Assembly: GCA_020629035.1 (NCBI GenBank)
Contig: JAHDEC010000001.1
Span: 186,001-250,000, forward strand
Direction of reading: 5' to 3'
Origin: Saprospiraceae bacterium
Lineage (GTDB): Bacteria; Bacteroidota; Bacteroidia; Chitinophagales; Saprospiraceae
DNA length: 64,000 nucleotides
Shown here: piece by piece, positions 1 to 64,000 of the stretch
Layout of the letters: every line of letters begins with the position of its first letter
Numbering within the stretch: position 1 is the first letter of the stretch
Translations under genes and position numbers: made by a program
The notes under the pieces: generated by a model
The model's database searches: none
Told to the model about the DNA's origin: nothing
What the model saw: only the letters and a program-made list of their open reading frames with translations

Positions 1-192
1 CATTAAAATCGGAATATTAGTAAGCACAGCCGCAATTCCCATCATACTGGTCACATCAAGCGGAATATCTATTACATTTCCTTCAACTATTTCAATAATG
101 ATGGAGAAAATATCAGCGAAAATCATGTTAATCATTACTGTTATCCAGAGTAAGACGGTGACTATTTTAGTATTGGTTTGATCTTGATTCAT
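1..192 (-). CDS. DUF6326-like membrane protein, 3' end outside window
   Basis: Reading the minus strand from an ATG at 192 gives 64 uninterrupted codons to the window edge, so only the N-terminus is present. The peptide begins MNQDQTNTKIVTVLLWITVM and has one clear hydrophobic segment at residues 10-28 and a second starting near residue 50. The order (short polar N-terminus, helix with an MINMIFAD stretch, acidic loop, second helix) resembles DUF6326, a small four-helix integral membrane family of unknown function. That assignment is from memory of the family and rests on a fragment. The gene diverges from the lipoprotein gene at 412 with a 219-bp spacer. Confidence 0.5.
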   Translation of the reverse strand, partial: MNQDQTNTKIVTVLLWITVMINMIFADIFSIIIEIVEGNVIDIPLDVTSMMGIAAVLTNIPILM

Positions 193-332
193 GTGATTTG
201 ATTTTAAGTTTTTTATAAAATAAAGATCAGCGTCTTTTAAGTTCTATTCATTGACCAAAATCAATAAATGAAAAACTTCGTGGCATGAAAAATAAAAACT
301 TCGATACTAAGTATAATTCGAATGAGCGACAC

Positions 333-361
333 TTTGCCTTACGGTGCAGGCTTTATATTTG
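333..361 (+). promoter_or_regulatory. Bacteroidota-type promoter for the lipoprotein gene at 412
   Basis: A TTTG at 333-336 is followed after 17 nt by TATATTTG at 354-361, an exact match to the TAnnTTTG -7 box used by the primary sigma factor of Bacteroidota. It lies about 50 nt upstream of the ATG at 412. Assigned from sequence only. Confidence 0.5.
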
Positions 362-411
362 CGATTAATAAATCATAAAATGTGATTTACTTTATTCTAA
401 AATTGACCCAT

Positions 412-1224
412 ATGAAAAAGGTGTTATCCCTACTATTCGCTTGTCTTGTAAGTATATCATGTAATGATCAATCCGCAGTTAAGGATATAAAAAGTAAAGA
501 CGAAACTAGCTTTATTAATAAAGGCCATGAGCTAGTCCATAAAATGGTTTCAAAGGTTGGCAGCCTTGAAAAACTCAAGAATAAAAAAGATGTTAGCTAT
601 AAGTACACCTATCTAACTCCTGATGGCAAGACTGATGTTTCGATAGAAAAATACCTATTCGAAGGAGAATATTCTTACGGAAAATATATAAAACATGAAC
701 GTACGCTTCCTAATCTTGAAGGCGTCATAGAACAAGGATTTAATGGTAAGGAATATTGGTTAAAGCAAAATGGAGAACCCCTAACAAACAAAGAATATTT
801 AAAGAAAGTAGCGTTTAACAGACCAACGAATTATTACTGGTTTGCCATGATGCAAAAACTGTTGGACCCAAATCTTACTTATGAGTATCTAGGTCAAAAA
901 ACAATAGATGATCAAGGATACGATGTCGTTAAAATTTCGTTTAAGTCGACCGATAATAAACCAAAAGACATTTATCAATTATACATCAACCAAAAAACTT
1001 CATTAGTTGATCAATTTCTTTTTACCGTGGCTGATTTCGGAATTATGAATCCTAAGCTAATGAAAGTAGAATATAAAAAAGTGGAAGATTTGCTCATCCC
1101 AAATAAGAGAAAGTACAAAAACTCTAATTGGGATGCTGAAATAAATCAAGAACCTTGGATATCTGTTAGCTGGGATGACATAAAGTTTAATACAGGAATT
1201 AGTAAAGATGAATTTGAACTATAA
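412..1224 (+). CDS. DUF6503-like lipoprotein
   Basis: 270 residues from the ATG at 412. An in-frame GTG at 382 would give a longer frame, but the ATG places an MKK signal peptide right at the N-terminus. The signal ends in a lipobox (VSISC, Cys near residue 17), so this should be a lipid-anchored envelope protein. The rest is a soluble beta-rich domain with the pattern KMVSKVGSLEKLKNKKDVSY near the N-terminus and a central YWFAMMQKLLDPN segment. This resembles DUF6503, a LolA/LolB-like fold family common in Bacteroidota; function unknown. A promoter is visible at 333-361. The next gene is convergent. Confidence 0.6.
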   Translation: MKKVLSLLFACLVSISCNDQSAVKDIKSKDETSFINKGHELVHKMVSKVGSLEKLKNKKDVSYKYTYLTPDGKTDVSIEKYLFEGEYSYGKYIKHERTLPNLEGVIEQGFNGKEYWLKQNGEPLTNKEYLKKVAFNRPTNYYWFAMMQKLLDPNLTYEYLGQKTIDDQGYDVVKISFKSTDNKPKDIYQLYINQKTSLVDQFLFTVADFGIMNPKLMKVEYKKVEDLLIPNKRKYKNSNWDAEINQEPWISVSWDDIKFNTGISKDEFEL

Positions 1225-1276
1225 CTTAGTTAGTGCTTAATCATTAAATACATAAAAGGCTTCCTATTGTAAGAAA

Positions 1277-2497
1277 TCATCGCATCAAGGGCAAGGCAAG
1301 ATTTGATCGATGATTTTTTCGATTTTCAATGGGTAAGTGCTCAGCCATTTTTAGGTAATGGCCATCTGGATATTGCTGGTTTGCCATCAGGAGAATAGGG
1401 AATAAATCCATTCTATCTACCTCTTTGACGGCTTGTTTAGGCCAGCTATTTTTTGCATCTGCATACGGGGTGATATAATCAAGCGCTTTTCGCAATCTTG
1501 AAGGTTCACTTTCTCCTTCCCAAATATTAATACCTAGCTTCTCAGCTAAGTGAGCAAACACAAACATAGCATGTAAATTAAACATACTATAAAATAATGG
1601 ACGAGTTCGAGCCATTTCTTCTGGCATAGATCCATCAGGTTTAATTTGCTGATGTAGACGCTGTTTAGTGAAGTTGGTGGCAATTTCTTTAGCGGCTTTT
1701 TGATGATCAGTGTATAGCGCAAAATACAAGGCTTGAACATCATAAAATGAACCATGATTATTTTTGGCTTCAGCTTCTTCAAGTGCCATGGGGTTGGTGG
1801 TGAGCCAGACAAAATATTGCCTTGCCCATTCTTTGAGTTCGTTTTGCTCTTTTTCTGATAGTGCACCAGATTGCTTAATGAGCAAGGAAGCTTCTAATGC
1901 TTGAATTAGGAGTCTACCATCTAATACACCAGACTTACTTCCTTCATTATGCCCTGGTCTTATTTGAGCATGATTTACATTAGGGTTCATGCGAGTGGCT
2001 TGGTCAATAAACCAAATGCGAAGAAGCTCAGCGACCTTTATGGCATATTTATCATCTTCCGTGAAGTAATAACTTAGCCCTAAGGTTTCGCTGTGTCTAG
2101 CTAGATCCCCTAATCTTTGTCTGTCAGAAAAATCCAGACTTTGACTGTTTGGATTGGTTTCGCCATCACGACGAATAAATGGTAATCCATCAGGTTTATC
2201 AGGATTTGGCCACCAATATCGACTGTAACTGGCATAGTCGTTTTTACTACCACTCGGTGGGAGTGTCTTTTTATCGATCACGCTCATTGGATCTGCAAGA
2301 AGTGAAACTTGGGCATCCTCAAGTAATTTACTGTAAGCGTTTAGGAGTGCAGGATCTTTATTTTCAATGCCATTTTTGACACTAGAAAGATAGTTGTGAT
2401 CGATCAATATGGTTTCGGTACCGTCTTTAGCTTTGTCTGAACAACTCCAAAATAGAACTGGAATTAAAAGAATGGCTAGGATAGTTCTTATTGTCAT
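1277..2497 (-). CDS. Alginate-lyase-family (PL5-like) lipoprotein
   Basis: 406 residues with a lipoprotein signal (LFWSC, Cys19), so probably periplasmic or surface anchored. The body matches the alginate lyase family (PF05426, alpha-barrel): YWWPNPDKPDGLPFIRRDGE near residues 94-113, PGHNEG near 181 and an NNHG segment at 246-249, corresponding to the Asn-His active-site pair of PL5 lyases. Length fits the family. The likely role is beta-elimination of a uronate polysaccharide. True alginate specificity cannot be read from sequence, and many Bacteroidota members of this family are uncharacterised. A second candidate lyase-like lipoprotein lies at 3636-4733, with two unrelated genes between. 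No SusC/SusD pair is nearby, so this is not a typical PUL. Confidence 0.8.
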   Translation of the reverse strand: MTIRTILAILLIPVLFWSCSDKAKDGTETILIDHNYLSSVKNGIENKDPALLNAYSKLLEDAQVSLLADPMSVIDKKTLPPSGSKNDYASYSRYWWPNPDKPDGLPFIRRDGETNPNSQSLDFSDRQRLGDLARHSETLGLSYYFTEDDKYAIKVAELLRIWFIDQATRMNPNVNHAQIRPGHNEGSKSGVLDGRLLIQALEASLLIKQSGALSEKEQNELKEWARQYFVWLTTNPMALEEAEAKNNHGSFYDVQALYFALYTDHQKAAKEIATNFTKQRLHQQIKPDGSMPEEMARTRPLFYSMFNLHAMFVFAHLAEKLGINIWEGESEPSRLRKALDYITPYADAKNSWPKQAVKEVDRMDLFPILLMANQQYPDGHYLKMAEHLPIENRKNHRSNLALPLMR

Positions 2498-2554
2498 GAC
2501 TTTGGCATTGGATTAAACCTAGATGAAGATAAGCATTGTGATCATGAGTATTTG

Positions 2555-3268
2555 CTATTTACTAAATTCAGGATTTCGGTATTTAATCCTAGGGTAATCG
2601 GACATCCTGATATTATCCTTTTCTAGTTCTCTAAGTGCATTTTTGGCTATCCATTGTGCAGCAGGACTTTCAAATTGCAATAATTCTTTAGAGACCATTA
2701 TGGCCTTTTTATTTAAATCAATATTCCTTTTCCCAATATTGCGCAAAGCCCAATTGACAGCTTTTTTTACATACAATCTATCATCATTTGCCTCTCGCTT
2801 GATGATAGAAAAGAAGGGTTCAAATACTTCGTTTTCGGAAGTTTTATCAGCCATACAATAGGAGGCAATTATGGTAAAGCCAGCTCTTTTTTGGAATGTT
2901 TGTTCTCTTGCTGTCCACTCCATTATTTTCGGAATGGCAAATTTACTTTTTGAAAAAAGACCCATGCAAAAGCTATCACAAATTTCCCAATTTTCAAACG
3001 TGCTTACCCATTTTTCCATCAGCACTTCAGTAACATCCTGAGGTTTAAACAATTTACTACACAATAGACGTCCCTCATATATGCCACTATCAAAAAGCGC
3101 TTGAGCCAGCTGATTGTCTTGTCCAATTTCTTTGGCGATCTATTTCAGCTCACCATGATAAATGCCTAGCGCATTATTTGAGATAACCCCAAATTTTTTC
3201 TCTTTAAAAAGAACCTTTCCCTCATCCTTTAGCTCGTAAAGACGCTGTATAATTTCGTCTAGTGACAT
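2555..3268 (-). pseudogene. DNA alkylation repair protein (AlkD-like) interrupted by an in-frame TAG
   Basis: From ATG 3268 the frame encodes 42 residues (MSLDEIIQRLYELKDEG...) and then meets TAG at 3142-3140. Past this codon the same frame stays open to 2555, giving 237 codons in all, the normal length of AlkD-type HEAT-repeat DNA glycosylases. Sequence after the stop (LAQALFDSGIYEGRLLCSKL, then HEAT-like helices with KKAVNWALRNIGKRN) is typical of the family, as is the part before it. The stop replaces what is normally Lys/Leu in an LKKIAKEIG-type helix, so one base change explains it. The start codon abuts the DUF1801 stop (3269), which supports the full-length frame as the original gene. 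Either a recent nonsense mutation or a sequencing error. Confidence 0.85.
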
Positions 3269-3613
3269 TTATTTGTTATTGTTAATCTCGATAGCTTGTT
3301 CTATATAATAAGCAACTGCCTGTTTATCTAGTTCTTTCTGTTGAAGCACCCTTATCGCCTTGCCTTGCCCGGTTAGTAATCCTAATTTATCCTTCATTCT
3401 TGCTCCTTTCAAAAACCCAAAATCTACTCCATAGGGTCTGGTACGCATATGGCAAATACCTCCTTTATCGTTTGAGTAAGTCGTTATTCTTTCTTTTTTT
3501 GTTTCAACGATTCCATCGTAAGAAAGTAATAATGCTCTTGCTTTTAAAAATAGCTCTTTAAAGTCTGATTGTAGGTCTTTATCAAATTGCATCTTGGTGG
3601 ATTTGTGGGGCAT
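3269..3613 (-). CDS. DUF1801 domain protein
   Basis: 114 residues from the ATG at 3613; a TTG four codons upstream is also in frame but less likely. The segment RTRPYGVDFGFLKGARM and the following KLGLLTGQGKAIRVL are characteristic of DUF1801 (YdhG-like), a small alpha/beta cytosolic family of unknown function. There is no signal peptide. Its stop codon directly abuts the start of the interrupted alkylation-repair gene, so the two were probably co-transcribed. Confidence 0.8.
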   Translation of the reverse strand: MPHKSTKMQFDKDLQSDFKELFLKARALLLSYDGIVETKKERITTYSNDKGGICHMRTRPYGVDFGFLKGARMKDKLGLLTGQGKAIRVLQQKELDKQAVAYYIEQAIEINNNK

Positions 3614-3635
3614 ATACCTAATCAAATTTCGCTAG

Positions 3636-4733
3636 CTAATTTATTTCGGTAATGATAAAGTCAGCAAAAAGCACTTCTTCATCTCTCAAGTCTTCAGCAT
3701 ATTCTAAACTTCGGTAAATTCCCCATTTGGGTCTTACAAAATCTGCATTAGGTCTCCAATTAATAATGGAGGCTATCGAATGGCTTAGCAAAATTTCACC
3801 TGTGTTTACTTTCTTAATTTCAATGTCATATGTTCCTTCCATCCCATATTTTATAGTTTCAGATACTTCAAGCCAAGTATCTAAAAAAGGTGCTAAGTCG
3901 ACTTCCCGTAACCTGATGGAGGTCTCTGTTTCTGCGTAACGTAATTCTAATTGGTCTGGACTTCCTTTGCGAGTTGTAAGGGTGTACATGGGGTGACTTG
4001 CGAACTCTCCACCCACTGACTTTAATTGATGTAGATGTGTAAATTTAGCAGAGGATTGAAAACCTGCATTAAGCTTAAACTTCCAACTATAATTGACTTT
4101 TTCGTTCTCTATTCCTAATAAGTTATCTGGAGATGGAGCATAACTTTTTATTTCATTTCGTTGCCTATCAAAAATGATGCATCGATCATCATCTGGTGTT
4201 GTGTGGATATGGAATCTAAAAACATGCTTATTTAATTCAGTATCAAATAGTTCATCAATGTGTTCACCGAATTCAGCATGATTACAATCAGGAACTTCAA
4301 CAGGATTTTGTCCAGGAGCTAAGACTGAAGTGATTAAGGCATAAGTATCTCCAGGACCGTCTGCCTGTAATGCAATGCCTTCAATTCTTTCTAGCTTTAT
4401 AGTAACAGAATTGTTAACTAGGTTTGGATCTTCATATGAATTCTGAAAGAGCTGTTTAAAGTCTATGCTGATACTCACTTGGGTCATATCATCATTAAAT
4501 ATCTGTTGTATTTCGGTTCTGCTTTCTTCGGCAAGACCGTGGTCATAACTTATTATATTTTCTAATTTTTCACTCAAGTCACTTTTGGCGAACCAAGTAA
4601 TTATGTCCTCAGAAGATGTTACTGATAGGTCTGTCATTATTTGACTTGGAAATGCTGAAGCTTCATCACTTTTTCTGCAACTTGCTAAGCTGATCAAGGT
4701 GATTATCGAGATAATAAAAAAGGGATTTTTCAT
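3636..4733 (-). CDS. Lipoprotein with a polysaccharide-lyase-like jelly-roll domain
   Basis: 365 residues. Lipoprotein signal with LASC lipobox (Cys19). The C-terminal two thirds look like a concanavalin-type jelly roll: alternating beta strands with KFTHLHQLKSVGG near residue 230, TLTTRKGSPDQLELRY near 250 and a final RPKWGIYRSL segment. Those features recall heparin-lyase-like or PF14099-type polysaccharide lyases, where the HLHQLK strand contributes substrate-cleft residues. The N-terminal about 100 residues have no recognisable domain. Function as a lyase is inferred and the substrate is unknown. A glycan-binding protein with the same fold is an alternative. Confidence 0.5.
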   Translation of the reverse strand: MKNPFFIISIITLISLASCRKSDEASAFPSQIMTDLSVTSSEDIITWFAKSDLSEKLENIISYDHGLAEESRTEIQQIFNDDMTQVSISIDFKQLFQNSYEDPNLVNNSVTIKLERIEGIALQADGPGDTYALITSVLAPGQNPVEVPDCNHAEFGEHIDELFDTELNKHVFRFHIHTTPDDDRCIIFDRQRNEIKSYAPSPDNLLGIENEKVNYSWKFKLNAGFQSSAKFTHLHQLKSVGGEFASHPMYTLTTRKGSPDQLELRYAETETSIRLREVDLAPFLDTWLEVSETIKYGMEGTYDIEIKKVNTGEILLSHSIASIINWRPNADFVRPKWGIYRSLEYAEDLRDEEVLFADFIITEIN

Positions 4734-4879
4734 AGATGGAGGATACGAGAATTAAGGTTTTAGATCAGGAATAAGGCTCGATGTTTTTGTGCCATTTATC
4801 CACAGTACGATGATTTTTTGAAAAGATACATTCGAACCATAAGATAGAACAAAAAGTGCTTAGGAAATTTTCTTATTGG

Positions 4880-5887
4880 TTATTTCTTTGCTCCTCTTTT
4901 AAAATGTTCCACTAAAACACGCTTTGATTTGTTATGACTATCACTAACTAATGAAATATAGCCAAAGCTATCTTCCTCAAATTCAACTAAATAAGTATTA
5001 AAGTATTCTCCAGCTTTGATGTCATTATAGATAAAAGGTATCACAGGCTCTGAAGCGTAGGAAGGAATGCCCCATTTCCCATCTTTTTGATAAACTGCCA
5101 TGGTTTGTTCCACACCCCTCATAGGTATAAATTTTACTTGATCATAGATAAAATCAGGTTCAATAGTATAACTTGAATCTATAGGAATTAAGTAGCGTTG
5201 ATTAGTTAATAAATCAATTCCTTTCAAATTTTCGGTACAGCAAAGTGCATACTTCGAATCCTTCTTTAGGAGGGCGAGATTTGTGTTTAGTTCTATGATT
5301 GTGTCGAGTTTTAATTGGCTGGTATCTCTAATCTTGATCCCAGAAGTATCGCTGGTAAGTCTCCAATAATCATATATTAATTCATAAGATCCGTCTGCAT
5401 TTCTAGATGAATATTCATTTAGTCTTGAGTGATAGGCTAGGCATGCCCCGATTTCATTCGATAGTTTGGCATTTTTGAGATGGCTTCCTTTTGTATTTAT
5501 ATAAAAACTGCCACTGCCTTCATCTACTTTGGCTATGAGCTCCTTTTGCCCACCTCCTTGCTTATTCTTGAGACCATGATATCTGAAGATAAATGGTTCT
5601 GCCTCGCTATATTTTGGCTTAATAATCCATTTGCCTGTATTATTAATGTAGCCATAATAATTACCCTGTTTCACGATGGCTAGACCATACTGGAACAATG
5701 AAGCTTCCTCAAATTGTGGGCTTATTATTGTGTTACCCTTAAAATCTGCATAGCCCCAAAGTGTATCATATTTGATGGGATACCAATGGCTGCTAAATAA
5801 AATACCGTTATTATACTTATTAATTAGATATTCATTCGATGTACAACTCGATATTAATACCAGTAAAAAGACGATTAGTTTCTTCAT
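4880..5887 (-). CDS. WG-repeat lipoprotein
   Basis: 335 residues with a short lipoprotein signal (LISSC, Cys15). WG repeats are clear in the first half: LWGYADFKGNTIISPQFEEA and YYGYINNTGKWIIKPKYSEA, each the roughly 30-residue beta-hairpin unit with a central G-Y/W pair. A weaker copy follows near residue 273 (KDGKWGIPSYASEPVIP). WG-repeat proteins form beta-propeller-like or solenoid surfaces, and most have no assigned function. Single gene, flanked by spacers of about 90-150 bp. Confidence 0.75.
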   Translation of the reverse strand: MKKLIVFLLVLISSCTSNEYLINKYNNGILFSSHWYPIKYDTLWGYADFKGNTIISPQFEEASLFQYGLAIVKQGNYYGYINNTGKWIIKPKYSEAEPFIFRYHGLKNKQGGGQKELIAKVDEGSGSFYINTKGSHLKNAKLSNEIGACLAYHSRLNEYSSRNADGSYELIYDYWRLTSDTSGIKIRDTSQLKLDTIIELNTNLALLKKDSKYALCCTENLKGIDLLTNQRYLIPIDSSYTIEPDFIYDQVKFIPMRGVEQTMAVYQKDGKWGIPSYASEPVIPFIYNDIKAGEYFNTYLVEFEEDSFGYISLVSDSHNKSKRVLVEHFKRGAKK

Positions 5888-5978
5888 TAAAATAGCAACT
5901 ATCCTTTAAAAGTATGCTGTGCTCAATTAAGGAGAAACCATACAGCGGACATACCGATTGTTTACTCTTCTTTTTCCT

Positions 5979-6890
5979 TTAATTCAAGGTATATTTTTCT
6001 CTATATCTCGAAGGACTTTCTCCTTCCTTTTTCTTGAATAATCTTGAGAAGTATTGAGGATATTCAAAACCTAATTCATAAGCTACTTCTGAAATGCTTT
6101 TTTGTGGATTTAAGAGGATTTGTTTGGCTTCATCAATGAGATACGACTGCAGGTGTTCTATGGTTGTCTTACCAGTTTCTTTTTTAAGTGTATCACTCAG
6201 GTAGCGTTGTGAAACTGACATTGTATTCGCAAGCTGTTCTATGTTTGGTATTCCTTGTTCTTTTAGTTTACCAGCTTTAGAGTAGGCGTCCAAATGCTTA
6301 TTAAATTTCTCAACTAAATTATTGGATAGATTTTTTCGATTTAAAAATTGTCTCTCGTAAAATCTGTTAGCATATTTGAGAAGTGTACTCAGTTGTGAAA
6401 TGATGATGTCTTTACTAAATGCATCCTGGTTATTCTGATATTCTATTTCGATATTCTCTACGATCGCCTCCAATTGCCTTTCTTCTTTTGGGGAGAGATG
6501 TAAAGCTTCATTTACCGCGTAAGAAAAGAATCCATATCTCTTTACTTGATGCGCTAATTCGGTTCCGATTAGAAAATCTTCATGAAAATTTATGGAAAAA
6601 CCTTTTTGCTCAAAGACTACTCGACTATCCCATTGCATGACTTGTCTCGGAGCAATGAATATTAATGCGCCATTAGTAAAATCATATTTTGTCCTACCAT
6701 AGTTTAGTTCACCCTTGATAGTTTTCTTTAAGCTGATAGAATAACAATCATTGGTAATGGGTGGTGAACTTTCTTTAGGACAAGGAAGAAATTGATCTCC
6801 TTTGGCAAATAAAACATTAAACATAGGATGTTCTGGCTTAGGTAATTCAAGGTATTTTAAGTAAGCCGATAATGTTTTAAAATGCTGCAT
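5979..6890 (-). CDS. AraC-family transcriptional regulator
   Basis: 303 residues. The C-terminal about 95 residues hold the double helix-turn-helix of AraC/XylS regulators: IEQLANTMSVSQRYLSDTLK (first HTH), then SISEVAYELGFEYPQYFSRL with the family-typical second HTH and a closing KKKEGESPSRYR. The N-terminal about 190 residues resemble a cupin-like sensing domain. It is the last gene of a three-gene run (SDR, membrane protein, this gene) with gaps of 10 and 3 bp. A pair of direct repeats upstream of the SDR (8429-8457) has AraC-site geometry, so this regulator probably controls its own operon. The inducer is unknown. Confidence 0.9.
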   Translation of the reverse strand: MQHFKTLSAYLKYLELPKPEHPMFNVLFAKGDQFLPCPKESSPPITNDCYSISLKKTIKGELNYGRTKYDFTNGALIFIAPRQVMQWDSRVVFEQKGFSINFHEDFLIGTELAHQVKRYGFFSYAVNEALHLSPKEERQLEAIVENIEIEYQNNQDAFSKDIIISQLSTLLKYANRFYERQFLNRKNLSNNLVEKFNKHLDAYSKAGKLKEQGIPNIEQLANTMSVSQRYLSDTLKKETGKTTIEHLQSYLIDEAKQILLNPQKSISEVAYELGFEYPQYFSRLFKKKEGESPSRYREKYTLN

Positions 6891-6893
6891 GGA

Positions 6894-7406
6894 CTAATTC
6901 TTTACTGCTCGTTCAGCTGTAACTAGGTGCTGATTATAAGTATTCATTCTTTTGAGTGCTTGACTATCTAAAAGTACAAGAACAAATAGAAATGCAACAA
7001 CTCCAATACAAATGGCTCTGATGCTTGTATTTGAAACAAAAATGGCAATCAGAGCTGTAACCAAGATAATGGCCGGAAATACTTTTAAAGCAACGTTTTG
7101 GTAAGTTTTTATGGTTTTGTTTGTACTTGCTATTTCTGCTTGTATCATAGCCGTAGGATTGGCAGTAAAGTCCTTTTCGAAATTTGCCAACTTGGACTTG
7201 TTGCTAAAGTAAAAACTTATTCCTGCCATCAATAGCAATCCTCCTGCCACCAGCATAGGAATGAATAATGACTTGTGCAAAGCTGCTGTTCCCATTTGTT
7301 TGAAATAGAAAGCTATTAATAAGTAGGTGACACCAAAAAGCATAAAAAATATGGAAGATGTTATTTCTCCCTTAGCCCAATGGTTTGCTGCAGATATTAT
7401 TTCCAT
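6894..7406 (-). CDS. Small integral membrane protein
   Basis: 170 residues with about four hydrophobic helices: residues 14-34, 47-67, and two close helices at about 106-147. A soluble stretch of about 40 residues (KSKLANFEKDFTANPTAMIQ onward) sits between helices 2 and 3. I do not recognise a named family. It lies between an SDR gene and an AraC regulator and is evidently co-transcribed. Its role is unknown, perhaps transport or stress-related to the same inducer. Confidence 0.7.
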   Translation of the reverse strand: MEIISAANHWAKGEITSSIFFMLFGVTYLLIAFYFKQMGTAALHKSLFIPMLVAGGLLLMAGISFYFSNKSKLANFEKDFTANPTAMIQAEIASTNKTIKTYQNVALKVFPAIILVTALIAIFVSNTSIRAICIGVVAFLFVLVLLDSQALKRMNTYNQHLVTAERAVKN

Positions 7407-7416
7407 AATTTATTGA

Positions 7417-8367
7417 CTATACATTCCATGTTAAACCAGTAGCCTCCTCGGATATTTTCCATAATCTTTCGGCTGTGGCCTTATCTTTTGCGTGAGCTTC
7501 TAACTTGTGTTCTCCTACAGGACCTCCGGTATTCATTCTTTTGGTCGGGCCATAAAATCCAGTTGGATTTAAATGTGCTTCGGTGGCACACATTAACATG
7601 GGATAAGCTCCTTTCTCAGCTGATTGTACCATAGGAGTCAATTTCATAAGTTGCCAAATGAAACGAGTTAATAAACTACCACTGGTTTTAATCAAGGATG
7701 TTCTGGCCGCACCAGGATGGCAAGCGTAAACCTTAAGCCCTGTTTTTCCGGCTTTTGCTAATCGGTCTTGTAATTCATAAACGCACATAATTTGTGCTAA
7801 TTTGCTTTGACTATAAACACCATTAGGACTGTATTTCTTATCCCAGTTCATATCGTCAAACTGGATGGTTTTAATACCTAAGGTATAGCCCATACTACCC
7901 ACAACTACTATTCGTCCTTTTGACTGTTCGATTAAAGGATAAAGTAATCCTTGAAGTAAAAAATTGCCGTAGTGATTTACACCCAACTGACTTTCAAATC
8001 CATCAACCGTAAGTACCTGTTTTGGCACTTGAGCAATGGCTGCATTACAAATTAAGGCATCAATTTTCGGAACAGTTTTGATAAGTTCGGCTGATGCATT
8101 TTTTATAGATGATAGTTCAGCTAAATCCATGGTGATATTCAATACATCGATATCATCACCTAGCGCTTGTTTTAAATGGCTAATGGTAGTGCCTGCTTTT
8201 TGTGGATTACGATTTAACATCACCACCTTTGCACCTTTCGAGAGCAAAATCCGAGCTGCTTCGTACCCAGTTCCACTAGTTGTTCCCGTTATGACATAGA
8301 TTTTACCACTTAAATCTTCGATTCTCTCGGGTGTCCAACCTTGTTTGCCGAAATTATTTTGCTTCAT
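7417..8367 (-). CDS. Short-chain dehydrogenase/reductase (protochlorophyllide-reductase-like)
   Basis: 316 residues. Rossmann cofactor motif TGTTSGTG at residues 27-34, the NNAG-equivalent CNAAIA near residue 109, and the catalytic YSQSK (Tyr-x-x-x-Lys) near 186. Length and the C-terminal extension match the SDR subgroup annotated as protochlorophyllide-reductase-like or retinol-dehydrogenase-like, so NADP(H) is the likely cofactor. The carbonyl or alcohol substrate is unknown. It is the first gene of an operon ending in an AraC regulator, with a -7 box at 8402-8409 and an operator-like repeat just upstream. Confidence 0.88.
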   Translation of the reverse strand: MKQNNFGKQGWTPERIEDLSGKIYVITGTTSGTGYEAARILLSKGAKVVMLNRNPQKAGTTISHLKQALGDDIDVLNITMDLAELSSIKNASAELIKTVPKIDALICNAAIAQVPKQVLTVDGFESQLGVNHYGNFLLQGLLYPLIEQSKGRIVVVGSMGYTLGIKTIQFDDMNWDKKYSPNGVYSQSKLAQIMCVYELQDRLAKAGKTGLKVYACHPGAARTSLIKTSGSLLTRFIWQLMKLTPMVQSAEKGAYPMLMCATEAHLNPTGFYGPTKRMNTGGPVGEHKLEAHAKDKATAERLWKISEEATGLTWNV

Positions 8368-8401
8368 TTGTCAATGCTGTTTTTTGTTGATAAGAATATC
8401 A

Positions 8402-8409
8402 CAAAGTTA
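8402..8409 (-). promoter_or_regulatory. -7 promoter box for the SDR/AraC operon
   Basis: On the minus strand the bases read TAACTTTG, an exact TAnnTTTG match, 35 nt upstream of the SDR start codon. No good TTTG -33 element is present at the expected distance. Instead the AraC-like repeats occupy that region, as expected for an activator-dependent promoter. Confidence 0.5.
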
Positions 8410-8428
8410 GGGCTCAGCAGATCGAAAG

Positions 8429-8457
8429 TTGTATACGTATTTTCGATTCTTGTATAC
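8429..8457. promoter_or_regulatory. Candidate AraC-family operator (two direct repeats, 21-bp period)
   Basis: TTGTATAC occurs at 8429-8436 and again at 8450-8457, start-to-start distance 21 bp, two helical turns. AraC-family monomers typically bind direct repeats with this spacing, next to or overlapping the promoter's upstream element. The first copy also sits inside an inverted repeat (ATCGAAA at 8421-8427, TTTCGAT at 8441-8447). The site is 20-48 bp upstream of the -7 box of the operon encoding an AraC regulator. Confidence 0.55.
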
Positions 8458-8500
8458 TTTTTGGTTTTATTGCTTGTTTATCTCTTCTAAAGTTTAGGGG

Positions 8501-9448
8501 TTAGTGGTCCACTTTCATGTCACCATATTCCCCATGTAAGCAGGCAATTATTTGGTTACCTCCAGGTTCTCCTGCATGATAATGATAGCCTCTAATATCA
8601 TCTTCATGCCCTCCACATTTATCCAGATTACTCGGTTTATTTCCTTCTTTATCTAATAATGCATAAATACCAAATCCATCCATTGCATATCCAATCATTG
8701 GTGCATGATTGTCACTTTGTTCGATTTCTTTTGTACATCCTGTGACTGCATGATAATGATAGCCGGAATGAGGATTTACGTGTCCTCCGCAATCATCCAG
8801 TGGGGCTATGGTATGTGCATTTAGAATGGCCTCAGTTGGTGCAGGCGGATCAAAATTTACGCCGTTGAATGCTAGGCCCATTACACCTCTTCGTACTTTC
8901 GAAGATTTACTTTTGTATATAGGCTTAATGGGAATGTGGTAGGTAGTTATATGCTCATGATAAAAGGACGGCTGACATTCTACGCAATGATTTTTATATA
9001 TTTCTTCGACATCTGGTTTTGCTGCACCTTCACATTGCTTTTGTGTGAAAGTTACTTTAATAGAGCCATCTTCATTATATAAACTCCATTTAGAGTCGGC
9101 ATAGAACTCTTTTATATTCGAAATAAAATGACCGTCCACATCATATACTTTACCTCCCTCAAACCAAATGCCTCCTTTTTCTTTTGAATCATCAATGTGT
9201 TTTGGACACCAAGGACCCATGGTATGTTCAGTCGGTTCAGATTTAACAACCAGCTTATAACATTCCGTTTTTGTACCTCCTGAAAGTTTGTATTCGATCG
9301 TTTCGATTTTCTGAAGCAAATTTTCTTTTATGAAGAAATCTGGGTTTACTGGAATGATCATTCCCTTTATTGCTTTGTTGTTCTCTTGGCAACTTGTCAT
9401 AAGAAGCATACATATACTCAGGCTTATTAAGATTTTGATTCTATTCAT
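8501..9448 (-). CDS. YHYH-domain lipoprotein
   Basis: 315 residues, lipoprotein signal with LMTSC lipobox (Cys20). Two GYHYH motifs are present in the C-terminal half (SGYHYHAVTGC and RGYHYHAGEPGG), with the connecting segment HAPMIGYAMDGFGIYALLDK that typifies the YHYH family (PF14240). Cysteines near the motifs may form disulfides. Members are secreted proteins of unknown biochemical role, often suspected of metal binding because of the His clusters. The N-terminal about 150 residues are not recognised. Possibly transcribed after the downstream-strand neighbour at 9480 (gap 31 bp). Confidence 0.85.
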   Translation of the reverse strand: MNRIKILISLSICMLLMTSCQENNKAIKGMIIPVNPDFFIKENLLQKIETIEYKLSGGTKTECYKLVVKSEPTEHTMGPWCPKHIDDSKEKGGIWFEGGKVYDVDGHFISNIKEFYADSKWSLYNEDGSIKVTFTQKQCEGAAKPDVEEIYKNHCVECQPSFYHEHITTYHIPIKPIYKSKSSKVRRGVMGLAFNGVNFDPPAPTEAILNAHTIAPLDDCGGHVNPHSGYHYHAVTGCTKEIEQSDNHAPMIGYAMDGFGIYALLDKEGNKPSNLDKCGGHEDDIRGYHYHAGEPGGNQIIACLHGEYGDMKVDH

Positions 9449-9479
9449 TTTGGTGATTTTTTCACTTTTTTGGTTGCCC

Positions 9480-10358
9480 TTAAAGTGTTTTATTAAATTG
9501 AGTATTTAAGGATTTTAATCCTTCGATATTTCGTTCAAGCACAAGTTTTACATCTTCAGTTTTTATATGTCCCAATATTCCCCATGGGCCATGATAACCT
9601 TCTTCTTTAAGCAATTTAATCATTTCAAATTCATAATCTCCTTTACCTATATCCATTATTTTAGGCCCTTCTTTTTTGACTCCATTAAGGTTGACATACG
9701 ACAAATAGGGTCTTACTAATTTTAGATTCTCTTTAAAGTTTCCAAGATCTTCATGGGCATGGTGGAAATTATAAACCATGGTGATCCCGCTTTGATCTAG
9801 TTCGTTTATTATCTTGATTTGATTCATTGGACTACCAAACCAACCCTTATGATTATATAGTGCCAACTCGCAGCCTAGTGTATCGGTTCTAGATTTGATA
9901 TAAGTAATCATATTTACAGCCACATCTAAGGCTTTCTCATCATCAAGATTTTCAAAGAAATTATTATTAAAACTCACCCAAATAGCTGGTTTTTGATCAA
10001 CTAATTTTAGTTGTGCTAGCAGTGTTTCATTTTCGGCACTTAATTGATGGAGACTGTCTTTGGAAGCATTTAACCATAGGAAAGCAGAAGTAATTTCAAT
10101 GTCATTTTCTTTTGCTAAATCAAATTCAACTTTTAACTTGTCATATTCTGCTTTTCCTCTGTTATATCCATATTTTTTCAAACCCAATTCTTTAAGCATC
10201 TCCATTCGTTGCGCTGGGTTTCTATCTAAAGAATCAAAGCCAAGAATACACCATGCAGATACTTCTTGGATATCGACGAGTTGTTCTGTATTGTGGTTAC
10301 ACCCACAAGTGAGTATCAATAATAGACAAGCGATCATTGATTTCATTAGTTTGTTCAT
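9480..10358 (-). CDS. TIM-barrel sugar phosphate isomerase/epimerase-like lipoprotein
   Basis: 292 residues with a lipoprotein signal (LILTCGC). The remainder fits the xylose-isomerase-like TIM barrel (AP_endonuc_2): strands such as ITMVYNFHHAHEDLG carrying His and Glu/Asp candidates for divalent metal binding, VRPYLSYVNLNGVKKEGPKI with a conserved Asn, then GKGDYEFEMIKLLKEEGYHG near the C-terminus, a very typical GxGxxD..ilk.L...GY.G arrangement. Envelope-anchored members are common in Bacteroidota and act on unknown sugars or carbonyl compounds. It lies in a minus-strand run with YHYH and alpha/beta hydrolase genes. Confidence 0.8.
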   Translation of the reverse strand: MNKLMKSMIACLLLILTCGCNHNTEQLVDIQEVSAWCILGFDSLDRNPAQRMEMLKELGLKKYGYNRGKAEYDKLKVEFDLAKENDIEITSAFLWLNASKDSLHQLSAENETLLAQLKLVDQKPAIWVSFNNNFFENLDDEKALDVAVNMITYIKSRTDTLGCELALYNHKGWFGSPMNQIKIINELDQSGITMVYNFHHAHEDLGNFKENLKLVRPYLSYVNLNGVKKEGPKIMDIGKGDYEFEMIKLLKEEGYHGPWGILGHIKTEDVKLVLERNIEGLKSLNTQFNKTL

Positions 10359-10412
10359 AAGCTATACGTACATTATTGATTGGTATAAAGATATCTTTTG
10401 TTAATGAGCGCT

Positions 10413-11393
10413 TCATAATTCCCAAGTCCACTTAATGATTTCTTCCACTGCCTTTGGATTTATTTCGTAGCGTGGATCTTGCTTCTCTGTTAAATAGTGA
10501 TCTACATTTTGGATAAGCTTAGTTTCAATGTTGTGATTATTCAATCGCTCCAAAACCATTAATTCATGTTGACTACTTACATGTAAATCCTCCGATCCAA
10601 TAATGTATAAAACAGGCACACTACAGTTTTTATAGGTCTTTTCATGGGCTTGTTTCATCAGGTCCACAATCACTGGATTAACGATATGCCGACCCTTCTT
10701 AAAGTCCATTTGTTTTATAATGGGTTTGGCTTTTTGCTTGGTTGTTTTAAAGTCATCTTCGAGCGAAATTATGTTAGCTAACTCATCCAAAAAATTAAGA
10801 ACTTCTGCTGATGTTTTATGCTTAACCTTGGACCATCCACCTTCCATACTAGTTGCTTGGTATTTTAGAAAAGCTCCTTTGTTTTCCACAGGAGTAGCCA
10901 TCTGTATTAAAAAATCAAAATAACAAGCTTCAGCATATGCTCCAATGGAGGCGATTCCACCTAAGCTATGCCCCAATACGCCAATTTTTTTATTTGACAT
11001 ACCTTTCTTTTCCTTCAGTCCTTGAAAAATACAAACTACATCGCTTGTTAGACTCGAAGCCATATCATCAAATTTGCCAGTAGATTTTCCAATACCTCTA
11101 TCATCAAATCTACATACCGCAATGCCTTGTTCCAAGAAATACTCAGCTAGCCTATAGTGTGAATGTCTAGTATCTTTCCCACTGCCTGGTATGATTATTA
11201 TTAGCTTTTCAAATCCCTCTTTAGGATAAATCAATGTTCCAGCAAGTTGTAGATTGTCCTCGGCATTAAAAAAAGATAACTCCTCCAATGCTAAATTATC
11301 TGTCCGATTAATTTTTTGTTCGTACTTAAAAATAGCTTGTCCCCCAGCGTTGTAAGTAAAAAAGATGAACAGAATTAATTGTCTAAATTTCAT
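10413..11393 (-). CDS. Secreted alpha/beta hydrolase
   Basis: 326 residues with a cleavable signal peptide of about 19 residues (ends TYNAGGQA). Alpha/beta hydrolase core: nucleophile elbow GHSLGG near residue 142, preceded by the oxyanion-type IIPGSGKDTR near 68 and CRFDDRGIGKSTG near 95. The acid is probably the Asp in GSEDLHV near 268 and the base the His in NVDHYLT near 299. This arrangement suits the dienelactone-hydrolase/S9-like group of esterases or acyl-hydrolases; substrate unknown. The gene starts about 145 bp after the end of the large T9SS gene. Confidence 0.82.
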   Translation of the reverse strand: MKFRQLILFIFFTYNAGGQAIFKYEQKINRTDNLALEELSFFNAEDNLQLAGTLIYPKEGFEKLIIIIPGSGKDTRHSHYRLAEYFLEQGIAVCRFDDRGIGKSTGKFDDMASSLTSDVVCIFQGLKEKKGMSNKKIGVLGHSLGGIASIGAYAEACYFDFLIQMATPVENKGAFLKYQATSMEGGWSKVKHKTSAEVLNFLDELANIISLEDDFKTTKQKAKPIIKQMDFKKGRHIVNPVIVDLMKQAHEKTYKNCSVPVLYIIGSEDLHVSSQHELMVLERLNNHNIETKLIQNVDHYLTEKQDPRYEINPKAVEEIIKWTWEL

Positions 11394-11538
11394 TATCTCC
11401 TGTGTTGAGTGGGCTTCAAAAGAATGATGAAGAAGGTCTTGTTTCTCCTTTAAATCACCCCATGTTTAGCCTTAAGTTCTTTCACGTATGTTTATGGTTT
11501 ACTTTCAATAGGTATTTAATTATTAAAGGAGTTAACCA

Positions 11539-14500
11539 TCATCTACCAATAACTATTTGCTCAATCACCTTATTATCAGTAAGTACATCTCTAAGCACCA
11601 ATAAATAGTTTCCTGAAGGAATATCTCCTACATCTATTTGCCCAACATTGGTAATAGACCTTATTACTTTTCCATGTAAATCGTACAAATTAGCATGGAA
11701 AAACAAATCGCCATTTACTCTAATGTTTATAATGTCACTTGCTGGGTTTGGATAAATATCAATCTTAGCATTAGCTATAGTGTAGCTAGACGAAACTAAA
11801 TCCGTACCATCACAATCTTCATCAATATCATTGTTGGCTATTTCTTCTGCATCTGGATTTATATCTGGATTATTATCGTCGCAATCAGTATCTGAGTCGA
11901 AACCATCTTGATCTAAATCATCATCTAAGGTGGCTTCATCACAATCATCGTCTATTCCATTATATACTAATTCTTCTTGTCCAGGATTTACAGCTGGATT
12001 AGCATCATCACAATCCACATCACTATAAAATCCATCACCATCAGCGTCTTCCAAATCTGGATTGTAAAATCCAAAATCAATCGTATTGTTTCCAGCTGGA
12101 TCATAATCAATTAATCCATCTTGAGGATCACCATCATTTAAAGGCTCGCCATCCACGGTAAGCGTAACAATTCCAGAGAAGATATCTGTAAAAGCATTAC
12201 CGAAACCATTGTTATCGAAGTCAACATCATTATTTGCATCTGCCACAAAACCTGTAGTGGATACAAAATTTTCTAAAGGTTCGCCTGGGCCCCAATTATC
12301 TACCTGCCAAACAAAAGTCACGTAGTTGCCAGGGAGTAGGCCGCCAAAACGATAATAACCTTCTTCATCAGTCACTTGGACACCACCAAAACCTCCAGAA
12401 TCTGGAATTTCATCTCCGTCCGAATCTCGCCATATTACCACCGAAACTCCAGGTATTCCAGGTTCCTCAGGATCATTGATTCCATTTCTATTGTAATCAT
12501 TCCAAACTCGATTTCCGATCGAAACTAATTCTGGGCTTAAGAGTACATCATTACAATTTGCCCTACAAAAGGACATATCATTAATAGCGTAAATCATTTC
12601 TTCTCCTAATGACTTTCCTACTTCTAAAAAGGTAAGTGCATTATTGTTAAAGTGATGAATGGCATTCTCCGGAGACTCTTCTAAAGACTGATAGAATAAT
12701 TTGGTGTTTACAAAGCCAACCTTGCCTCCAAAAGCTTCATCATTACATCCTACATTTTCTTGTGCCACGGATATAATTTCTTGCATGTCTCTAACCCAAG
12801 AATCATTCGAGCTTAATAAACCACCATGACCAGAACTCGCGATAACAAATGGAAGATCTGGTGTTTCTAAATCAGCTCTAACATCGTTTACAAGATGATT
12901 TAAATTACTTTCATACTCATTTAAGAAAGCTTCAGACGCACCATCATTCCAGCCTTGGAACCAAGCAAAACCAGCAATTTCATGCCGAGCTTCTCCTATG
13001 CTTGGAAATTCCGTAGCTATATTTTGAGTAACATTTCTAACTTGATCTATCATGGTGGTGTAAAGCGATCCAGTCGTTCCCCCTGCTGAAGGAGGACGAA
13101 AACTTTCAGCTAAACTTGCACCACCCCAAGCCGTCTTAATAATTAATATCGGATCGTCATAATATCGATCCAACTCATGGGCGAACATCAATTCGGGTCC
13201 AAATAAATTTTCATTGGCTCCTTGACCAACCGTGACATTGGACCTAATAAGCTCATTGCCATTATCGAAATATAAATAGGCATCATCAAGTGTATTCCAG
13301 TTGTTTGCAGTGCCAATGTCAGACCATTCACCATCCTCATCTCCTTGGATGACATCCACTAAACTCCCAGGATCATTTTCCGGGTCCTCGATAGTCCCAT
13401 AACCTTGCATATTAGACTGGCCAGCTAAAATAAATACTCGTAATTTCTTGCTGCTTTTTTCTTGTCTAGTCACAATCGGCACATAACCAATCTCTAAACC
13501 GCTTGGCGGTTTAACAATGACATTAGGATCAATGGTCGCTAAACTACCAACGGAAGGTGGCTCCAAATACTCATCTGTATAATGCCAGTTGGCATGGATT
13601 AATTCGACTCTTTCTTGCATCTTTTCTCGGACATCATCTGGATAGTTTGCGTGTATTACTGCAGGTTGGTCGATAAATCGATACCAATAATAAGTTAAGG
13701 TACTCCCATCACCCAAATCTACTTCAAAAGGCCCTGCACTCGGCCCTGGATTATTCCAAGGTCCGTTTGGATCTTGCCATTCGCAATCGGGTTCTAGTGG
13801 CGTCAGGTAGGTAATTTCACTTCTTTCGCTTATAGGTACTGGCGTTTCTAGCAGGTTAGTGGAGCTAGGCACCTCGGTTTCATGAATGGGACTCCATTCA
13901 TCGTTATCGTTGAGTTTGAAATATTCAGGGAGCAAAAAGTTGGTTTCTTTCTTACTCACTATATCGAGATCAAAAGTATAGCCCATGGTATTGGCCGATT
14001 GCTGGGCATTGTTCATGAAGACTAAATCTATTTCATGTTCGATCCCATCTTGACCATCTTCCGTTATTTCACCTATCAAGGAGCCACCATTATTTACAAA
14101 AGAGACATCGAATATTCCTGCTTGACTTAGAGCGGGTTCTACTTTTTCACCACCATTAAACCAAGATTCCATAGCTGTCCAAAGTGCATCTTTGGAGTAT
14201 ACTGATATTTTGTTCATCAATATCGCATTATTGTCACCACATGAAGGCAATTGCATAGCGGCTATTTTCGCATATGGAATACCATCATCATCTTTCGAGA
14301 TAATGGCGGGAGAATCTGCATGTTCTAAACCAAAACCTATATTGGGATCCGAGGGTCTACTGTCTAAAAACAATCCTTCTAAACTTGGGTCTTGCAATAC
14401 TGGCTCAGTCCAGAAAGTGGGTAAAAAGAAGCTTGCTGGTCCTTTAAAATTGGTAGAGTTAAGAAAGAGTGTCCAACATTGATTCCCTGTATTAATAGCT

Positions 14501-15144
14501 TGTCCAGCTGTTTCACTTAGTGGGTCTGTTAATGGCAAAGGAGTGTAGCCATAGCCAAACAACTCACCATTGAGACTTTGTGCCATATTTAATCCATCAG
14601 GTGCCCATAAAAGCGCATTAGATAATTGGGCTACACCGTATTTTCCTCCGGGTGTACTCCAGTCTCTCTGACCATTAGGCAAATTATTACTTCGACCTGC
14701 ACCGGGTCCATTGGCCCAAGCAAAAAAGTTAAACGATACACCACCCATGATAAACTTGGGTGCTTCTTTTCCAAAGCGAGTGTCTCCCCACCAGCCTAAA
14801 CCACCTTCGATGGTAGTGTAAAATTGCTCGGGCTCATCTCCTGTGCGTTGGGTACTTAACCAACAGCCAGCTAAACCCATTTGGAAATTAGAGGCTCCTG
14901 GATATTGAGCAAATGTAGGCCATGCCGCACTATACAATGTGTAGCCTGAACCAAATGCATCATCACTGACATTTTCGGTTGTTATCCAAGTAAAACCACT
15001 TCTATTTCCATTGGTAATTTGCCCGATTGTATCATTGGAAAAAAAGGAAACCAGTGAAAAAATTAGCAGAAGAAAAAAGAAATTTGGTCCACTATTGTTC
15101 CTTTGCTCGATCGAAAATTGAGATCTAAAAAATGGTTTTTTCAT
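11539..15144 (-). CDS. Large mosaic T9SS-secreted protein with a sialate-O-acetylesterase-like domain
   Basis: 1201 residues. Order of parts: extended signal peptide (hydrophobic stretch at 23-38); an unrecognised Trp/Asn-rich domain to about residue 560; a SASA/GDSL-type esterase domain opening with RVFILAGQSNMQGYG near 572-586, whose GQSN holds the nucleophile Ser; an SdrD-B-like repeat (RVWNDYNRNGINDPEEPGIP) near 880; two or three MopE-type Cys-Asp repeats (DADGDGF...DCDD, ..GIDDDCDE) near 1030-1100, which are putative calcium binders; and a T9SS type A sorting domain (YPNPASDIINIRV... to the end). It should be exported and attached at or released from the surface. The mosaic suggests carbohydrate-ester hydrolysis at the cell surface. 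The N-terminal half is unassigned. Confidence 0.85.
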   Translation of the reverse strand: MKKPFFRSQFSIEQRNNSGPNFFFLLLIFSLVSFFSNDTIGQITNGNRSGFTWITTENVSDDAFGSGYTLYSAAWPTFAQYPGASNFQMGLAGCWLSTQRTGDEPEQFYTTIEGGLGWWGDTRFGKEAPKFIMGGVSFNFFAWANGPGAGRSNNLPNGQRDWSTPGGKYGVAQLSNALLWAPDGLNMAQSLNGELFGYGYTPLPLTDPLSETAGQAINTGNQCWTLFLNSTNFKGPASFFLPTFWTEPVLQDPSLEGLFLDSRPSDPNIGFGLEHADSPAIISKDDDGIPYAKIAAMQLPSCGDNNAILMNKISVYSKDALWTAMESWFNGGEKVEPALSQAGIFDVSFVNNGGSLIGEITEDGQDGIEHEIDLVFMNNAQQSANTMGYTFDLDIVSKKETNFLLPEYFKLNDNDEWSPIHETEVPSSTNLLETPVPISERSEITYLTPLEPDCEWQDPNGPWNNPGPSAGPFEVDLGDGSTLTYYWYRFIDQPAVIHANYPDDVREKMQERVELIHANWHYTDEYLEPPSVGSLATIDPNVIVKPPSGLEIGYVPIVTRQEKSSKKLRVFILAGQSNMQGYGTIEDPENDPGSLVDVIQGDEDGEWSDIGTANNWNTLDDAYLYFDNGNELIRSNVTVGQGANENLFGPELMFAHELDRYYDDPILIIKTAWGGASLAESFRPPSAGGTTGSLYTTMIDQVRNVTQNIATEFPSIGEARHEIAGFAWFQGWNDGASEAFLNEYESNLNHLVNDVRADLETPDLPFVIASSGHGGLLSSNDSWVRDMQEIISVAQENVGCNDEAFGGKVGFVNTKLFYQSLEESPENAIHHFNNNALTFLEVGKSLGEEMIYAINDMSFCRANCNDVLLSPELVSIGNRVWNDYNRNGINDPEEPGIPGVSVVIWRDSDGDEIPDSGGFGGVQVTDEEGYYRFGGLLPGNYVTFVWQVDNWGPGEPLENFVSTTGFVADANNDVDFDNNGFGNAFTDIFSGIVTLTVDGEPLNDGDPQDGLIDYDPAGNNTIDFGFYNPDLEDADGDGFYSDVDCDDANPAVNPGQEELVYNGIDDDCDEATLDDDLDQDGFDSDTDCDDNNPDINPDAEEIANNDIDEDCDGTDLVSSSYTIANAKIDIYPNPASDIINIRVNGDLFFHANLYDLHGKVIRSITNVGQIDVGDIPSGNYLLVLRDVLTDNKVIEQIVIGR

Positions 15145-15213
15145 TTGTATGTCTTGAATTTGATAGGTCTTAAATACATAGCATGATGCCTAAAAGGTAA
15201 GGACTATCCACCA

Positions 15214-15954
15214 TTATTCTTGAATGACGCGGCTTATATTTTCTATCAAGAAGCTATTATTATTTTCGAGATAGTAGACTTTGGTGCTTTTCTCTTTCTT
15301 GCCATCATTAACATACATGATGCCTGTTGCGCGTCTGCCATTTCCAATACTCAGTGGTGATGGATTTAAATTGAAGAGCTTTTCTGTGTACACTTTATCA
15401 AGCAGTTGTGCCTGTTTTTTACTGCAGTGACATTTAGGCAAACGATATTGTTCAGTAAGATTATTACAGGACAATAGCGAATTAATGGCTTGGTCTATGT
15501 TTAGTTTTATTTGTTTCAATGTTGCTTTCTGTTGAGCAAAAGACGCTAAGTGATTTAGTGTGTCGACAAAGTTTGTATGCTTTGAGTGGATGGATATCTT
15601 ATAGTGTTTTGGCCAATGTTGTGTATCTTTATTAAGGTGTTTATAACTCACTAAAACACTATCGTCTTTATAGTAATAGCTCGTTTTTATAAGTAGTCCA
15701 GCTGCATTGTAGATATTTGTCTGATGAAGGTTCTGGCCACCTTTAAATACAATGATAGATTCTTGTAGGTTCGATTCGTCCTTGTAGATGGGCAGGATTG
15801 TGTAGTTACATCCAAAATCACCGACAAGGACTTTATTGATCTCATCAGCTGTTTGTTTATGCTCTTTCAATGCCAGTTGACTTTTGCAACTTAAGCAAAG
15901 TATGAATACTATAAAGGCTAGGCATTGAGCGATATATGAGTAAGGTCTTTTAAT
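15214..15954 (-). CDS. Unrecognised lipoprotein, apparently with an ATT start
   Basis: Conventional starts give at best a TTG at 15870 that lacks any signal peptide. The frame is open further upstream to a TAA at 15966-15964. Starting at ATT (15954-15952) adds 28 residues, KRPYSYIAQCLAFIVFILCL then SC, a textbook lipoprotein signal with an LCLSC lipobox followed by KSQ. No ATG, GTG or TTG exists in frame that would include it. The mature protein (about 220 residues) has a CHCSKK motif near the middle and no recognised domain. Either a rare ATT initiation or a mutated start. The spacer to the large gene at 11539-15144 is 69 bp. Confidence 0.6.
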   Translation of the reverse strand: MKRPYSYIAQCLAFIVFILCLSCKSQLALKEHKQTADEINKVLVGDFGCNYTILPIYKDESNLQESIIVFKGGQNLHQTNIYNAAGLLIKTSYYYKDDSVLVSYKHLNKDTQHWPKHYKISIHSKHTNFVDTLNHLASFAQQKATLKQIKLNIDQAINSLLSCNNLTEQYRLPKCHCSKKQAQLLDKVYTEKLFNLNPSPLSIGNGRRATGIMYVNDGKKEKSTKVYYLENNNSFLIENISRVIQE

Positions 15955-16124
15955 GTTTGTTATTTAAGTTTTTGTAGACTTTTTTAAAGATATAGCCTTC
16001 TCATTACAACTCAAGCCACTTTTACGACGGTTCAACTTTTATTCCTTCCATTTGCTTCAAAAGCATGGCATATTTGGATTATCAATTGATATGCAACTTA
16101 TTATTAATTATCAAATCACAAAAA

Positions 16125-16538
16125 ATGTCTTACTCAACTATATTTTCATTAGCTAATATGCTCGCCATGTTTATGTGGCTTTTAATGTTGATTGTACCAA
16201 ATTGGAAACCCACGAAGTTCTTGGTCGATTATAAGATAATCCCTATAGCTTTATCAGGGCTGTATGGATTCTATATTATCCAAACTATGCAACAGGGTAT
16301 TGCGATGAATTTTGGAAGTTTAGATGGAGTTATGGGTTTATTTACTCATGAAAGTGCGACGCTCGCAGGTTGGCTGCATTACCTAGCTTTTGATTTGTTA
16401 GTGGGTATGTGGATGCTTACTCAAAATAGAACGATCGGCATACATCCACTGCTAATGATACCTTGTTTGCTTGGTTCTTTTATGTTAGGTCCTATTGGGT
16501 TCTTAGTATTTATTTTATTTAAAAAACTTACAAAATAG
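16125..16538 (+). CDS. ABA4-like (DUF4281) membrane protein
   Basis: 137 residues from the ATG at 16125. The frame extends 20 codons further up (ATG at 16065), but the later start gives the usual family N-terminus MSYSTIFSLANMLAMFMWLL. Four transmembrane helices are predicted. The block HESATLAGWLHYLAFDLLVG with FMLGPIGFLVF near the end is diagnostic of the ABA4-like/DUF4281 family, named after a plant protein involved in neoxanthin synthesis; the bacterial role is unknown. It is followed after 6 bp by another membrane protein and then a LytS/LytTR pair, apparently one operon. Confidence 0.8.
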   Translation: MSYSTIFSLANMLAMFMWLLMLIVPNWKPTKFLVDYKIIPIALSGLYGFYIIQTMQQGIAMNFGSLDGVMGLFTHESATLAGWLHYLAFDLLVGMWMLTQNRTIGIHPLLMIPCLLGSFMLGPIGFLVFILFKKLTK

Positions 16539-16544
16539 AAGATC

Positions 16545-17345
16545 ATGAATGATGTAAAAATGGTGTATCACACGATAAAGAATGAAAGTCCAGTTGTTTT
16601 TTGGATACTTGTTTCCCATGCTTTAATGTTTGTGTTGTGTCTGATAGGTTTAGCGGTAGATGATCGAGTATTATTGGGTGTAAATGTTTGGATCAAGCCT
16701 TTAAAATTTGTTATTTCTTCGGCTATATATATTGCTACTGTTGCCTTTTTATTACCTCTCTATCCTTATTCAAAGAAGAAGCAAAAAATCATTAATGGTA
16801 TAGTTGCTTGGACTATGTTAGTGGATGTAATTATCATTGTGTTGCAAGGGTATAGAGGAGTGCAATCGCATTACAATGTCAGCACAGCATTTGATGGAAT
16901 ATTGTTTATGATCATGGGCGTATTTGTAGGGATTAATGTGATTTTTATGGCCTTGTTTATTATTGATAGCATTCGATTAAAACTAAAGACTACTAAATCA
17001 ATCCAATGGGCTATTGTATTAGGTTGGTTGGTTGTATTTTTTGGGAGTTGGATTGGTGGACAGATGATCAGTCAGTTTGCTCATAATGTAGGTGTTGCTG
17101 ATGGTGGAGCTGGAATCCCAGTCTTAAATTGGAGTACGATTGCAGGAGATTTGAGAGTAGCCCACTTTTTTGGATTACATGGAATACAGATTATTCCAAT
17201 ATTTGCTTACTTACTATTTAAAAAATGGCAAGCTACTGATAAACAACAAATAGCCTTAGTGACTATATTTGGGTTAATCTATGCAGGATTAATTGGCTTC
17301 ACCTTTTACCAAGCAAAGCAAGGCTTACCCTTTATAGGTCTTTAG
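16545..17345 (+). CDS. Seven-helix membrane protein
   Basis: 266 residues with about seven hydrophobic helices. A conserved-looking loop (LNWSTIAGDLRVAHFFGLHG) sits before helix 6, with His and Asp residues that could be functional. I know this as a conserved hypothetical type that often follows ABA4-like genes, but cannot name a family or activity. It lies 6 bp after the ABA4-like gene and 11 bp before the histidine kinase gene, so all four are probably co-transcribed. Confidence 0.75.
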   Translation: MNDVKMVYHTIKNESPVVFWILVSHALMFVLCLIGLAVDDRVLLGVNVWIKPLKFVISSAIYIATVAFLLPLYPYSKKKQKIINGIVAWTMLVDVIIIVLQGYRGVQSHYNVSTAFDGILFMIMGVFVGINVIFMALFIIDSIRLKLKTTKSIQWAIVLGWLVVFFGSWIGGQMISQFAHNVGVADGGAGIPVLNWSTIAGDLRVAHFFGLHGIQIIPIFAYLLFKKWQATDKQQIALVTIFGLIYAGLIGFTFYQAKQGLPFIGL

Positions 17346-17356
17346 AACCATTACGA

Positions 17357-18421
17357 ATGAGTATAATTAGCAGAAGAGTCAAGTATTTAGGATTTAATGA
17401 CATCCTTTTCGGTTTATCAGGGGTGATTATCCTAAGCCTTATTATCGACTATCTTTTTAATAATTCTTTTGTTAGACTTCCGCTTGGTAAAGCAATGGTT
17501 AATTGGGGAGTTTCCTTGTTTTTCTCGATTATAAACTGGGTTATTTTGACGGAAATATTAATTGCTCTAAGGAAGCGTTTTCCTTCCATTGAAGATACCT
17601 TGAAACGCATTCTCATATTATTGGTTTTTATTGTCGTGACGATTGTTACGGTAGATATTATCGGTGGAATATTGCTAAACTTTGCTTTTGGAGGTAATTA
17701 TAATCCAATCCAACGAAATAAATTACTTGTCCCTATCTTATTAATAAGTGTTATGACTATGGCGATTTACGAAGCCATCTATTTTCTGATTAAATTAAAA
17801 AAATCGATTAGGGAAGAGGAGCATGCAAAACAGGCTATTGTGCAGGCACAGCTAGATGGCTTAAGGAATCAGGCACAGCCACACTTCTTGTTTAATAGTT
17901 TAAACACCTTGCGGGATATCATCGAAGAAAACCCTAAAACTGATGCGATAAACTTTGTAAATAAACTGTCTGATGTTTATCGATTTACCTTAGAATCAGG
18001 CAATAGTCATAGGGTTTCTTTAGCAGACGAACTGAAATTTTCGAGGGCATATATTCATATCCAAAATGAAAGATTTGGAGACAATTTGCAGGTTGATTGG
18101 GATTTGCCAGCGGAAAACTTAAAGCTTATGATCGCACCCATGAGCATTCAGATGTTGCTAGAAAATGCGATAAAACACAACGTAATTTCTAAATCCAAAC
18201 CACTTAGAATAAAGGTTTCAGTAATAGATAACTTTCTAATAGTTCACAATAAAATTCAGAAGAAAAATACGCAAATAGCATCCACCAAAATTGGATTAGA
18301 AAATATTAAAAAGCGATATGATTTTTTAACGGATATACCCGTTCAAGTAGAAGATGATGGTCTACACTTTACCGTTTCATTACCCTTACTAAATCAAACA
18401 AAATCTATACAAGAGGTATGA
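17357..18421 (+). CDS. LytS-type sensor histidine kinase
   Basis: 354 residues. Four transmembrane helices fill residues 15-145, a short coiled linker follows, then the His_kinase domain (PF06580) with QPHFLFNSLN; the phospho-accepting His is residue 176. An ATP-binding domain follows (PMSIQMLLENAIKHN, N-box near 255-270, and KIGLENIKKRY). No extracellular sensor domain is present, so the membrane part probably senses the signal, perhaps with the two upstream membrane proteins. The stop overlaps the response regulator start by 4 bp (ATGA). Confidence 0.93.
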   Translation: MSIISRRVKYLGFNDILFGLSGVIILSLIIDYLFNNSFVRLPLGKAMVNWGVSLFFSIINWVILTEILIALRKRFPSIEDTLKRILILLVFIVVTIVTVDIIGGILLNFAFGGNYNPIQRNKLLVPILLISVMTMAIYEAIYFLIKLKKSIREEEHAKQAIVQAQLDGLRNQAQPHFLFNSLNTLRDIIEENPKTDAINFVNKLSDVYRFTLESGNSHRVSLADELKFSRAYIHIQNERFGDNLQVDWDLPAENLKLMIAPMSIQMLLENAIKHNVISKSKPLRIKVSVIDNFLIVHNKIQKKNTQIASTKIGLENIKKRYDFLTDIPVQVEDDGLHFTVSLPLLNQTKSIQEV

Positions 18422-19170
18422 AAATACTGATCATAGAAGACGAAGCTCGTGCAGCTAATCAATTGCAAAAAATGTTGGCTAGTTGTGCTTTTGACTATGA
18501 ATTATTAGACATAATAGATTCCGTAGAAGATGCAATCCAGTGGTTTAGGAGTAAACAGTTTGTGGATTTAGTCTTTATGGATATCCAGTTGGCTGATGGT
18601 TTGAGTTTCGAGATATTTAAGGAAGTAGAAGTGGAAGCGCCCATTATTTTTACCACGGCTTTTGACCAATATGCTATTCAAGCATTTAAGGTAAATAGTG
18701 TAGATTATTTATTGAAACCCATTCAGCAAGATGATTTGTCGGTTGCCTTAGATCAGTTTAAAAAATCAACTAAAGGGTCCACTATGGAAAGGGATCAAAT
18801 AAACAGATTGCTTGCTTCGATGCAAATGATTAATCAGCGTTCAGGTATTCTTGTTAAAGAAGGTAATGCTATGATCCAATTGAGAATTGCTGATTTGTTG
18901 TATGTCTATTCAGAAGATAGTATCACCTTCGGAGTAACGATGTCGAAACGTTATATCATAGACGAAACCTTGGATAAGCTATTTGAGACCTTAGACAAGC
19001 AGCAATTTTTTAAAATCAACAGAGGACAAATTATCAGTAAACAAGCCATTCAGAAAATAAGTCCTTATTTAAATCATCGGTTAAAATTATCGATGCTTCA
19101 AGCTAGAGATCAAGCCTTTGTAGTGAGCCGTCAAAAGACCGCTGATTTTAAGCAATGGATGAATCAATAA
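18418..19170 (+). CDS. LytTR-family response regulator
   Basis: 250 residues. Receiver domain at 1-120 with acidic pair E7/D8, phospho-acceptor D55 in VFMDIQLADG, the switch residue in IIFTTAFDQYAIQAF and Lys in YLLKPI. LytTR DNA-binding domain at about 140-245 (DLLYVYSEDSITFGVTM, FFKINRGQIISKQAI). It partners the overlapping LytS kinase gene. LytTR regulators bind paired imperfect direct repeats; no confident site was found. A 9-bp inverted repeat upstream of the next gene (20472-20507) is not clearly of this type. Confidence 0.93.
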   Translation: MKILIIEDEARAANQLQKMLASCAFDYELLDIIDSVEDAIQWFRSKQFVDLVFMDIQLADGLSFEIFKEVEVEAPIIFTTAFDQYAIQAFKVNSVDYLLKPIQQDDLSVALDQFKKSTKGSTMERDQINRLLASMQMINQRSGILVKEGNAMIQLRIADLLYVYSEDSITFGVTMSKRYIIDETLDKLFETLDKQQFFKINRGQIISKQAIQKISPYLNHRLKLSMLQARDQAFVVSRQKTADFKQWMNQ

Positions 19171-19180
19171 GGCTTTTGTC

Positions 19181-20452
19181 TTAAGTCGAAAGAATCTTGA
19201 TTTCCACTCGCTGATTCATAGCTCGTGCAGAAGCCGTTTTCTTTTTATTCAAAGGATTTCTTTTTCCATAGCCTTTAAACTTTATGCGGCTAGCCGGAAT
19301 TCCTTTTTTGATAAGATATGAGGCCACAGATTTAGCCCTTTCCGTGGATAGTTTGTCACAAAATTCGTGTGGAGGAATTGTATTTGTGTGGCCACCAACC
19401 TCTATAATCACCTGATCATTTTGAGCAAGGAAAGCGTATATTTCATCAAGTACTTCGTGGGAATCTTCCGAAATAGAACTGGTATCAGCAGCAAAGAATA
19501 GTTTTTTGACATTAATTATTTGTCCCTTCTTTATGGTTTTTGCATCCAGTTCGGTGAGAATAATTTCTTCAGGTTTTTTAGGTTTTGGGATCACCTTTTC
19601 TTTTTCTTCTTTGGGCTTTGTGATCGCTGCCACAACAGGTTCTTCTTTTACTACTGGTTTTTCCTCGACTACTGGTTTTTTCTTAGTTTTTTTCTTCTTA
19701 GGTTTTGTTCCATTTTTTATTGCTCTATTATAGCCATCTACATCATCAAGGTCTTGCGTGAAAACTTCTATGATTGCTAGTTCATCATCACAGGGGATTG
19801 GAAAAAAGTGGGTGGCGTTATCCAAAAGAATATTACCGCCATAAGAGTCTTGCCCAGGTACAAAGAAGGCCTCAAGCGTAATATATTTATGGGATTTTTT
19901 AGGGGTAATGGTAAAAATATATTCTTGCCAATAATTATTTGAAATAGGCACTGATTCGGCTAAAAGTTCTGTTCTTGGATTTTCTCCTGAAAATATTTTA
20001 GTGCAGGCAGTAGAACTTCCCCAAATTTTGAGCACTAAAGGTTGATCGAAGTTTATCTCATTTTCAGAATCTGCCAGGGTTGCACTCCAGTAACTTTCTC
20101 CCAGAGCCAGGTCTATCGAGAACGCATAGCACTGATCTGCTTCTAAGGGTGCCTTTAATTCTTGACAGACTGATTCATAAGAGCCCGAAGGTCTACCAAC
20201 TAAACCTAAATAAGAAATACCATCCGAAGGTTCGTAATTATTAGCCCAGAATCCACCTGGATGAACGTCTGGTGGTGTTACTGATTTAAAATTCCATTTT
20301 CCACAATCAAACCAATGATTAAGCATAAATTGACTATTCGCTCCTTGTCTAGGAATCCCTTCAAATGATTTATTCTTTAGCTCTACGACTTGAGAATAAA
20401 CATCATTGGACAAAAGAAAAAGAAGTGGAAATATGAAATATCGTATACTCAT
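19181..20452 (-). CDS. OmpA-family protein with N-terminal carbohydrate-binding-like domain
   Basis: 423 residues, signal peptide of about 20 (ends DVYSQ). The N-terminal about 200 residues form a beta-sandwich-like domain (FEGIPRQGANSQFMLNHWFD, later SYGGNILLDN), as in galactose-binding-like domains that often precede OmpA modules in Bacteroidota. Next comes a Lys/Pro/Val/Glu-rich linker (about 250-300), then a C-terminal OmpA/MotB peptidoglycan-binding domain with LFFAADTSSI, VGGHTN, LSTERAKSVASYLI and NQRVEI. It probably tethers the outer membrane or a surface assembly to peptidoglycan. It converges with the LytTR gene, 10 bp apart. Confidence 0.88.
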   Translation of the reverse strand: MSIRYFIFPLLFLLSNDVYSQVVELKNKSFEGIPRQGANSQFMLNHWFDCGKWNFKSVTPPDVHPGGFWANNYEPSDGISYLGLVGRPSGSYESVCQELKAPLEADQCYAFSIDLALGESYWSATLADSENEINFDQPLVLKIWGSSTACTKIFSGENPRTELLAESVPISNNYWQEYIFTITPKKSHKYITLEAFFVPGQDSYGGNILLDNATHFFPIPCDDELAIIEVFTQDLDDVDGYNRAIKNGTKPKKKKTKKKPVVEEKPVVKEEPVVAAITKPKEEKEKVIPKPKKPEEIILTELDAKTIKKGQIINVKKLFFAADTSSISEDSHEVLDEIYAFLAQNDQVIIEVGGHTNTIPPHEFCDKLSTERAKSVASYLIKKGIPASRIKFKGYGKRNPLNKKKTASARAMNQRVEIKILST

Positions 20453-20471
20453 AAAATGCGTTGCTTGTAAT

Positions 20472-20507
20472 CTATACTATAACATAATGCAATACTAAAT
20501 AGTATAG
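20472..20507. repeat. 9-bp inverted repeat in the leader/promoter of the OmpA-like gene
   Basis: CTATACTAT at 20472-20480 and its exact reverse complement ATAGTATAG at 20499-20507, separated by 18 bp and starting 20 bp upstream of the OmpA-like start codon. It could be an operator half-site pair or an mRNA 5' hairpin. There is no T-tract, so a terminator is unlikely. Confidence 0.45.
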
Positions 20508-20617
20508 TTCAACTTTTAAAATTCTCTTAAGAAATTTGCCTCTTTTTTAGACAAACAACATTGGCCATTATACCATTTAAGAGCTTCGCAGGATATCTGT
20601 AGGAATCTAAAGCTATT

Positions 20618-21832
20618 TTATTTAAAGGCATTAAAGCCAGTAACATCCATTCCAGTAATCAATAAGTGTATGTCATGTGTCCCTTCATATGTCAAGACTG
20701 TTTCTAGGTTCATCATATGACGCATAATCGGATATTCGTTGGTTATACCCATTCCACCATGAATCTGTCTAGCTTCTCTAGCAATCTCTAGCGCCATGTG
20801 TACATTATTACGCTTAGCCATAGAAATTTGTGCAGGTGTTGCTTTGCCGTCGTTAGCAAGACTACCTAATCGCCAAGCTAGTAATTGAGCTTTTGTAATT
20901 TCAGTAATCATTTCTGCTAATTTCTTTTGAGTCAACTGAAACTGCCCAATCGGCTTGCCAAATTGGATCCTTTCTTGAGAATACCTTAAGGCTGAATCAT
21001 AGCAATCTAAAGCCGCACCGATGGCTCCCCAGGCAATACCATAACGAGCTTTTGACAAACATCCTAAAGGTCCTTTAAGACCTTCTACATTAGGTAAAAC
21101 ATTTTCTTTAGGGACACGTACATCTTCAAATACTAGTTCACCCGTAATAGACGCTCTCAATGACCATTTACCGTGAATTTCAGGAGCAGAGAAACCTTTC
21201 ATGCCTTTCTCTACGATTAAGCCGATGATCCGCCCATCCTCGCGCTTAGCCCAAACGACAGCAAGATCTGCAATCGGTGAATTAGTAATCCACATTTTAG
21301 AACCATTTAAAATGTAAGCATCACCATCATCAACTACATTCGTTAACATCCCGCTTGGATTCGAACCATGATCAGGCTCCGTTAATCCAAAACAACCAAT
21401 ATATTCTCCACTTCCTAATTTAGGAAGGTATTTCATCCGCTGTTCTTCGCTACCATATTTGTAAATCGGATACATTACTAATGAGCCTTGAACAGAGGCC
21501 ATACTTCTTAAACCAGAATCACAACGCTCTAATTCTTGCATAATCACTCCGTACGCGATTTCATCCATTCCTCCGCCACCATATTTTAATGGAAGACTCG
21601 GGCCGAAAGCTCCAATATCCGCTAATCCTTTAAATAAGTGAACCGGGCATTTTGCTTGCTCAGCATATTCCTCGATGATAGGAGAAACTTCTTGTTTTAC
21701 CCAATCTCTAACAGCATCTCTAGCCAGCAAATGATCTTCAGATAATAATTGGTCTACACCATAATAATCATGATGTTGGTATCTGTCTGTTTTGTCGCTT
21801 TTAGTAATTACTGTATCGCTCGAATGACTCAT
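20618..21832 (-). CDS. gcdH: Glutaryl-CoA dehydrogenase
   Basis: 404 residues, cytosolic. Acyl-CoA dehydrogenase fold with the glutaryl-CoA dehydrogenase signature: RCDSGLRSMASVQGSLVMYP near 100-115, which includes the substrate-carboxylate-binding Arg, CFGLTEPDHGSNPSGM near 155 and the catalytic-base Glu383 in LTYEGTHDIH. It oxidises and decarboxylates glutaryl-CoA to crotonyl-CoA in lysine/tryptophan breakdown, passing electrons to ETF through FAD. Length is normal. A single gene, divergent from folB with a 111-bp spacer. The frame stays open for 33 codons past the stop, which is probably chance. Confidence 0.92.
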   Translation of the reverse strand: MSHSSDTVITKSDKTDRYQHHDYYGVDQLLSEDHLLARDAVRDWVKQEVSPIIEEYAEQAKCPVHLFKGLADIGAFGPSLPLKYGGGGMDEIAYGVIMQELERCDSGLRSMASVQGSLVMYPIYKYGSEEQRMKYLPKLGSGEYIGCFGLTEPDHGSNPSGMLTNVVDDGDAYILNGSKMWITNSPIADLAVVWAKREDGRIIGLIVEKGMKGFSAPEIHGKWSLRASITGELVFEDVRVPKENVLPNVEGLKGPLGCLSKARYGIAWGAIGAALDCYDSALRYSQERIQFGKPIGQFQLTQKKLAEMITEITKAQLLAWRLGSLANDGKATPAQISMAKRNNVHMALEIAREARQIHGGMGITNEYPIMRHMMNLETVLTYEGTHDIHLLITGMDVTGFNAFK

Positions 21833-21943
21833 AGAATGAATTTTTTGTCAAAAGTAATGATGATTTATTATAAACGAAGTGCGAAAGTAAGAGGAATAAC
21901 TAAGTTTGCTTTTTACTTTAGCGACAAATATTAAATATTTTAG

Positions 21944-22297
21944 ATGGCAAGTACTACAATACGTTTAGAAAACATGTTCTTCAGAGCCTATCACGGCTAT
22001 TATGAAGCTGAACGAAAAATGGGTAATGAGTTCTATTTAGATGTAAGTATTCGTTTAGCGAAGGAGTCTAGTTACGATGACGACATTGATAAAACCATAA
22101 ACTATGAGGATGTTTATCTTATTTGCCAAGAGGAAATGAAAGCAACGAAATTACTACTCGAGACCGTGGTAGATCTAATACTTAAACGGATACAAAAGAG
22201 GTGGCCTGCAGCAAATCACGCAAAGGTGACGTTAAGAAAAGTGGGACCTCAATTGGGAGGAAGAATTGATTTTGCCACCGTGGAAATGGAATTTTAA
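21944..22297 (+). CDS. folB: Dihydroneopterin aldolase
   Basis: 117 residues, normal size for FolB. The N-terminal IRLENMFFRAYHGYYEAER includes the pterin-site Glu and the GYYEAE turn; the C-terminal VTLRKVGPQLGG carries the catalytic Lys. The enzyme converts 7,8-dihydroneopterin to 6-hydroxymethyl-dihydropterin and glycolaldehyde in folate synthesis and acts as a cytosolic octamer. No other folate genes are adjacent. A separate promoter (22315-22347) follows before DUF4197, so the two need not be one operon. Confidence 0.93.
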   Translation: MASTTIRLENMFFRAYHGYYEAERKMGNEFYLDVSIRLAKESSYDDDIDKTINYEDVYLICQEEMKATKLLLETVVDLILKRIQKRWPAANHAKVTLRKVGPQLGGRIDFATVEMEF

Positions 22298-22314
22298 TAG
22301 CATTTTAACACCCC

Positions 22315-22347
22315 TTTGGGCATTTTTTAGTCTAAATAATACCTTTA
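22315..22347 (+). promoter_or_regulatory. Promoter for the DUF4197 lipoprotein gene
   Basis: TTTG at 22315-22318, a 21-nt spacer, then TACCTTTA at 22340-22347 (TAnnTTTG with the last base changed), 20 nt before the ATG at 22367. Confidence 0.45.
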
Positions 22348-22366
22348 TAATAATAAATATCAAATT

Positions 22367-23086
22367 ATGAGATACATACTAATATGTTTAATGACCCTAT
22401 CCTTAGTCTCTTGTGACCCCAAGGATATCAATAAAGCCTTGGAAATGATTTCTGAAGCAGGTGGTGGAACGTTCAATGTTGCTGACGGATTAAAAGAAGC
22501 TCTTTCCTTTGGAGTCGATGAGAGTGTTAAAAAGCTTTCTGCTTCTAATGGATACAAAAATTCAATTTACAAAATCTTACTACCTGAAGAAACGGCTAAT
22601 TTGGTGACCAAACTTAGGATCGTGCCTGGATTTGAAAAGTTCGAGACTACAGCTATAACTAAAATTAACCAAGCAGCAGAAGATGCAGCGAAAAAAGCAG
22701 CGCCTATCTTCACTAGAGCCATCACGCAGATGACCTTTGATGATGCAACAAGGATTTTAATGGGTGCTGATAATGAAGCAACAAATTATTTACATAGAAA
22801 AACCTATAATAGCTTGACAGCTCAGTTTACTCCAGTGATCGAACAATCACTCAATAAGTTTGGAGCGGTAGACTATTATGCTGATGCTGTGAATTATTAC
22901 AACCAAAAAATTGCAGCCTTATTCGGTTTAAAGAAATTAAACCCAAGCATTACTCAGCATGTGACAAGTAAAGCCTTAGAAGGATTGTTTGATCTCATTC
23001 AGAAGAAGGAGAAAAAAATCAGAACAGATGTTACTCAAAGAAAAACTGAATTGCTAAGACAAGTTTTTGCAAAACAGGATAACTAA
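22367..23086 (+). CDS. DUF4197 lipoprotein
   Basis: 239 residues, lipoprotein signal with SLVSC lipobox (Cys16). The whole mature part matches DUF4197, an alpha-helical family: GLKEALSFGVDESVKKLS near 45, FTRAITQMTFDDATRILMG near 115 and YYNQKIAALFGLKKLNP near 185. Function unknown; found in many Proteobacteria and Bacteroidota as an envelope protein. It ends in a strong bidirectional terminator at 23114-23154. Confidence 0.88.
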   Translation: MRYILICLMTLSLVSCDPKDINKALEMISEAGGGTFNVADGLKEALSFGVDESVKKLSASNGYKNSIYKILLPEETANLVTKLRIVPGFEKFETTAITKINQAAEDAAKKAAPIFTRAITQMTFDDATRILMGADNEATNYLHRKTYNSLTAQFTPVIEQSLNKFGAVDYYADAVNYYNQKIAALFGLKKLNPSITQHVTSKALEGLFDLIQKKEKKIRTDVTQRKTELLRQVFAKQDN

Positions 23087-23113
23087 AAGGTAATCCTATT
23101 GAGATTATAGTAA

Positions 23114-23154
23114 AGAAAAAAGGGAGTGTAGACATAGCTACACTCCCTTTTTTT
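23114..23154. terminator. Bidirectional intrinsic terminator
   Basis: A perfect 10-bp stem, GGGAGTGTAG (23122-23131) with CTACACTCCC (23138-23147), a 6-nt loop, a T7 run on the right (23148-23154) and an A-rich run on the left (23116-23121). It serves the DUF4197 gene from the left and the convergent T9SS gene, whose stop codon at 23153 touches the T-run, from the right. Confidence 0.9.
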
Positions 23155-26100
23155 ATTGTCTTACAACTTTGAACAATCGATCTAATTGCGGATGATTAAA
23201 GCGTATATAGTATTGTCCAGCAGGATAAGATGTCAAAGAAAGCATTCCTTGATAACTGTCATCATATCTTACCAACTGACTTCGTTGAATTCTTTTACCC
23301 TGAACATCAAAAACTCCATAGTCTAAGAATAAACCTTCGAAACTTATTCCCTCTATATGGATAGATAATTCACCTTCAGTGGGATTAGGTGCTATGTTTA
23401 TTTTATAAGTATTCTGTGGATTACTCGTGCCCGATATAACATCCACAAATACACTTTCCTCATAGGTGCAATCAGCAGAATCTCGAATCACCACATCATA
23501 GTTTTGAGACACTAAATCCGTAAATAAATTCTCAGCACTAAAATTAGCTCCCCCATCAATACTGTACATAAAAGGTGCAAATCCGTTAGTTACATTTATT
23601 AAAATACTACCATCTTCTGCACCTGCTGAAGCTTCGTCAGTTACGACAATTTCAGCTTGTACATCACATTCGACTTCACCAAGACAAAAGAAATTTGATT
23701 CTTCATCTCCAAAATTAATATCAATCAGTGAGGCAAGTACATTACCATCGATATCAGTGATAGTATAATCTCCATCATCATCAAAAAATGAACTTACTCC
23801 ATCACCGTATGAATCAAAAATGGTCATCGTTAAGCAGGCCTCTGGGTCAACGCATACTTCAGATATAAAGTGCATATTTACATCGGCCTGTCCGTAGGGT
23901 CCACCTTCAGCTATGGTTATACCTGTAGCTGCATCCACTAACTCCCATGTAGTTTCGTCTGGAAAGCCATCGGTGAATAAATCTATAATGATGGTTGCTG
24001 ATTCCAACAAACTTTCAATGGATGCTGCTCCTTGATTGTTAGACGGCACTTCATCTGTTTCTCCATTAGGATCTACAACTTCTACTTCTATCTGGTTTGT
24101 TCCATCTAAAAGACCCATTAAAGGAATTTCAATTACGTCAGATGCTCCTCTTACTAGACTTCCTGTCCAACTTATAGGACTTTGCATCGAGCTGTTTTGA
24201 ATGATATTAAACGTGGCACTTGTGAGATCTAAGTCCCCATTATTTTTAAAGGCTACAAAAGCAGTTGCTTCAGGCCCACAACTTAATTCCGTGTTAAAAT
24301 CAAGATTGGTGATTTCTACATCATGCGCTGGTAGCTTTTCTACAATGTATAGTATGCTATTATTATTTTCATTTTGATCACCTTCCATGGTGGTACTTAT
24401 GGTAATCGGATATTCTCCAGGGGCATTCATGTCTATTGGTTGGGAAAAAGTGTGCTGATAACTTTCTCCTGATTCGATGGTAACTGTCACATCATCGGTA
24501 ATTTCAGCGCCACCATCAACAGAGTAGCTAACACTAAAATTCTCCACTGGGAATATTCCAAAATTTTGAATTTCAACCACTAAATTTTCATTTCCTAAAG
24601 TAGAGCTGGAAACTGGTGCCACACCAGCAAAAGGTCCTATATCAAAAGAGTCAACTTGCATTTGGAAAGCAACAATTCGAGTGTTTACTTGACCACCTGT
24701 ACTAGCATACTCAGTGGTAAACCAAAATACATTATCGTTTACTGGATCTACACTCATGTGTGCATAATCACCAAATCTTCCTCCGGTATTAATGGATCCA
24801 CCGCCATCAACGGCCGTTACTTCTGGTAAGGTCATCATACCTAATGGATCCGAACTTAATCTTGCCGTATATCTAACTCCTGCAGGTTCGTCTTCACTCG
24901 AAACGGTATATGCTAAGGCAATATTTCCTCCACCATCCATGGCAATAGTCGACATATATCTATCTAATCCATCATCTAATCCTAAGGTTCCTTCTTGGTA
25001 AACATCCCAATCAGCTCCTGGTGCTCTGCGCATTTCTACCCATCTGACACCTGCTAAATTATCTCCATCGGTCACATCAGTTACGAAGGACATAACCATG
25101 GTTTCATAGGCCCCGAAATTTCTATATTGTACTTGGTACATGATGACTTCAGGAATAGCGTCTAATCCAATCGCTCCATTTGGTTGTGGACAACACGAGA
25201 AGCCAAAGCCATCTACGGAACAAGGATAGGAATCATAAGGTGAGGTAGGTACTATCAGTCGATCAATAGCTGTATTATTAGGATTATCCCAATCAATATC
25301 TACTTCGAAAATATCAATAGCATCTTCTGGTACTTCTCCCCAGGAAGAGTCATTTAGTTTTACAAAAAAGGGTCCAGTACCTTCGGGCGGCGGATTGGCA
25401 CCCGTCCAATCTACGGGAGTAGCGACGATGAAGTTCTGTTCTGAGTTATTTGTACCTGTTACTTCCAAACGTTGAATATCCACTTGATCTTCACCATTTA
25501 GCAATTGTTCCTTATTAAGAACGTATAAATGAAGCCTATTTGATCCCTGTTCATTAGTAGTCACCGTATAAGAATCAGACCATACAGCCCATTTAGGATA
25601 ATCTGGAAAACTTGGTGTACCAAAATTATAGGCTGTCCAAGAACCAAGTGGATCACTTGTGTCTGAAATAGCCACTAATAATTGATTGCCAAATGGGAAT
25701 TCAGTAAATACCCAACGGTCTACTTCTTGGTCATAAAGCACTATTGGATCACCAGCAGAACTGAATCCGATGCTTCCCCAAAACTCATTGGCTAAAAATT
25801 GATCTTGTAAATTTCCTTCTTTATCATAAATCCCAATTCTAGTAGCATTAACTGATTGGAAATAATGATCAGCTCCGATGTCACCAGTTGGATCATTAGG
25901 CGAAGAATTACTAGTAATTCCATCCATGTTTATTAAAGCTCCATCACCGCCAAAACGAGAAGTTTCTGGAATACTGGTTTGTCGCAATTTATCTGGCCCT
26001 TGATGCTCTAGTTCGGGGATCACAACATTAGACCCATCTCTACCGGCAAAGTTTCCTAGAATCTTGCGATTCTGCTTCCATTTTTGCTTAGTTTTCTTTG

Positions 26101-26266
26101 ATGTAATGCTATGATTTGGCAATTCACTAATCGGTGGAATGTGACCTATCTTTTGCATAAAGGTCGTCTGGACATCTAGGTCTAAAGATCCCTGTGCTTG
26201 TATAGTCTGAGTAAAACCATAGGCACAAATGATTAAAAAAGTGAGTGTAATTAGTTTGTTTGTCAT
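23153..26266 (-). CDS. Large T9SS-secreted protein with CARDB-like domains
   Basis: 1037 residues. Signal peptide of about 25 (ends TIQAQ). The first about 530 residues form an unrecognised, apparently propeller-like domain with many Gly/Asp/Trp (DPTGDIGADHYFQSVN near 125, RWVFTEFPFGNQLLVA near 185). Residues about 540-770 carry two CARDB-like adhesion modules (ENLVVEIQNFGIFPVENFSV; DVEITNLDFNTELSCGPEAT). A stretch near 790-860 with acidic DSYGDG loops follows, then a SprB-like repeat (GSILINVTNGFAPFMYSIDG). It ends in a T9SS type A sorting domain (NIAPNPTEGELSIHIEG to the end). Likely a surface or extracellular adhesin or hydrolase. It follows a small lipoprotein gene by 20 bp. Confidence 0.82.
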   Translation of the reverse strand: MTNKLITLTFLIICAYGFTQTIQAQGSLDLDVQTTFMQKIGHIPPISELPNHSITSKKTKQKWKQNRKILGNFAGRDGSNVVIPELEHQGPDKLRQTSIPETSRFGGDGALINMDGITSNSSPNDPTGDIGADHYFQSVNATRIGIYDKEGNLQDQFLANEFWGSIGFSSAGDPIVLYDQEVDRWVFTEFPFGNQLLVAISDTSDPLGSWTAYNFGTPSFPDYPKWAVWSDSYTVTTNEQGSNRLHLYVLNKEQLLNGEDQVDIQRLEVTGTNNSEQNFIVATPVDWTGANPPPEGTGPFFVKLNDSSWGEVPEDAIDIFEVDIDWDNPNNTAIDRLIVPTSPYDSYPCSVDGFGFSCCPQPNGAIGLDAIPEVIMYQVQYRNFGAYETMVMSFVTDVTDGDNLAGVRWVEMRRAPGADWDVYQEGTLGLDDGLDRYMSTIAMDGGGNIALAYTVSSEDEPAGVRYTARLSSDPLGMMTLPEVTAVDGGGSINTGGRFGDYAHMSVDPVNDNVFWFTTEYASTGGQVNTRIVAFQMQVDSFDIGPFAGVAPVSSSTLGNENLVVEIQNFGIFPVENFSVSYSVDGGAEITDDVTVTIESGESYQHTFSQPIDMNAPGEYPITISTTMEGDQNENNNSILYIVEKLPAHDVEITNLDFNTELSCGPEATAFVAFKNNGDLDLTSATFNIIQNSSMQSPISWTGSLVRGASDVIEIPLMGLLDGTNQIEVEVVDPNGETDEVPSNNQGAASIESLLESATIIIDLFTDGFPDETTWELVDAATGITIAEGGPYGQADVNMHFISEVCVDPEACLTMTIFDSYGDGVSSFFDDDGDYTITDIDGNVLASLIDINFGDEESNFFCLGEVECDVQAEIVVTDEASAGAEDGSILINVTNGFAPFMYSIDGGANFSAENLFTDLVSQNYDVVIRDSADCTYEESVFVDVISGTSNPQNTYKINIAPNPTEGELSIHIEGISFEGLFLDYGVFDVQGKRIQRSQLVRYDDSYQGMLSLTSYPAGQYYIRFNHPQLDRLFKVVRQ

Positions 26267-26286
26267 ATGATCAATTGTGATTTATA

Positions 26287-26667
26287 CTATTTATTTCTTA
26301 TTTCAACTTTGCCTTTTTTTCCTGAGGTGCCGCTCGTAACTTTCACTCCATCTGTAGCAGAAGTTTTTACCTTTTCAATGTTTTCTACCAAGGATTCATT
26401 ACCTAACTCGATGATGAGTTTTTTGAGACTTACAGCATCTTGATTGAAGGTATACAACCATTTATTTTGGTGTCTACTTACTTGATTGACGTGTTTTAAT
26501 TGATAATGCTTGAAAGTGTTTGATAATGCCTCAGGGCTTGCATCTTCCACCAGTAAAATCATGATATTACCTAAGGTATAATCTTCTGATTCTTTCGTGT
26601 TATTCTTGCTAGTGGAACAAGCAGTCATTGCCATTAGCAGCGTGCAAAATATGATTAGTCGGTTCAT
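26287..26667 (-). CDS. Small lipoprotein upstream of the T9SS protein
   Basis: 126 residues from the ATG at 26667; a TTG two codons upstream is also in frame. Lipoprotein signal with AMTAC lipobox. The mature region has an alpha/beta pattern (IMILLVEDASPEALSNTFKH...QNKWLYTFNQDA...LKKLIIELGNE) reminiscent of the ferredoxin-like inhibitor/prodomain of secreted subtilases, but the similarity is only in pattern. A Gly/Ser/Lys-rich tail ends it. The T9SS protein gene starts 20 bp downstream, so it may be a dedicated chaperone, inhibitor or anchor for that product. This is inference. Confidence 0.65.
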   Translation of the reverse strand: MNRLIIFCTLLMAMTACSTSKNNTKESEDYTLGNIMILLVEDASPEALSNTFKHYQLKHVNQVSRHQNKWLYTFNQDAVSLKKLIIELGNESLVENIEKVKTSATDGVKVTSGTSGKKGKVEIRNK

Positions 26668-26673
26668 CCTCAA

Positions 26674-27146
26674 AAGTGCTTATTTAATATGAAGTTACAT
26701 ATTTACCTCCGTTCGTTGCATATAATTAGTTCCCATGACAAAAAGGAGACAAACATTAGTTTATTTATTGTTCAATGTTGGTTTAAAATATAAGTTGGAC
26801 TCCTTCATTAAATCCGTTATCACCCAGTAATCACCTTCACATCTTGACTGGTCTTGAAAAGTGATCTGGGCTACCCACTTTTTGGAGGCAGTGCCAGAAG
26901 AAAGAAATACTTTTTGAGCTCAATCAATAATTAAACAAAAACTAGATCAATACAATCCAGACTATCAAAATTGAAATTCAATGACAAAGCGAGTTTATTT
27001 CTTTTAGCTGTCGAAAAATTAGTGGGTTAGTGGCGTTTCAAAGCCTAGATTTTTTGGTTACTTTTTTATCAATGAAAAAAATAAGCTAAAGTCTTTTGAT
27101 AAATTCTCGCAATTTATGATTGCATAGTATCTCTTTTTCCGATAAT
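26674..27146. other. 473-bp intergenic region, mostly non-coding
   Basis: No complete gene. It contains a short open minus-strand stretch (26761-26919) that looks like the tail of a lost gene, and a T-rich then A-rich segment at about 27038-27084 like sequences that recur between genes in this phylum. No tRNA-like cloverleaf, terminator-grade hairpin or repeat array was seen. Confidence 0.5.
26761..26919 (-). pseudogene. Possible 3' remnant of a secreted-protein gene
   Basis: Open minus-strand frame of 52 codons after a TGA, ending with TAA at 26763-26761. The peptide has a protein-like composition (GTASKKWVAQITFQDQSRCE, then GDYWVITDLM) rather than the biased composition of chance frames, but lacks a start and a signal. 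No family is recognised. It may be the end of a degraded lipoprotein; chance is possible. Confidence 0.25.
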
Positions 27147-27713
27147 TTACATAAATCCTTCTAATCCCATTAGCTTAGCCATAAGTAGAATCACCATGGG
27201 AATGGCGTTATTGTAGGCATGAACTAGGATACTTCCACCGACATTGGACTTAAGCCTTATAAAGCCTAAATACAAACCTAAAATAAATTGCGGCAAGACA
27301 AGTATGGGGAGATAGAGCCACATGGTGCCTTCTAATTCGAAATTAAAGATATGCAAAGAAGCAAAGAGAAAAGTCAATGTATAGAAAACGAAACCCGTGT
27401 ATTTTTTTGCGAATCCCATCGGAAATCTAAAAACCAGTTCTTCCAGAATGGGAGCAATAAAAACTGCTAATATATAGACCAAGATAAATGATTTGTCATT
27501 TAATAAACCTTCCATAGCATGTGGTATTTCGTCTATGGGCACCAACACCTGCATACATGTCATGGCTAATATTTCAATCATAAAAATAACCACAAAACCA
27601 CCCAATACTCGGAGCATAAAGGGTGTGTTCAAGGTCTCTTTTTGATCGAATAAGCTCGGTTTTTTTAAGAACTGGACAAACTCTTGGAGGATATGGACAT
27701 TATTATTAGTCAT
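27147..27713 (-). CDS. CPBP-family intramembrane metalloprotease
   Basis: 188 residues from the ATG at 27713; a TTG two codons earlier is also in frame. About five or six transmembrane helices. It carries the CPBP/Rce1 (PF02517) motifs in order: EELVFRFPMG (Glu-Glu-x3-Arg) near 90, FASLHIFNF near 121 and SILVHAYNNAIP near 165, supplying the Glu and His residues that ligate zinc. Family members cleave prenylated or other membrane substrates or protect against self-made peptides; the substrate here is unknown. Divergent from pcrA with a 62-bp spacer. Confidence 0.87.
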   Translation of the reverse strand: MTNNNVHILQEFVQFLKKPSLFDQKETLNTPFMLRVLGGFVVIFMIEILAMTCMQVLVPIDEIPHAMEGLLNDKSFILVYILAVFIAPILEELVFRFPMGFAKKYTGFVFYTLTFLFASLHIFNFELEGTMWLYLPILVLPQFILGLYLGFIRLKSNVGGSILVHAYNNAIPMVILLMAKLMGLEGFM

Positions 27714-27740
27714 ATACAATAATAAGATATATCAATAAAT

Positions 27741-27748
27741 TATATTTG
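27741..27748 (+). promoter_or_regulatory. -7 promoter box for pcrA
   Basis: TATATTTG, an exact TAnnTTTG match, 27 nt before the pcrA ATG. No convincing TTTG element is found 17-23 nt upstream. Confidence 0.4.
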
Positions 27749-27775
27749 TTTTTCCTCCTAAAAGAAATTTAAGTT

Positions 27776-30040
27776 ATGCAAGAAGTTGGATTTAGTTATT
27801 TATCAGAATTGAATGAAAAACAGCGCCAAGCAGTTGAACACATTCATGGTCCCGTAATGGTTATTGCAGGTCCTGGTTCTGGTAAAACTAGAGTACTAAC
27901 TTATCGGATAGCACACCTTATAAATAGTGGGATTGCGCCTTGGAATATCCTAACCTTAACCTTTACTAATAAAGCTGCTCGTGAAATGAAAGAGCGTATA
28001 GAAAAGGTAGTGGGCCAGCGAGCAAATAGGATGTGGGCAGGTACCTTTCACTCTATATTTGCCAGAATTCTACGAGTAGAAGCTCATCTAATCGGTTATC
28101 CTAACGATTTTACCATTTACGATACGGATGATAGTAAAAGCTTAATTAGAGAAATTACCAAGACCTTGGGACTCGACCCAAAAGTCTATAATAATGGGGC
28201 GGTCAGATCTAGGATTTCTGGAGCAAAGTCCAACTTAATTACACCTAAGCTTTATGCCGAAAACGATGATTTGATGAGTCTTGATCGTATGAATCGTCGA
28301 CCGATGACTTACAAAATTTATGAAAAGTATGCGGCAAGATGCAAGCGTGCAGGAGCCATGGATTTTGATGATCTTTTACTACAAATGTTCAGACTCTTAT
28401 ATGAGAATCCGAATGATGTACGTACTAAATACCAAATGCAGTTTCAATATTTATTAGTAGATGAGTTCCAGGATACAAACTTCCTTCAATTCGAAATATT
28501 AAAACTACTCACCGAGTACGAAGGAAGCCAACAAAATATTTGTATCGTTGGGGATGATGCCCAAAGTATCTACTCGTTTCGAGGAGCAACTATAGAAAAC
28601 ATTCTACAATTTGAAAACAGCTATATGAATGTAGCTACCTACAAATTGGAACAAAATTATCGGTCTACACAATCTATTGTCGAAGCCGCTAACAGCCTCA
28701 TAAAGTTTAATAAAAACCAAATTCAGAAAAAGATCTGGACGGATCGACTGGATGGCGATAAGATTAAACTAATCAAAGTAATGACAGATAGTGAAGAGGG
28801 TAGAAGAGTGGCTGATGGCATCCTTGAACAAAAAAACAGATATCATTTAGCTAATAAAGAAATTGCCATTCTGTACAGAACAAATGGTCAATCAAGAATT
28901 TTTGAAGAGTGGTTAAGAAAATACAACATTGCCTATAGAATTTATGGAGGAACTTCCTTTTATCAACGTAAAGAGGTGAAGGATTGTATTGCCTATATGC
29001 GACTGACCATTAACCCCAAAGATGATGAGGCCTTAAAAAGAGTAATAAATTATCCCCGTCGCGGCATTGGAAAAACAACCATCGAGCAACTTATCCAAAT
29101 CGCAGATGATAATAATGTAAGCATTTGGGATTGCTTAACCACCATCCAATTTAATGGACGAGCAAAGCAAAAACTTGGAAAATTTGTGCAACTAATCCAA
29201 GCAATGCAGCAACATGCTCAAGCCGAAAATGCCTACAAGGCAGCTTTGTTTATCGTTAGACAATCCGGAATTATAGACTTACTAAAGGCAGATAATTCCA
29301 TCGAAGGGAAAGGACGTGTAGAGAATGTCACTTCATTATTAGATGGTATACAAGAGTTTGTAGAAGATGATGAAATTGTAGCAGACGAAGCGATCCCCGT
29401 CGACAAGTCCATGGCTAGTTTTTTACAAACCATTTCCTTGATGACCGATCAAGATGAGAACAAAGACAATATCGATACCGTAACCATGATGTCTGTGCAT
29501 GCTGCTAAAGGTTTGGAGTACAAATCAGTGTTTGTGGTGGGTTTAGAAGAGAATTTATTTCCTTCTTTCATGGCACTTTCTTCGCCCGACCAGATCGATG
29601 AAGAACGTCGTTTGTTTTATGTTGCCATAACGCGTGCTGAACAATATTTAACGCTGAGCTACGCTAATTCGAGATACCAATATGGCAATATGCGCTTTAA
29701 TGATCCATCGAGATTTTTGGAAGAATTACCAGAGTCGTCAATGGATAATACAGTACTAAAAAAATCGCCAAGTGCAGGCTTTGGTGAACCTAAAATTATA
29801 GGAAACTTTGCGCGCAAACCAGCCAAGGCACCAGTTTTACAGATTGATCCTTCGACCTTTGTTGCAACAGCAATGAATAAGATTAAAGAAGGAGATAATG
29901 TACTGCACTTAAAATTCGGAAAAGGAGAAGTACTAAGCATTGATGAGCGATTTGTAGCTTCGATTCGATTCGAGCAGTTAAATGCAAATGCCGAAAAGAG
30001 GATTATGTTACAGTATGCAAAGCTACAGGTGCTAGACTAA
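27776..30040 (+). CDS. pcrA: UvrD/PcrA-type ATP-dependent DNA helicase
   Basis: 754 residues, normal length. SF1A helicase motifs: Q-motif ELNEKQRQAVEH (11-22), Walker A AGPGSGKT (31-38), Walker B region LLVDEFQDTN, motif III GDDAQSIYSFRGA, motif IV YKLEQNYRS, motif V VHAAKGLEYKSVFVVG and motif VI FYVAITRAE. The C-terminal tail holds the small KFGKGEVLSID tudor-like fold that contacts RNA polymerase in PcrA/UvrD. It is a 3'-5' helicase in nucleotide excision and mismatch repair, replication restart and transcription-coupled repair. Single gene with its own -7 box. Confidence 0.93.
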   Translation: MQEVGFSYLSELNEKQRQAVEHIHGPVMVIAGPGSGKTRVLTYRIAHLINSGIAPWNILTLTFTNKAAREMKERIEKVVGQRANRMWAGTFHSIFARILRVEAHLIGYPNDFTIYDTDDSKSLIREITKTLGLDPKVYNNGAVRSRISGAKSNLITPKLYAENDDLMSLDRMNRRPMTYKIYEKYAARCKRAGAMDFDDLLLQMFRLLYENPNDVRTKYQMQFQYLLVDEFQDTNFLQFEILKLLTEYEGSQQNICIVGDDAQSIYSFRGATIENILQFENSYMNVATYKLEQNYRSTQSIVEAANSLIKFNKNQIQKKIWTDRLDGDKIKLIKVMTDSEEGRRVADGILEQKNRYHLANKEIAILYRTNGQSRIFEEWLRKYNIAYRIYGGTSFYQRKEVKDCIAYMRLTINPKDDEALKRVINYPRRGIGKTTIEQLIQIADDNNVSIWDCLTTIQFNGRAKQKLGKFVQLIQAMQQHAQAENAYKAALFIVRQSGIIDLLKADNSIEGKGRVENVTSLLDGIQEFVEDDEIVADEAIPVDKSMASFLQTISLMTDQDENKDNIDTVTMMSVHAAKGLEYKSVFVVGLEENLFPSFMALSSPDQIDEERRLFYVAITRAEQYLTLSYANSRYQYGNMRFNDPSRFLEELPESSMDNTVLKKSPSAGFGEPKIIGNFARKPAKAPVLQIDPSTFVATAMNKIKEGDNVLHLKFGKGEVLSIDERFVASIRFEQLNANAEKRIMLQYAKLQVLD

Positions 30041-30110
30041 TAATTTTGTGGGCTTAGGATAGAATATATTTTTTGGTTTAGTGTTATTTAATCAAGCACT
30101 ACTGCACGAT

Positions 30111-30929
30111 ATGAAGTTTTATCCCACTTTCAAAAGTCTCTTATTAACAAGGCTAGCGATTTTATGTCTTATGTTAAGCCAAACATTAGAGGCACAAGAA
30201 TCCACTGTCGAGGCTGAAGAATCTACTCTCAAGACCGAAGAATCAACTAACTATTTCGGTTTATCATTTAGCATTGGGAAGAATGCACCTGCCTTTTCAG
30301 ATGATGAAAACTTAGACGAATTCCTAATTGGCACATGGGGCAATCAAATGGGGTTTTCTATGAATTATCTGTGGCATAAGTCAAGATTTATCTATGATGT
30401 ATCATTAGGGTTTGAAGCATTCAGTAATGGATTAAATCTTCCTAATTTGGATTATGAATTTAATTACCCTGAAGAACTGGCAAATTCTAAAGCCTACACT
30501 AGACGTCAAGGTCTTTCAGTTCAACTATTTAGATTAGAAACTACTGCTTACAAAACTGTTTTCAAATCCCCAAACCAAAATGCGAGAGTATTGGTTGGTT
30601 TAGGTTTCGGAATGGCGTTAGATCCTTCATTTGTTAAGCTTGTTTTTTCTTTTAGTGATTATGATGATCCTTCAGCCTTTCCGAAAGAATATTTCGGTTA
30701 TGCAACTACTCCCAGAAACAACAAACTAAACCCAACTTTTTCTTTAAAAACCAAAGCGATTTTATTTGAGACAAAAAAAATGGCTTTATCGCTTCAATTG
30801 GCTTATGACATAGGTCCATTTTTAAATTATCCATTTAATTATAGCATTTATTCAAAGGACGGTAGAAAATCTGGAGAATTTTATCAGAAATTTAATCGCT
30901 TTGCTCTAAGTGTTGGATTTCACTTCTAA
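30111..30929 (+). CDS. Putative outer-membrane beta-barrel protein
   Basis: 272 residues from the ATG at 30111; a GTG 10 codons upstream is in frame but would bury the signal. Signal peptide ends near TLEAQ. A short degenerate repeat of ESTVEAE / ESTLKTE follows the cleavage site. The rest is a run of amphipathic beta strands with aromatic ends (YFGLSFSIGKNAPAF, FIYDVSLGFEAFSN) closing in FNRFALSVGFHF with a terminal Phe, typical of outer-membrane barrels. Family not recognised. It follows pcrA by 70 bp. Confidence 0.65.
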   Translation: MKFYPTFKSLLLTRLAILCLMLSQTLEAQESTVEAEESTLKTEESTNYFGLSFSIGKNAPAFSDDENLDEFLIGTWGNQMGFSMNYLWHKSRFIYDVSLGFEAFSNGLNLPNLDYEFNYPEELANSKAYTRRQGLSVQLFRLETTAYKTVFKSPNQNARVLVGLGFGMALDPSFVKLVFSFSDYDDPSAFPKEYFGYATTPRNNKLNPTFSLKTKAILFETKKMALSLQLAYDIGPFLNYPFNYSIYSKDGRKSGEFYQKFNRFALSVGFHF

Positions 30930-30974
30930 GCATTTCAGGCCTCTGATTGTTCTTTTTACATTGACTGATTTTTA

Positions 30975-31472
30975 CTACTTTTTCTTCACGATCAAAGCAC
31001 TAACTAGGGCTACTATTATACCTGTTGGCATCACTTCCATATAGGATACAAAGATTGCAAACAATGGATTTTTATACATTTCCTTGAAATTTGTCATTTG
31101 AGCAGTGGTAGCCTCAACTTTATCGACTGGGCTATTTTTTATCATACATTCTGAAAGAACATCAAGAAAATCGGGTGCAAATAAGTAGTAATACGATAAG
31201 CCTAAAACAACATAAACAGTTGATGCGAGAAAACAGATTAAAGCTCCAACTTTAAATGCTCGAAGAAAACTAATCTTGCCATTTAGCTGATTATTTCTAA
31301 AATGCCTAACTCCAAAATAAATTAAAGAAAAGATAATTATTTGAGTTGCATATCCGAGTACATTATTAGGTTTGTAATTAGCATTGGAGTACATCAGGTT
31401 CATGTGGATAATCGCATTGGTAGACAAGATTAAACCTATAACCAAACTAAAAACAAAGAAGATTTTTTTCAT
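30975..31472 (-). CDS. DUF4199 membrane protein
   Basis: 165 residues with four transmembrane helices: 5-22, about 40-55, about 78-98 and 140-160. The acidic/polar loop between helices 3 and 4 and the GKISFLRAFKVGALICF segment fit DUF4199, a membrane family restricted largely to Bacteroidota. Function unknown. It has an exact -7 box 27 nt upstream (31499-31506). Confidence 0.8.
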   Translation of the reverse strand: MKKIFFVFSLVIGLILSTNAIIHMNLMYSNANYKPNNVLGYATQIIIFSLIYFGVRHFRNNQLNGKISFLRAFKVGALICFLASTVYVVLGLSYYYLFAPDFLDVLSECMIKNSPVDKVEATTAQMTNFKEMYKNPLFAIFVSYMEVMPTGIIVALVSALIVKKK

Positions 31473-31498
31473 AGTTTCCTACATTTAAAGAATTGCTG

Positions 31499-31506
31499 CA
31501 AAACTA
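31499..31506 (-). promoter_or_regulatory. -7 promoter box for the DUF4199 gene
   Basis: TAGTTTTG on the minus strand, an exact TAnnTTTG match, 27 nt before the start codon. The -33 element is weak. Confidence 0.35.
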
Positions 31507-31532
31507 CAATATTGACCTATTATTTTTTCGGT

Positions 31533-32075
31533 TTACTCAGAGCTAGCTGATATGCCGTAATTTAATTGTACCACGCCTGTATCAAAAGCTTTAGTATTCT
31601 TCAGACTTAACATGGTGTCCTTTTCTAAAATTGCCACTAAATCAATACCATCTTTTAAAATAATAGGCATGATAAAAAGCTGGATTTCGTCGATTAGCTG
31701 ATGCTCAAGCATAAAAGCAATAGTTTTACCACCACCAATTAGCCAAATATCTTTACCATCTGCTTGTTTTAATTCAGTGATAAAAGCGGCATGATCTTTT
31801 TCTACGAAGTGAGCATCTTTGTGCGGTGTTCGACTTGATTGAGAAGTGAGAACAAAATTCTTTTTTCCCTGGTAAGGAAATGGAATGTCCCAATCTATTA
31901 CTTGCTTAAAGGAATGATATCCTTGGATGGTTGTGTCGACACTTGCATACATATTTGCAAAGCCATAATCTAATTTCTCAGGATTAGGCATAGCTTCTAA
32001 CCAATCTACACTGCCGTTTTTTCGTGCTATTTTCCCATTTACACTGGTAGCTATATAAAGGATTATTTTTCTCAT
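31533..32075 (-). CDS. Dihydrofolate-reductase-like (RibD C-terminal) protein
   Basis: 180 residues, cytosolic. The RibD_C/DHFR-like fold is shown by KIILYIATSVNGKIARKNGS at the start, the nucleotide-binding WLIGGGKTIAFMLEHQLIDE near 120 and LFIMPIILKDGI near 142. These stand-alone members (YwjB/YyaP type) bind NADPH, but their reaction is unproven. The gene follows a small lipoprotein gene by 8 bp, so they may be co-transcribed. Confidence 0.88.
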   Translation of the reverse strand: MRKIILYIATSVNGKIARKNGSVDWLEAMPNPEKLDYGFANMYASVDTTIQGYHSFKQVIDWDIPFPYQGKKNFVLTSQSSRTPHKDAHFVEKDHAAFITELKQADGKDIWLIGGGKTIAFMLEHQLIDEIQLFIMPIILKDGIDLVAILEKDTMLSLKNTKAFDTGVVQLNYGISASSE

Positions 32076-32083
32076 AGTTTGGG

Positions 32084-32623
32084 CTATTTCAGTTTTTCGA
32101 ATAATTTAAAATCATTGGAAAAGTTGTATTTCCAATGCCCTTCTTCTTTTAAAAATGACTCATTTGTGCGTTCGATCGATGTTTCTTTTGAGCGACTTGT
32201 GCCTATTGCGGTGTTACCTTGGACTTTTAAGTCAATAAGCTTTAGTGTTGATAGTACTTTATTGACCTGTTTGTTTATGGGCATAATATTCATAAACTTG
32301 ACGAAAAAGGTATCTACAGGCATTGCGGCAATTTCCTCTTCAGTCATCATAAGCAAACCGCGTTTAATGAGTTCCTGTCGACCGTAACTCAATGTTTTAA
32401 ATTTTTTGGATTCAACAAATGAATTGGTTATGTCCATTTTTAATCCTCTGTAGTACTGAATGGTATTGTAATCGATAACTTCCAGCATACGATGCCAATC
32501 ACGATCAATCTTACATTGTAAAGCAATATCGAAGGTTCTATAAATTTCTTTTTCACTTTCGGATTGGCAAGATACCATCAAACCGATCAAAAGTAGCATT
32601 GCTTTTAACTTAGGAATATTCAT
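32084..32623 (-). CDS. Unrecognised lipoprotein
   Basis: 179 residues with a lipoprotein signal (LMVSC lipobox, Cys19). The mature part is mostly alpha-helical with mixed charge (YRTFDIALQCKIDRDWHRML; ELIKRGLLMMTEEEIAAM) and ends in beta strands (WKYNFSNDFKLFEKLK), which recalls NTF2-like or DUF4878-type lipoproteins without clear motifs. It lies between glpD and the DHFR-like gene on the same strand, 28 bp after glpD's upstream neighbour position and 8 bp before the reductase. Confidence 0.6.
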   Translation of the reverse strand: MNIPKLKAMLLLIGLMVSCQSESEKEIYRTFDIALQCKIDRDWHRMLEVIDYNTIQYYRGLKMDITNSFVESKKFKTLSYGRQELIKRGLLMMTEEEIAAMPVDTFFVKFMNIMPINKQVNKVLSTLKLIDLKVQGNTAIGTSRSKETSIERTNESFLKEEGHWKYNFSNDFKLFEKLK

Positions 32624-32651
32624 GATTTTTTTGAGCTTATCCAGTAGGAAG

Positions 32652-34310
32652 TTAAGGATTAATTTTTGTGAATTTTAAACCTTCCTCTAGCAGTGACAAA
32701 CAGTGATTAGTTTGTTCTTCTTTAATAGCCGGAGTCCATTGGTAATAATCAGCGAAAAGATCAAGAATGAAGGCCAGGTGTTTTTGCATAAAGAATATAT
32801 CAAAATAGAGTCGACTAGATCTTCGTATAAAATAATCCTCTGGGAAAAGCACCATCTCATGGGCAAAGCAGTGCATTAATTCTGCTTCTATAATGTTATG
32901 TATGCTGTCTTGATGCGATTTTTGTAGGCTTGATTCGATAATGTCTTTGGCGGTTGCACCATAGGTATCACACAGGTGTAAAATGGTTTTTTCACTAATA
33001 ACAGTAAGTGCATACTTTTCTAACATACTTTTTTTAAACCTAAGAAATGAGGCATAATTTTTAAATGGATTTTTATGCAACCTATGCTTTCTAGATTTGC
33101 CTCTGGCCTGACTTAGTTTGGGGTGTTTTTTCTGAACTGTTTTGATTACTCTACGGGCCATTTTACGGTAACCTGTAAGTTTCCCTCCGGCAATGGAAAT
33201 TAGACCAGTTGGTGATTCGAAAATTTCGTCTTTTCTTGATAATTCGGATGGTCCCTTACCTTTTTCGTGAATCAGTGGACGGAGTCCTGCCCAGTGCGAA
33301 ATAATATCTTGGATTTTCAATGTCGGTATATCAAACATGTGATTACAAGCATTAATTAGGTAACTAGCATCTTCAATATTACAACTTACCTGATCTTTAT
33401 CCGCTTTATAATTTGTATCCGTAGTTCCAATGTAGCTTACCTCTCCTCGAGGAATGGCAAAAATCATTCGCCCCTTAAAGTCATCAAAGTAGATCGCAGA
33501 AGATATAGGTAGTTTTGCCTTAGGTAGCACAATGTGGACTCCCTTAGTGAGGTGCAGGGATTTATTATTTAAAGAGTCATCAAGCCTTCTGATATCATCC
33601 ACCCAGGGTCCAGTGGCAGATACCACTTGTTGTGTTTTTACAGTTTGATTTCTATCAAGGATTTTATCATAGATATTTACGCCTACTATTTTACGATCTA
33701 CATATTCGAAGGATTCGAATTGAGCATAATTTAATGCAGATGCTCCGAGAGCTACAGCTGATTTAATGATTTCAATCGTCAAGCGTGCGTCATCGGTTCG
33801 ATATTCGGAATATTGAATGGATGATTGCACCATTTGTGGCTTGAGTAATGGTTCCTCCCGCAGTGTTCGTTGTTTATTAAAATTACGTTTTCTGTCTTTC
33901 TTTAAAACTTTGGCAAGCCGATCATATAGACCTATGGCAAGGGTGGCAGACCAGAAATTGAATTCACCATCTTTGCTAATCGGTAAGAGCATTTTTTCGG
34001 GATGAATTAAATGAGGAATGTTTCGATGAGTAATAGCACGTTCCAGCCCCGTTTCTTTTACTAATCCAAACTCCAATTGCTTTAAATATCGAAGGCCACC
34101 ATGGATGAGTTTAGTCGACTTGCTGCTAGTTCCTGAGGCAAAGTCACTCTTTTCGATAAGCAGTGTTTTAATGCCTCTTAGGCTAGCATCTAATGCAATT
34201 CCGGCACCGGTTATGCCACCACCAATGACGATTAACTCTGGTGGCTTGGTGGACCAGTTCTGGTAGTCTTTTAATCGTTGCTCTTTTATGTCCTTATATT
34301 CTTGAGGCAT
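32652..34310 (-). CDS. glpD: Glycerol-3-phosphate dehydrogenase (FAD)
   Basis: 552 residues. FAD-binding GGGITGAGIALDASLRG near 29-45, then the DAO-type KSDFASGTSSKSTKLIHGGL near 54-73, an active-site region with RMIFAIPRGEVSYIGTTDTN and a C-terminal GlpD cap (PF16901-like). It oxidises sn-glycerol 3-phosphate to DHAP and feeds electrons to quinones as a peripheral membrane enzyme. No glpK or glpF is adjacent, so it likely serves lipid-derived or salvage G3P. Divergent from the nucleotidyltransferase gene. Confidence 0.93.
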   Translation of the reverse strand: MPQEYKDIKEQRLKDYQNWSTKPPELIVIGGGITGAGIALDASLRGIKTLLIEKSDFASGTSSKSTKLIHGGLRYLKQLEFGLVKETGLERAITHRNIPHLIHPEKMLLPISKDGEFNFWSATLAIGLYDRLAKVLKKDRKRNFNKQRTLREEPLLKPQMVQSSIQYSEYRTDDARLTIEIIKSAVALGASALNYAQFESFEYVDRKIVGVNIYDKILDRNQTVKTQQVVSATGPWVDDIRRLDDSLNNKSLHLTKGVHIVLPKAKLPISSAIYFDDFKGRMIFAIPRGEVSYIGTTDTNYKADKDQVSCNIEDASYLINACNHMFDIPTLKIQDIISHWAGLRPLIHEKGKGPSELSRKDEIFESPTGLISIAGGKLTGYRKMARRVIKTVQKKHPKLSQARGKSRKHRLHKNPFKNYASFLRFKKSMLEKYALTVISEKTILHLCDTYGATAKDIIESSLQKSHQDSIHNIIEAELMHCFAHEMVLFPEDYFIRRSSRLYFDIFFMQKHLAFILDLFADYYQWTPAIKEEQTNHCLSLLEEGLKFTKINP

Positions 34311-34385
34311 CTTAAGTATAAACGTATGTCTAACTAATTTTATGTATGTTCAGCTACAAATAGATTGAACTGTGTTTATAGTTTC

Positions 34386-34415
34386 TTGTAAAAGAACTTA
34401 TAATAATTAACTTTA
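34386..34415 (+). promoter_or_regulatory. Promoter for the nucleotidyltransferase/radical SAM pair
   Basis: TTG at 34386-34388, a 19-nt spacer and TAACTTTA at 34408-34415 (one mismatch to TAnnTTTG), about 34 nt before the ATG at 34449. Confidence 0.5.
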
Positions 34416-34448
34416 GCAATACAACTAAGATGCTCAATAAAAAGCTCG

Positions 34449-35363
34449 ATGCAGCTCAACTCGACTTCAAATAAAAAGATACTGCAATGTTTGCATTATT
34501 TTGGGATATTTAATCATCCTTTAACTTCACAAGAGATTGTAAGATATCTTTCTGTGCCAATGTCGAGAGAAGTACTAGAAGAGCATCTTTCCTCACTAGT
34601 CCATGAGCAGCAAATAGAGCAGCAAGGAGATTACTTTGGACTAGAACAAATAGCCAAACAAGTAAGAGATCGTAAAGCAAAAGAAGAGCTTGCCCAGAAT
34701 ATTAAAAGCATTGCTCAAAAGAATGCAAAAATCATTGCAAAACTGCCCTATAATTTGTGTGTATGCATTTCTGGTTCGCTTTCCAAAGGTGTGATGGATG
34801 AGGATGGGGACATTGATTATTTTATCATAGCAAAGCCTAATCGCATTTGGATCTCTAAATCCATCTTGAAATTATATAAGAAGATCTTCCTAAAAAATTC
34901 CAAAGATCACTTTTGTATTAATTACATAATTACGACAGACCAGCTAGAGATTAAGGAGAAAAACCTATTTACAGCGACTGAAATTGAGAGTATGCTATTG
35001 GTACATAATGAACATATCTATAAGGAATTCCTATTAAGCAACCAATGGTATAAAGCCTATTTTCCAAATTCAAATACAGAAGATTACAATGTTTGGAAAC
35101 TAGATGAAACACCAAAACCTTATGCTTGGGTCGGTATTTTTGAAAAATTGCTAAATAATCCCCTAGGAGATAAACTTGAAAGCTATCTTCAAGCATTAGC
35201 CAGCAAGCGTAATAAGAAAAAATACGCTGCTAAGTTGACAAAAGAAGAATATGATTTAATGTTTAGAAGCAACAAAAACGAGGCAAAGGTCCATCCACCG
35301 AATAGCCAAGGTAAAGTGCTAAAATTATATGAAGATAGATTAAAAACGATTCAGCAACATTGA
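34449..35363 (+). CDS. Nucleotidyltransferase with N-terminal winged helix
   Basis: 304 residues, cytosolic. Residues about 7-60 look like a winged helix (QCLHYFGIFNHPLTSQEIVR...SSLVHEQQIEQ). A pol-beta-type nucleotidyltransferase core follows: CISGSLSKGVMDEDGDIDYF near 108-127 has the GS...G and DxD metal-binding signature. The C-terminal about 130 residues are helical and unassigned. The nucleotide and acceptor are unknown. Its stop overlaps the start of a B12-binding radical SAM gene (TTGA), so they are translationally coupled, and the pair opens a glycan-like gene region. Confidence 0.78.
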   Translation: MQLNSTSNKKILQCLHYFGIFNHPLTSQEIVRYLSVPMSREVLEEHLSSLVHEQQIEQQGDYFGLEQIAKQVRDRKAKEELAQNIKSIAQKNAKIIAKLPYNLCVCISGSLSKGVMDEDGDIDYFIIAKPNRIWISKSILKLYKKIFLKNSKDHFCINYIITTDQLEIKEKNLFTATEIESMLLVHNEHIYKEFLLSNQWYKAYFPNSNTEDYNVWKLDETPKPYAWVGIFEKLLNNPLGDKLESYLQALASKRNKKKYAAKLTKEEYDLMFRSNKNEAKVHPPNSQGKVLKLYEDRLKTIQQH

Positions 35364-36823
35364 GCAAAAAATCATCCATATTTTTTACAAATAGCTATTT
35401 CTATCCGATGGATAGCAAACAGTGGAAAACTGCCCAGCCATATCCGCCATTAGGCACTTTGTGGGCAACTGCTTTTATGAGAGAGCATGGCTATGAAGTG
35501 AGTGTATATGATAATTGCTTAGCCGCAGACACAAGTGGTGTTTGCAACACTATGGATAAGACTAAACCGGGCTTTGTAGTTATTTATGATGATGGTTTTA
35601 ATTACCTGACTAAGATGTGTTTGACGGTCATGAGAGATGCTTGTTTTCAGATGATAAGTAAGGCTAAATCACTGGGAGCAACGGTCATCATAAGTAGTTC
35701 AGATTCCACGGATCATTATGGGGAGTACCTTACCAAGGGAGCAGATTATATATTGCTGGGAGAAGGCGAAGAAACTATTTTGGAGTTGGTCCAATGCCTA
35801 GAAAATGGTGAGTCCTGCAATGATCTTTTAGGTATTGCTTTAAAAGACGATTTGGGTTCCGTCAAATTAAATCCTAGACGACCAGTTATAAAAGATTTAG
35901 ATAGTATACCAATGCCAGCTTGGGATTTGATAGACATTGAACCTTATCGAAAGATCTGGCAAGATAATCATGGTTATTTTGCTTTAAACTTAGCTACAAC
36001 AAGAGGTTGTCCCTACAAATGTAACTGGTGTGCAAAGCCTATTTATGGTAACCGCTACAACTCGAGATCTCCCGAAAAAGTAATGGAAGAAATACAGTAT
36101 GTCCAATCATTATTTAAGGTTGATTATTTCTGGATGTGTGATGATATATTTGGATTGAAACCTAGATGGGTCCAGTCCTTTTTAGCAGAGAAAGAAAAGT
36201 TAGGTTTAAGCTTTAAGTACAAAATCCAGTCCCGTGCAGATCTTATGCTACAGGATGACAATTTAGATGCATTAGCAGATAGTGGAGCGGATATTATTTG
36301 GTTAGGGGCAGAGAGTGGCAGCCAAAAGATTTTAGACGCAATGGATAAGGGGACTAAGGTGGAGCAGATTTATGAAGCCACTCGACAACTTAAAAAGCGA
36401 GACGTAAAAGTTGCCTTCTTTTTGCAATTTGGCTATCTGGGAGAAACATTCGAAGATATCCAAAGCACTATGAAAATGGTCCTAGATTTAATGCCAGATG
36501 AAATAGGTATTTCTGTTTCTTATCCACTTCCCGGCACCAAGTTTTATGATAAAGTAAAACACGAATTAACAGAGAAAGCTAACTGGTCAGACTCTGATGA
36601 TTTAGACTTGATGTTTAGCAATACATACAAGCCTATATTTTATAAAACCTTGCATCGATATGTACATAGTCGGTACAACATTAGAAAAGGAACACTTGGC
36701 TTTAAGTCCTTATTAAAAGGCAAGTTTAATGGCTTTATTAGGAATACGGCAAAAATGATTTACCACTTTCCTTTAGCGATATATAGGTTCACCTTACTCA
36801 AAAGGTACTCATCTACGAAATAG
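35360..36823 (+). CDS. B12-binding-domain radical SAM enzyme (copy 1)
   Basis: 487 residues from a TTG that overlaps the previous stop. N-terminal cobalamin-binding-like domain (PYPPLGTLWATAFMREHGYE near 29-48; ILLGEGEETILELV near 134). Radical SAM core with Cys217, Cys221 and Cys224 in TTRGCPYKCNWCAK binding 4Fe-4S, then WLGAESGSQKILDAMDKGTK. A helical tail follows, with a YMYHFP-like basic end. This is the class B (cobalamin-dependent) radical SAM type used for methylation or ring contraction. It is paralogous to the enzyme at 43708-45090. The substrate is probably a glycan or lipid precursor, by context only. Confidence 0.88.
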   Translation: MSKKSSIFFTNSYFYPMDSKQWKTAQPYPPLGTLWATAFMREHGYEVSVYDNCLAADTSGVCNTMDKTKPGFVVIYDDGFNYLTKMCLTVMRDACFQMISKAKSLGATVIISSSDSTDHYGEYLTKGADYILLGEGEETILELVQCLENGESCNDLLGIALKDDLGSVKLNPRRPVIKDLDSIPMPAWDLIDIEPYRKIWQDNHGYFALNLATTRGCPYKCNWCAKPIYGNRYNSRSPEKVMEEIQYVQSLFKVDYFWMCDDIFGLKPRWVQSFLAEKEKLGLSFKYKIQSRADLMLQDDNLDALADSGADIIWLGAESGSQKILDAMDKGTKVEQIYEATRQLKKRDVKVAFFLQFGYLGETFEDIQSTMKMVLDLMPDEIGISVSYPLPGTKFYDKVKHELTEKANWSDSDDLDLMFSNTYKPIFYKTLHRYVHSRYNIRKGTLGFKSLLKGKFNGFIRNTAKMIYHFPLAIYRFTLLKRYSSTK

Positions 36824-36898
36824 GAAAAAGCAAACATATTTTTTAGTCAAGTCAATTAATCTTATTTTGGGGTAACGAATTGATCAATTTTATCACTT

Positions 36899-37492
36899 TT
36901 GGATAGTAAGCCTGTAAGTAACAAAAAGATTTTAGACCAAATAAGATCAGGTAAGTCTGGGCGAGATGAGGTAATTAAGCAGCTTTATCATGACCAAAGC
37001 CTAAAGAATACCATCATAAGTTTGGTTATTAAAAACGGAGGTAATGAAGAAAATGCTACAACAGTATTTAATTCTACGCTTATCCAGTTTGTTAAAACAG
37101 TGATAAAAAATGAGGATATGAAGATTGATACTTCAATTCGACAATATTTAATCGGGATTTCAAAATACATTTGGTATAAAGCATTATCAGATCGTAAAAA
37201 ACACCGAAGCGAAGAACTTCAAGCATTTCATGATAATGCGGATAGTATCCAACCTGAAGCGCTCGTTATTTTCCAAGAGAAAAAGGAGTTATTATCAGAG
37301 ATACTCGAGCAGTTAGGTCGTAATTGTAAAGAAGTACTTATGCACTGGGCAAATGGTTATAGAATGCATAAGATAGCTGAAATGCTAGGTTACCAAAGTG
37401 AAGGTATGGCCAAGAAGAAAAAGTACAAATGTATGAAGCAACTCTTGGCTTATATCGAAGCTAATCCTAATATTAAAGCTGCTTTAAGATGA
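36899..37492 (+). CDS. ECF-like RNA polymerase sigma factor
   Basis: 197 residues from a TTG start at 36899; no ATG is suitably placed. Region 2-like helices occupy about 45-110 (VFNSTLIQFVKTVIKN, QYLIGISKYIWYKAL) and region 4 about 125-185, with a helix-turn-helix EVLMHWANGYRMHKIAEMLG followed by SEGMAKKKKYKCMKQLL. It is diverged from ordinary ECF factors but has the sigma4 pattern. Its stop overlaps (ATGA) the start of a membrane TPR protein, the usual anti-sigma arrangement. The likely targets are the nearby envelope genes, including the CHAT lipoprotein. Confidence 0.82.
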   Translation: MDSKPVSNKKILDQIRSGKSGRDEVIKQLYHDQSLKNTIISLVIKNGGNEENATTVFNSTLIQFVKTVIKNEDMKIDTSIRQYLIGISKYIWYKALSDRKKHRSEELQAFHDNADSIQPEALVIFQEKKELLSEILEQLGRNCKEVLMHWANGYRMHKIAEMLGYQSEGMAKKKKYKCMKQLLAYIEANPNIKAALR

Positions 37493-38148
37493 TTGATTTT
37501 TTCGAATACATAGAAGATTATCTAGAAAACAATTTGTCAGCAGATAAACGACTGGGTTTTGAGGAAGCACTTAAAGAGGATGCCAGTCTACAAGCAGCAC
37601 TTGATAATTTTCCGACAGCCAAAACGCTAAGTGAGGGATTACTCGAGCTGGATATTCTTGAGACCATTGAAGGCTTTGAAACGGCAGAGGCAGCTGCAGC
37701 GAGAAATATAAGCGATGATAAAACTGCTCCAAAAGTTAAACGATTAAATACTAGAAAGTGGGCGATGGCTGCAAGCTTTGTTGGTCTAATAGGTGTAGGA
37801 TACTGGGGACTAAGAAACGCACAAACAAAGCAGTTTGACAAGATATGGGAGACACAATATGAGCGGCCGTATGATACAACTACCACTAAATCCATCGACT
37901 TAAGTACTACTGATGATTTCGCTGCAGGTAAGTATTATTTTTCTCTCAATGATTTTGATAAAGCGGAACAATTTCTTGATAAAGTACTTGCAGAAAATCA
38001 AGATAGTGACACCACCAGTAAAGCTCAATACTGGTTAGGCCATGTACATATGAATCGACAAGAATGGGATTTAGCCATTAAATCCTTGAAGCAAAGTCGG
38101 GAGGAAAAAGCAGTTTCCAGTATTGAATTGATAGAAAAAATAAAGTAA
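37489..38148 (+). CDS. Membrane anti-sigma-like protein with TPR tail
   Basis: 219 residues. The N-terminal about 60 residues are acidic and helical (FFEYIEDYLENNLSADKRLG), like cytoplasmic anti-sigma domains. One transmembrane helix lies at about 91-107 (WAMAASFVGLIGVGYWGL). The outside part holds TPR-like helices (AAGKYYFSLNDFDKAEQFLD; AQYWLGHVHMNRQEWDLAIK). The start codon overlaps the sigma factor stop. The arrangement (cytoplasmic binding domain, one membrane span, periplasmic TPR sensor) suggests it holds the sigma factor inactive until a periplasmic signal. This is inferred from architecture. Confidence 0.75.
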   Translation: MIDFFEYIEDYLENNLSADKRLGFEEALKEDASLQAALDNFPTAKTLSEGLLELDILETIEGFETAEAAAARNISDDKTAPKVKRLNTRKWAMAASFVGLIGVGYWGLRNAQTKQFDKIWETQYERPYDTTTTKSIDLSTTDDFAAGKYYFSLNDFDKAEQFLDKVLAENQDSDTTSKAQYWLGHVHMNRQEWDLAIKSLKQSREEKAVSSIELIEKIK

Positions 38149-38162
38149 TAGGCCCTTTAAAA

Positions 38163-39440
38163 TCAAATGGCCTTATAAGCATCAATTAAATTTTCCAAAT
38201 CGCTTTTGTCTGTAAATGGATCTCCGGGAACTGTTACGCCTTCTTTAGATAATTCTACTTTAATATATTCGATAATGTTGTGTCTTCTTAAGTCAATTCT
38301 AGCATCAAATTGTTGTTTTATATATTCGTTTCTAGAAAGGTTGAGGCTAGCTTTTTTATTCAAAAAACGATCATAGTATGCTGAGTAGTAGCTTTCAATC
38401 GCGGTCGAATCTTGCCCTCTCAGTGGTACTATTTGTTTGTTTTGATAATCTATAAATGGAGCTATATTGTCTTTTTCGCAAAAGAATTTTGAATGATCTA
38501 CATGGATCATATCTATCACGGGGCAAGGAGGAAGCTGGTCATTGCAATCTAATTGTATTCTTGGAATTTTGTAATCACTCTGATAGTTGTTAATATCTAT
38601 GTCTGAAGAAAATCCATTAATTTCAATTACCTCACTCATGTTTAAGACATAGCCACAAGCAACTAACTGTGGGCAGAGCATATGATACACTGATTTGTAG
38701 GTATTGCTTACTGGGTCAAAAACAGAATACAAAGCATCATTTTCAGTTGGAATAAATTCATGAATAAATTCATGAACAAAAACCTGTTCAATATTGAGTA
38801 ATGATAAAGTCTTAAAAACTAAGACATGTTGTTCATCCATTCCTGTGGCTTCATAGTCTAAATAATCAGCGATGCTGGTTCCAAGAAAATCACTTGATGG
38901 ATTATAGAAGATATGATGGTTAACATTTGTATTGAGCATATTTTGTGATAACATATAACTCACGATTTCATCATCACTATTTAAGTACTCATTCGCAAGT
39001 ATATCAGAAGGTTGTTCATAGGAAGCACTAGATACCACTTGAATGTTATGGCCAATAAAATGTCGATTTAGAAATGCATTTACCTTAGTTTGAAAGTCCG
39101 GCTCCAATTCAGCAAAAGCTGTACTCGGGTAATAAAAAGCAAAATCAACTATTTCATTTTCTGAAATAGAAGCACTTGATTCGTAAGTCATTTTACCTCC
39201 CGAAGGAATTACATAATGAGTATTAAATAGATTAAAATAAGGCCACCAGATATTGTTATTTTGTTGCATGTGTGGCACAATATCATATACATCTGTATCA
39301 TCTAATTGAGTATCAATTAAGAGAAAAGACTCGTCTTCTTGATTTGGCCAAGCATAAGAAATAAAAGCAAATAAGTACAATATTAGTACTGCAATTAAGC
39401 TTATGGTAATATATATGATAAATTGATTAGTCTTAGTCAA
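38163..39440 (-). CDS. Membrane-anchored envelope protein with an HExxH motif
   Basis: 425 residues with an N-terminal membrane anchor (residues 7-29, FIIYITISLIAVLILYLFAF) and a large exported domain. A zincin-like HEFIH lies at 223-227 inside VFVHEFIHEFIPTENDALY, with possible third ligands among the nearby Glu residues. The HEFI HEFI stretch is encoded by a perfect 12-bp tandem repeat (38751-38774), so the motif could be fortuitous. Cysteines in the C-terminal half (CPQLVACGY; CNDQLPPCP) suggest disulfides and an extracytoplasmic location. No family recognised. It overlaps the upstream lipoprotein gene by 8 bp. Confidence 0.6.
   Translation of the reverse strand: MTKTNQFIIYITISLIAVLILYLFAFISYAWPNQEDESFLLIDTQLDDTDVYDIVPHMQQNNNIWWPYFNLFNTHYVIPSGGKMTYESSASISENEIVDFAFYYPSTAFAELEPDFQTKVNAFLNRHFIGHNIQVVSSASYEQPSDILANEYLNSDDEIVSYMLSQNMLNTNVNHHIFYNPSSDFLGTSIADYLDYEATGMDEQHVLVFKTLSLLNIEQVFVHEFIHEFIPTENDALYSVFDPVSNTYKSVYHMLCPQLVACGYVLNMSEVIEINGFSSDIDINNYQSDYKIPRIQLDCNDQLPPCPVIDMIHVDHSKFFCEKDNIAPFIDYQNKQIVPLRGQDSTAIESYYSAYYDRFLNKKASLNLSRNEYIKQQFDARIDLRRHNIIEYIKVELSKEGVTVPGDPFTDKSDLENLIDAYKAI
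38751..38774. repeat. Perfect 12-bp tandem repeat creating an HEFIHEFI sequence
   Basis: AATAAATTCATG occurs twice in direct succession (38751-38762 and 38763-38774). On the minus strand it encodes HEFI twice and so creates the HExxH motif of the 425-residue protein. Confidence 0.9.
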
Positions 39441-40125
39441 ATCTATGTGTGTGAGTATCTCTTAATGAATAAATAATCTGATTATTTACATTTCCGATGA
39501 TATTAGCAAAGTATTGATTATTGTTTATTGCTGGTGTAAACTCTGATAGTGGAATATAAATATCAAATTCTGTTTGATTTGGGTCAGTTGTGTTATACAC
39601 CCTAATTTGAACATATTGAGTTCCATTAGTAGCAGAAATATTTGAGGCACTACCTTGACCAACAACGTGTATTTTTGTGTGTAAAGTTGTGGTCGGATGA
39701 TCTACATGAAGGTCCATACGTAAATTTTCAAGGACACCTGCTGTATTCTGAAATTGAACACTACCGGTTGGTATCTCATTGACAATATTTTTAGCAAATT
39801 GGATTCCATTTTGCTCTTCTATGGTAAAAAAGAAGGGACGATATATCGAATTAGGACCACATTCTTCATGCTTAAAAACCACCCCTTTTAATAGTTTCTG
39901 ATCACCTAGTGATTCATTTACAAAAACACGCATTATTCCAACGCCACTAACACCATTTTCTACAGTTGTTGGCACAGCAACAACTCCTTGAACAAATTCG
40001 TCATTTGTAATTTTCGTAATTTCTTGATTTGTAGCTTGATTTTCATTACAGTAATCTGAGCAAAAGAATTCACAGCTAGTTAATGAGCTCATCATAATTA
40101 GACAAGCTAAAGTAAATTTTTTCAT
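39433..40125 (-). CDS. Unrecognised lipoprotein in the sigma/CHAT region
   Basis: 230 residues from the ATG at 40125; a GTG 10 codons earlier is in frame but would spoil the signal. Lipoprotein signal with LTSC lipobox and a Cys-rich start (SCEFFCSDYCNENQ). The body is beta-rich (GVSGVGIMRVFVNE; TLHTKIHVVGQGSASNIS). No domain recognised. It is translated just before the HExxH protein, overlapping by 8 bp, and is divergent from the CHAT gene with 64 bp between start codons. Confidence 0.6.
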   Translation of the reverse strand: MKKFTLACLIMMSSLTSCEFFCSDYCNENQATNQEITKITNDEFVQGVVAVPTTVENGVSGVGIMRVFVNESLGDQKLLKGVVFKHEECGPNSIYRPFFFTIEEQNGIQFAKNIVNEIPTGSVQFQNTAGVLENLRMDLHVDHPTTTLHTKIHVVGQGSASNISATNGTQYVQIRVYNTTDPNQTEFDIYIPLSEFTPAINNNQYFANIIGNVNNQIIYSLRDTHTHRFD

Positions 40126-40189
40126 AGGAATTGATATTTTTAACAACAAGTACACAATTCTTTAAAAAAGTGACCCTCTAGTTGATCAA

Positions 40190-42847
40190 ATGTTTAAAAA
40201 AAAATACACTACACCTTTAATTAAGGATTTTTTTTTGAAAAAAACAAAATTACTGTTTAATAAATTAAGCAGAAATGAACTAATATTTTGCATAAGCTAC
40301 AAATTGCAATTTTTTATTTTCAGTGTTATTTTGTTAAGTTTCTCTTGCGAAAACAAAAAGCATAAAACCTTTCATAACTACCTGGAAGCATTTTGGTTAA
40401 ATGATGTTTCGCAGCAAATTTCAATTATAAACGAAACCAGCGATTCAACAATCTTAAAGCAATTATTATACTTTAATCGACCCCAAACGCTCGTGAAACA
40501 CGATCTAAATGATGAATTTTTACACGAGAGACTTGAACTTTTAAATAAGTTGGAAACTTCATTCGATTCTTTGACGATTAGTAAGTTAACGGCTTTGAAT
40601 ACTCAAAAAAGTGTCACTTCTTTTCAATCGGAGCTATTGTATAACCAAATACAAATTGCTTTACTAAAGGAAATATCTTATAGCCGTATTCTACCTTTTG
40701 CAAAAGAAAAAGAAAAGCATTTATCGAAAAAGTATATTGACACATCTCAGTTATTGTACAAGTATTTTTTCTATTTAAATGATATAAAAAAAAATAAGCT
40801 TCTGGAAGGACAAAAATTAGGTCAGCTTGCTACTACCAATATGCATTTGTCCCAAATCAATCAATATGAGAATCATGCATTTAAATACTACTTTGAATCA
40901 TTTTTGAGAGCAGATGCTTCAATTTACGCTATTAAAGAATTTGGATTTAATCAATATGAGAATCTCTTGAATTTTCAATTGCAAAAGCTGAAAAAATTAA
41001 AAGGTGTTTCGGATACTCAAATAAAGATTATCGAATCTTACGTGCTTGAAGATCAAGGAAAAAATAAAGAATCCCTTCTTTTGCTAAACGATCAGATTGA
41101 TAAAATTGACAAGGCAAAAGATAAGTATAGGACCTCTTTAAATTTGGGTGTGGCCTACCTAGAAATAAACCCTGATAGTGCATTTCATTATTTTAATAAA
41201 GCACATCTATTGTTTGAAAATTGGCCATGTCATGCTAAAAATATTATTCCATTAGTATATTTAATTCATTCTGCACAAGATAGATCAAGCTTTGTTGATT
41301 ACAGAGAAAAGTTAAAATCCCTGTACAACTGCCCAGATAAGAATGGTTATTATGCAGAATTTATTGGTCTAGACTTTTTAAGGGATCATCCATTTTCTAA
41401 TTACAGTATTGCCGAAAGAATTGATATAAATAACCGACGGAAAACCTTGGCTGAAATGATTTGGACGGGAAAAGAGTCTTTTCATATTCAAGATATTTAT
41501 GCATACATAACTTCAGACTTGTTGCAACTATATCAAGATGACCCAAAGGCAATTGAAAATGATGGATTTACAACCATCATCAACTTATTCCAAGAAACAA
41601 AAATCCAAGAGCTAAAAAGAAAACGCTTCGAGGACCAAAGCTATGTACTTAGCGAAAGCCAAAAACAAACAGAAAATCGTATTAGTGAAATACTTAAAAC
41701 CACTAATGAATTCCTAGATACACTCTATGATGGAGACCCGATGTATATCGAGTTATATAACTTAATGGTTGAGAAACAATCCTGGTCTCAAAACCTTTCA
41801 GCAAGCGATTTAGGCCTAGCACAAAAACCGCTTAACGAACAATCATTAGCTCAACTAAAAAAGCTAAACACGCTTGAGTATTTTGTATTACATGATATCT
41901 ATTGGTACTATTACTTTGATGGCGATAAGCTTCAGCTTGGACAGTTTAATGGGAAGAAGCTAGATTCACTCCTACAAAACTTTAATGAACAACTTATAAC
42001 TTTAAAAAATCCTCAAGCACAAATCAAGGAATTACGAGCACTTATTTTACCTAAGGATTTATCATGCAACAAAAATGTCCTAATCTTAGCAGATGGAAAC
42101 ACCTTTCAAATACCATTTGATCTATTACTTCCTGATAAAAGCATCTTTTATCATTTCGACCTTAACGAATATATTTCGATGGACACGATAAACTTAACGG
42201 AGCCAACTATAGGCTTAATAAGCTACACAGATAAACAAACGCAAAACTCAACTCAGTTAAAGGAATATCCAGAACTACCTCTTGGATGGCAAGAAACACA
42301 AACGATCGGAAGTTATTTTCCTCCAAATAAAATTCAATCAATAGCTGGTTACCAGCTAAATAAACACTCATTTGAATCTGCTCTAGATATGGACATTGCA
42401 CATATATCAAGCCATGCTTCCATGAACATGAACAACCGGCTTGATAATTATATCCTTGTGCGCAATGCCGAAGGCAAATCGGATAAATTATATAGCTATG
42501 AGATTGAGAATCTACCCCAAGCGCCTCAAGTGGTAACCCTATCGGCATGCGAAACAGGGACTGGCGCACACCGAAATGGAGCTGGCACATACTCGATAAG
42601 CCGTGCTTTTTTGCATGCAGGATCATCATCCATCATAAAATCCTTATGGAAAGTTAATGAAAAAGCAACCTCTGTATTTATGCCCGCGCTTTACAAACAT
42701 TGGCAGCAAGGATTATCATTAGGTGAAGCGCTTAACCAAGCAAAAGAAGAGGTTCGCCAAATGGAAGCATTCAAACACCCATATTTTTGGGCAGGATTCA
42801 TACTGGAAGGAAACCCTAATATTTATTTAGAAAGGGATTCGCAATAA
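40190..42847 (+). CDS. TPR-CHAT protease-like lipoprotein
   Basis: 885 residues. A Lys-rich N-terminal extension of about 35 residues precedes a hydrophobic segment ending in a lipobox (LSFSC, Cys53), so it is probably an envelope lipoprotein; a TTG at codon 16 could be the true start. Residues about 60-560 are helical TPR-like repeats (SLNLGVAYLEINPDSAFHYF). The C-terminal about 300 residues are a CHAT domain: catalytic His742 in HISSHASMNM and Cys787 in TLSACETGTGAHRNGAG, then SIIKSLWKVNEKAT and FKHPYFWAGFILEGNP. CHAT proteases are caspase/separase relatives (for example craspase). The context with sigma and anti-sigma genes suggests regulated envelope proteolysis. Confidence 0.87.
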   Translation: MFKKKYTTPLIKDFFLKKTKLLFNKLSRNELIFCISYKLQFFIFSVILLSFSCENKKHKTFHNYLEAFWLNDVSQQISIINETSDSTILKQLLYFNRPQTLVKHDLNDEFLHERLELLNKLETSFDSLTISKLTALNTQKSVTSFQSELLYNQIQIALLKEISYSRILPFAKEKEKHLSKKYIDTSQLLYKYFFYLNDIKKNKLLEGQKLGQLATTNMHLSQINQYENHAFKYYFESFLRADASIYAIKEFGFNQYENLLNFQLQKLKKLKGVSDTQIKIIESYVLEDQGKNKESLLLLNDQIDKIDKAKDKYRTSLNLGVAYLEINPDSAFHYFNKAHLLFENWPCHAKNIIPLVYLIHSAQDRSSFVDYREKLKSLYNCPDKNGYYAEFIGLDFLRDHPFSNYSIAERIDINNRRKTLAEMIWTGKESFHIQDIYAYITSDLLQLYQDDPKAIENDGFTTIINLFQETKIQELKRKRFEDQSYVLSESQKQTENRISEILKTTNEFLDTLYDGDPMYIELYNLMVEKQSWSQNLSASDLGLAQKPLNEQSLAQLKKLNTLEYFVLHDIYWYYYFDGDKLQLGQFNGKKLDSLLQNFNEQLITLKNPQAQIKELRALILPKDLSCNKNVLILADGNTFQIPFDLLLPDKSIFYHFDLNEYISMDTINLTEPTIGLISYTDKQTQNSTQLKEYPELPLGWQETQTIGSYFPPNKIQSIAGYQLNKHSFESALDMDIAHISSHASMNMNNRLDNYILVRNAEGKSDKLYSYEIENLPQAPQVVTLSACETGTGAHRNGAGTYSISRAFLHAGSSSIIKSLWKVNEKATSVFMPALYKHWQQGLSLGEALNQAKEEVRQMEAFKHPYFWAGFILEGNPNIYLERDSQ

Positions 42848-42890
42848 TTTGACCTAATAGTGATTATCTTGAAATTAGAAAGGCAATTTT

Positions 42891-43670
42891 ATGGCAGACT
42901 TTGATGCACTTGCATCTATATATGATTCAGATTTCACACACAGCATCATAGGTAAAAGACAACGGAAAGTCGTTTGGAATTATCTGAAAAAACAAGTAGG
43001 AGAACATCTAGATATACTCGAACTTAATGGTGGCACTGGCGAGGATGCTATATTTTTAGCTAAGCAAGGCCACAAAGTCCTAACTACAGACCGTTCTACT
43101 GAAATGCTAAAAGCAAGTTGTCAAAAGTTTAAAAATATTGAAACAAAATACCCAATTCGTTTAAAACAACTAGACCTAAACCAAGCTTCACTTCATGACC
43201 AAACTGCCAAATTTAATCTTGTATTTTCAAATTTTGGTGGCCTGAATTGTATAGATAAAACAGCATTGAACCAACTAAAAAACTTTATAGATAGCCGATT
43301 AAAAGCAAATGGTTCGGCTATCCTAATTATCATGCCTAAGGACACTTTATTAGAGAAGCTCTATAGACGATGGACTGGTCAGCATGGGCTTATCTTAGCA
43401 AGACAAAACGAAGAAGGAACTGAGGTCTCTGTGGCGGGAGATTTAGTCCGCACATACTTTTACAATCCGAACGAAATTCAAAAAATATTTACTGGATATA
43501 CGCTTAAGCATAGCTTTATCACAGGCTTAATACCATCGTACCTCGAAGGGAAAATACAGAAATATAAAACCCTATTTTATCCCATATTTCTGCTAGAATC
43601 GGTACTCATTAAAACCAAGAGATTTAGTCATTGGGGTGATCATTTCTTAATTCATTTACAAAAAGATTAA
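42891..43670 (+). CDS. Class I SAM-dependent methyltransferase
   Basis: 259 residues, cytosolic. SAM-binding motif I ILELNGGTGEDAIFLAKQGH near 46-65 (the usual GxGxG appears as NGGTGED), motif II TTDRSTEML near 70 and FNLVFSNFGGLNCID near 110. The C-terminal region has YRRWTGQHG and a basic end. Small-molecule or lipid/sugar O- or C-methylation is likely. It lies between the CHAT gene and the second radical SAM gene and reads in the direction of the glycosyltransferases, so it probably belongs to that pathway. Confidence 0.82.
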   Translation: MADFDALASIYDSDFTHSIIGKRQRKVVWNYLKKQVGEHLDILELNGGTGEDAIFLAKQGHKVLTTDRSTEMLKASCQKFKNIETKYPIRLKQLDLNQASLHDQTAKFNLVFSNFGGLNCIDKTALNQLKNFIDSRLKANGSAILIIMPKDTLLEKLYRRWTGQHGLILARQNEEGTEVSVAGDLVRTYFYNPNEIQKIFTGYTLKHSFITGLIPSYLEGKIQKYKTLFYPIFLLESVLIKTKRFSHWGDHFLIHLQKD

Positions 43671-43707
43671 TGCTTCGCTTATCTTAGTCGTAATTAAAAA
43701 TGGCTGA

Positions 43708-45090
43708 TTGAAAGTAGTATTTACACATGGGTATTTTATTCAGGAAGACGAGAAGGAACAAGCCATCATGCGGCCCTATCCACCACTAGGTATTTTGTAC
43801 TTGTCAGCCTGGTTAGAAAAGCATGGGAAAGTCAACTCAGTTTTTGACACTACTTTTTCTAGAAAACAGCTGATTAAAGATTACCTACTCGAAGATAAGC
43901 CTGACATCTTAGCCATTTATACGAATCTAATGACCAAACTAAATGTCATTGAGATTATGCAATTTGTCAAGAAACAACTTCCCAAAACTACGGTGGTGAT
44001 CGGTGGACCGGATGTGAGACATAACATCGAAGATTACTTAAATGCTGGAGCTCAAATCGCAGTGATTGGCGAGGGTGAACAAACCATGCTAGACATTGTA
44101 AACACTGTCGAAAGTGGCAATACTTCGGAGTTTGGTCACATACCAGGAATTGCCTACTTTTCGGGGACAACATTGGTCAAAACCCAAGAAAGAAGCAAGA
44201 TAAAATCGGTAGATGATCTTCCTATTCCGAATAGAAAAATGATTGACATCCAAGCTTATTTAGATACTTGGAAAAAACATCACGGCCAAAGTGCCATGAC
44301 GGTCAGTACCCAAAGAGGCTGTCCTTATACCTGTAAGTGGTGCAGCACTGCCGTGTACGGACAAAGTTATCGGCGACGCAGTGCAGCATTAGTAGCCCAA
44401 GAATTAAAGTATTTAAAAGAGACCTATAATCCCGATACGGTCTGGTTTGTAGATGATGTATTTACCGTTAGTCATAAGTGGTTAGCTGCTTTTGCAGATG
44501 AGGTGAATAAGCAAGATGCTATCATTCCTTTTGAATGCATCACTCGAGCTGATCGGATGAATGAGGATGTGATTCAGACCCTAAAAAGAGCTGGGGCCTT
44601 TAGGATTTGGATTGGCGCTGAGAGTGGTTCGCAAAAGGTGATCGATTTAATGGATCGAAGGGTGGATGTAAATCAGGTGAGAAAAATGATTCAGCGTACT
44701 CGGGCAAATGAAATGGAAGCTGGAACGTTTATCATGCTCGGATATCCTGGGGAAACCCAAGAAGATATTAAGGAAACTGTTCGTCATTTAAAGGAGTCTA
44801 ATCCTAATTATTTTACGATAACGGTAGCCTATCCGATTAAAGGAACATCCTTGTACCAAGAAGTAGAAGCTAAACAAACCAAAGCGCTAAATTGGATGGA
44901 AACTACTGATCGGGATCGAGATTTTGAGCGCCATTATTCTAGAAAATATTATGATTATGCAGTACGATGGGTCGAAAACTCGGTGCGTGCTTTTCAGAAG
45001 AAATCAGAGAAAGGGATACTTTCTGCAAGCTTCCTAAAACATAAAACAAAAGCCTGGTTAATGTATTTATCCATGCAATTTTCTAAGTAA
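43708..45090 (+). CDS. B12-binding-domain radical SAM enzyme (copy 2)
   Basis: 460 residues from a TTG at 43708; the nearest upstream ATG (43700) runs into a stop after three codons. N-terminal B12-binding-like domain (RPYPPLGILYLSAWLEKHG; VIGEGEQTMLDIV). Radical SAM core with Cys205, Cys209 and Cys212 in STQRGCPYTCKWCS, then WIGAESGSQKVIDLMDRR and ITVAYPIKGTSLY. Paralogue of the enzyme at 35360-36823: same domain order and many shared segments, but a different tail. It sits 3 bp before a glycosyltransferase gene, so it probably modifies a glycan or lipid precursor. Confidence 0.88.
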   Translation: MKVVFTHGYFIQEDEKEQAIMRPYPPLGILYLSAWLEKHGKVNSVFDTTFSRKQLIKDYLLEDKPDILAIYTNLMTKLNVIEIMQFVKKQLPKTTVVIGGPDVRHNIEDYLNAGAQIAVIGEGEQTMLDIVNTVESGNTSEFGHIPGIAYFSGTTLVKTQERSKIKSVDDLPIPNRKMIDIQAYLDTWKKHHGQSAMTVSTQRGCPYTCKWCSTAVYGQSYRRRSAALVAQELKYLKETYNPDTVWFVDDVFTVSHKWLAAFADEVNKQDAIIPFECITRADRMNEDVIQTLKRAGAFRIWIGAESGSQKVIDLMDRRVDVNQVRKMIQRTRANEMEAGTFIMLGYPGETQEDIKETVRHLKESNPNYFTITVAYPIKGTSLYQEVEAKQTKALNWMETTDRDRDFERHYSRKYYDYAVRWVENSVRAFQKKSEKGILSASFLKHKTKAWLMYLSMQFSK

Positions 45091-45093
45091 GCG

Positions 45094-46110
45094 ATGAGTG
45101 CAGTCTCTGTCATCATACCTACTAAACATCGAGTAAAGGACTTGGCAAACACCTTAATTGCTTTAAGCTCACAAGCTGAATTCATTAGCGAACTCTTGAT
45201 TATTGATGCCAGTGATATGTTGTTTAATCTAGATGATATTCCTAAAGTTTTAAGGGGAAAAACCAGGATAATACCCAGTGAAGGCTCAGTCTGTATTCAA
45301 CGAAATATAGGTATTAAGCAAGCGAGCAGTGATTTGGTTTTTTTATGTGATGATGATATAGAAATACAGCAAGATTACCTAAGAATACTCATTGATTACC
45401 TTAATACTAATCCGACCGTGGATGTGGTAAGTGGAAAAGTGTTAGAGAAAAACAATGGAGGCAAATGGGAATATCTATATCCACCACCAAGTCTATTAGC
45501 CTTGATTTGGCATTGGATTTTTGGTTTGAGCTTTTGGTTTGATGCTGATCTAGACAGGTCAAATAAAAAGGGTCTACATCGCTGGTTATTGGGCAAGATA
45601 GCTAAAAATAAAAATGGAATATCGCCTGCTGGTTGGCCTAGAAATGTTTCTTTGACTAAACCTGTTAATGTCTGTAAAATCTATGGATTAGGCGCAAGTG
45701 TCTCTAGAAAAAACTGGTTGTGCAAAAGACCTTTTGATGAGGTGCTAGATCCGAGTGGAATTGGAGATAATTATGGACTTATGGTCATAGATGAGAGCTA
45801 TATACACGTGCTTTCATCAGCTTCGGTACATCATCATAAATCACCTACCAATCGTATACAAAAACAGAGTTCTTTTTATAGAAGGTGTTTGGCCTTGCAT
45901 TATTTTATGCACCAGTCTCCCAAATTTGGCAGCCTTAATTATGGGCTTTTTCTTTGGTCAATGTTGGGCAACGTCTTGTACTTCTTTATACGATCAGACA
46001 AAGCTATGCGTAAGGCTTCATTCAAGGTTTTAAAAGAATGCTTTCTTGGGAAGAACCCTTATCTTTTAGCGAGTAAAAATCATTTAAAGCGCATAATGCC
46101 TGTTGTTTAA
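45094..46110 (+). CDS. GT2-family glycosyltransferase
   Basis: 338 residues. GT-A fold: VSVIIPTKHRVKDLANTLIA at the N-terminus (nucleotide-sugar binding), the metal-binding DDD of VFLCDDDIEIQQDY near 90, and a conserved DPSGIGDNYGLMVIDESY segment near 207 before the acceptor site. A hydrophobic stretch near residue 136 (LIWHWIFGLSFWF) suggests membrane association. Donor and acceptor unknown. It overlaps the following GT4 gene by one base (TAATG) and follows the radical SAM gene by 3 bp. Confidence 0.88.
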   Translation: MSAVSVIIPTKHRVKDLANTLIALSSQAEFISELLIIDASDMLFNLDDIPKVLRGKTRIIPSEGSVCIQRNIGIKQASSDLVFLCDDDIEIQQDYLRILIDYLNTNPTVDVVSGKVLEKNNGGKWEYLYPPPSLLALIWHWIFGLSFWFDADLDRSNKKGLHRWLLGKIAKNKNGISPAGWPRNVSLTKPVNVCKIYGLGASVSRKNWLCKRPFDEVLDPSGIGDNYGLMVIDESYIHVLSSASVHHHKSPTNRIQKQSSFYRRCLALHYFMHQSPKFGSLNYGLFLWSMLGNVLYFFIRSDKAMRKASFKVLKECFLGKNPYLLASKNHLKRIMPVV

Positions 46111-47222
46111 TGAACCAGAAACCTAACATACTAGTCATAATCCCAGGCGGAGTAGGTTCAGGGAAAAATCAAGGCATTCCTGTTTTACTAAATCTATTTA
46201 GTGGTCTAGCCGATTATGCCAAGTTACATGTTGTTTCGGTATCGAAAATTGATCCATTGTTTAGCCCTCCTAATTACCAATTGTCATCGCTAGGCTTAGC
46301 TAATAGTTCACCTATCCTACAAAAACTCACTCGCTTTAGACAGTTTATTAAGCAGCTAAAAACAAAACCAGATTTAGTGCATGCTTTATGGACGCATCCC
46401 CATGGACTCATGGCTTATTTTGCCAGTCGATATTTCAAGGTGCCCATGCTAAATAGTTTGCAAGGAGGTTGCTTAGCCGATATTCCTAGTCTTCCCTATG
46501 GTGGAAATCAAGGATTGATAAAGAAAATACTGACTCGCTTAATGCTTAAAAGAGCAGATCATATAACAGCCGAAACTCGATTTCAGAAAAACCTAGTACC
46601 CATAGATTTTCAAGATAAAACCTCTATTATTTATTATGGAATGAATGAGGATAATCAGGCGAAAGTCTTTAAACCCATTAGCAAGCAAACTCCGATAAAA
46701 GTCATCCATGTAGCTAACTTAACCCCTATAAAAGATCAATCAACCTTGATTAAGGTTATCCATAAATTGTCTGAAAACTATGATATCCATCTAAGTATTA
46801 TCGGCAGCGATTATTATGATGAGCAAATTCATCAATTAGCGGATAATTTGGCCATAAAGCATAGAGTACATTTCCTAGGGCAGTTGCCGCACAGCGAGGT
46901 TTTAAACCAATTACGAAATCATGATATCATGTTACACACGTCTTTATACGAAGGTTCTTGTTTAGCCATTATTGAAGCTTGGAGCGTGGGACTTTGCACT
47001 GTGGGCACTTCAGTAGGGATGATGTATGATCTGGCAGATGAGCTGGCTTTGGTGGCTCGTCCAAAAGATGTGGAAGGTCTTGTAGCAAAAATGGAACGGC
47101 TCATTAATCATCCAGAAGAGCAAGAACGATTAAGTGCTGCATCCTTGGCTTGGAGCGCTAAACATACTATGCAGGATTGTGTAACTTCATTTGCTAATCT
47201 TTACCAACAATTATTAGCATGA
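46110..47222 (+). CDS. GT4-family glycosyltransferase (first)
   Basis: 370 residues, cytosolic or peripheral. GT-B fold: the N-terminal acceptor domain has LVIIPGGVGSGKNQGIP near 7-25, and the C-terminal donor domain has VIHVANLTPIKDQSTLIKVI near 195 and the E-x7-E element in SLYEGSCLAIIEAWSVG near 275. Retaining mechanism expected. The ATG overlaps the preceding GT2 stop, and its own stop overlaps the next GT4 start, so the three are translationally coupled. Confidence 0.9.
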   Translation: MNQKPNILVIIPGGVGSGKNQGIPVLLNLFSGLADYAKLHVVSVSKIDPLFSPPNYQLSSLGLANSSPILQKLTRFRQFIKQLKTKPDLVHALWTHPHGLMAYFASRYFKVPMLNSLQGGCLADIPSLPYGGNQGLIKKILTRLMLKRADHITAETRFQKNLVPIDFQDKTSIIYYGMNEDNQAKVFKPISKQTPIKVIHVANLTPIKDQSTLIKVIHKLSENYDIHLSIIGSDYYDEQIHQLADNLAIKHRVHFLGQLPHSEVLNQLRNHDIMLHTSLYEGSCLAIIEAWSVGLCTVGTSVGMMYDLADELALVARPKDVEGLVAKMERLINHPEEQERLSAASLAWSAKHTMQDCVTSFANLYQQLLA

Positions 47223-48343
47223 AAATAGCTTTTGTACTTCATTTTTATGATAAAGGTATGGAGGCAAGATCCATGGTTCGAAGTCATTATTCGACGGTTT
47301 GTATCATGGAAGCTTTGGCGAAGTTGGGCCATGAAGTACATGTTTTTTATCGCTTTGATTCCCATCAATCATTTATCGAAAATGGTGTCAATTACCATTT
47401 TATAAAGGACAAGTTACCAGGCTATTTAAAACCCTGGCATATTGCGATAAACTACAATAAGCAACTTGCAAAGAAAATAAAGGAATTGGGTCTAGAGATC
47501 GTTCATGCTAACAATATTTACCGACCTATTGCGCATAATAATTTAGCTAAGCGACTGTATCCGCTTCCTTATATTGTTCAAGATCATGGTGGAATGAAAA
47601 AGGTCAAATACCCATGGATTCAGCGACCGTTTTTATCTACAGTGGATTTATTTTTGTTGTCTGCTAAAGGCATGGAGCTTCCTATTTTGGAAGCAAAATT
47701 GTGCAAACCAGCGCAAATTCGTTTCGTTATGGAAGCGTCCTCAGAAATGAGTTTTGTGTCCGATAATGAGCTAAGCTTACAAGGAAAACCATGCTTTTTA
47801 TGGATTGGGAATTTAAATGCGAATAAAGACCCGATGACCGTAGTAAAAGCATTTAAGGAAGTTGCAAAAGTCCATCCTGCTTCTCATTTGCATATGATTT
47901 ACAAACAAACTTTTTTGGAAGAAGGGTTAAAGCATTTTATCGCAGTCAATAAGCTCGAGACGCAAATCAGTCTTTATGGTTTTATCGATCGAGGATCCAT
48001 TACCAAGTATCTTTCTACGGCTGATTATTTCGTCGCGGCTAGTCATAAAGAGGGTAGTGGTTATGCTTTAATGGAAGCTATGTCTTGTGGTTTAATACCT
48101 ATTTTGACCGAGATTCCATCCTTTAAAGAGTTGACTAAAGAGGGGTCCATTGGGTATTTATATCCAGTGGCTGATGTAGATGCTTTGGCTAAGATTATGG
48201 TTCAATGTTGCGCTAAAGAGGAAGTGCTTACTCCCGATGATAAGCAACAAATAATACAACATTTTACTCAGTACTTTAGTTACGAGGCGCTGGCTAGTCA
48301 ATTAGTTACGATTTACAACGAAGCCATTAAGACTAAAGCTTAA
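47219..48343 (+). CDS. GT4-family glycosyltransferase (second)
   Basis: 374 residues, GT-B fold. The N-terminal domain has HFYDKGMEARSMVRSHYSTV and the C-terminal donor site CFLWIGNLNANKDPMTVVKA near 197, with the E-x7-E element in SHKEGSGYALMEAMSCGLIP near 280-300. Overlaps the previous GT4 by 4 bp (ATGA). Last gene of the coupled run; a new -7 box follows before the sulfotransferase. Confidence 0.9.
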   Translation: MKIAFVLHFYDKGMEARSMVRSHYSTVCIMEALAKLGHEVHVFYRFDSHQSFIENGVNYHFIKDKLPGYLKPWHIAINYNKQLAKKIKELGLEIVHANNIYRPIAHNNLAKRLYPLPYIVQDHGGMKKVKYPWIQRPFLSTVDLFLLSAKGMELPILEAKLCKPAQIRFVMEASSEMSFVSDNELSLQGKPCFLWIGNLNANKDPMTVVKAFKEVAKVHPASHLHMIYKQTFLEEGLKHFIAVNKLETQISLYGFIDRGSITKYLSTADYFVAASHKEGSGYALMEAMSCGLIPILTEIPSFKELTKEGSIGYLYPVADVDALAKIMVQCCAKEEVLTPDDKQQIIQHFTQYFSYEALASQLVTIYNEAIKTKA

Positions 48344-48348
48344 TCGCT

Positions 48349-48356
48349 TAACTTTG
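48349..48356 (+). promoter_or_regulatory. -7 promoter box for the sulfotransferase gene
   Basis: TAACTTTG, an exact TAnnTTTG match, 37 nt upstream of the GTG start at 48394 and just after the second GT4 stop. The -33 element is not clear. Confidence 0.35.
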
Positions 48357-48393
48357 TGATACTTCAAAGAAAATTGGAAAAACCTATTAGCCG

Positions 48394-49200
48394 GTGAATA
48401 AAACCTTAATATATGATGCAGTAAATCGAGGATACCGGTGGGCAAACTGGAAAAACAACCTGCTGTTTAAGCACCAACCTAAGAATTATCTTTTTATTCT
48501 GTCGCAGCCTTATGCAGGATCTACCATCTTGCACCAGATACTTTCTAATCACCCGAAAATAAGTCCACTAAATACCTTCGGAACAAGGGAAGGCTTTGGC
48601 TTAAAAGTGTCTAGAAAACAATTAGAATTTAATAGATTATGGGACAAAGCATACGAAATCCCATTTGAAAAATTAAAACCACATTGGGAAAAACAATGGG
48701 ACTTAGCTGCCCATTATTTACTAGAAAAAAGCCCACCCCAAATCTTGCGAGCGCACCATATACAATCCGTATTTAGGACGAGTTATTTTATAGCTTTACT
48801 CAGAGATCCATACGCACTGGCCCTGAGTTATCACCAAAGAAATCAAGTTTCAATAAAAGAGGCAGCATCCTTTACTATGCAATGCTTTAACTATCATTTA
48901 GATAACAAAATTGGTATTGATCATATACTTTATATAAAGTATGAAGACCTAACCGATCATTGGGAAATAACAAAAAAAGACTTACAGCTATTTCTAAGCC
49001 AAATGGATCAGCTAGATTTACCTAAAAGCCTAAAAGCACACAATCAAACAGGGAATATAGATGAACTAAAAAACATGAATGAAGCTAAATTTAGCAGCAT
49101 TGAACAAGCAAGCTGGGATGAACTAAATCATTACTTTTTACTTCATGAAGAGCTGTTACAAACATTTAATTATTCCCTTCGTATTTCTCCCGGAGCATAA
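48394..49200 (+). CDS. Sulfotransferase-family protein
   Basis: 268 residues from a GTG start. PAPS-binding 5'-phosphosulfate loop at the N-terminus, YLFILSQPYAGSTILHQIL near 32-50, then the 3'-phosphate-binding ALLRDPYALALSYHQRN near 131-147, as in cytosolic and Golgi-type sulfotransferases (Sulfotransfer_1/3). It would transfer sulfate from PAPS to a sugar hydroxyl. It follows three glycosyltransferase genes, which points to sulfation of the same glycan. Its 3' end overlaps the convergent Wzy-like gene by 35 bp. Confidence 0.8.
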   Translation: MNKTLIYDAVNRGYRWANWKNNLLFKHQPKNYLFILSQPYAGSTILHQILSNHPKISPLNTFGTREGFGLKVSRKQLEFNRLWDKAYEIPFEKLKPHWEKQWDLAAHYLLEKSPPQILRAHHIQSVFRTSYFIALLRDPYALALSYHQRNQVSIKEAASFTMQCFNYHLDNKIGIDHILYIKYEDLTDHWEITKKDLQLFLSQMDQLDLPKSLKAHNQTGNIDELKNMNEAKFSSIEQASWDELNHYFLLHEELLQTFNYSLRISPGA

Positions 49201-51025
49201 GTACTTGATCTTCCAAACTACATAAAGTCTTAAGGTAGTTCAGCACATTTGGGTTATCGACGTAGAATTTTTCATCAGAAAAATGATTTGCTCTAAACGG
49301 AAGGATTTGCTCCTCATAAAAAGACAAAAATTGTCTTGCCTCTTTCATTTTATTTAATTGGTAGGCTAAGTCTGCAGCGGCGAGATTTGCCTTAAAGTAA
49401 TTTGGATGAATACTACATGCTTTTTTGTAAGCGCTAAATGCTGGCTGCACCTGGTCCAATTCCGAGTAATAATTGCCCAATAAATACCAGCTTTTCCAAT
49501 CATACGGATTAATATCTAAGGCCTTGGTTAATGAGTTTATGGCAGTGTCATGATGTTTTGATCGCCATAGAGCTTTTGCTTTTCTAGCTGCAATAGGTTT
49601 GGGGCCTAGCATTCGATTAAATCTAGAGTTCTCTAGCTTCGCATATAATGGGACAGCCGCTGGGAAATTTTTAGTTCGTTCGTGCTGAACTATTTTATTA
49701 TACAGGATATGGTTAGATACTTGATATCCAGACCAGATGAACGAAATAATCAAGCAGAAAATTAGCATTGCATGACTTATAAAAGAGGATTGACTTAATG
49801 GTTTTTGCTTGACATTGGCAAATCCAAAAATGGCTAATAATAGAGGAGAACTCAATTTAAAGGTGTTAGGATATGCAAGACCATAAAAATTGACCAGAAC
49901 AAACCATGCTAAAAAAGTGAAACCAAGTATCGTTTTGTTTTTTGAGGCGATAATATTAGACCATAAAGTAATTAAAAAAGACATAAGGAGAAGCAATCCG
50001 ACAAGCCCTAACTCACTTAGTGTTTGCATAAATAGATTATGCGCATGTGAAAAATGTGAATTAGAAAAATAGGCTCTTTTATGATCCTTAACACCATATT
50101 TTAAGTGGTCTATTTTCCAATGTCCATCTCCCCAGCCAAGCACTGGTTTTTCCCACCAAAGCTTAGTACTTTTATTCCAAAGAGCGGCTCTTTCATCTTT
50201 AGTATTTTCCAAAATGGGACGGAATGGATTCAAGCTCTTGATAAAACTATTAGGCCTCAATAATCCAATGGCCAAAGATAGGATAAGGCTAACACCAAGA
50301 AAGATAGAAATAATGGTTTTCCGTCGTATAGTTTTTGAATTCGAAAAAAAGTAGAATAGAAAGGCAACAATTAAAGCCATTAATGCTGCCTTAGCACTAA
50401 AACCTACTAAACAAACCAATTGGATTATGAATAAAATACTAACAAACAATTTTGAAATCATGTGCCATTGAAATAGCAAAATATAAATAGGCGTTAACAT
50501 CAGTAGTATAGAAGCTACATAATTTCCATTGATCCCTAAATAATCTTTAGTACTCAATAAATCATCAATATGGAATAAAAAGCCAGTCGATAAGTTCGAT
50601 AACTGTATATAAAACCAACTAATAGAAGTTAAGAAGAATACTAAGTAGCTAACAAAAAACCAAGTCCAAAAACGCTTGTTGAAATAGCTTAGATTAACTC
50701 GCTTAAAAGTCAAGTATGCGGTAAATAATGCTAACCAATGAAAGGCTGTCTCCCACACTAAGAAAGGTCGTTCACACCAAAAAACGGACATAAAATGCCA
50801 TAAAACCCAAACAAAAAAAGTAATATCTAAAAAGCTAAAACCGTTTTCTTTTAATGGATTAGATAATAGACTACTACCATAAATTAGTGCACAAGCAATA
50901 CACAAGCCTGTAGGAAATGCATTCCTCGGTATTTGTAAAAAATCGAACGAAGTTTGCCAAGTAAACATAATCAACATGATAGCTAAAACTACCTGCTGAA
51001 ATAATGCTATTTGACGTGCTTGCAT
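49166..51025 (-). CDS. O-antigen ligase/polymerase (Wzy-like) with C-terminal TPR
   Basis: 619 residues. About 11-12 transmembrane helices in the first 440 residues. A periplasmic Wzy_C/WaaL-type loop precedes the conserved FSHAHNLFMQTLSELGLVGL near 325, the His-rich hallmark of O-antigen ligases. The last about 170 residues are TPR repeats (AINSLTKALDINPYDWKSWY; AFSAYKKACSIHPNYFKANL). It likely polymerises or ligates the surface polysaccharide made by the neighbouring glycosyltransferases, acting in the inner membrane. Convergent with the sulfotransferase gene. Confidence 0.87.
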   Translation of the reverse strand: MQARQIALFQQVVLAIMLIMFTWQTSFDFLQIPRNAFPTGLCIACALIYGSSLLSNPLKENGFSFLDITFFVWVLWHFMSVFWCERPFLVWETAFHWLALFTAYLTFKRVNLSYFNKRFWTWFFVSYLVFFLTSISWFYIQLSNLSTGFLFHIDDLLSTKDYLGINGNYVASILLMLTPIYILLFQWHMISKLFVSILFIIQLVCLVGFSAKAALMALIVAFLFYFFSNSKTIRRKTIISIFLGVSLILSLAIGLLRPNSFIKSLNPFRPILENTKDERAALWNKSTKLWWEKPVLGWGDGHWKIDHLKYGVKDHKRAYFSNSHFSHAHNLFMQTLSELGLVGLLLLMSFLITLWSNIIASKNKTILGFTFLAWFVLVNFYGLAYPNTFKLSSPLLLAIFGFANVKQKPLSQSSFISHAMLIFCLIISFIWSGYQVSNHILYNKIVQHERTKNFPAAVPLYAKLENSRFNRMLGPKPIAARKAKALWRSKHHDTAINSLTKALDINPYDWKSWYLLGNYYSELDQVQPAFSAYKKACSIHPNYFKANLAAADLAYQLNKMKEARQFLSFYEEQILPFRANHFSDEKFYVDNPNVLNYLKTLCSLEDQVLMLREKYEGNN

Positions 51026-51075
51026 AGCTGAAAGTTAAGAAAAATATTACCTTACATCAGGACAAATGAAGAAAG

Positions 51076-52980
51076 GTGCATTTTGAATTTAAAGCAAGCT
51101 TGGAGAGTGGAGAACAAATAAGTATTCACTCGATGCTCATGGATCATGTAGATCTGCATGTTTCCATCAAATATCGTCATGAAAATCAAGTGCTTTCTTT
51201 GGAAGTCGAAGCCAAAACTAGCTTGCATAATGCACAGTTAGTTTGTTATATCCCAATGCCACAAAGGTCAGATGCAAAGATTGGAGTTAATGCTTACCAA
51301 ACTTGGACAGAAAGTAAAGAATATGCAGCTAAAGAAAAACAAAAGAGCTTAGCTAATTGGACAAAACCTTTCCGAAAGAAATATCACCTAGAACAGTACG
51401 GTGATGCCCATTTTCAAGCAAAAAATCCTAAAGTCCAACTAAGAAGTTACAGCTATATTTATTTTAAAGTTGAAGGACAAACTCATCTTTGGGCATCCAT
51501 AGATGAGACGAAAGGCTATACCATTTTTGAAACCTTACCCAGTGAAAATCAACTAAGAATCAGCAAAGAACTACCTACTAAATGGAAACCAGGGAAAGCC
51601 TATACACTTGCCATAGCTATTTGCATTGGCGATTACCAAACAGCTTGGAAGCAATATCAGCAGATTAGCCAGCAAATAGTACAACCAAAAATAGCGGCTG
51701 GATGGACAAGCTGGTATAATTATTACACCAATATTTCGCCCGCTATTTTACAGCAAAACATCGAGTCACTAGCCAAGCACGGCGCTGACATCCAATATTT
51801 TCAGATAGATGACGGCTGGCAAAAACATGTGGGTAACTGGGAATGCAACCAAACGTTTGATGGTGAGTGGAAGGATGTAGTAAACAACATCGTGGATAAA
51901 GGATTTATTCCTGGACTATGGTTTGCACCCTTTATTGTGGAGGAAGCAGCGGAAATTCCAGATAGTTGGATATTGAGAAACACAAAAAATGAAAAAGTAG
52001 TTGCTGGATTTTCACCAGATTGGTCAGGAAATTTTTATTGCTTAGACTTCTCACAAGCAGCTGTCAAAACACACATCCAGGAGAGTGTTCAGCGAATGCT
52101 CCATTGGGGATTTAAGTTTTTCAAAGTCGATTTTCTCTATGCTATAAACTTACACATTCCCGAAAATAAAACTCGAGGGGAGTATATGTCTGAGGCACTT
52201 AGTTGGTTGGTTAATTTAGCGCCAGAAGCAGAATGGTTAGCCTGCGGAATACCATTGACTTCTGCGAGTGGAATAGTGGATTTTTGTCGCGTCAGTGCCG
52301 ATATTTCGCCTAAATGGGAAGATAAACTACTGGCTAATATTATACAGTATCCCGAACGTGTCTCCACATTATCCGCTCTGCGTTCTTCATTGCAGCGAGC
52401 TATGTTGGATGGAATATACTTCAATAATGATCCTGATGTAGCTATACTTAGGGAAGGCACGGATCTTAGTATTAGCCAAAGAAAAACACTGTTTTTAATC
52501 AATCAGGTAGTCGGCTCACTCCAATTTATTTCTGACGATATTGATCAGTACTCAGATGAAATGATTTCCCTTTACATGAGTCAGTTTCCTCTAGTCGACA
52601 AGGAAATCATAGACATCGATCAAGACCAAGATCTATACAAGATTCGATTTACTGTTTGTTCTATGGCCTATGAATTATTAGCAAATCTTAGTGCTCAAAA
52701 GCGAACTGGATTAAATGGTTTTCAGTCCCTAATTTATCGGGTAGATACTGATGTAGGCATTAAAGTTTTAGCCTGTGATGATCATTTATTTCCAGGCTTA
52801 AGTTTAAGTATGACTAAGCAGGGCCAGCAAATTCACCTAAAACAAATTGATGACAGGTTTAGTCGAGCAAGTTTTGTAGTTTTAGAAATGGATGCAGCTT
52901 TTGATGTTCAGCAAATTGCTTTAGCTTGCATCAATATGGATAGAATAGGCAATAAAATTGTTGGCCGATTTAGCTTATAA
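51076..52980 (+). CDS. GH36-like alpha-galactosidase
   Basis: 634 residues from a GTG start. No signal peptide, so cytosolic. The C-terminal catalytic barrel fits clan GH-D: WTSWYNYYTNISPAILQQNI near 212, FQIDDGWQKHVGNWE near 240, nucleophile Asp352 in FFKVDFLY and acid/base Asp409 in FCRVSADISPKW. The N-terminal about 190 residues form the usual beta-sandwich domain. Likely an alpha-galactosidase or related alpha-galactoside/N-acetylgalactosaminide hydrolase with retaining mechanism. An MFS/GPH symporter starts 3 bp later, so the pair imports and cleaves a galactoside. Confidence 0.88.
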   Translation: MHFEFKASLESGEQISIHSMLMDHVDLHVSIKYRHENQVLSLEVEAKTSLHNAQLVCYIPMPQRSDAKIGVNAYQTWTESKEYAAKEKQKSLANWTKPFRKKYHLEQYGDAHFQAKNPKVQLRSYSYIYFKVEGQTHLWASIDETKGYTIFETLPSENQLRISKELPTKWKPGKAYTLAIAICIGDYQTAWKQYQQISQQIVQPKIAAGWTSWYNYYTNISPAILQQNIESLAKHGADIQYFQIDDGWQKHVGNWECNQTFDGEWKDVVNNIVDKGFIPGLWFAPFIVEEAAEIPDSWILRNTKNEKVVAGFSPDWSGNFYCLDFSQAAVKTHIQESVQRMLHWGFKFFKVDFLYAINLHIPENKTRGEYMSEALSWLVNLAPEAEWLACGIPLTSASGIVDFCRVSADISPKWEDKLLANIIQYPERVSTLSALRSSLQRAMLDGIYFNNDPDVAILREGTDLSISQRKTLFLINQVVGSLQFISDDIDQYSDEMISLYMSQFPLVDKEIIDIDQDQDLYKIRFTVCSMAYELLANLSAQKRTGLNGFQSLIYRVDTDVGIKVLACDDHLFPGLSLSMTKQGQQIHLKQIDDRFSRASFVVLEMDAAFDVQQIALACINMDRIGNKIVGRFSL

Positions 52981-52982
52981 GT

Positions 52983-54335
52983 ATGAAAAAACTACCCTTT
53001 TCAAAAAAGATAATTTATGCCTTAGGTCAGTTAGGTTGGGCTACCACAATTAATGTAATTAATCTTCAGTTGGTCTATTTTTATTTACCACCTGATGACT
53101 CGGGTTTACCGGTTTTTATCAGCCAAATGGTATTTCTAGGCATACTAAATATTGTGACCATTGCACTTGCCAGCGGTCGATTATTTGATGCCATTACGGA
53201 TCCTTGGATTGCATCTATCAGTGATAATTGGAAAGGAAAATTAGGTCGTCGAATACCCTTTATGCGGGTAGGGGCGATTCCGACAGCCCTCTTTATGGTC
53301 TTGTTGTTTTTCCCTCCGGTAGCTGGAATTAGTACCTTAAATATTGTTTGGTTAGTGGTTATTCAGTTGCTGTTTTATCTAAGTTTAACCATATATCTGA
53401 CACCGTTTTTTGCATTAATTCCGGAACTTGGTCATACCAGTGATGAGCGATTGAGCTTATCCACTTGGATCTCGATTACTTATGCTATGGGTATATTAAT
53501 TGGTTCTTTAGTGCCCAATATTGCTAGTCTAATGGAATCATATTTTTCCTTAGAAGAAGGCATTCAAGGAACTCAATATGCGATGATTGCCCTTGGTGTT
53601 TTTTCCGCCTTTTTTATGTTGCTACCAGCTTTTTTAATAGACGAAAGAAAGTATACAAAACCTCAAGATTCCCAGGTTCCCATGATGAAGGCCATTAAGC
53701 GGAGTTTTGCTAATCCTAGTTTTAAATATTATGTGGTTGCAGAGTTTGCCTATTTTATGGCACTAGCGATTATCATGGCAGGTATGCTCTATTATGTTAC
53801 GATCCTTTTGCGACTCGATGATGGACATGTAGGTTCATTAATGGGCATGCTTGTGGGTGTTTCTTTTTTATTTTATCCGCTGGTAAATATAGTGGCTAAA
53901 CGATATGGTAAGAAACCTTTTTTAGTGGCGGCTTTTCTATTTATGGCCATGATGTTTTTAGGTATTTATTGGTTAGGAAATGATGGTTTAGATGTAATGA
54001 CACAAGCATATATACTGGTGGTAGGTATGGCGATTCCTATGTCTTTTTTAGGTGTTTTGCCCAATGCTATTTTATCTGATATAGCTAAGCACGATTCTAA
54101 TACATCAGGGATTAATCAGGAAGGAATGTATTTTGCAGCAAGGACCTTGTGTCAGAAATTCGGACAGACGTTTGGGATATTTATTTTTGCTGCTTTGACG
54201 ACCATAGGTAACAGCATAGGTGACGATTTAGGTATTCGCTTAAGTGCTCTAATCGGTTCAGGCCTTTGTTTTTTAGCAGGCTTGTATTTTATGAAGTATG
54301 ATGAGAAATCTATTTTGGATGCCTTAGAGGAGTAG
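52983..54335 (+). CDS. MFS sugar symporter of the GPH (MelB-like) type
   Basis: 450 residues with 12 transmembrane helices. GPH-family landmarks: RLFDAITDPWIASISDNWKG near 62-81 (Asp and Trp of the cation/sugar site region) followed by GRRIPFMRVGAIPTAL, and the central loop near 215-230. Likely a Na+ or H+ coupled importer of the galactoside cleaved by the GH36 enzyme encoded 3 bp upstream. It ends in a direct-repeat copy (54330-54369). Confidence 0.88.
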   Translation: MKKLPFSKKIIYALGQLGWATTINVINLQLVYFYLPPDDSGLPVFISQMVFLGILNIVTIALASGRLFDAITDPWIASISDNWKGKLGRRIPFMRVGAIPTALFMVLLFFPPVAGISTLNIVWLVVIQLLFYLSLTIYLTPFFALIPELGHTSDERLSLSTWISITYAMGILIGSLVPNIASLMESYFSLEEGIQGTQYAMIALGVFSAFFMLLPAFLIDERKYTKPQDSQVPMMKAIKRSFANPSFKYYVVAEFAYFMALAIIMAGMLYYVTILLRLDDGHVGSLMGMLVGVSFLFYPLVNIVAKRYGKKPFLVAAFLFMAMMFLGIYWLGNDGLDVMTQAYILVVGMAIPMSFLGVLPNAILSDIAKHDSNTSGINQEGMYFAARTLCQKFGQTFGIFIFAALTTIGNSIGDDLGIRLSALIGSGLCFLAGLYFMKYDEKSILDALEE

Positions 54336-54369
54336 TTTTGTTCAATGTCATATTTAGTATAAAACGTAA
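54330..54369. repeat. Direct repeat, left copy
   Basis: About 40 bp beginning GAGTAGTTTTGTTCAATGTC, overlapping the stop codon of the symporter gene. It is nearly identical (about 4 substitutions and one indel) to 55141-55181 in the same orientation. The two copies bracket a small lipoprotein gene and a decayed T9SS gene. Confidence 0.75.
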
Positions 54370-54401
54370 GGCTAATCTCAGCTTGCAGCTGAGATGGTTT
54401 A
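54369..54401. repeat. REP-like palindromic element, copy 1
   Basis: 33 bp containing the hairpin ATCTCAGCT-TGC-AGCTGAGAT (arms 54375-54383 and 54387-54395). Near-identical copy at 58223-58255. No T-run, so not an obvious terminator. Confidence 0.7.
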
Positions 54402-54463
54402 TCAGAAAAAATATCAGAGAAATTTAAACTAAAACACTCCGCTATTATCTCGGAACCTAATCT

Positions 54464-54883
54464 TTAATCAATTTGTGTTAATCCATATCGAGCTTCACAA
54501 GTACTTAGATCTGGATAATCAAAAATAAGAACCCTATTAGTAAATACATTTGTTCTACAAAAACCTAGAGAGTCACAAAAGGTAAGAATAAATTCTTCTT
54601 TGTCATATTCGTATGTATAAGTACTAGTACTACTAATATCCCAAGCAGGCTCACTAGAAGTAATGGTCAAAATTCCTTCATCGAAGACAAATTCCGAACA
54701 TAAAACATGATTATTGATGGTATAGCATCCTTCATCGTTACCCCAAACCTGATCTACATTAAGCTCTTCGTCCTGGCAATTAATAATATCGTGCCATTTG
54801 ATATGATAGGTGCCATCTATGTCTGGAAATTCTACATTACACGACAAACAAAGAACTAACATTGAGGCCATTAAGATTCTCAT
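54464..54883 (-). CDS. Small lipoprotein, lipocalin-like
   Basis: 139 residues, lipoprotein signal with VLCLSC (Cys15). The mature part is a beta-rich domain (DGTYHIKWHDIINCQDEELN; YEYDKEEFILTFCDSLGFCR) with several Cys residues, in the style of lipocalin-like Bacteroidota lipoproteins. No named family. Its ATG overlaps the TGA of a decayed T9SS gene on the same strand (ATGA), so they were once translationally coupled. Flanked by direct repeats. Confidence 0.6.
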   Translation of the reverse strand: MRILMASMLVLCLSCNVEFPDIDGTYHIKWHDIINCQDEELNVDQVWGNDEGCYTINNHVLCSEFVFDEGILTITSSEPAWDISSTSTYTYEYDKEEFILTFCDSLGFCRTNVFTNRVLIFDYPDLSTCEARYGLTQID

Positions 54884-55179
54884 ATTTTAATAATTTTATT
54901 TATTAGTACTAATCCCGAAGAAAGATGGACTTTTACATAATAAAGTCCAGATACAACATTTAAATTAACAATTTCACTAGATGATTTCAAACCATTTTTT
55001 TTGAATATACATCCAATCCTTTGAATTTAAAATTCTGATTGTATTAATTTCATGACTAGACTTGAATAATAGTGTTTGAGTGAAGTATCAAGGTTTTCTA
55101 TATTCTCAATAGTAAAAGATTCTTCAGGAGTGCAACCATTGAGTAGTTTTTGTTCAATGTCATGCTTAGCATAAAACAT
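54880..55179 (-). pseudogene. Decayed 3' end of a T9SS-secreted protein gene
   Basis: Three minus-strand frames read in succession make sense as one protein tail. A 50-codon frame from 55179 (MFYAKHDIEQKLLNGCTPEE, then SFTIENIENLDTSLKHYYSS) fits the linker before a sorting domain. A second frame gives EINTIRILNSKDW. A third runs GLDVYSKKNGLKSSSE, then VVSGLYYVKVHLSSGLVLIN and KIIKI with TGA at 54882-54880. This is the usual T9SS type A ending. At least two frameshifts break it, so only a fossil remains. The 328-bp interval between the lipoprotein and ankyrin genes is mostly this remnant plus the right direct repeat. Confidence 0.75.
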
Positions 55180-55181
55180 TA
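55141..55181. repeat. Direct repeat, right copy
   Basis: About 41 bp beginning GAGTAGTTTTTGTTCAATGT, matching 54330-54369. It lies over the beginning of the decayed T9SS frame, 30 bp before the ankyrin gene. Confidence 0.75.
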
Positions 55182-55211
55182 AATAAATGAGGATAAATCA
55201 ACATAAATAAC

Positions 55212-55580
55212 ATGGCGGCAGGTGATTGGAAAGATATGTTGTCGGCTATACAAGCGGGCGATATTGATTTAGTAAAATATCATTTAAAGGAGGGCGTAGA
55301 GCCTAACTATCAGCACCCTGAATTCTCTACAACGCTCTTAGTAGAAAGTATCACTTTAGAAAGATATGCCTTAGTAAAATTATTACTAGAAAATGGAGCG
55401 GATCCAAGTTTAAGAGTAGGCATCAGTCAGGACAGTCCAATACGAATGGCTAAAAAAAGCGGAAACAAAGCCATAATTCATTTAGTACAATCCTATCTTC
55501 CTTTTAAGAAAAATATCTTTGTTGTTCTAATTGAAAAATGTAGGGAGCTTGTTTTTGCCAAAAAGATGCTTCTTAGCTAG
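55212..55580 (+). CDS. Ankyrin-repeat protein
   Basis: 122 residues, cytosolic. About two and a half ankyrin repeats: DMLSAIQAGDIDLVKYHLKE near 8-27, then ESITLERYALVKLLLENGAD and SPIRMAKKSGNKAIIHLVQS. Likely a small protein-interaction module. It lies 2 bp before a DTW-domain tRNA-modification gene, so the two are probably co-transcribed; whether they interact is not known. Confidence 0.83.
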   Translation: MAAGDWKDMLSAIQAGDIDLVKYHLKEGVEPNYQHPEFSTTLLVESITLERYALVKLLLENGADPSLRVGISQDSPIRMAKKSGNKAIIHLVQSYLPFKKNIFVVLIEKCRELVFAKKMLLS

Positions 55581-55582
55581 GT

Positions 55583-56311
55583 ATGCAGAGCAAACAAGAA
55601 GAAATAAAAGACCCCAGAGTTAAATGCTATCAATGCATGAGACCTTCTAGTTCATGTATCTGTAAATACATTAAGCCCATCCAGACCAATATTCGTTTTA
55701 TTATACTTATGCATCCAAAGGAGTATAAAAAAGAAAAAAACGGAACAGGTCATATGACTAAACTTCAACTAGAAAATTCCGAAATTATCGTTGGTGTAGA
55801 TTTTACGAATAATGCAAGAGTAAATGAAATATTGGATGATGAAAGCAACCGCTCTTTTTTATTATATCCTGGTAAAAACAATTTTAATTTATCGACAAGG
55901 CGTGGTTCTGAAATAGCATCTTTTGTGGGTACGAATCCATACCTTTTTATCCTAGACGGAACCTGGCCGTGTGCTCGCAAAATGCTTAAATTGAGCACCA
56001 ATTTACAGGCATTAAAACGACTAAGTTTCGATAATACCATTCAATCGATATTTATCATTAAGCAACAACCTGCTTCTCTTTGTCTGAGTACAATAGAATC
56101 AGTGCATACCGTCTTAAATTTGCTTAAAGAGCATGGCCTTGAGGATTGTGAAACAGACGATTTTTTGTTGCCATTTAAAAAAATGATAGACTACCAAGTC
56201 GAATGCATTTTAAATCCCAACAATAACCACTATCGTCCAAGTATACAAAAAACAATTCCACTCAAAAATATGTACAAACAAAATCCCCAGGTGAGCATTA
56301 TTTATGAATAG
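55583..56311 (+). CDS. tapT: DTW-domain tRNA-uridine aminocarboxypropyltransferase
   Basis: 242 residues, cytosolic. Zinc-ribbon-like Cys cluster CYQCMRPSSSCICKYI near 13-28, then the DTW domain: FIILMHPKEYKKEKNGTGHM near 38-57, LYPGKNNFNLS near 93 and the DGTW signature in LFILDGTWPCARKMLK near 121. DTW enzymes (TapT/TuaA family) use SAM to add a 3-amino-3-carboxypropyl group to a uridine of tRNA (acp3U). Adjacent to an ankyrin gene and convergent with the GT-C gene (8-bp gap). Confidence 0.85.
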   Translation: MQSKQEEIKDPRVKCYQCMRPSSSCICKYIKPIQTNIRFIILMHPKEYKKEKNGTGHMTKLQLENSEIIVGVDFTNNARVNEILDDESNRSFLLYPGKNNFNLSTRRGSEIASFVGTNPYLFILDGTWPCARKMLKLSTNLQALKRLSFDNTIQSIFIIKQQPASLCLSTIESVHTVLNLLKEHGLEDCETDDFLLPFKKMIDYQVECILNPNNNHYRPSIQKTIPLKNMYKQNPQVSIIYE

Positions 56312-56319
56312 GGAAGTTC

Positions 56320-58080
56320 TTATGGTTCAGAAAACTCATAAAGACGTACGTTCTGAGCTTGAATTTCTTTGGAGCTTTGCGAATTATAAAAATGTATGAC
56401 AAGTTTGTCAAATGAGCAATCCGGTTTTTTAACATCTAGAAAGATATTAGCGGGTATTTCTTCTTCTAAAAACCTTTGAATTCTAATAAATCTTTCTTTG
56501 ACAATTTCATTGTCTTGATAAAACTTTAATCTCATTTGAGTCATTTTCCATGCAGTCCATTCTTTATCATTTGTCAAAAAGTTGGCTTCTAATCTAATCC
56601 ATGGTAAACTTATTGCTGGGTTCTTAATGATAAAATCATGGAATTGATTTTCCTCATTTAGAATAACAGTTGTTGTGTCACTTTCAAACAACTTTTTTAA
56701 GCCTGTCGGTTGTCCAAAAAATAATTCTTCTGTATCCAATAGCTTAAAGTACTGCTCATTTAAATTTAGCCTACCCATGGTGGCTAGATAATAGGCTTTT
56801 GTGTGTTCTTCAGTTTTAAAATAACCTCCACCATGTCCTTGGTATGTTAGCCAGATATTGAAATAAAGTCCTAATAAAATAAAAACAAAAAATAGAGATT
56901 TTAAGATTATGTTTTTACGGTCAACAAGCCTGACTAATGACACTAAGGGAAAACTTAAAATAGCATACGATTGTACCATTGCCCTTTGTCCTAAAGAACC
57001 CCCATACCACCATATATCCCATGAGTAGGTAATGTAAGTGAAAAGCAAGAAAAAGATAATAGTTGCTAGAAAAAAGGCTTTTCTAAATGAAACAAAAAAT
57101 CCTATAAGAGGAAAAATCATGAGTGGAGTATACATTAACCAGCCAGATTTGTAGCTAAAAAGTCCCTGAAGGAAATGTGGATTTAGCCAACTGAAGCCCT
57201 GATTTTCATAAGAGTAGACTATCCATTCATTAGTTACAAATTTCCAATAAAATAATTGAATAGAGCCTACTAAAAGGCAAGTTAGTATGGCCGCTAAGAT
57301 ATTACGATGTTGTCGATACAGAAAACGGATTCTATTCTTAAACCAATGGTTTTGATTGATGTCTATTTTCCACAAAACGGGTATTAGAAAACTTATGATT
57401 TCAGTAGGTCTTATTAAGGCAGCAAGACCTATGGTTCCCCCAATTAGAATACTGGTTTTTAAACTAGGATTTGTATGATATTTTTCGCTCAAGAACAGCA
57501 GAATAGCATAAAGACTAAACAAGTAATTGTGTGTCATGGCTCCATCTATCGCGCTATAATTTAAATAATTGGTTCCTAAAACGATGATAACTAAGCCCCA
57601 AAAAACGTGGCGCCTTTCAAAATATTTTAGAAGCACTTTCATCAAGAAGAACAAGCCCAAGAAACTCCAAAATAAAGCACTTAAGGAAATGAAAAATTGA
57701 TAAGGACCTGAAAAGCCATCCGATGGATACTTGCTGGATAACTTTGTGTATATATGCGCGGTAAAAAAGAATGGAGCATAAAGTATAGATTGCCCTATTG
57801 AATATTTCATTACCATATTCGATGACTGCTCGTGTTTAAACGCCTGATTTAGTTGAAAACTAGGTTTATACTTAGTTAAAATGTCAGGCATAAAAGCTAA
57901 TTGTTTTATGTCCTTATATATAAATAGTGCAGGTAGATATAGATAATAGCCAGAGACATCATGAGAAATAGTTGCCTCTGCATCGAATTTATCCCACTTA
58001 GGAAAACTAATGTGGCATACTCCTATAATTATATAGAGTGGAATTAGAATTTTAAGAAAATTGGAAACAACTAATTTCAT
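56320..58080 (-). CDS. GT-C-type membrane glycosyltransferase (GT39/ArnT-like)
   Basis: 586 residues from the ATG at 58080; a TTG 6 codons upstream is also in frame. About ten transmembrane helices. An N-terminal periplasmic loop starting ATISHDVSGYYLYLPALFIY has the Asp-containing pattern of GT-C enzymes, and a His-rich loop AIDGAMTHNYLFSLY follows. The C-terminal about 130 residues form a soluble domain (TAWKMTQMRLKFYQDNEIVK). It probably transfers a sugar from a polyprenyl-phosphate donor to an envelope lipid or protein. Confidence 0.72.
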   Translation of the reverse strand: MKLVVSNFLKILIPLYIIIGVCHISFPKWDKFDAEATISHDVSGYYLYLPALFIYKDIKQLAFMPDILTKYKPSFQLNQAFKHEQSSNMVMKYSIGQSILYAPFFFTAHIYTKLSSKYPSDGFSGPYQFFISLSALFWSFLGLFFLMKVLLKYFERRHVFWGLVIIVLGTNYLNYSAIDGAMTHNYLFSLYAILLFLSEKYHTNPSLKTSILIGGTIGLAALIRPTEIISFLIPVLWKIDINQNHWFKNRIRFLYRQHRNILAAILTCLLVGSIQLFYWKFVTNEWIVYSYENQGFSWLNPHFLQGLFSYKSGWLMYTPLMIFPLIGFFVSFRKAFFLATIIFFLLFTYITYSWDIWWYGGSLGQRAMVQSYAILSFPLVSLVRLVDRKNIILKSLFFVFILLGLYFNIWLTYQGHGGGYFKTEEHTKAYYLATMGRLNLNEQYFKLLDTEELFFGQPTGLKKLFESDTTTVILNEENQFHDFIIKNPAISLPWIRLEANFLTNDKEWTAWKMTQMRLKFYQDNEIVKERFIRIQRFLEEEIPANIFLDVKKPDCSFDKLVIHFYNSQSSKEIQAQNVRLYEFSEP

Positions 58081-58222
58081 TAATCTTCCTTTTTTCAATT
58101 TTGATTATGAAGTAAATTCGGGGTGGTCTATTAAGTTAAGTATTTTCTTTTGTTTCTAAGAATTTAGGTAGATTTAACTAAAACTTGCTGATATTATGGT
58201 TTAAAGTGCTTTTGTATTCCTG

Positions 58223-58255
58223 AGGCTAATCTCAGCTTCCAGCTGAGAATGTTTA
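58223..58255. repeat. REP-like palindromic element, copy 2
   Basis: 33 bp matching 54369-54401 in the same orientation; arms ATCTCAGCT (58229-58237) and AGCTGAGA (58241-58248) with a TCC loop. It lies in the 311-bp divergent spacer between the GT-C and GH1 genes, where no other feature was seen. Confidence 0.7.
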
Positions 58256-58391
58256 TAAATAAATATCGACCAAAATGCACCACCGCCTCAGAAGAATCTA
58301 ATGGTTAATTAACTTGGCTTAAAGCTTAAATGGAACATAAAATAAAAAATACAATACCAGTAAACTTTATACCTTAGTAAAAAGCATAACA

Positions 58392-59663
58392 TTGACCAAA
58401 AAAACATTCCCTGACAATTTCATTTTCGGTGCCGCCACCGCCTCACTACAAATCGAAGGTGGTGACAGGAACAACTCATGGTATGACTGGTGCGAAGCAA
58501 AGAAAATACCTAACGGCGATCACTGTATCGAAGCCAATGACCACTGGAATAGGATAGCAGAGGATGTACAGCTGATGAAGGACCTAAATTTGACGGGCTA
58601 TCGATTAAGTATCGAATGGTCTCGAATTCAGCCAACTAAAGAAACTTGGGATGAAGCAGCTATTCAGCACTATCGGGATGAAATAATACAACTAAAACAA
58701 GCAGGCATCGAACCTATGGTTACCCTGCATCATTTTTCTAATCCATCTTGGTTTGAAAAACAAAATGCTTGGTTAAATAAGGAATGTATTCCTTTGTTTT
58801 TAGCATATACAGAATTCGTGGTTAAGCATCTCGGAGACCTAGTTTCGCATTGGGTAACCATAAACGAACCCAATGTTTATTTGATGATGGGTTACTTTGT
58901 AGGGATATTTCCACCTGGAAAAGAAGGGGATATAAAAAGCTATCTAAAAGGTGCAAAACATATGATTGCTGCCCACTGCCAATCCTACACACTTATTCAT
59001 AAATTACGAAACGACATTGGCAAAAAAGACACCCAAATCGGAGCGGCTTTACACCTTAGAGTATTTGATGTTTCCAAGCATTCTTTCTTAGCAAAAATCT
59101 CACAGAAGATCTGCTACTTCTTGTTCCAAGACCTATTTTTTAATGGCATGTTGCATGGAAAATGGTTTGGAAGGAAGCTCCATAAAGGTACCTTCTTTGA
59201 TTATCTAGGCATTAATTATTACTCGAGAGATATCCTTAAACCGAATATAAAAGCATTCCCCATTTTTGCTGATATCACCAAGCCCGAAGGCTGTGAAGTA
59301 AATGATTTAGATTGGGAAATTTATCCAGAAGGACTAGCTCGAGTGATTAGGAAATATTATGAAAAATGTAAGCTTCCTATACATATAACCGAGAATGGAA
59401 TAGCAGACAGCATTGACCAACAAAGAAAAAAATACCTGCATGATCACCTGAACGCAGTGCATACTTGCATTCAAGAAGGCATTCCAGTTAAGGGATATTT
59501 TCACTGGACCCTAATCGATAATTTCGAGTGGATGGAAGGTTATGAAGCCAGGTTTGGATTATATGCCCATGATGTGGCAACACAAGAGCGAAGCCTCCGA
59601 GCTAGCGGCAAGTACTACAGTAAAATTTGTAAAAGCAAGCAATTATTGCCCCTGAATACGTGA
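58392..59663 (+). CDS. GH1 beta-glucosidase-like enzyme
   Basis: 423 residues from a TTG start, no signal peptide, so cytosolic. GH1 landmarks: FIFGAATASLQIEGG near 11, YRLSIEWSRIQPT near 71, acid/base Glu159 in VTINEPNVY, nucleophile Glu334 in ITENGIAD and WTLIDNFEWMEGYEARFGLY near 376. Slightly shorter than typical GH1 enzymes (about 450). A retaining beta-glucosidase, beta-galactosidase or 6-phospho-beta-glucosidase cannot be told apart. Its 3' end overlaps the convergent DUF6089 gene by 21 bp. Confidence 0.9.
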   Translation: MTKKTFPDNFIFGAATASLQIEGGDRNNSWYDWCEAKKIPNGDHCIEANDHWNRIAEDVQLMKDLNLTGYRLSIEWSRIQPTKETWDEAAIQHYRDEIIQLKQAGIEPMVTLHHFSNPSWFEKQNAWLNKECIPLFLAYTEFVVKHLGDLVSHWVTINEPNVYLMMGYFVGIFPPGKEGDIKSYLKGAKHMIAAHCQSYTLIHKLRNDIGKKDTQIGAALHLRVFDVSKHSFLAKISQKICYFLFQDLFFNGMLHGKWFGRKLHKGTFFDYLGINYYSRDILKPNIKAFPIFADITKPEGCEVNDLDWEIYPEGLARVIRKYYEKCKLPIHITENGIADSIDQQRKKYLHDHLNAVHTCIQEGIPVKGYFHWTLIDNFEWMEGYEARFGLYAHDVATQERSLRASGKYYSKICKSKQLLPLNT

Positions 59664-60464
59664 AATGGGTGGACAATTTAGACGACCAAAATAGCGCATG
59701 ATACTAATGCCTATAAAGTGATAAGAATCATTGCTTGTAGAGTCACCTCTTTGTGTTCCAGGATTGCCGAAATCGGGCATTTCTGAACGATTAGAAAGCA
59801 AAACTGCATCAGCTCCACGGTCTGCCATAAGCTGATTATAATCGGGGTAAACACCGCTCACATCATCTAAGTAATCTGAGAAAAGTGACCTGGAACTAAC
59901 AAAAATGTTTAAACTCCATTTCCTGCTTATATCCCACTTCCATCCTATACCATACGCTAGGCCGAAACTGAAAAAATTGTATTCTTGTCCTGGTAATTGA
60001 CCTTCCGTTCCTTGTTCTCTAAGCGCTACTTTATTACCATTTAAGGTAGTCATCGGATTAAATCTAAAGAAATTAAATCCTCCAAAAATATAAGGGGTAT
60101 AATACTCAGTAGCACTGCCATGGATGTATGGAAAGAAATTGAATTCGACCACTGCGGCAGCGTCATAAACATCTGAATAAAAATTAAGATTTCTTAGTTG
60201 TTGGAAACTGTTATTTGATTTAGCATCATTAGCCCTAACTCTTCCATAGTTAATGGATCCAGTAGCTGAAATTCTATGGTTAAAATTGAATCTTCCAATA
60301 ACCCCTCCAGCTGCACCAGGTAAACTTAAATCATACTCAGTATTCAAATCGCCCAAATACCAGCTACCACCTGCCCAAGCACCTAATTCCAAACCTCGCT
60401 GACCTTGCAAGTTTTGCAATCCAAACACACATAAAAAAATAAGTAATAAACAGCTATTTTTCAT
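59643..60464 (-). CDS. DUF6089 outer-membrane beta-barrel protein
   Basis: 273 residues, signal peptide of about 21 (ends NLQGQ). N-terminal LELGAWAGGSWYLGDLN and the barrel strands with FNFNHRISATGSINYGRVRA, YTPYIFGGFNFFRFNP and YHFIGISIMRYFGRLNCPP match DUF6089, a Bacteroidota outer-membrane barrel family of unknown function. The FDYL-like DDVSGVYPDYNQL loop near 198 is also typical. Confidence 0.83.
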   Translation of the reverse strand: MKNSCLLLIFLCVFGLQNLQGQRGLELGAWAGGSWYLGDLNTEYDLSLPGAAGGVIGRFNFNHRISATGSINYGRVRANDAKSNNSFQQLRNLNFYSDVYDAAAVVEFNFFPYIHGSATEYYTPYIFGGFNFFRFNPMTTLNGNKVALREQGTEGQLPGQEYNFFSFGLAYGIGWKWDISRKWSLNIFVSSRSLFSDYLDDVSGVYPDYNQLMADRGADAVLLSNRSEMPDFGNPGTQRGDSTSNDSYHFIGISIMRYFGRLNCPPISRIQGQ

Positions 60465-60662
60465 AACGATACATAAAACGATGGAACATTAATATTAATT
60501 ATACAAAGTGCTAAAGAATCTCAGGAAAGGTCAATAGACCACAAATTTACAATTTTTAGCCTTTATTAAAATATTTTACAACGATTGTCAATCGAAATCC
60601 TGCGGACATGGAGGACTTAAGATTTATCCATACATTTACAAGGACTAATAAAATGAACTAAT

Positions 60663-62081
60663 ATGCAGATTAAGTTTTGTGGAGCAGCAAGAGAAGTAAC
60701 AGGAAGTTCCCATCTCATTACCTTAGAGGATGGATATAGAATCTTGCTAGATTGTGGCTTAAATCAAGGAAGAGGAAAACACGTGTGGGATTTTAATAAT
60801 CGATGGGAGTTTGATCCCGCGACAGTAGATGCTGTCGTTTTGTCTCATGCACATATCGATCACACAGGTCGAATTCCCCAACTGGTGAAAGATGGTTTTA
60901 GAGGAGATATCCACTGTACTCACGCAACTCGATCTTTATGTTCGATCATGTTATTAGATAGCGCTAAAATCCAAGAGCGAGACGTCGAATGGCACAATAA
61001 AAAGGAGCAGAAGAAGGCACATAATCAACGAAGAAAAGCTAAAGCACCAAGGGTCCCTTTATACACGAGTGCGGATGTGCCACCAGCCATGGCATTATTT
61101 GCGGGACATGCTTATAATCGTTGGTTTAAAATTAGTCAGCATGTAGAAGTGAAATACCAGGATATGGGACATATCCTGGGAAGCGCCTCTGTACAGCTTA
61201 GATTTAAAGAAGGCACTAAATGGATGAATGTAGGATTTACCGGAGATATTGGGAGACCTGATAGACCCATCCTAAGAGATCCTCAAATTATGGAACCGAT
61301 GGATTATCTTATCTGTGAATCAACCTATGGAAATAGAGACCATGAATCGACTCCTGAGCAATCAGACGAATTGCTAAGAGTGATTAAAGAAACTTGCCTT
61401 GAAAAGAAAGGAAAATTGATTATTCCTGCTTTTTCTGTGGGTCGTACCCAAGAGATTGTTTACATGATGGATAAGATGGAAAATGCAGGTTTACTGCCTA
61501 GAATCCCTGTATTTGTAGATAGTCCTCTAGCGGTAAACGCCACAACAGTTTTCGGAGTACACCCTGAATGTTATGATGATAATCTTAATGAATACATGCT
61601 TCGGGATGAAAATCCATTTGGGTTTAATAACCTCACCTACATTCGAGAAGTAGCTGATAGTAAAGCGCTAAACGCTCGAAAAGAACCCGCTATTATTATT
61701 AGTTCGTCAGGCATGATGAATGCCGGAAGAGTGAAGCATCATTTATATAATAGTATCCAAGATCCTAATAATACAATACTTATAGTGGGATATTGTGCTC
61801 CAGAGACTCCAGGAGGACAATTAAGAAACGGACGTAAACAACTAACTATATTTGGTGACCGTTTAGATGTTAGGGCAGAAATTAAAATCATGGACTCTTT
61901 CTCTGCTCATGCTGATCGAGGAGAAATGAAAGCATTTTTGCAAAATCAAAAAGAAAGCCTTAAAAAACTATTTCTAGTTCATGGAGTATATGAATCTCAA
62001 CAAGCATTTAAGTCGTATTTAGAAGAAGACGGTTTTAGCGACATTCATATTCCTGAGCTGGGCCAAGAATTTTACACCTAA
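60663..62081 (+). CDS. MBL-fold RNA-metabolising hydrolase (CPSF/RMMBL type)
   Basis: 472 residues, cytosolic. Metallo-beta-lactamase motif SHAHIDHTGR with His62, His64, Asp66 and His67; further zinc ligands in DMGHILGSASV and GFTGDIGRPD; a beta-CASP region (VGRTQEIVYMMDKMENAG, VDSPLAVNATTVF) and an RMMBL end with MDSFSAHADRGEMKAFL and FLVHGVYESQQAF. This is the architecture of Ysh1/CPSF-73-like nucleases. The likely role is RNA or DNA end processing. Confidence 0.9.
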   Translation: MQIKFCGAAREVTGSSHLITLEDGYRILLDCGLNQGRGKHVWDFNNRWEFDPATVDAVVLSHAHIDHTGRIPQLVKDGFRGDIHCTHATRSLCSIMLLDSAKIQERDVEWHNKKEQKKAHNQRRKAKAPRVPLYTSADVPPAMALFAGHAYNRWFKISQHVEVKYQDMGHILGSASVQLRFKEGTKWMNVGFTGDIGRPDRPILRDPQIMEPMDYLICESTYGNRDHESTPEQSDELLRVIKETCLEKKGKLIIPAFSVGRTQEIVYMMDKMENAGLLPRIPVFVDSPLAVNATTVFGVHPECYDDNLNEYMLRDENPFGFNNLTYIREVADSKALNARKEPAIIISSSGMMNAGRVKHHLYNSIQDPNNTILIVGYCAPETPGGQLRNGRKQLTIFGDRLDVRAEIKIMDSFSAHADRGEMKAFLQNQKESLKKLFLVHGVYESQQAFKSYLEEDGFSDIHIPELGQEFYT

Positions 62082-62092
62082 TCTAAACCAAC

Positions 62093-63604
62093 ATGAATCT
62101 TTTTAGTCGCTTCCTTTTTTTATTCATTGTGTTCAGTGTTTGTTCGTGTGGCAAAGTGGACACTGTTTCACTTGATGCAAGTGGTCAGGCTTGGGCAATC
62201 CCACTAATTAATACCACTTTTGCCATTTTAGATGCTGGGGAAAATCCAAGTGATAATGTGGTGGTCGAGATTGATTCGGAGGATCATATAGTAGTTAAAT
62301 ATGAAGGCGAAGTGTTATACGAAAATACGGCGGATATCTTTTTTCCCTTTCCCATCATTAGTTATTTCCCAGTCTTGGATTCTGTGGCGCCTTTAGCGTT
62401 TCCACTACCTAACGAAGATATTATTATTGAAAAAGCTTTATTTGCCGATTTTACTGAGATGCGCTTCCGCTTTATGTCGACTGAAACCGAAGATTTAGAT
62501 ATTAAGGTGACTATTCCAGAATTTACTAAAGATGGCGAAGTATTTGAGACCAATGTCTTTTTACCTTATGAAGGAGAGGACACAACAAAACTTGAAACGG
62601 CCAATTATAATATGGATGATTGGTTATTCACGGGTAATGACAATTCGTTTTATGTCAATTATGATGCACGTAATGCTGCAGGTGAACGCATACTAATTGA
62701 CTCAGTGCATATGTATGTAAAAGCTATCCATTTTAAATTTGGACAAGGGTTTTTTGGCCAACGACCGTTTAATATAAAAAAGGACATTATCGAAGTAGGT
62801 ATTTTCCAAAAATGGTTGAGTGGTGGCTTTACTTTTGAAGAACCAAAAGTTACTATGTTGATTGAAAACTCATTTGGATTTCCTGTGAGAGCTTTGTTTA
62901 ATGCCATAGAATTAACGTCAATAAATGATAATGTCTTCTTTTTGGAGAGTGATATATTGATGGACGGGATTGACTTTAATTATCCTAGCCTAGATGAGAT
63001 GGGTGAAGTAAAGTATACTTCTTTCGATTTTACAGTGGATAACTCAAATATTAATGAAATTTTCAACGAAAAAACCAAGAACGTTTACTACGATTTAGAG
63101 GCTATTACCAATGCTCAAGATGAACCCATTATTGGTTTTTTCAGAGAAGATAGCTATTACAAGGTTGATATTGCGGTCGAAGTTCCCATGCATCTAAAGG
63201 CTAACGAACTGGTACTAACAGATACAGTGGATGTCGATTTATCAGAAGATATCGGAAATGTGAAGTCTATAGATTTAGTTTGGAATATCAGAAATGCTTT
63301 TCCAATCAACACAGAATTTCAAACTGTTTTTTTAGATGGATCGGGCAATCAAATATTAGCTTATCCTGCTAATGATTGGATTGAAATTGTGGGTACCTCA
63401 TCCAGTGAAGAAGGCTTGAGTGAAGTTGATTCTCAAAACTTTAGAACCAGCTTGAACAAAGATCAAATAGAAGCTTTAAAAATGGCGAAGAAAATCGCAG
63501 TTTTAGGGCGATTCAATTCTGCAGGTGTGGCTAACGGCGAGAGTATTTGGCTCACATCACAACAAGCTATCGAATTAAATATAGGATTGGATGCAAGATT
63601 TTAA
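62093..63604 (+). CDS. Large lipoprotein preceding a DUF5723-like gene
   Basis: 503 residues with a lipoprotein signal (VCSC, Cys19) and a beta-rich mature region (AWAIPLINTTFAILDAGENP; SDILMDGIDFNYPSLDEM; FPINTEFQTVFLDGSG). No domain recognised. Its stop overlaps the start of the next gene by 14 bp, so the two are coupled. Pairs of such a lipoprotein with a DUF5723-like outer-membrane protein recur in this phylum, from memory, and suggest an envelope complex of unknown role. Confidence 0.65.
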   Translation: MNLFSRFLFLFIVFSVCSCGKVDTVSLDASGQAWAIPLINTTFAILDAGENPSDNVVVEIDSEDHIVVKYEGEVLYENTADIFFPFPIISYFPVLDSVAPLAFPLPNEDIIIEKALFADFTEMRFRFMSTETEDLDIKVTIPEFTKDGEVFETNVFLPYEGEDTTKLETANYNMDDWLFTGNDNSFYVNYDARNAAGERILIDSVHMYVKAIHFKFGQGFFGQRPFNIKKDIIEVGIFQKWLSGGFTFEEPKVTMLIENSFGFPVRALFNAIELTSINDNVFFLESDILMDGIDFNYPSLDEMGEVKYTSFDFTVDNSNINEIFNEKTKNVYYDLEAITNAQDEPIIGFFREDSYYKVDIAVEVPMHLKANELVLTDTVDVDLSEDIGNVKSIDLVWNIRNAFPINTEFQTVFLDGSGNQILAYPANDWIEIVGTSSSEEGLSEVDSQNFRTSLNKDQIEALKMAKKIAVLGRFNSAGVANGESIWLTSQQAIELNIGLDARF

Positions 63605-64000
63605 ATTCAGCTTAGTCCTTATTGGTGCTTTAGTTTTTTTGCCAATGTTGTGTTTTGCACAAAATCCACTTTTGCAAAAGGTTATGATTGAAAGAGTTGA
63701 GCAAGACTCTTCAAATTGGCACATACAGTTACCTAGTGTTAGTGTGGTGAGCGAACAAAGTCCAGAAGCATTAACCAGTTGGATTACTCAAGAAGACGGA
63801 AATTTGTTATTTAGTTTTAGTGAAATTCCATCATTAAACAAGGATTTTATTTGGCATACTTGGGCTAACTATAGATACTTAGGTTTAGCATATACACGTG
63901 GTAATTTTACTATTGGTTTAGATATTTGCAAGCAAATAGAATCACACCACCAATTTAGTGATGAGTGGTTCGAATTAGTAAAATTCGGAAATATTCCATT
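63591..64000 (+). CDS. DUF5723-like envelope protein, 3' end outside window
   Basis: 136 codons from ATG 63591 to the window edge. Signal peptide of about 23 residues ends in MLCFA-QN. Mature part: SLNKDFIWHTWANYRYLGLA and YTRGNFTIGLDICKQIESHH, then QFSDEWFELVKFGN, in the style of DUF5723 outer-membrane barrels (a GLDI/Y strand, then a helix with repeated W/L positions). Partial, so assignment is tentative. Confidence 0.5.
   Translation, partial: MQDFKFSLVLIGALVFLPMLCFAQNPLLQKVMIERVEQDSSNWHIQLPSVSVVSEQSPEALTSWITQEDGNLLFSFSEIPSLNKDFIWHTWANYRYLGLAYTRGNFTIGLDICKQIESHHQFSDEWFELVKFGNIP

Follow-up and report, generated by a model that had tools for sequence, protein, structure and literature searches.

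TPR-CHAT proteases are best known from the cytosolic Craspase and gasdermin systems. In Craspase, as described in PMC10028731, the TPR-CHAT protein Csx29 cuts Csx30, an inhibitor of CASP-sigma. According to PMC9729208, CHAT substrates are commonly encoded nearby; the same source describes that the cut did not free RpoE from the N-terminal fragment of Csx30 and that release is not simple. The N-domain of TIMPs is described as an OB fold (PMC9409782).

The locus analysed here lies in a stretch of 64,000 nucleotides from a Saprospiraceae bacterium (the window). An earlier note on this DNA had named five open reading frames, all of which were found at the same positions: an overlapping sigma/anti-sigma pair, then the divergent pair P0004/P0003, then the TPR-CHAT lipoprotein P0005. 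The features are:

36870..36876, + strand: GGGTAAC box, about 28 bases before the sigma start
36899..37492, + strand: P0001, putative ECF-like sigma, 197 aa, TTG start (TIGR02937)
37489..38148, + strand: P0002, one-TM TPR protein with anti-sigma architecture, 219 aa
37858..37893, + strand: P0002 aa 124–135, YERPYDTTTTKS, conserved Y..P..[RK][SGT] in the TM-TPR linker, candidate cut site
38163..39440, − strand: P0003, HExxH protein, divergent metzincin-like, 425 aa
38760..38774, − strand: HEFIH motif, P0003 residues 223–227, invariant in 13 sequences of alignment A6
39433..40125, − strand: P0004, small lipoprotein, 230 aa (alignments A5, A7, A9 and profile searches)
39436..39774, − strand: C-terminal half of P0004 with five invariant His, H-x8-H-x3-H and H-x-H at the C terminus
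39772..40020, − strand: P0004 aa 36–118, cold-shock-domain-like OB fold (AlphaFold model)
40170..40176, − strand: GGGTCAC box between the divergent P0004 and P0005 genes, reading towards P0004
40190..42847, + strand: P0005, TPR-CHAT lipoprotein, 885 aa, true start possibly downstream (PF12770)
40349..41089, + strand: P0005 aa 54–300, fast-changing N-terminal region
42413..42415, + strand: predicted catalytic His742 of P0005
42548..42550, + strand: predicted catalytic Cys787 of P0005

As in type III-E Craspase/CASP (described in PMC10028731 and PMC9729208), a TPR-CHAT protein, a candidate anti-sigma and a candidate sigma are encoded together, the latter two assignments lying below the profile cut-offs in the module. 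Unlike in Craspase, the CHAT protein carries a predicted lipid anchor, its anti-sigma-like partner is membrane-spanning with TPRs, and the locus additionally encodes an HExxH protein and an OB/His lipoprotein. A putative one-TM anti-sigma with a proposed protease outside the membrane recalls the regulated proteolysis of RseA/DegS and RsiW as outlined in PMC10028731, whereas the locus itself would supply the site-1 protease proposed here, a CHAT lipoprotein. In the ECF54 group an ECF sigma likewise adjoins CHAT and other protease genes, with subtilase and carboxypeptidase contexts; unlike the module with its anti-sigma-like gene, this group is proposed, in the part of PMC8999054 that treats it, to act without an anti-sigma. 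The module can be likened to matrixins (M10) and TIMPs, by fold description only, in having a metzincin-related HExxH partner in some loci and an OB-fold partner; unlike TIMPs, P0004 finds its best structural matches among cold-shock-type proteins, carries five conserved histidines and has a putative inhibitor role. Bacterial gasdermin-activating CHAT proteases are described as acting on a nearby-encoded product (PMC9729208), as is proposed for the module. The module differs in its predicted envelope location, and at E ≤ 1 none of the five proteins matched a gasdermin family in Pfam.

Recurrence of the module in Saprospiraceae

Single-sequence searches with P0003 and P0004 returned relatives within the genus only (2 of 150 genomes for either query, counting the source genome itself), and the wider family was reached via gene order and afterwards via profiles. 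Two P0004 profile searches, each over 398 Saprospiraceae genomes, gave 16 module genomes, to which G085 was added by hand. In these 17 genomes (17 loci) the P0004-P0003 pair adjoins a CHAT gene, and the P0004-type gene always directly precedes the HE..H gene, in the same orientation, with gaps of −62 to +15 bases when first possible start codons are used. The earlier note had proposed co-occurrence of the five genes in relatives as a test; the sigma/anti-sigma pair, and with it all five genes, was found within the fetched stretch at 13 of the 17 loci, and in G054 the sigma pair sits on a different contig. At L165 and L166 the five genes are co-directional in the order sigma, anti-sigma, P0004, HExxH, CHAT, and across the 17 genomes the trio is arranged in at least five ways relative to CHAT and sigma. 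The five loci newly found by the P0004 profile alone all adjoin CHAT and HE..H genes, which, together with the 17 recurrent loci, argues that the module is more than a chance assembly. Among the Saprospiraceae genomes searched the full five-gene module is rare. They commonly hold looser sigma/anti-sigma/CHAT neighbourhoods, and the divergent P0004/P0003 pair is what distinguishes the module.

Several weak matches of the P0004 profile were discarded: G128, G201 and G345 (ORFs of 900–930 aa), G262 (72 aa, 3 stops) and G482 (a 458-aa ORF covering profile positions 2–60 only), as was G207 (69 aa, 4 stops) from the second profile. G356, matched by the first profile and not the second, was retained on account of its gene order and its five-His pattern. 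Since neither profile finds L072, they miss true members. L163 and L171 were left out of the 17; they carry a small His-rich protein beside the CHAT (aligned), without an HE..H gene and without a match to either P0004 profile or the five-His pattern. Loci L161 and L168 are too truncated at contig ends for an assessment.

Predicted proteins and promoter-like boxes

The overlap of an ECF-like sigma gene with a membrane TPR gene of anti-sigma type, as earlier described, was confirmed and amounts to 4 bases, with profile scores below cut-off on both sides. P0001 matches TIGR02937 at E 8.5e-8 (32 bits, cut-off 42.9) and none of the Pfam sigma families at E ≤ 1, and its predicted sigma assignment is made at superfamily level only. 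In the place of its TTG start the relatives G002 and G001 (79% and 65% identical) have GTG. P0002 contains TPRs (TPR_2, E 1.5e-7, Pfam) and a weak hydrophobic segment at about aa 90–108 (1.12), and matches the NCBIfam anti-sigma model NF052375 at E 2.9e-5 and 24.2 bits, below the cut-off of 100; the module anti-sigmas have a single hydrophobic segment each. The basic linker motif occurs in 16/16 anti-sigmas (from 14 module genomes and from L163 and L171), as compared with a mean of 2.0 and a maximum of 7 of 16 in shuffled linkers, and in 20 of 28 anti-sigmas from other CHAT/sigma loci. Its use as a marker of CHAT substrates was weakened by a third set, where it was present in 7/12 anti-sigmas with a CHAT in the region and in 2/5 without, and hence is not specific to CHAT loci.

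P0005 is, as earlier described, a TPR-CHAT protein, predicted to be exported. Its CHAT domain scores 134.8 bits against PF12770 (cut-off 24), residues H738, H742 and C787 are present, and a lipobox-like Cys53 is invariant across the 11 sequences of alignment A3; the TPRs are barely detected by Pfam (TPR_17, E 0.078). Retention of the His/Cys pair in orthologues, the other test proposed, was seen in 16/16 alignable module CHATs (the 17th is truncated where its contig ends) and in 79/79 CHAT domains compared. A phmmer search of PDB sequences with P0005 at E up to 1 returned no CHAT entry and two matches, both RNA polymerase I A49. In a tree of the 79 domains, a branch (95/89) sets apart 24 rows including all 15 module-labelled rows and L072; at the 50 loci behind the other 55 rows no ORF with a P0004 profile match or five-His pattern was found.

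Both members of the divergent HExxH/lipoprotein pair were present as claimed, with two amendments. The start of P0004 is most likely the ATG at 40125, not the GTG at 40155, and the protein then has the lipoprotein signal MKKFTLACLIMMSSLTS-C. P0003 has an N-terminal hydrophobic anchor and its sequence contains no lipobox.

Judged by its sequence, P0004 founds a new, unnamed family of small exported proteins, which was not found outside Saprospiraceae among the genomes searched and has a defined gene partner. The family has no consistent Pfam or PDB match, and searches of P0004 against PADLOC, NCBIfam and PHROGs were uninformative. The AlphaFold model of aa 36–118 (10-residue blocks at pLDDT 61–89) resembles the YB-1 cold-shock domain (CSD) in VIA-align with a best Z of 7.5 and an rmsd of 1.6 over 66 residues, the tool's caution line being 8. 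Rows 1–43 of the VIA structural re-alignment are cold-shock-type chains by title, and the five best PDB matches of the P0004 profile are all CSDs (E 0.12–0.73); Foldseek returned no row at E ≤ 0.001. The aromatic RNP1/RNP2 residues of cold-shock proteins are conserved. They are not conserved in P0004 alignment A8, and P0004 is therefore not classed as a cold-shock protein. Candidate resemblances of P0004 to M23/LAS-peptidase and TIMP found no confirmation; neither is among the VIA rows listed for it. The C-terminal half is modelled with low confidence and has no PDB profile match. Its five histidines are invariant in 13/13 aligned members, and the pattern occurs at 17/17 module loci versus 0/249 background ORFs.

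HExxH, which belongs to the definition of the module, is present at 17/17 module loci. Pfam M10 matches 3 of 13 P0003 family members at E ≤ 1 and exceeds its cut-off at one locus (L164, 26.3 vs 24), whereas P0003 itself has no Pfam match. By eye, HExxHxxxxxH was seen at 5/17 loci (L147, L167, L169, L164, L072) and a Met-turn-like [NSC][ILV]M within 50 residues at 10/17; L167 shows the full metzincin motif. A few HExxH partners appear to be recognisable metzincins, P0003 being divergent: its HExxH is present, but the metzincin G and third zinc ligand are not in place and there is no clear Met-turn. Lacking the canonical third ligand and a clear Met-turn, P0003 could be inactive. Its predicted model (pLDDT 48) is too poor for fold comparison, and the VIA list (best Z 4.6) was left unused.

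A GGT(C/A)AC box precedes the sigma gene in 5/14 cases versus 1/195 other ORFs, and the P0004-type gene in 5/17 versus 3/195, counts that come from a motif spotted first and tested after, with three positive loci from one genus. No such box precedes 9/14 sigma and 12/17 P0004-type genes. Before sigma the box is so near the start codon that, read as a −35 element, it would place the transcription start inside the ORF. The genome contains the string GGGTCACTTT at 7 sites, as against 5 for a control string, and one of the 7 is the putative promoter at the window locus; because 5 of the other 6 sites lie within an ORF, no regulon was defined.

The window locus lies within a syntenic block kept in the nearest relative, G002. 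The flanks are 61–90% identical, versus 24–28% for P0003, P0004 and the CHAT N-terminus; within P0005, aa 54–300 are 24% identical and the CHAT core (690–885) 67%. The predicted envelope-facing parts change fast, and the putative catalytic residues persist. Genes of the block, named by eye from their sequences, resemble radical SAM enzymes and glycosyltransferases.

Possible mechanism and alternatives

The module looks like an undescribed way of sensing envelope trouble via protein cutting. Our preferred reading, held tentatively, is a periplasm- or surface-facing proteolytic sensor-switch that would follow the Craspase logic of TPR-CHAT, anti-sigma and sigma on the envelope side, putatively without CRISPR, and in which the CHAT protein controls the anti-sigma and/or frees a metalloprotease from its OB-fold partner. 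P0005 would act as a caspase-like cysteine protease under regulation, its variable N-terminus and TPRs contacting a ligand that changes. Once activated, it would cut proteins encoded nearby, among them the anti-sigma P0002, which would be cleaved on the extracytoplasmic side, with the TM-TPR linker as the simplest site. This cut would start the release of P0001, which would raise its own operon and the P0004-P0003 operon. P0005 would also cut P0004, which would keep P0003, the putative output protease, in check. The sequences themselves show the order of the genes and their conservation, the topology signals, the unbroken CHAT catalytic pair, the association with a single CHAT group, the box before genes at some loci and the rapid divergence of the predicted envelope-facing parts. 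We infer each cleavage, the inhibition of P0003 by P0004, the binding of sigma by P0002, the trigger, and the membrane and side of the lipoproteins. The earlier idea of an envelope-facing protease system under its own sigma is in line with the topology signals, the gene order and the GGT(C/A)AC box in some loci; its sigma control is putative. Several observations count against the sensor-switch. The sigma pair is absent from the fetched stretch at 4/17 module loci, and L027, L069, L071 and L204 fall within the module CHAT group yet lack the module. To these come the linker motif's lack of specificity, the complicated release of RpoE in Craspase itself, the possible inactivity and poor model of P0003, the low-confidence C-terminal half of P0004, and the patchy occurrence and awkward position of the GGT(C/A)AC box.

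A further-reaching version appears doubtful to us: a putatively CRISPR-free, extracytoplasmic Craspase counterpart with a lipid-anchored TPR-CHAT as site-1 protease and a metzincin unlocked from a new OB-fold/five-His class of inhibitor, forming a two-step cascade under arms-race selection. 

Whether 'CHAT cuts anti-sigma' is a general logic of bacteria that CRISPR borrowed could be probed directly in a lineage such as this, which combines CHAT, anti-sigma and sigma at the envelope with a fast-changing front and a paired HExxH protein. The module may also help to explain the high CHAT gene numbers in Saprospiraceae genomes.

The sigma/anti-sigma pair might instead sense alone and switch on CHAT, P0004 and P0003 as a weapon or defence cascade, the CHAT maturing or freeing the metalloprotease, whose target would be an invader, a competitor or the envelope of the cell itself. 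This is possible, if rather unlikely. The fast change of the envelope-facing parts is what an arms race would lead one to expect, and other proteases are encoded one gene away at two loci of the same CHAT group (S8 subtilase at L204, S41 protease at L069). However, the syntenic block with its radical SAM- and glycosyltransferase-like genes contains no visible defence island, and the cell-death or immune link drawn in the earlier note gained no direct support, since the single PADLOC match was weak (CARF3, E 0.022, for the sigma protein P0001).

The five histidines of P0004, invariant and adjoined by an HExxH partner, could also bind zinc or copper and report metal load, with the HExxH protein and CHAT clearing damaged envelope proteins; we consider this improbable, as it does not account for why P0004 outside the histidines and the CHAT N-terminus change so fast, and the P0004 family has no consistent Pfam or PDB match. 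That P0004 is an exported nucleic-acid binder which recognises incoming foreign DNA or RNA at the envelope and thereby activates CHAT would suit its CSD-like fold and the cold-shock titles in the re-alignment, but with the RNP aromatics not conserved and the Z-score below the caution line it seems very unlikely. Least credible to us is that five unrelated envelope genes are held together by synteny only. Part of the conservation does come from one genus and a syntenic block, but the re-arranged loci, with the trio in 17 genomes and at least five arrangements, speak against it.

The five genes at 36899-42847

The earlier note had claimed a set of five genes at 36899-42847, and five ORFs were found there, with P0003 and P0004 lying between the sigma pair and P0005 on the opposite strand:

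36899..37492 (+), P0001, ECF-like sigma factor
37489..38148 (+), P0002, anti-sigma-like TPR protein
38163..39440 (-), P0003, HExxH protein
39433..40125 (-), P0004, small lipoprotein
40190..42847 (+), P0005, TPR-CHAT lipoprotein

P0001 matched its superfamily profile at E 8.5e-8, with a score under that profile's cut-off. P0002 is composed of a short N-terminal part, a single hydrophobic segment at about residues 90–108 and C-terminal TPRs. The CHAT domain of P0005 scored 134.8 bits against a Pfam cut-off of 24; H742 and C787, described as intact in the note, are both present, and there is a lipobox-like Cys53. P0004 has a lipoprotein signal when the ATG at 40125 is taken as start, and P0003 shows an N-terminal anchor and a HEFIH motif; neither gave a Pfam match at E ≤ 1. 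Six CHAT genes occur in the window's own genome.

P0004 was modelled from 13 sequences (pLDDT 61), the N-terminal half being usable. Foldseek itself returned no row at E ≤ 0.001 for the model; when Foldseek's matches were re-aligned, rows 1–43 were cold-shock-type chains by title, and the best re-alignment gave Z 7.5 and an RMSD of 1.6 over 66 residues. Searching the PDB with a profile of this half yielded seven weak matches, of which five are cold-shock proteins (E 0.12–0.73, none significant). Because the nucleic-acid residues of cold-shock proteins are not kept in the P0004 family alignment, identification as a cold-shock protein was rejected, and we call the modelled N-terminal half OB/CSD-like. 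The C-terminal half contains five invariant histidines (13 of 13 aligned sequences) and found no PDB match in the profile search.

The HE..H family of P0003 appears, from its sequences, to reach the metzincins. Its best PDB profile match is Bft (E 0.069), and Pfam M10 was returned for 3 of 13 members at E ≤ 1, above cut-off in L164 only. The HExxHxxGxxH motif is present at loci L167, L169 and L147, with close variants in L072 and L164; P0003 itself is without the full motif.

Spread and anatomy of the module

The same block was found in two genus relatives: the five genes form an uninterrupted run in G002, and in G001 CHAT, P0004 and P0003 stand together with the sigma pair about 4 kb off. CHAT matches were obtained in 136 of 150 family genomes, and the closest CHATs of other genera adjoin a small protein ending in H-x-H, then an HE..H gene; these proteins align as relatives of P0004 and P0003 at 16–21% identity. 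A first P0004 profile, made from seven relatives and run over 398 family genomes, gave 12 strong matches (E ≤ 4.2e-11), comprising the seven profile members and five new ones. All five new loci adjoin a CHAT and an HE..H gene, which is the independent test. Four further loci (L164, L165, L166, L170), from named records fetched by CHAT alignment, are not independent, since the second profile that re-found their genomes was built with them. Counting L072 (genome G085), which the profiles missed and which was recognised by hand, the combination of CHAT, P0004-type and HE..H genes occurs at 17 loci, each in a different genome. As the profiles miss at least L072, there may be further members that are rarer or more divergent. 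Among 395 phylum-wide genomes the sole convincing P0004 profile match was the window's own genome, and no P0004-type ORF was found in 28 named loci outside the CHAT group defined below (L173–L200; mostly other families or phyla).

At 17 of 17 loci the P0004-type gene is immediately upstream of the HE..H gene and shares its strand, from a 62-base overlap to 15 bases apart if the first possible start codons are taken; the presence of HE..H at all 17 follows from selection, as it is part of the module definition. The C-terminal five-His pattern (H-x8-H-x3-H ... H-x-H) likewise occurs at 17 of 17, with L164, L165, L166 and L072 accepted partly on this pattern, itself derived from these sequences. 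In control ORFs the pattern was seen in 0 of 249 (180–300 residues) and HE..H in 7 of 289 (200–600 residues). The pair is divergent from CHAT at most loci and convergent at L151 and L072; at L165 and L166 all five genes run in one direction. The HE..H proteins of the latter two (L165:7411-8286, L166:7482-8264) have no hydrophobic N-terminus, though the partner looks exported. Of the module CHATs that were compared, 16 of 16 keep the catalytic His and Cys, as do all 79 CHAT domains.

In a tree of these 79 domains (midpoint root only; bootstrap not fully settled), one branch (95/89) places 24 rows on one side. This group holds all 15 rows labelled as module and L072; L163 and L171, which have a small His-rich gene alone; L161 and L168, cut by contig ends; and L027 (own genome), L069, L071 and L204, without the module. 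The other 55 rows stem from 50 loci, where neither the P0004 profile nor the five-His pattern is matched by any ORF. An S8 subtilase (L204:11376-12902, E 4.7e-36) and an S41 protease (L069:10147-11049, E 8.7e-33) each lie one gene from CHAT, as if the second protease at such loci were exchangeable. L027:4100-8931 (G000:C59) carries a paralogous CHAT gene, likewise a member of this group, together with a sigma/anti-sigma-like pair of its own, and also codes for a 263-residue protein resembling, by eye, secreted T9SS cargo. Clusters of two or more CHAT genes were seen in other Saprospiraceae (tree rows L209, L211, L213, L224, L236), and first-look CHAT candidates numbered up to 64 in a single genome (G078).

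The sigma/anti-sigma pair and a GGT(C/A)AC box

The pair was present within the fetched stretch at 13 of 17 module loci. Forty other CHAT loci were hand-picked down the CHAT match list, and one was without a usable CHAT ORF; the pair occurred in the region of 18 of the remaining 39, within 2.5 kb in 14. In the reverse sample of 20 regions with pairs similar to P0001/P0002, three in which no pair was detected were left out, and 12 of the other 17 had a CHAT in the region. From both counts, sigma/anti-sigma/CHAT is a common set in Saprospiraceae, and what is special is the P0004/P0003 pair.

GGT(C/A)AC precedes 5 of 14 sigma genes (1 of 195 other ORFs) and 5 of 17 P0004-type genes (3 of 195), figures which are optimistic because the box was noticed before testing and three positive loci are of one genus. 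Ahead of the sigma gene, the box is ill-placed for a straightforward -35 element. At L151:1039-4372 (G356) the CHAT gene is preceded by a GGGTCAC box that points away from it, towards ORFs of 172 and 807 residues; judged by eye, their products seem to be exported, and the two could be part of the same regulon.

Proposed mechanism and sequence change

No description of the module was found in the literature searched, which included few subscription journals and preprints. For the ECF54 group, CHAT genes are known to occur near the sigma gene (PMC8999054), and PMC8195603 describes caspase-type systems in which an ECF sigma gene accompanies a TPR gene. In Craspase, a TPR-CHAT protease cleaves an anti-sigma that is in complex with a sigma factor (PMC10028731, PMC9729208). 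Gene sets, order, motifs, CHAT grouping and speed of change are observed; by analogy with Craspase, both P0002 and the P0004/P0003 pair would be targets of P0005. Once cleavage by Craspase had taken place, the sigma factor was still attached to the N-terminal fragment (PMC9729208), so release in the module may likewise take additional steps. A basic residue conserved in the anti-sigma linker (16 of 16) is a possible cut site; it is also found without CHAT nearby. P0004 would restrain P0003, as suggested by the fixed gene order, the tight spacing and the OB-fold inhibitors of metzincins described in animals (PMC9409782).

Eight flanking genes of the window share 61–90% identity with their counterparts in G002; four more window ORFs, which lie outside the fetched part of G002, had no match. 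Identities of the module genes are 79% (sigma), 61% (anti-sigma), 44% (CHAT), 28% (P0004) and 24% (P0003); within P0005, identity is 24% over residues 54–300 and 67% over the CHAT core. Catalytic and metal-type residues are retained. We read this fast change as probable diversifying pressure on outward-facing parts and their contacts. Relaxed constraint seems less likely than such pressure, because motifs and ORFs persist across the 17 loci. Before the sigma gene, positions 36840-36905 are, by eye, nearly unchanged in G002 up to the start codon, with nearby module proteins strongly different.
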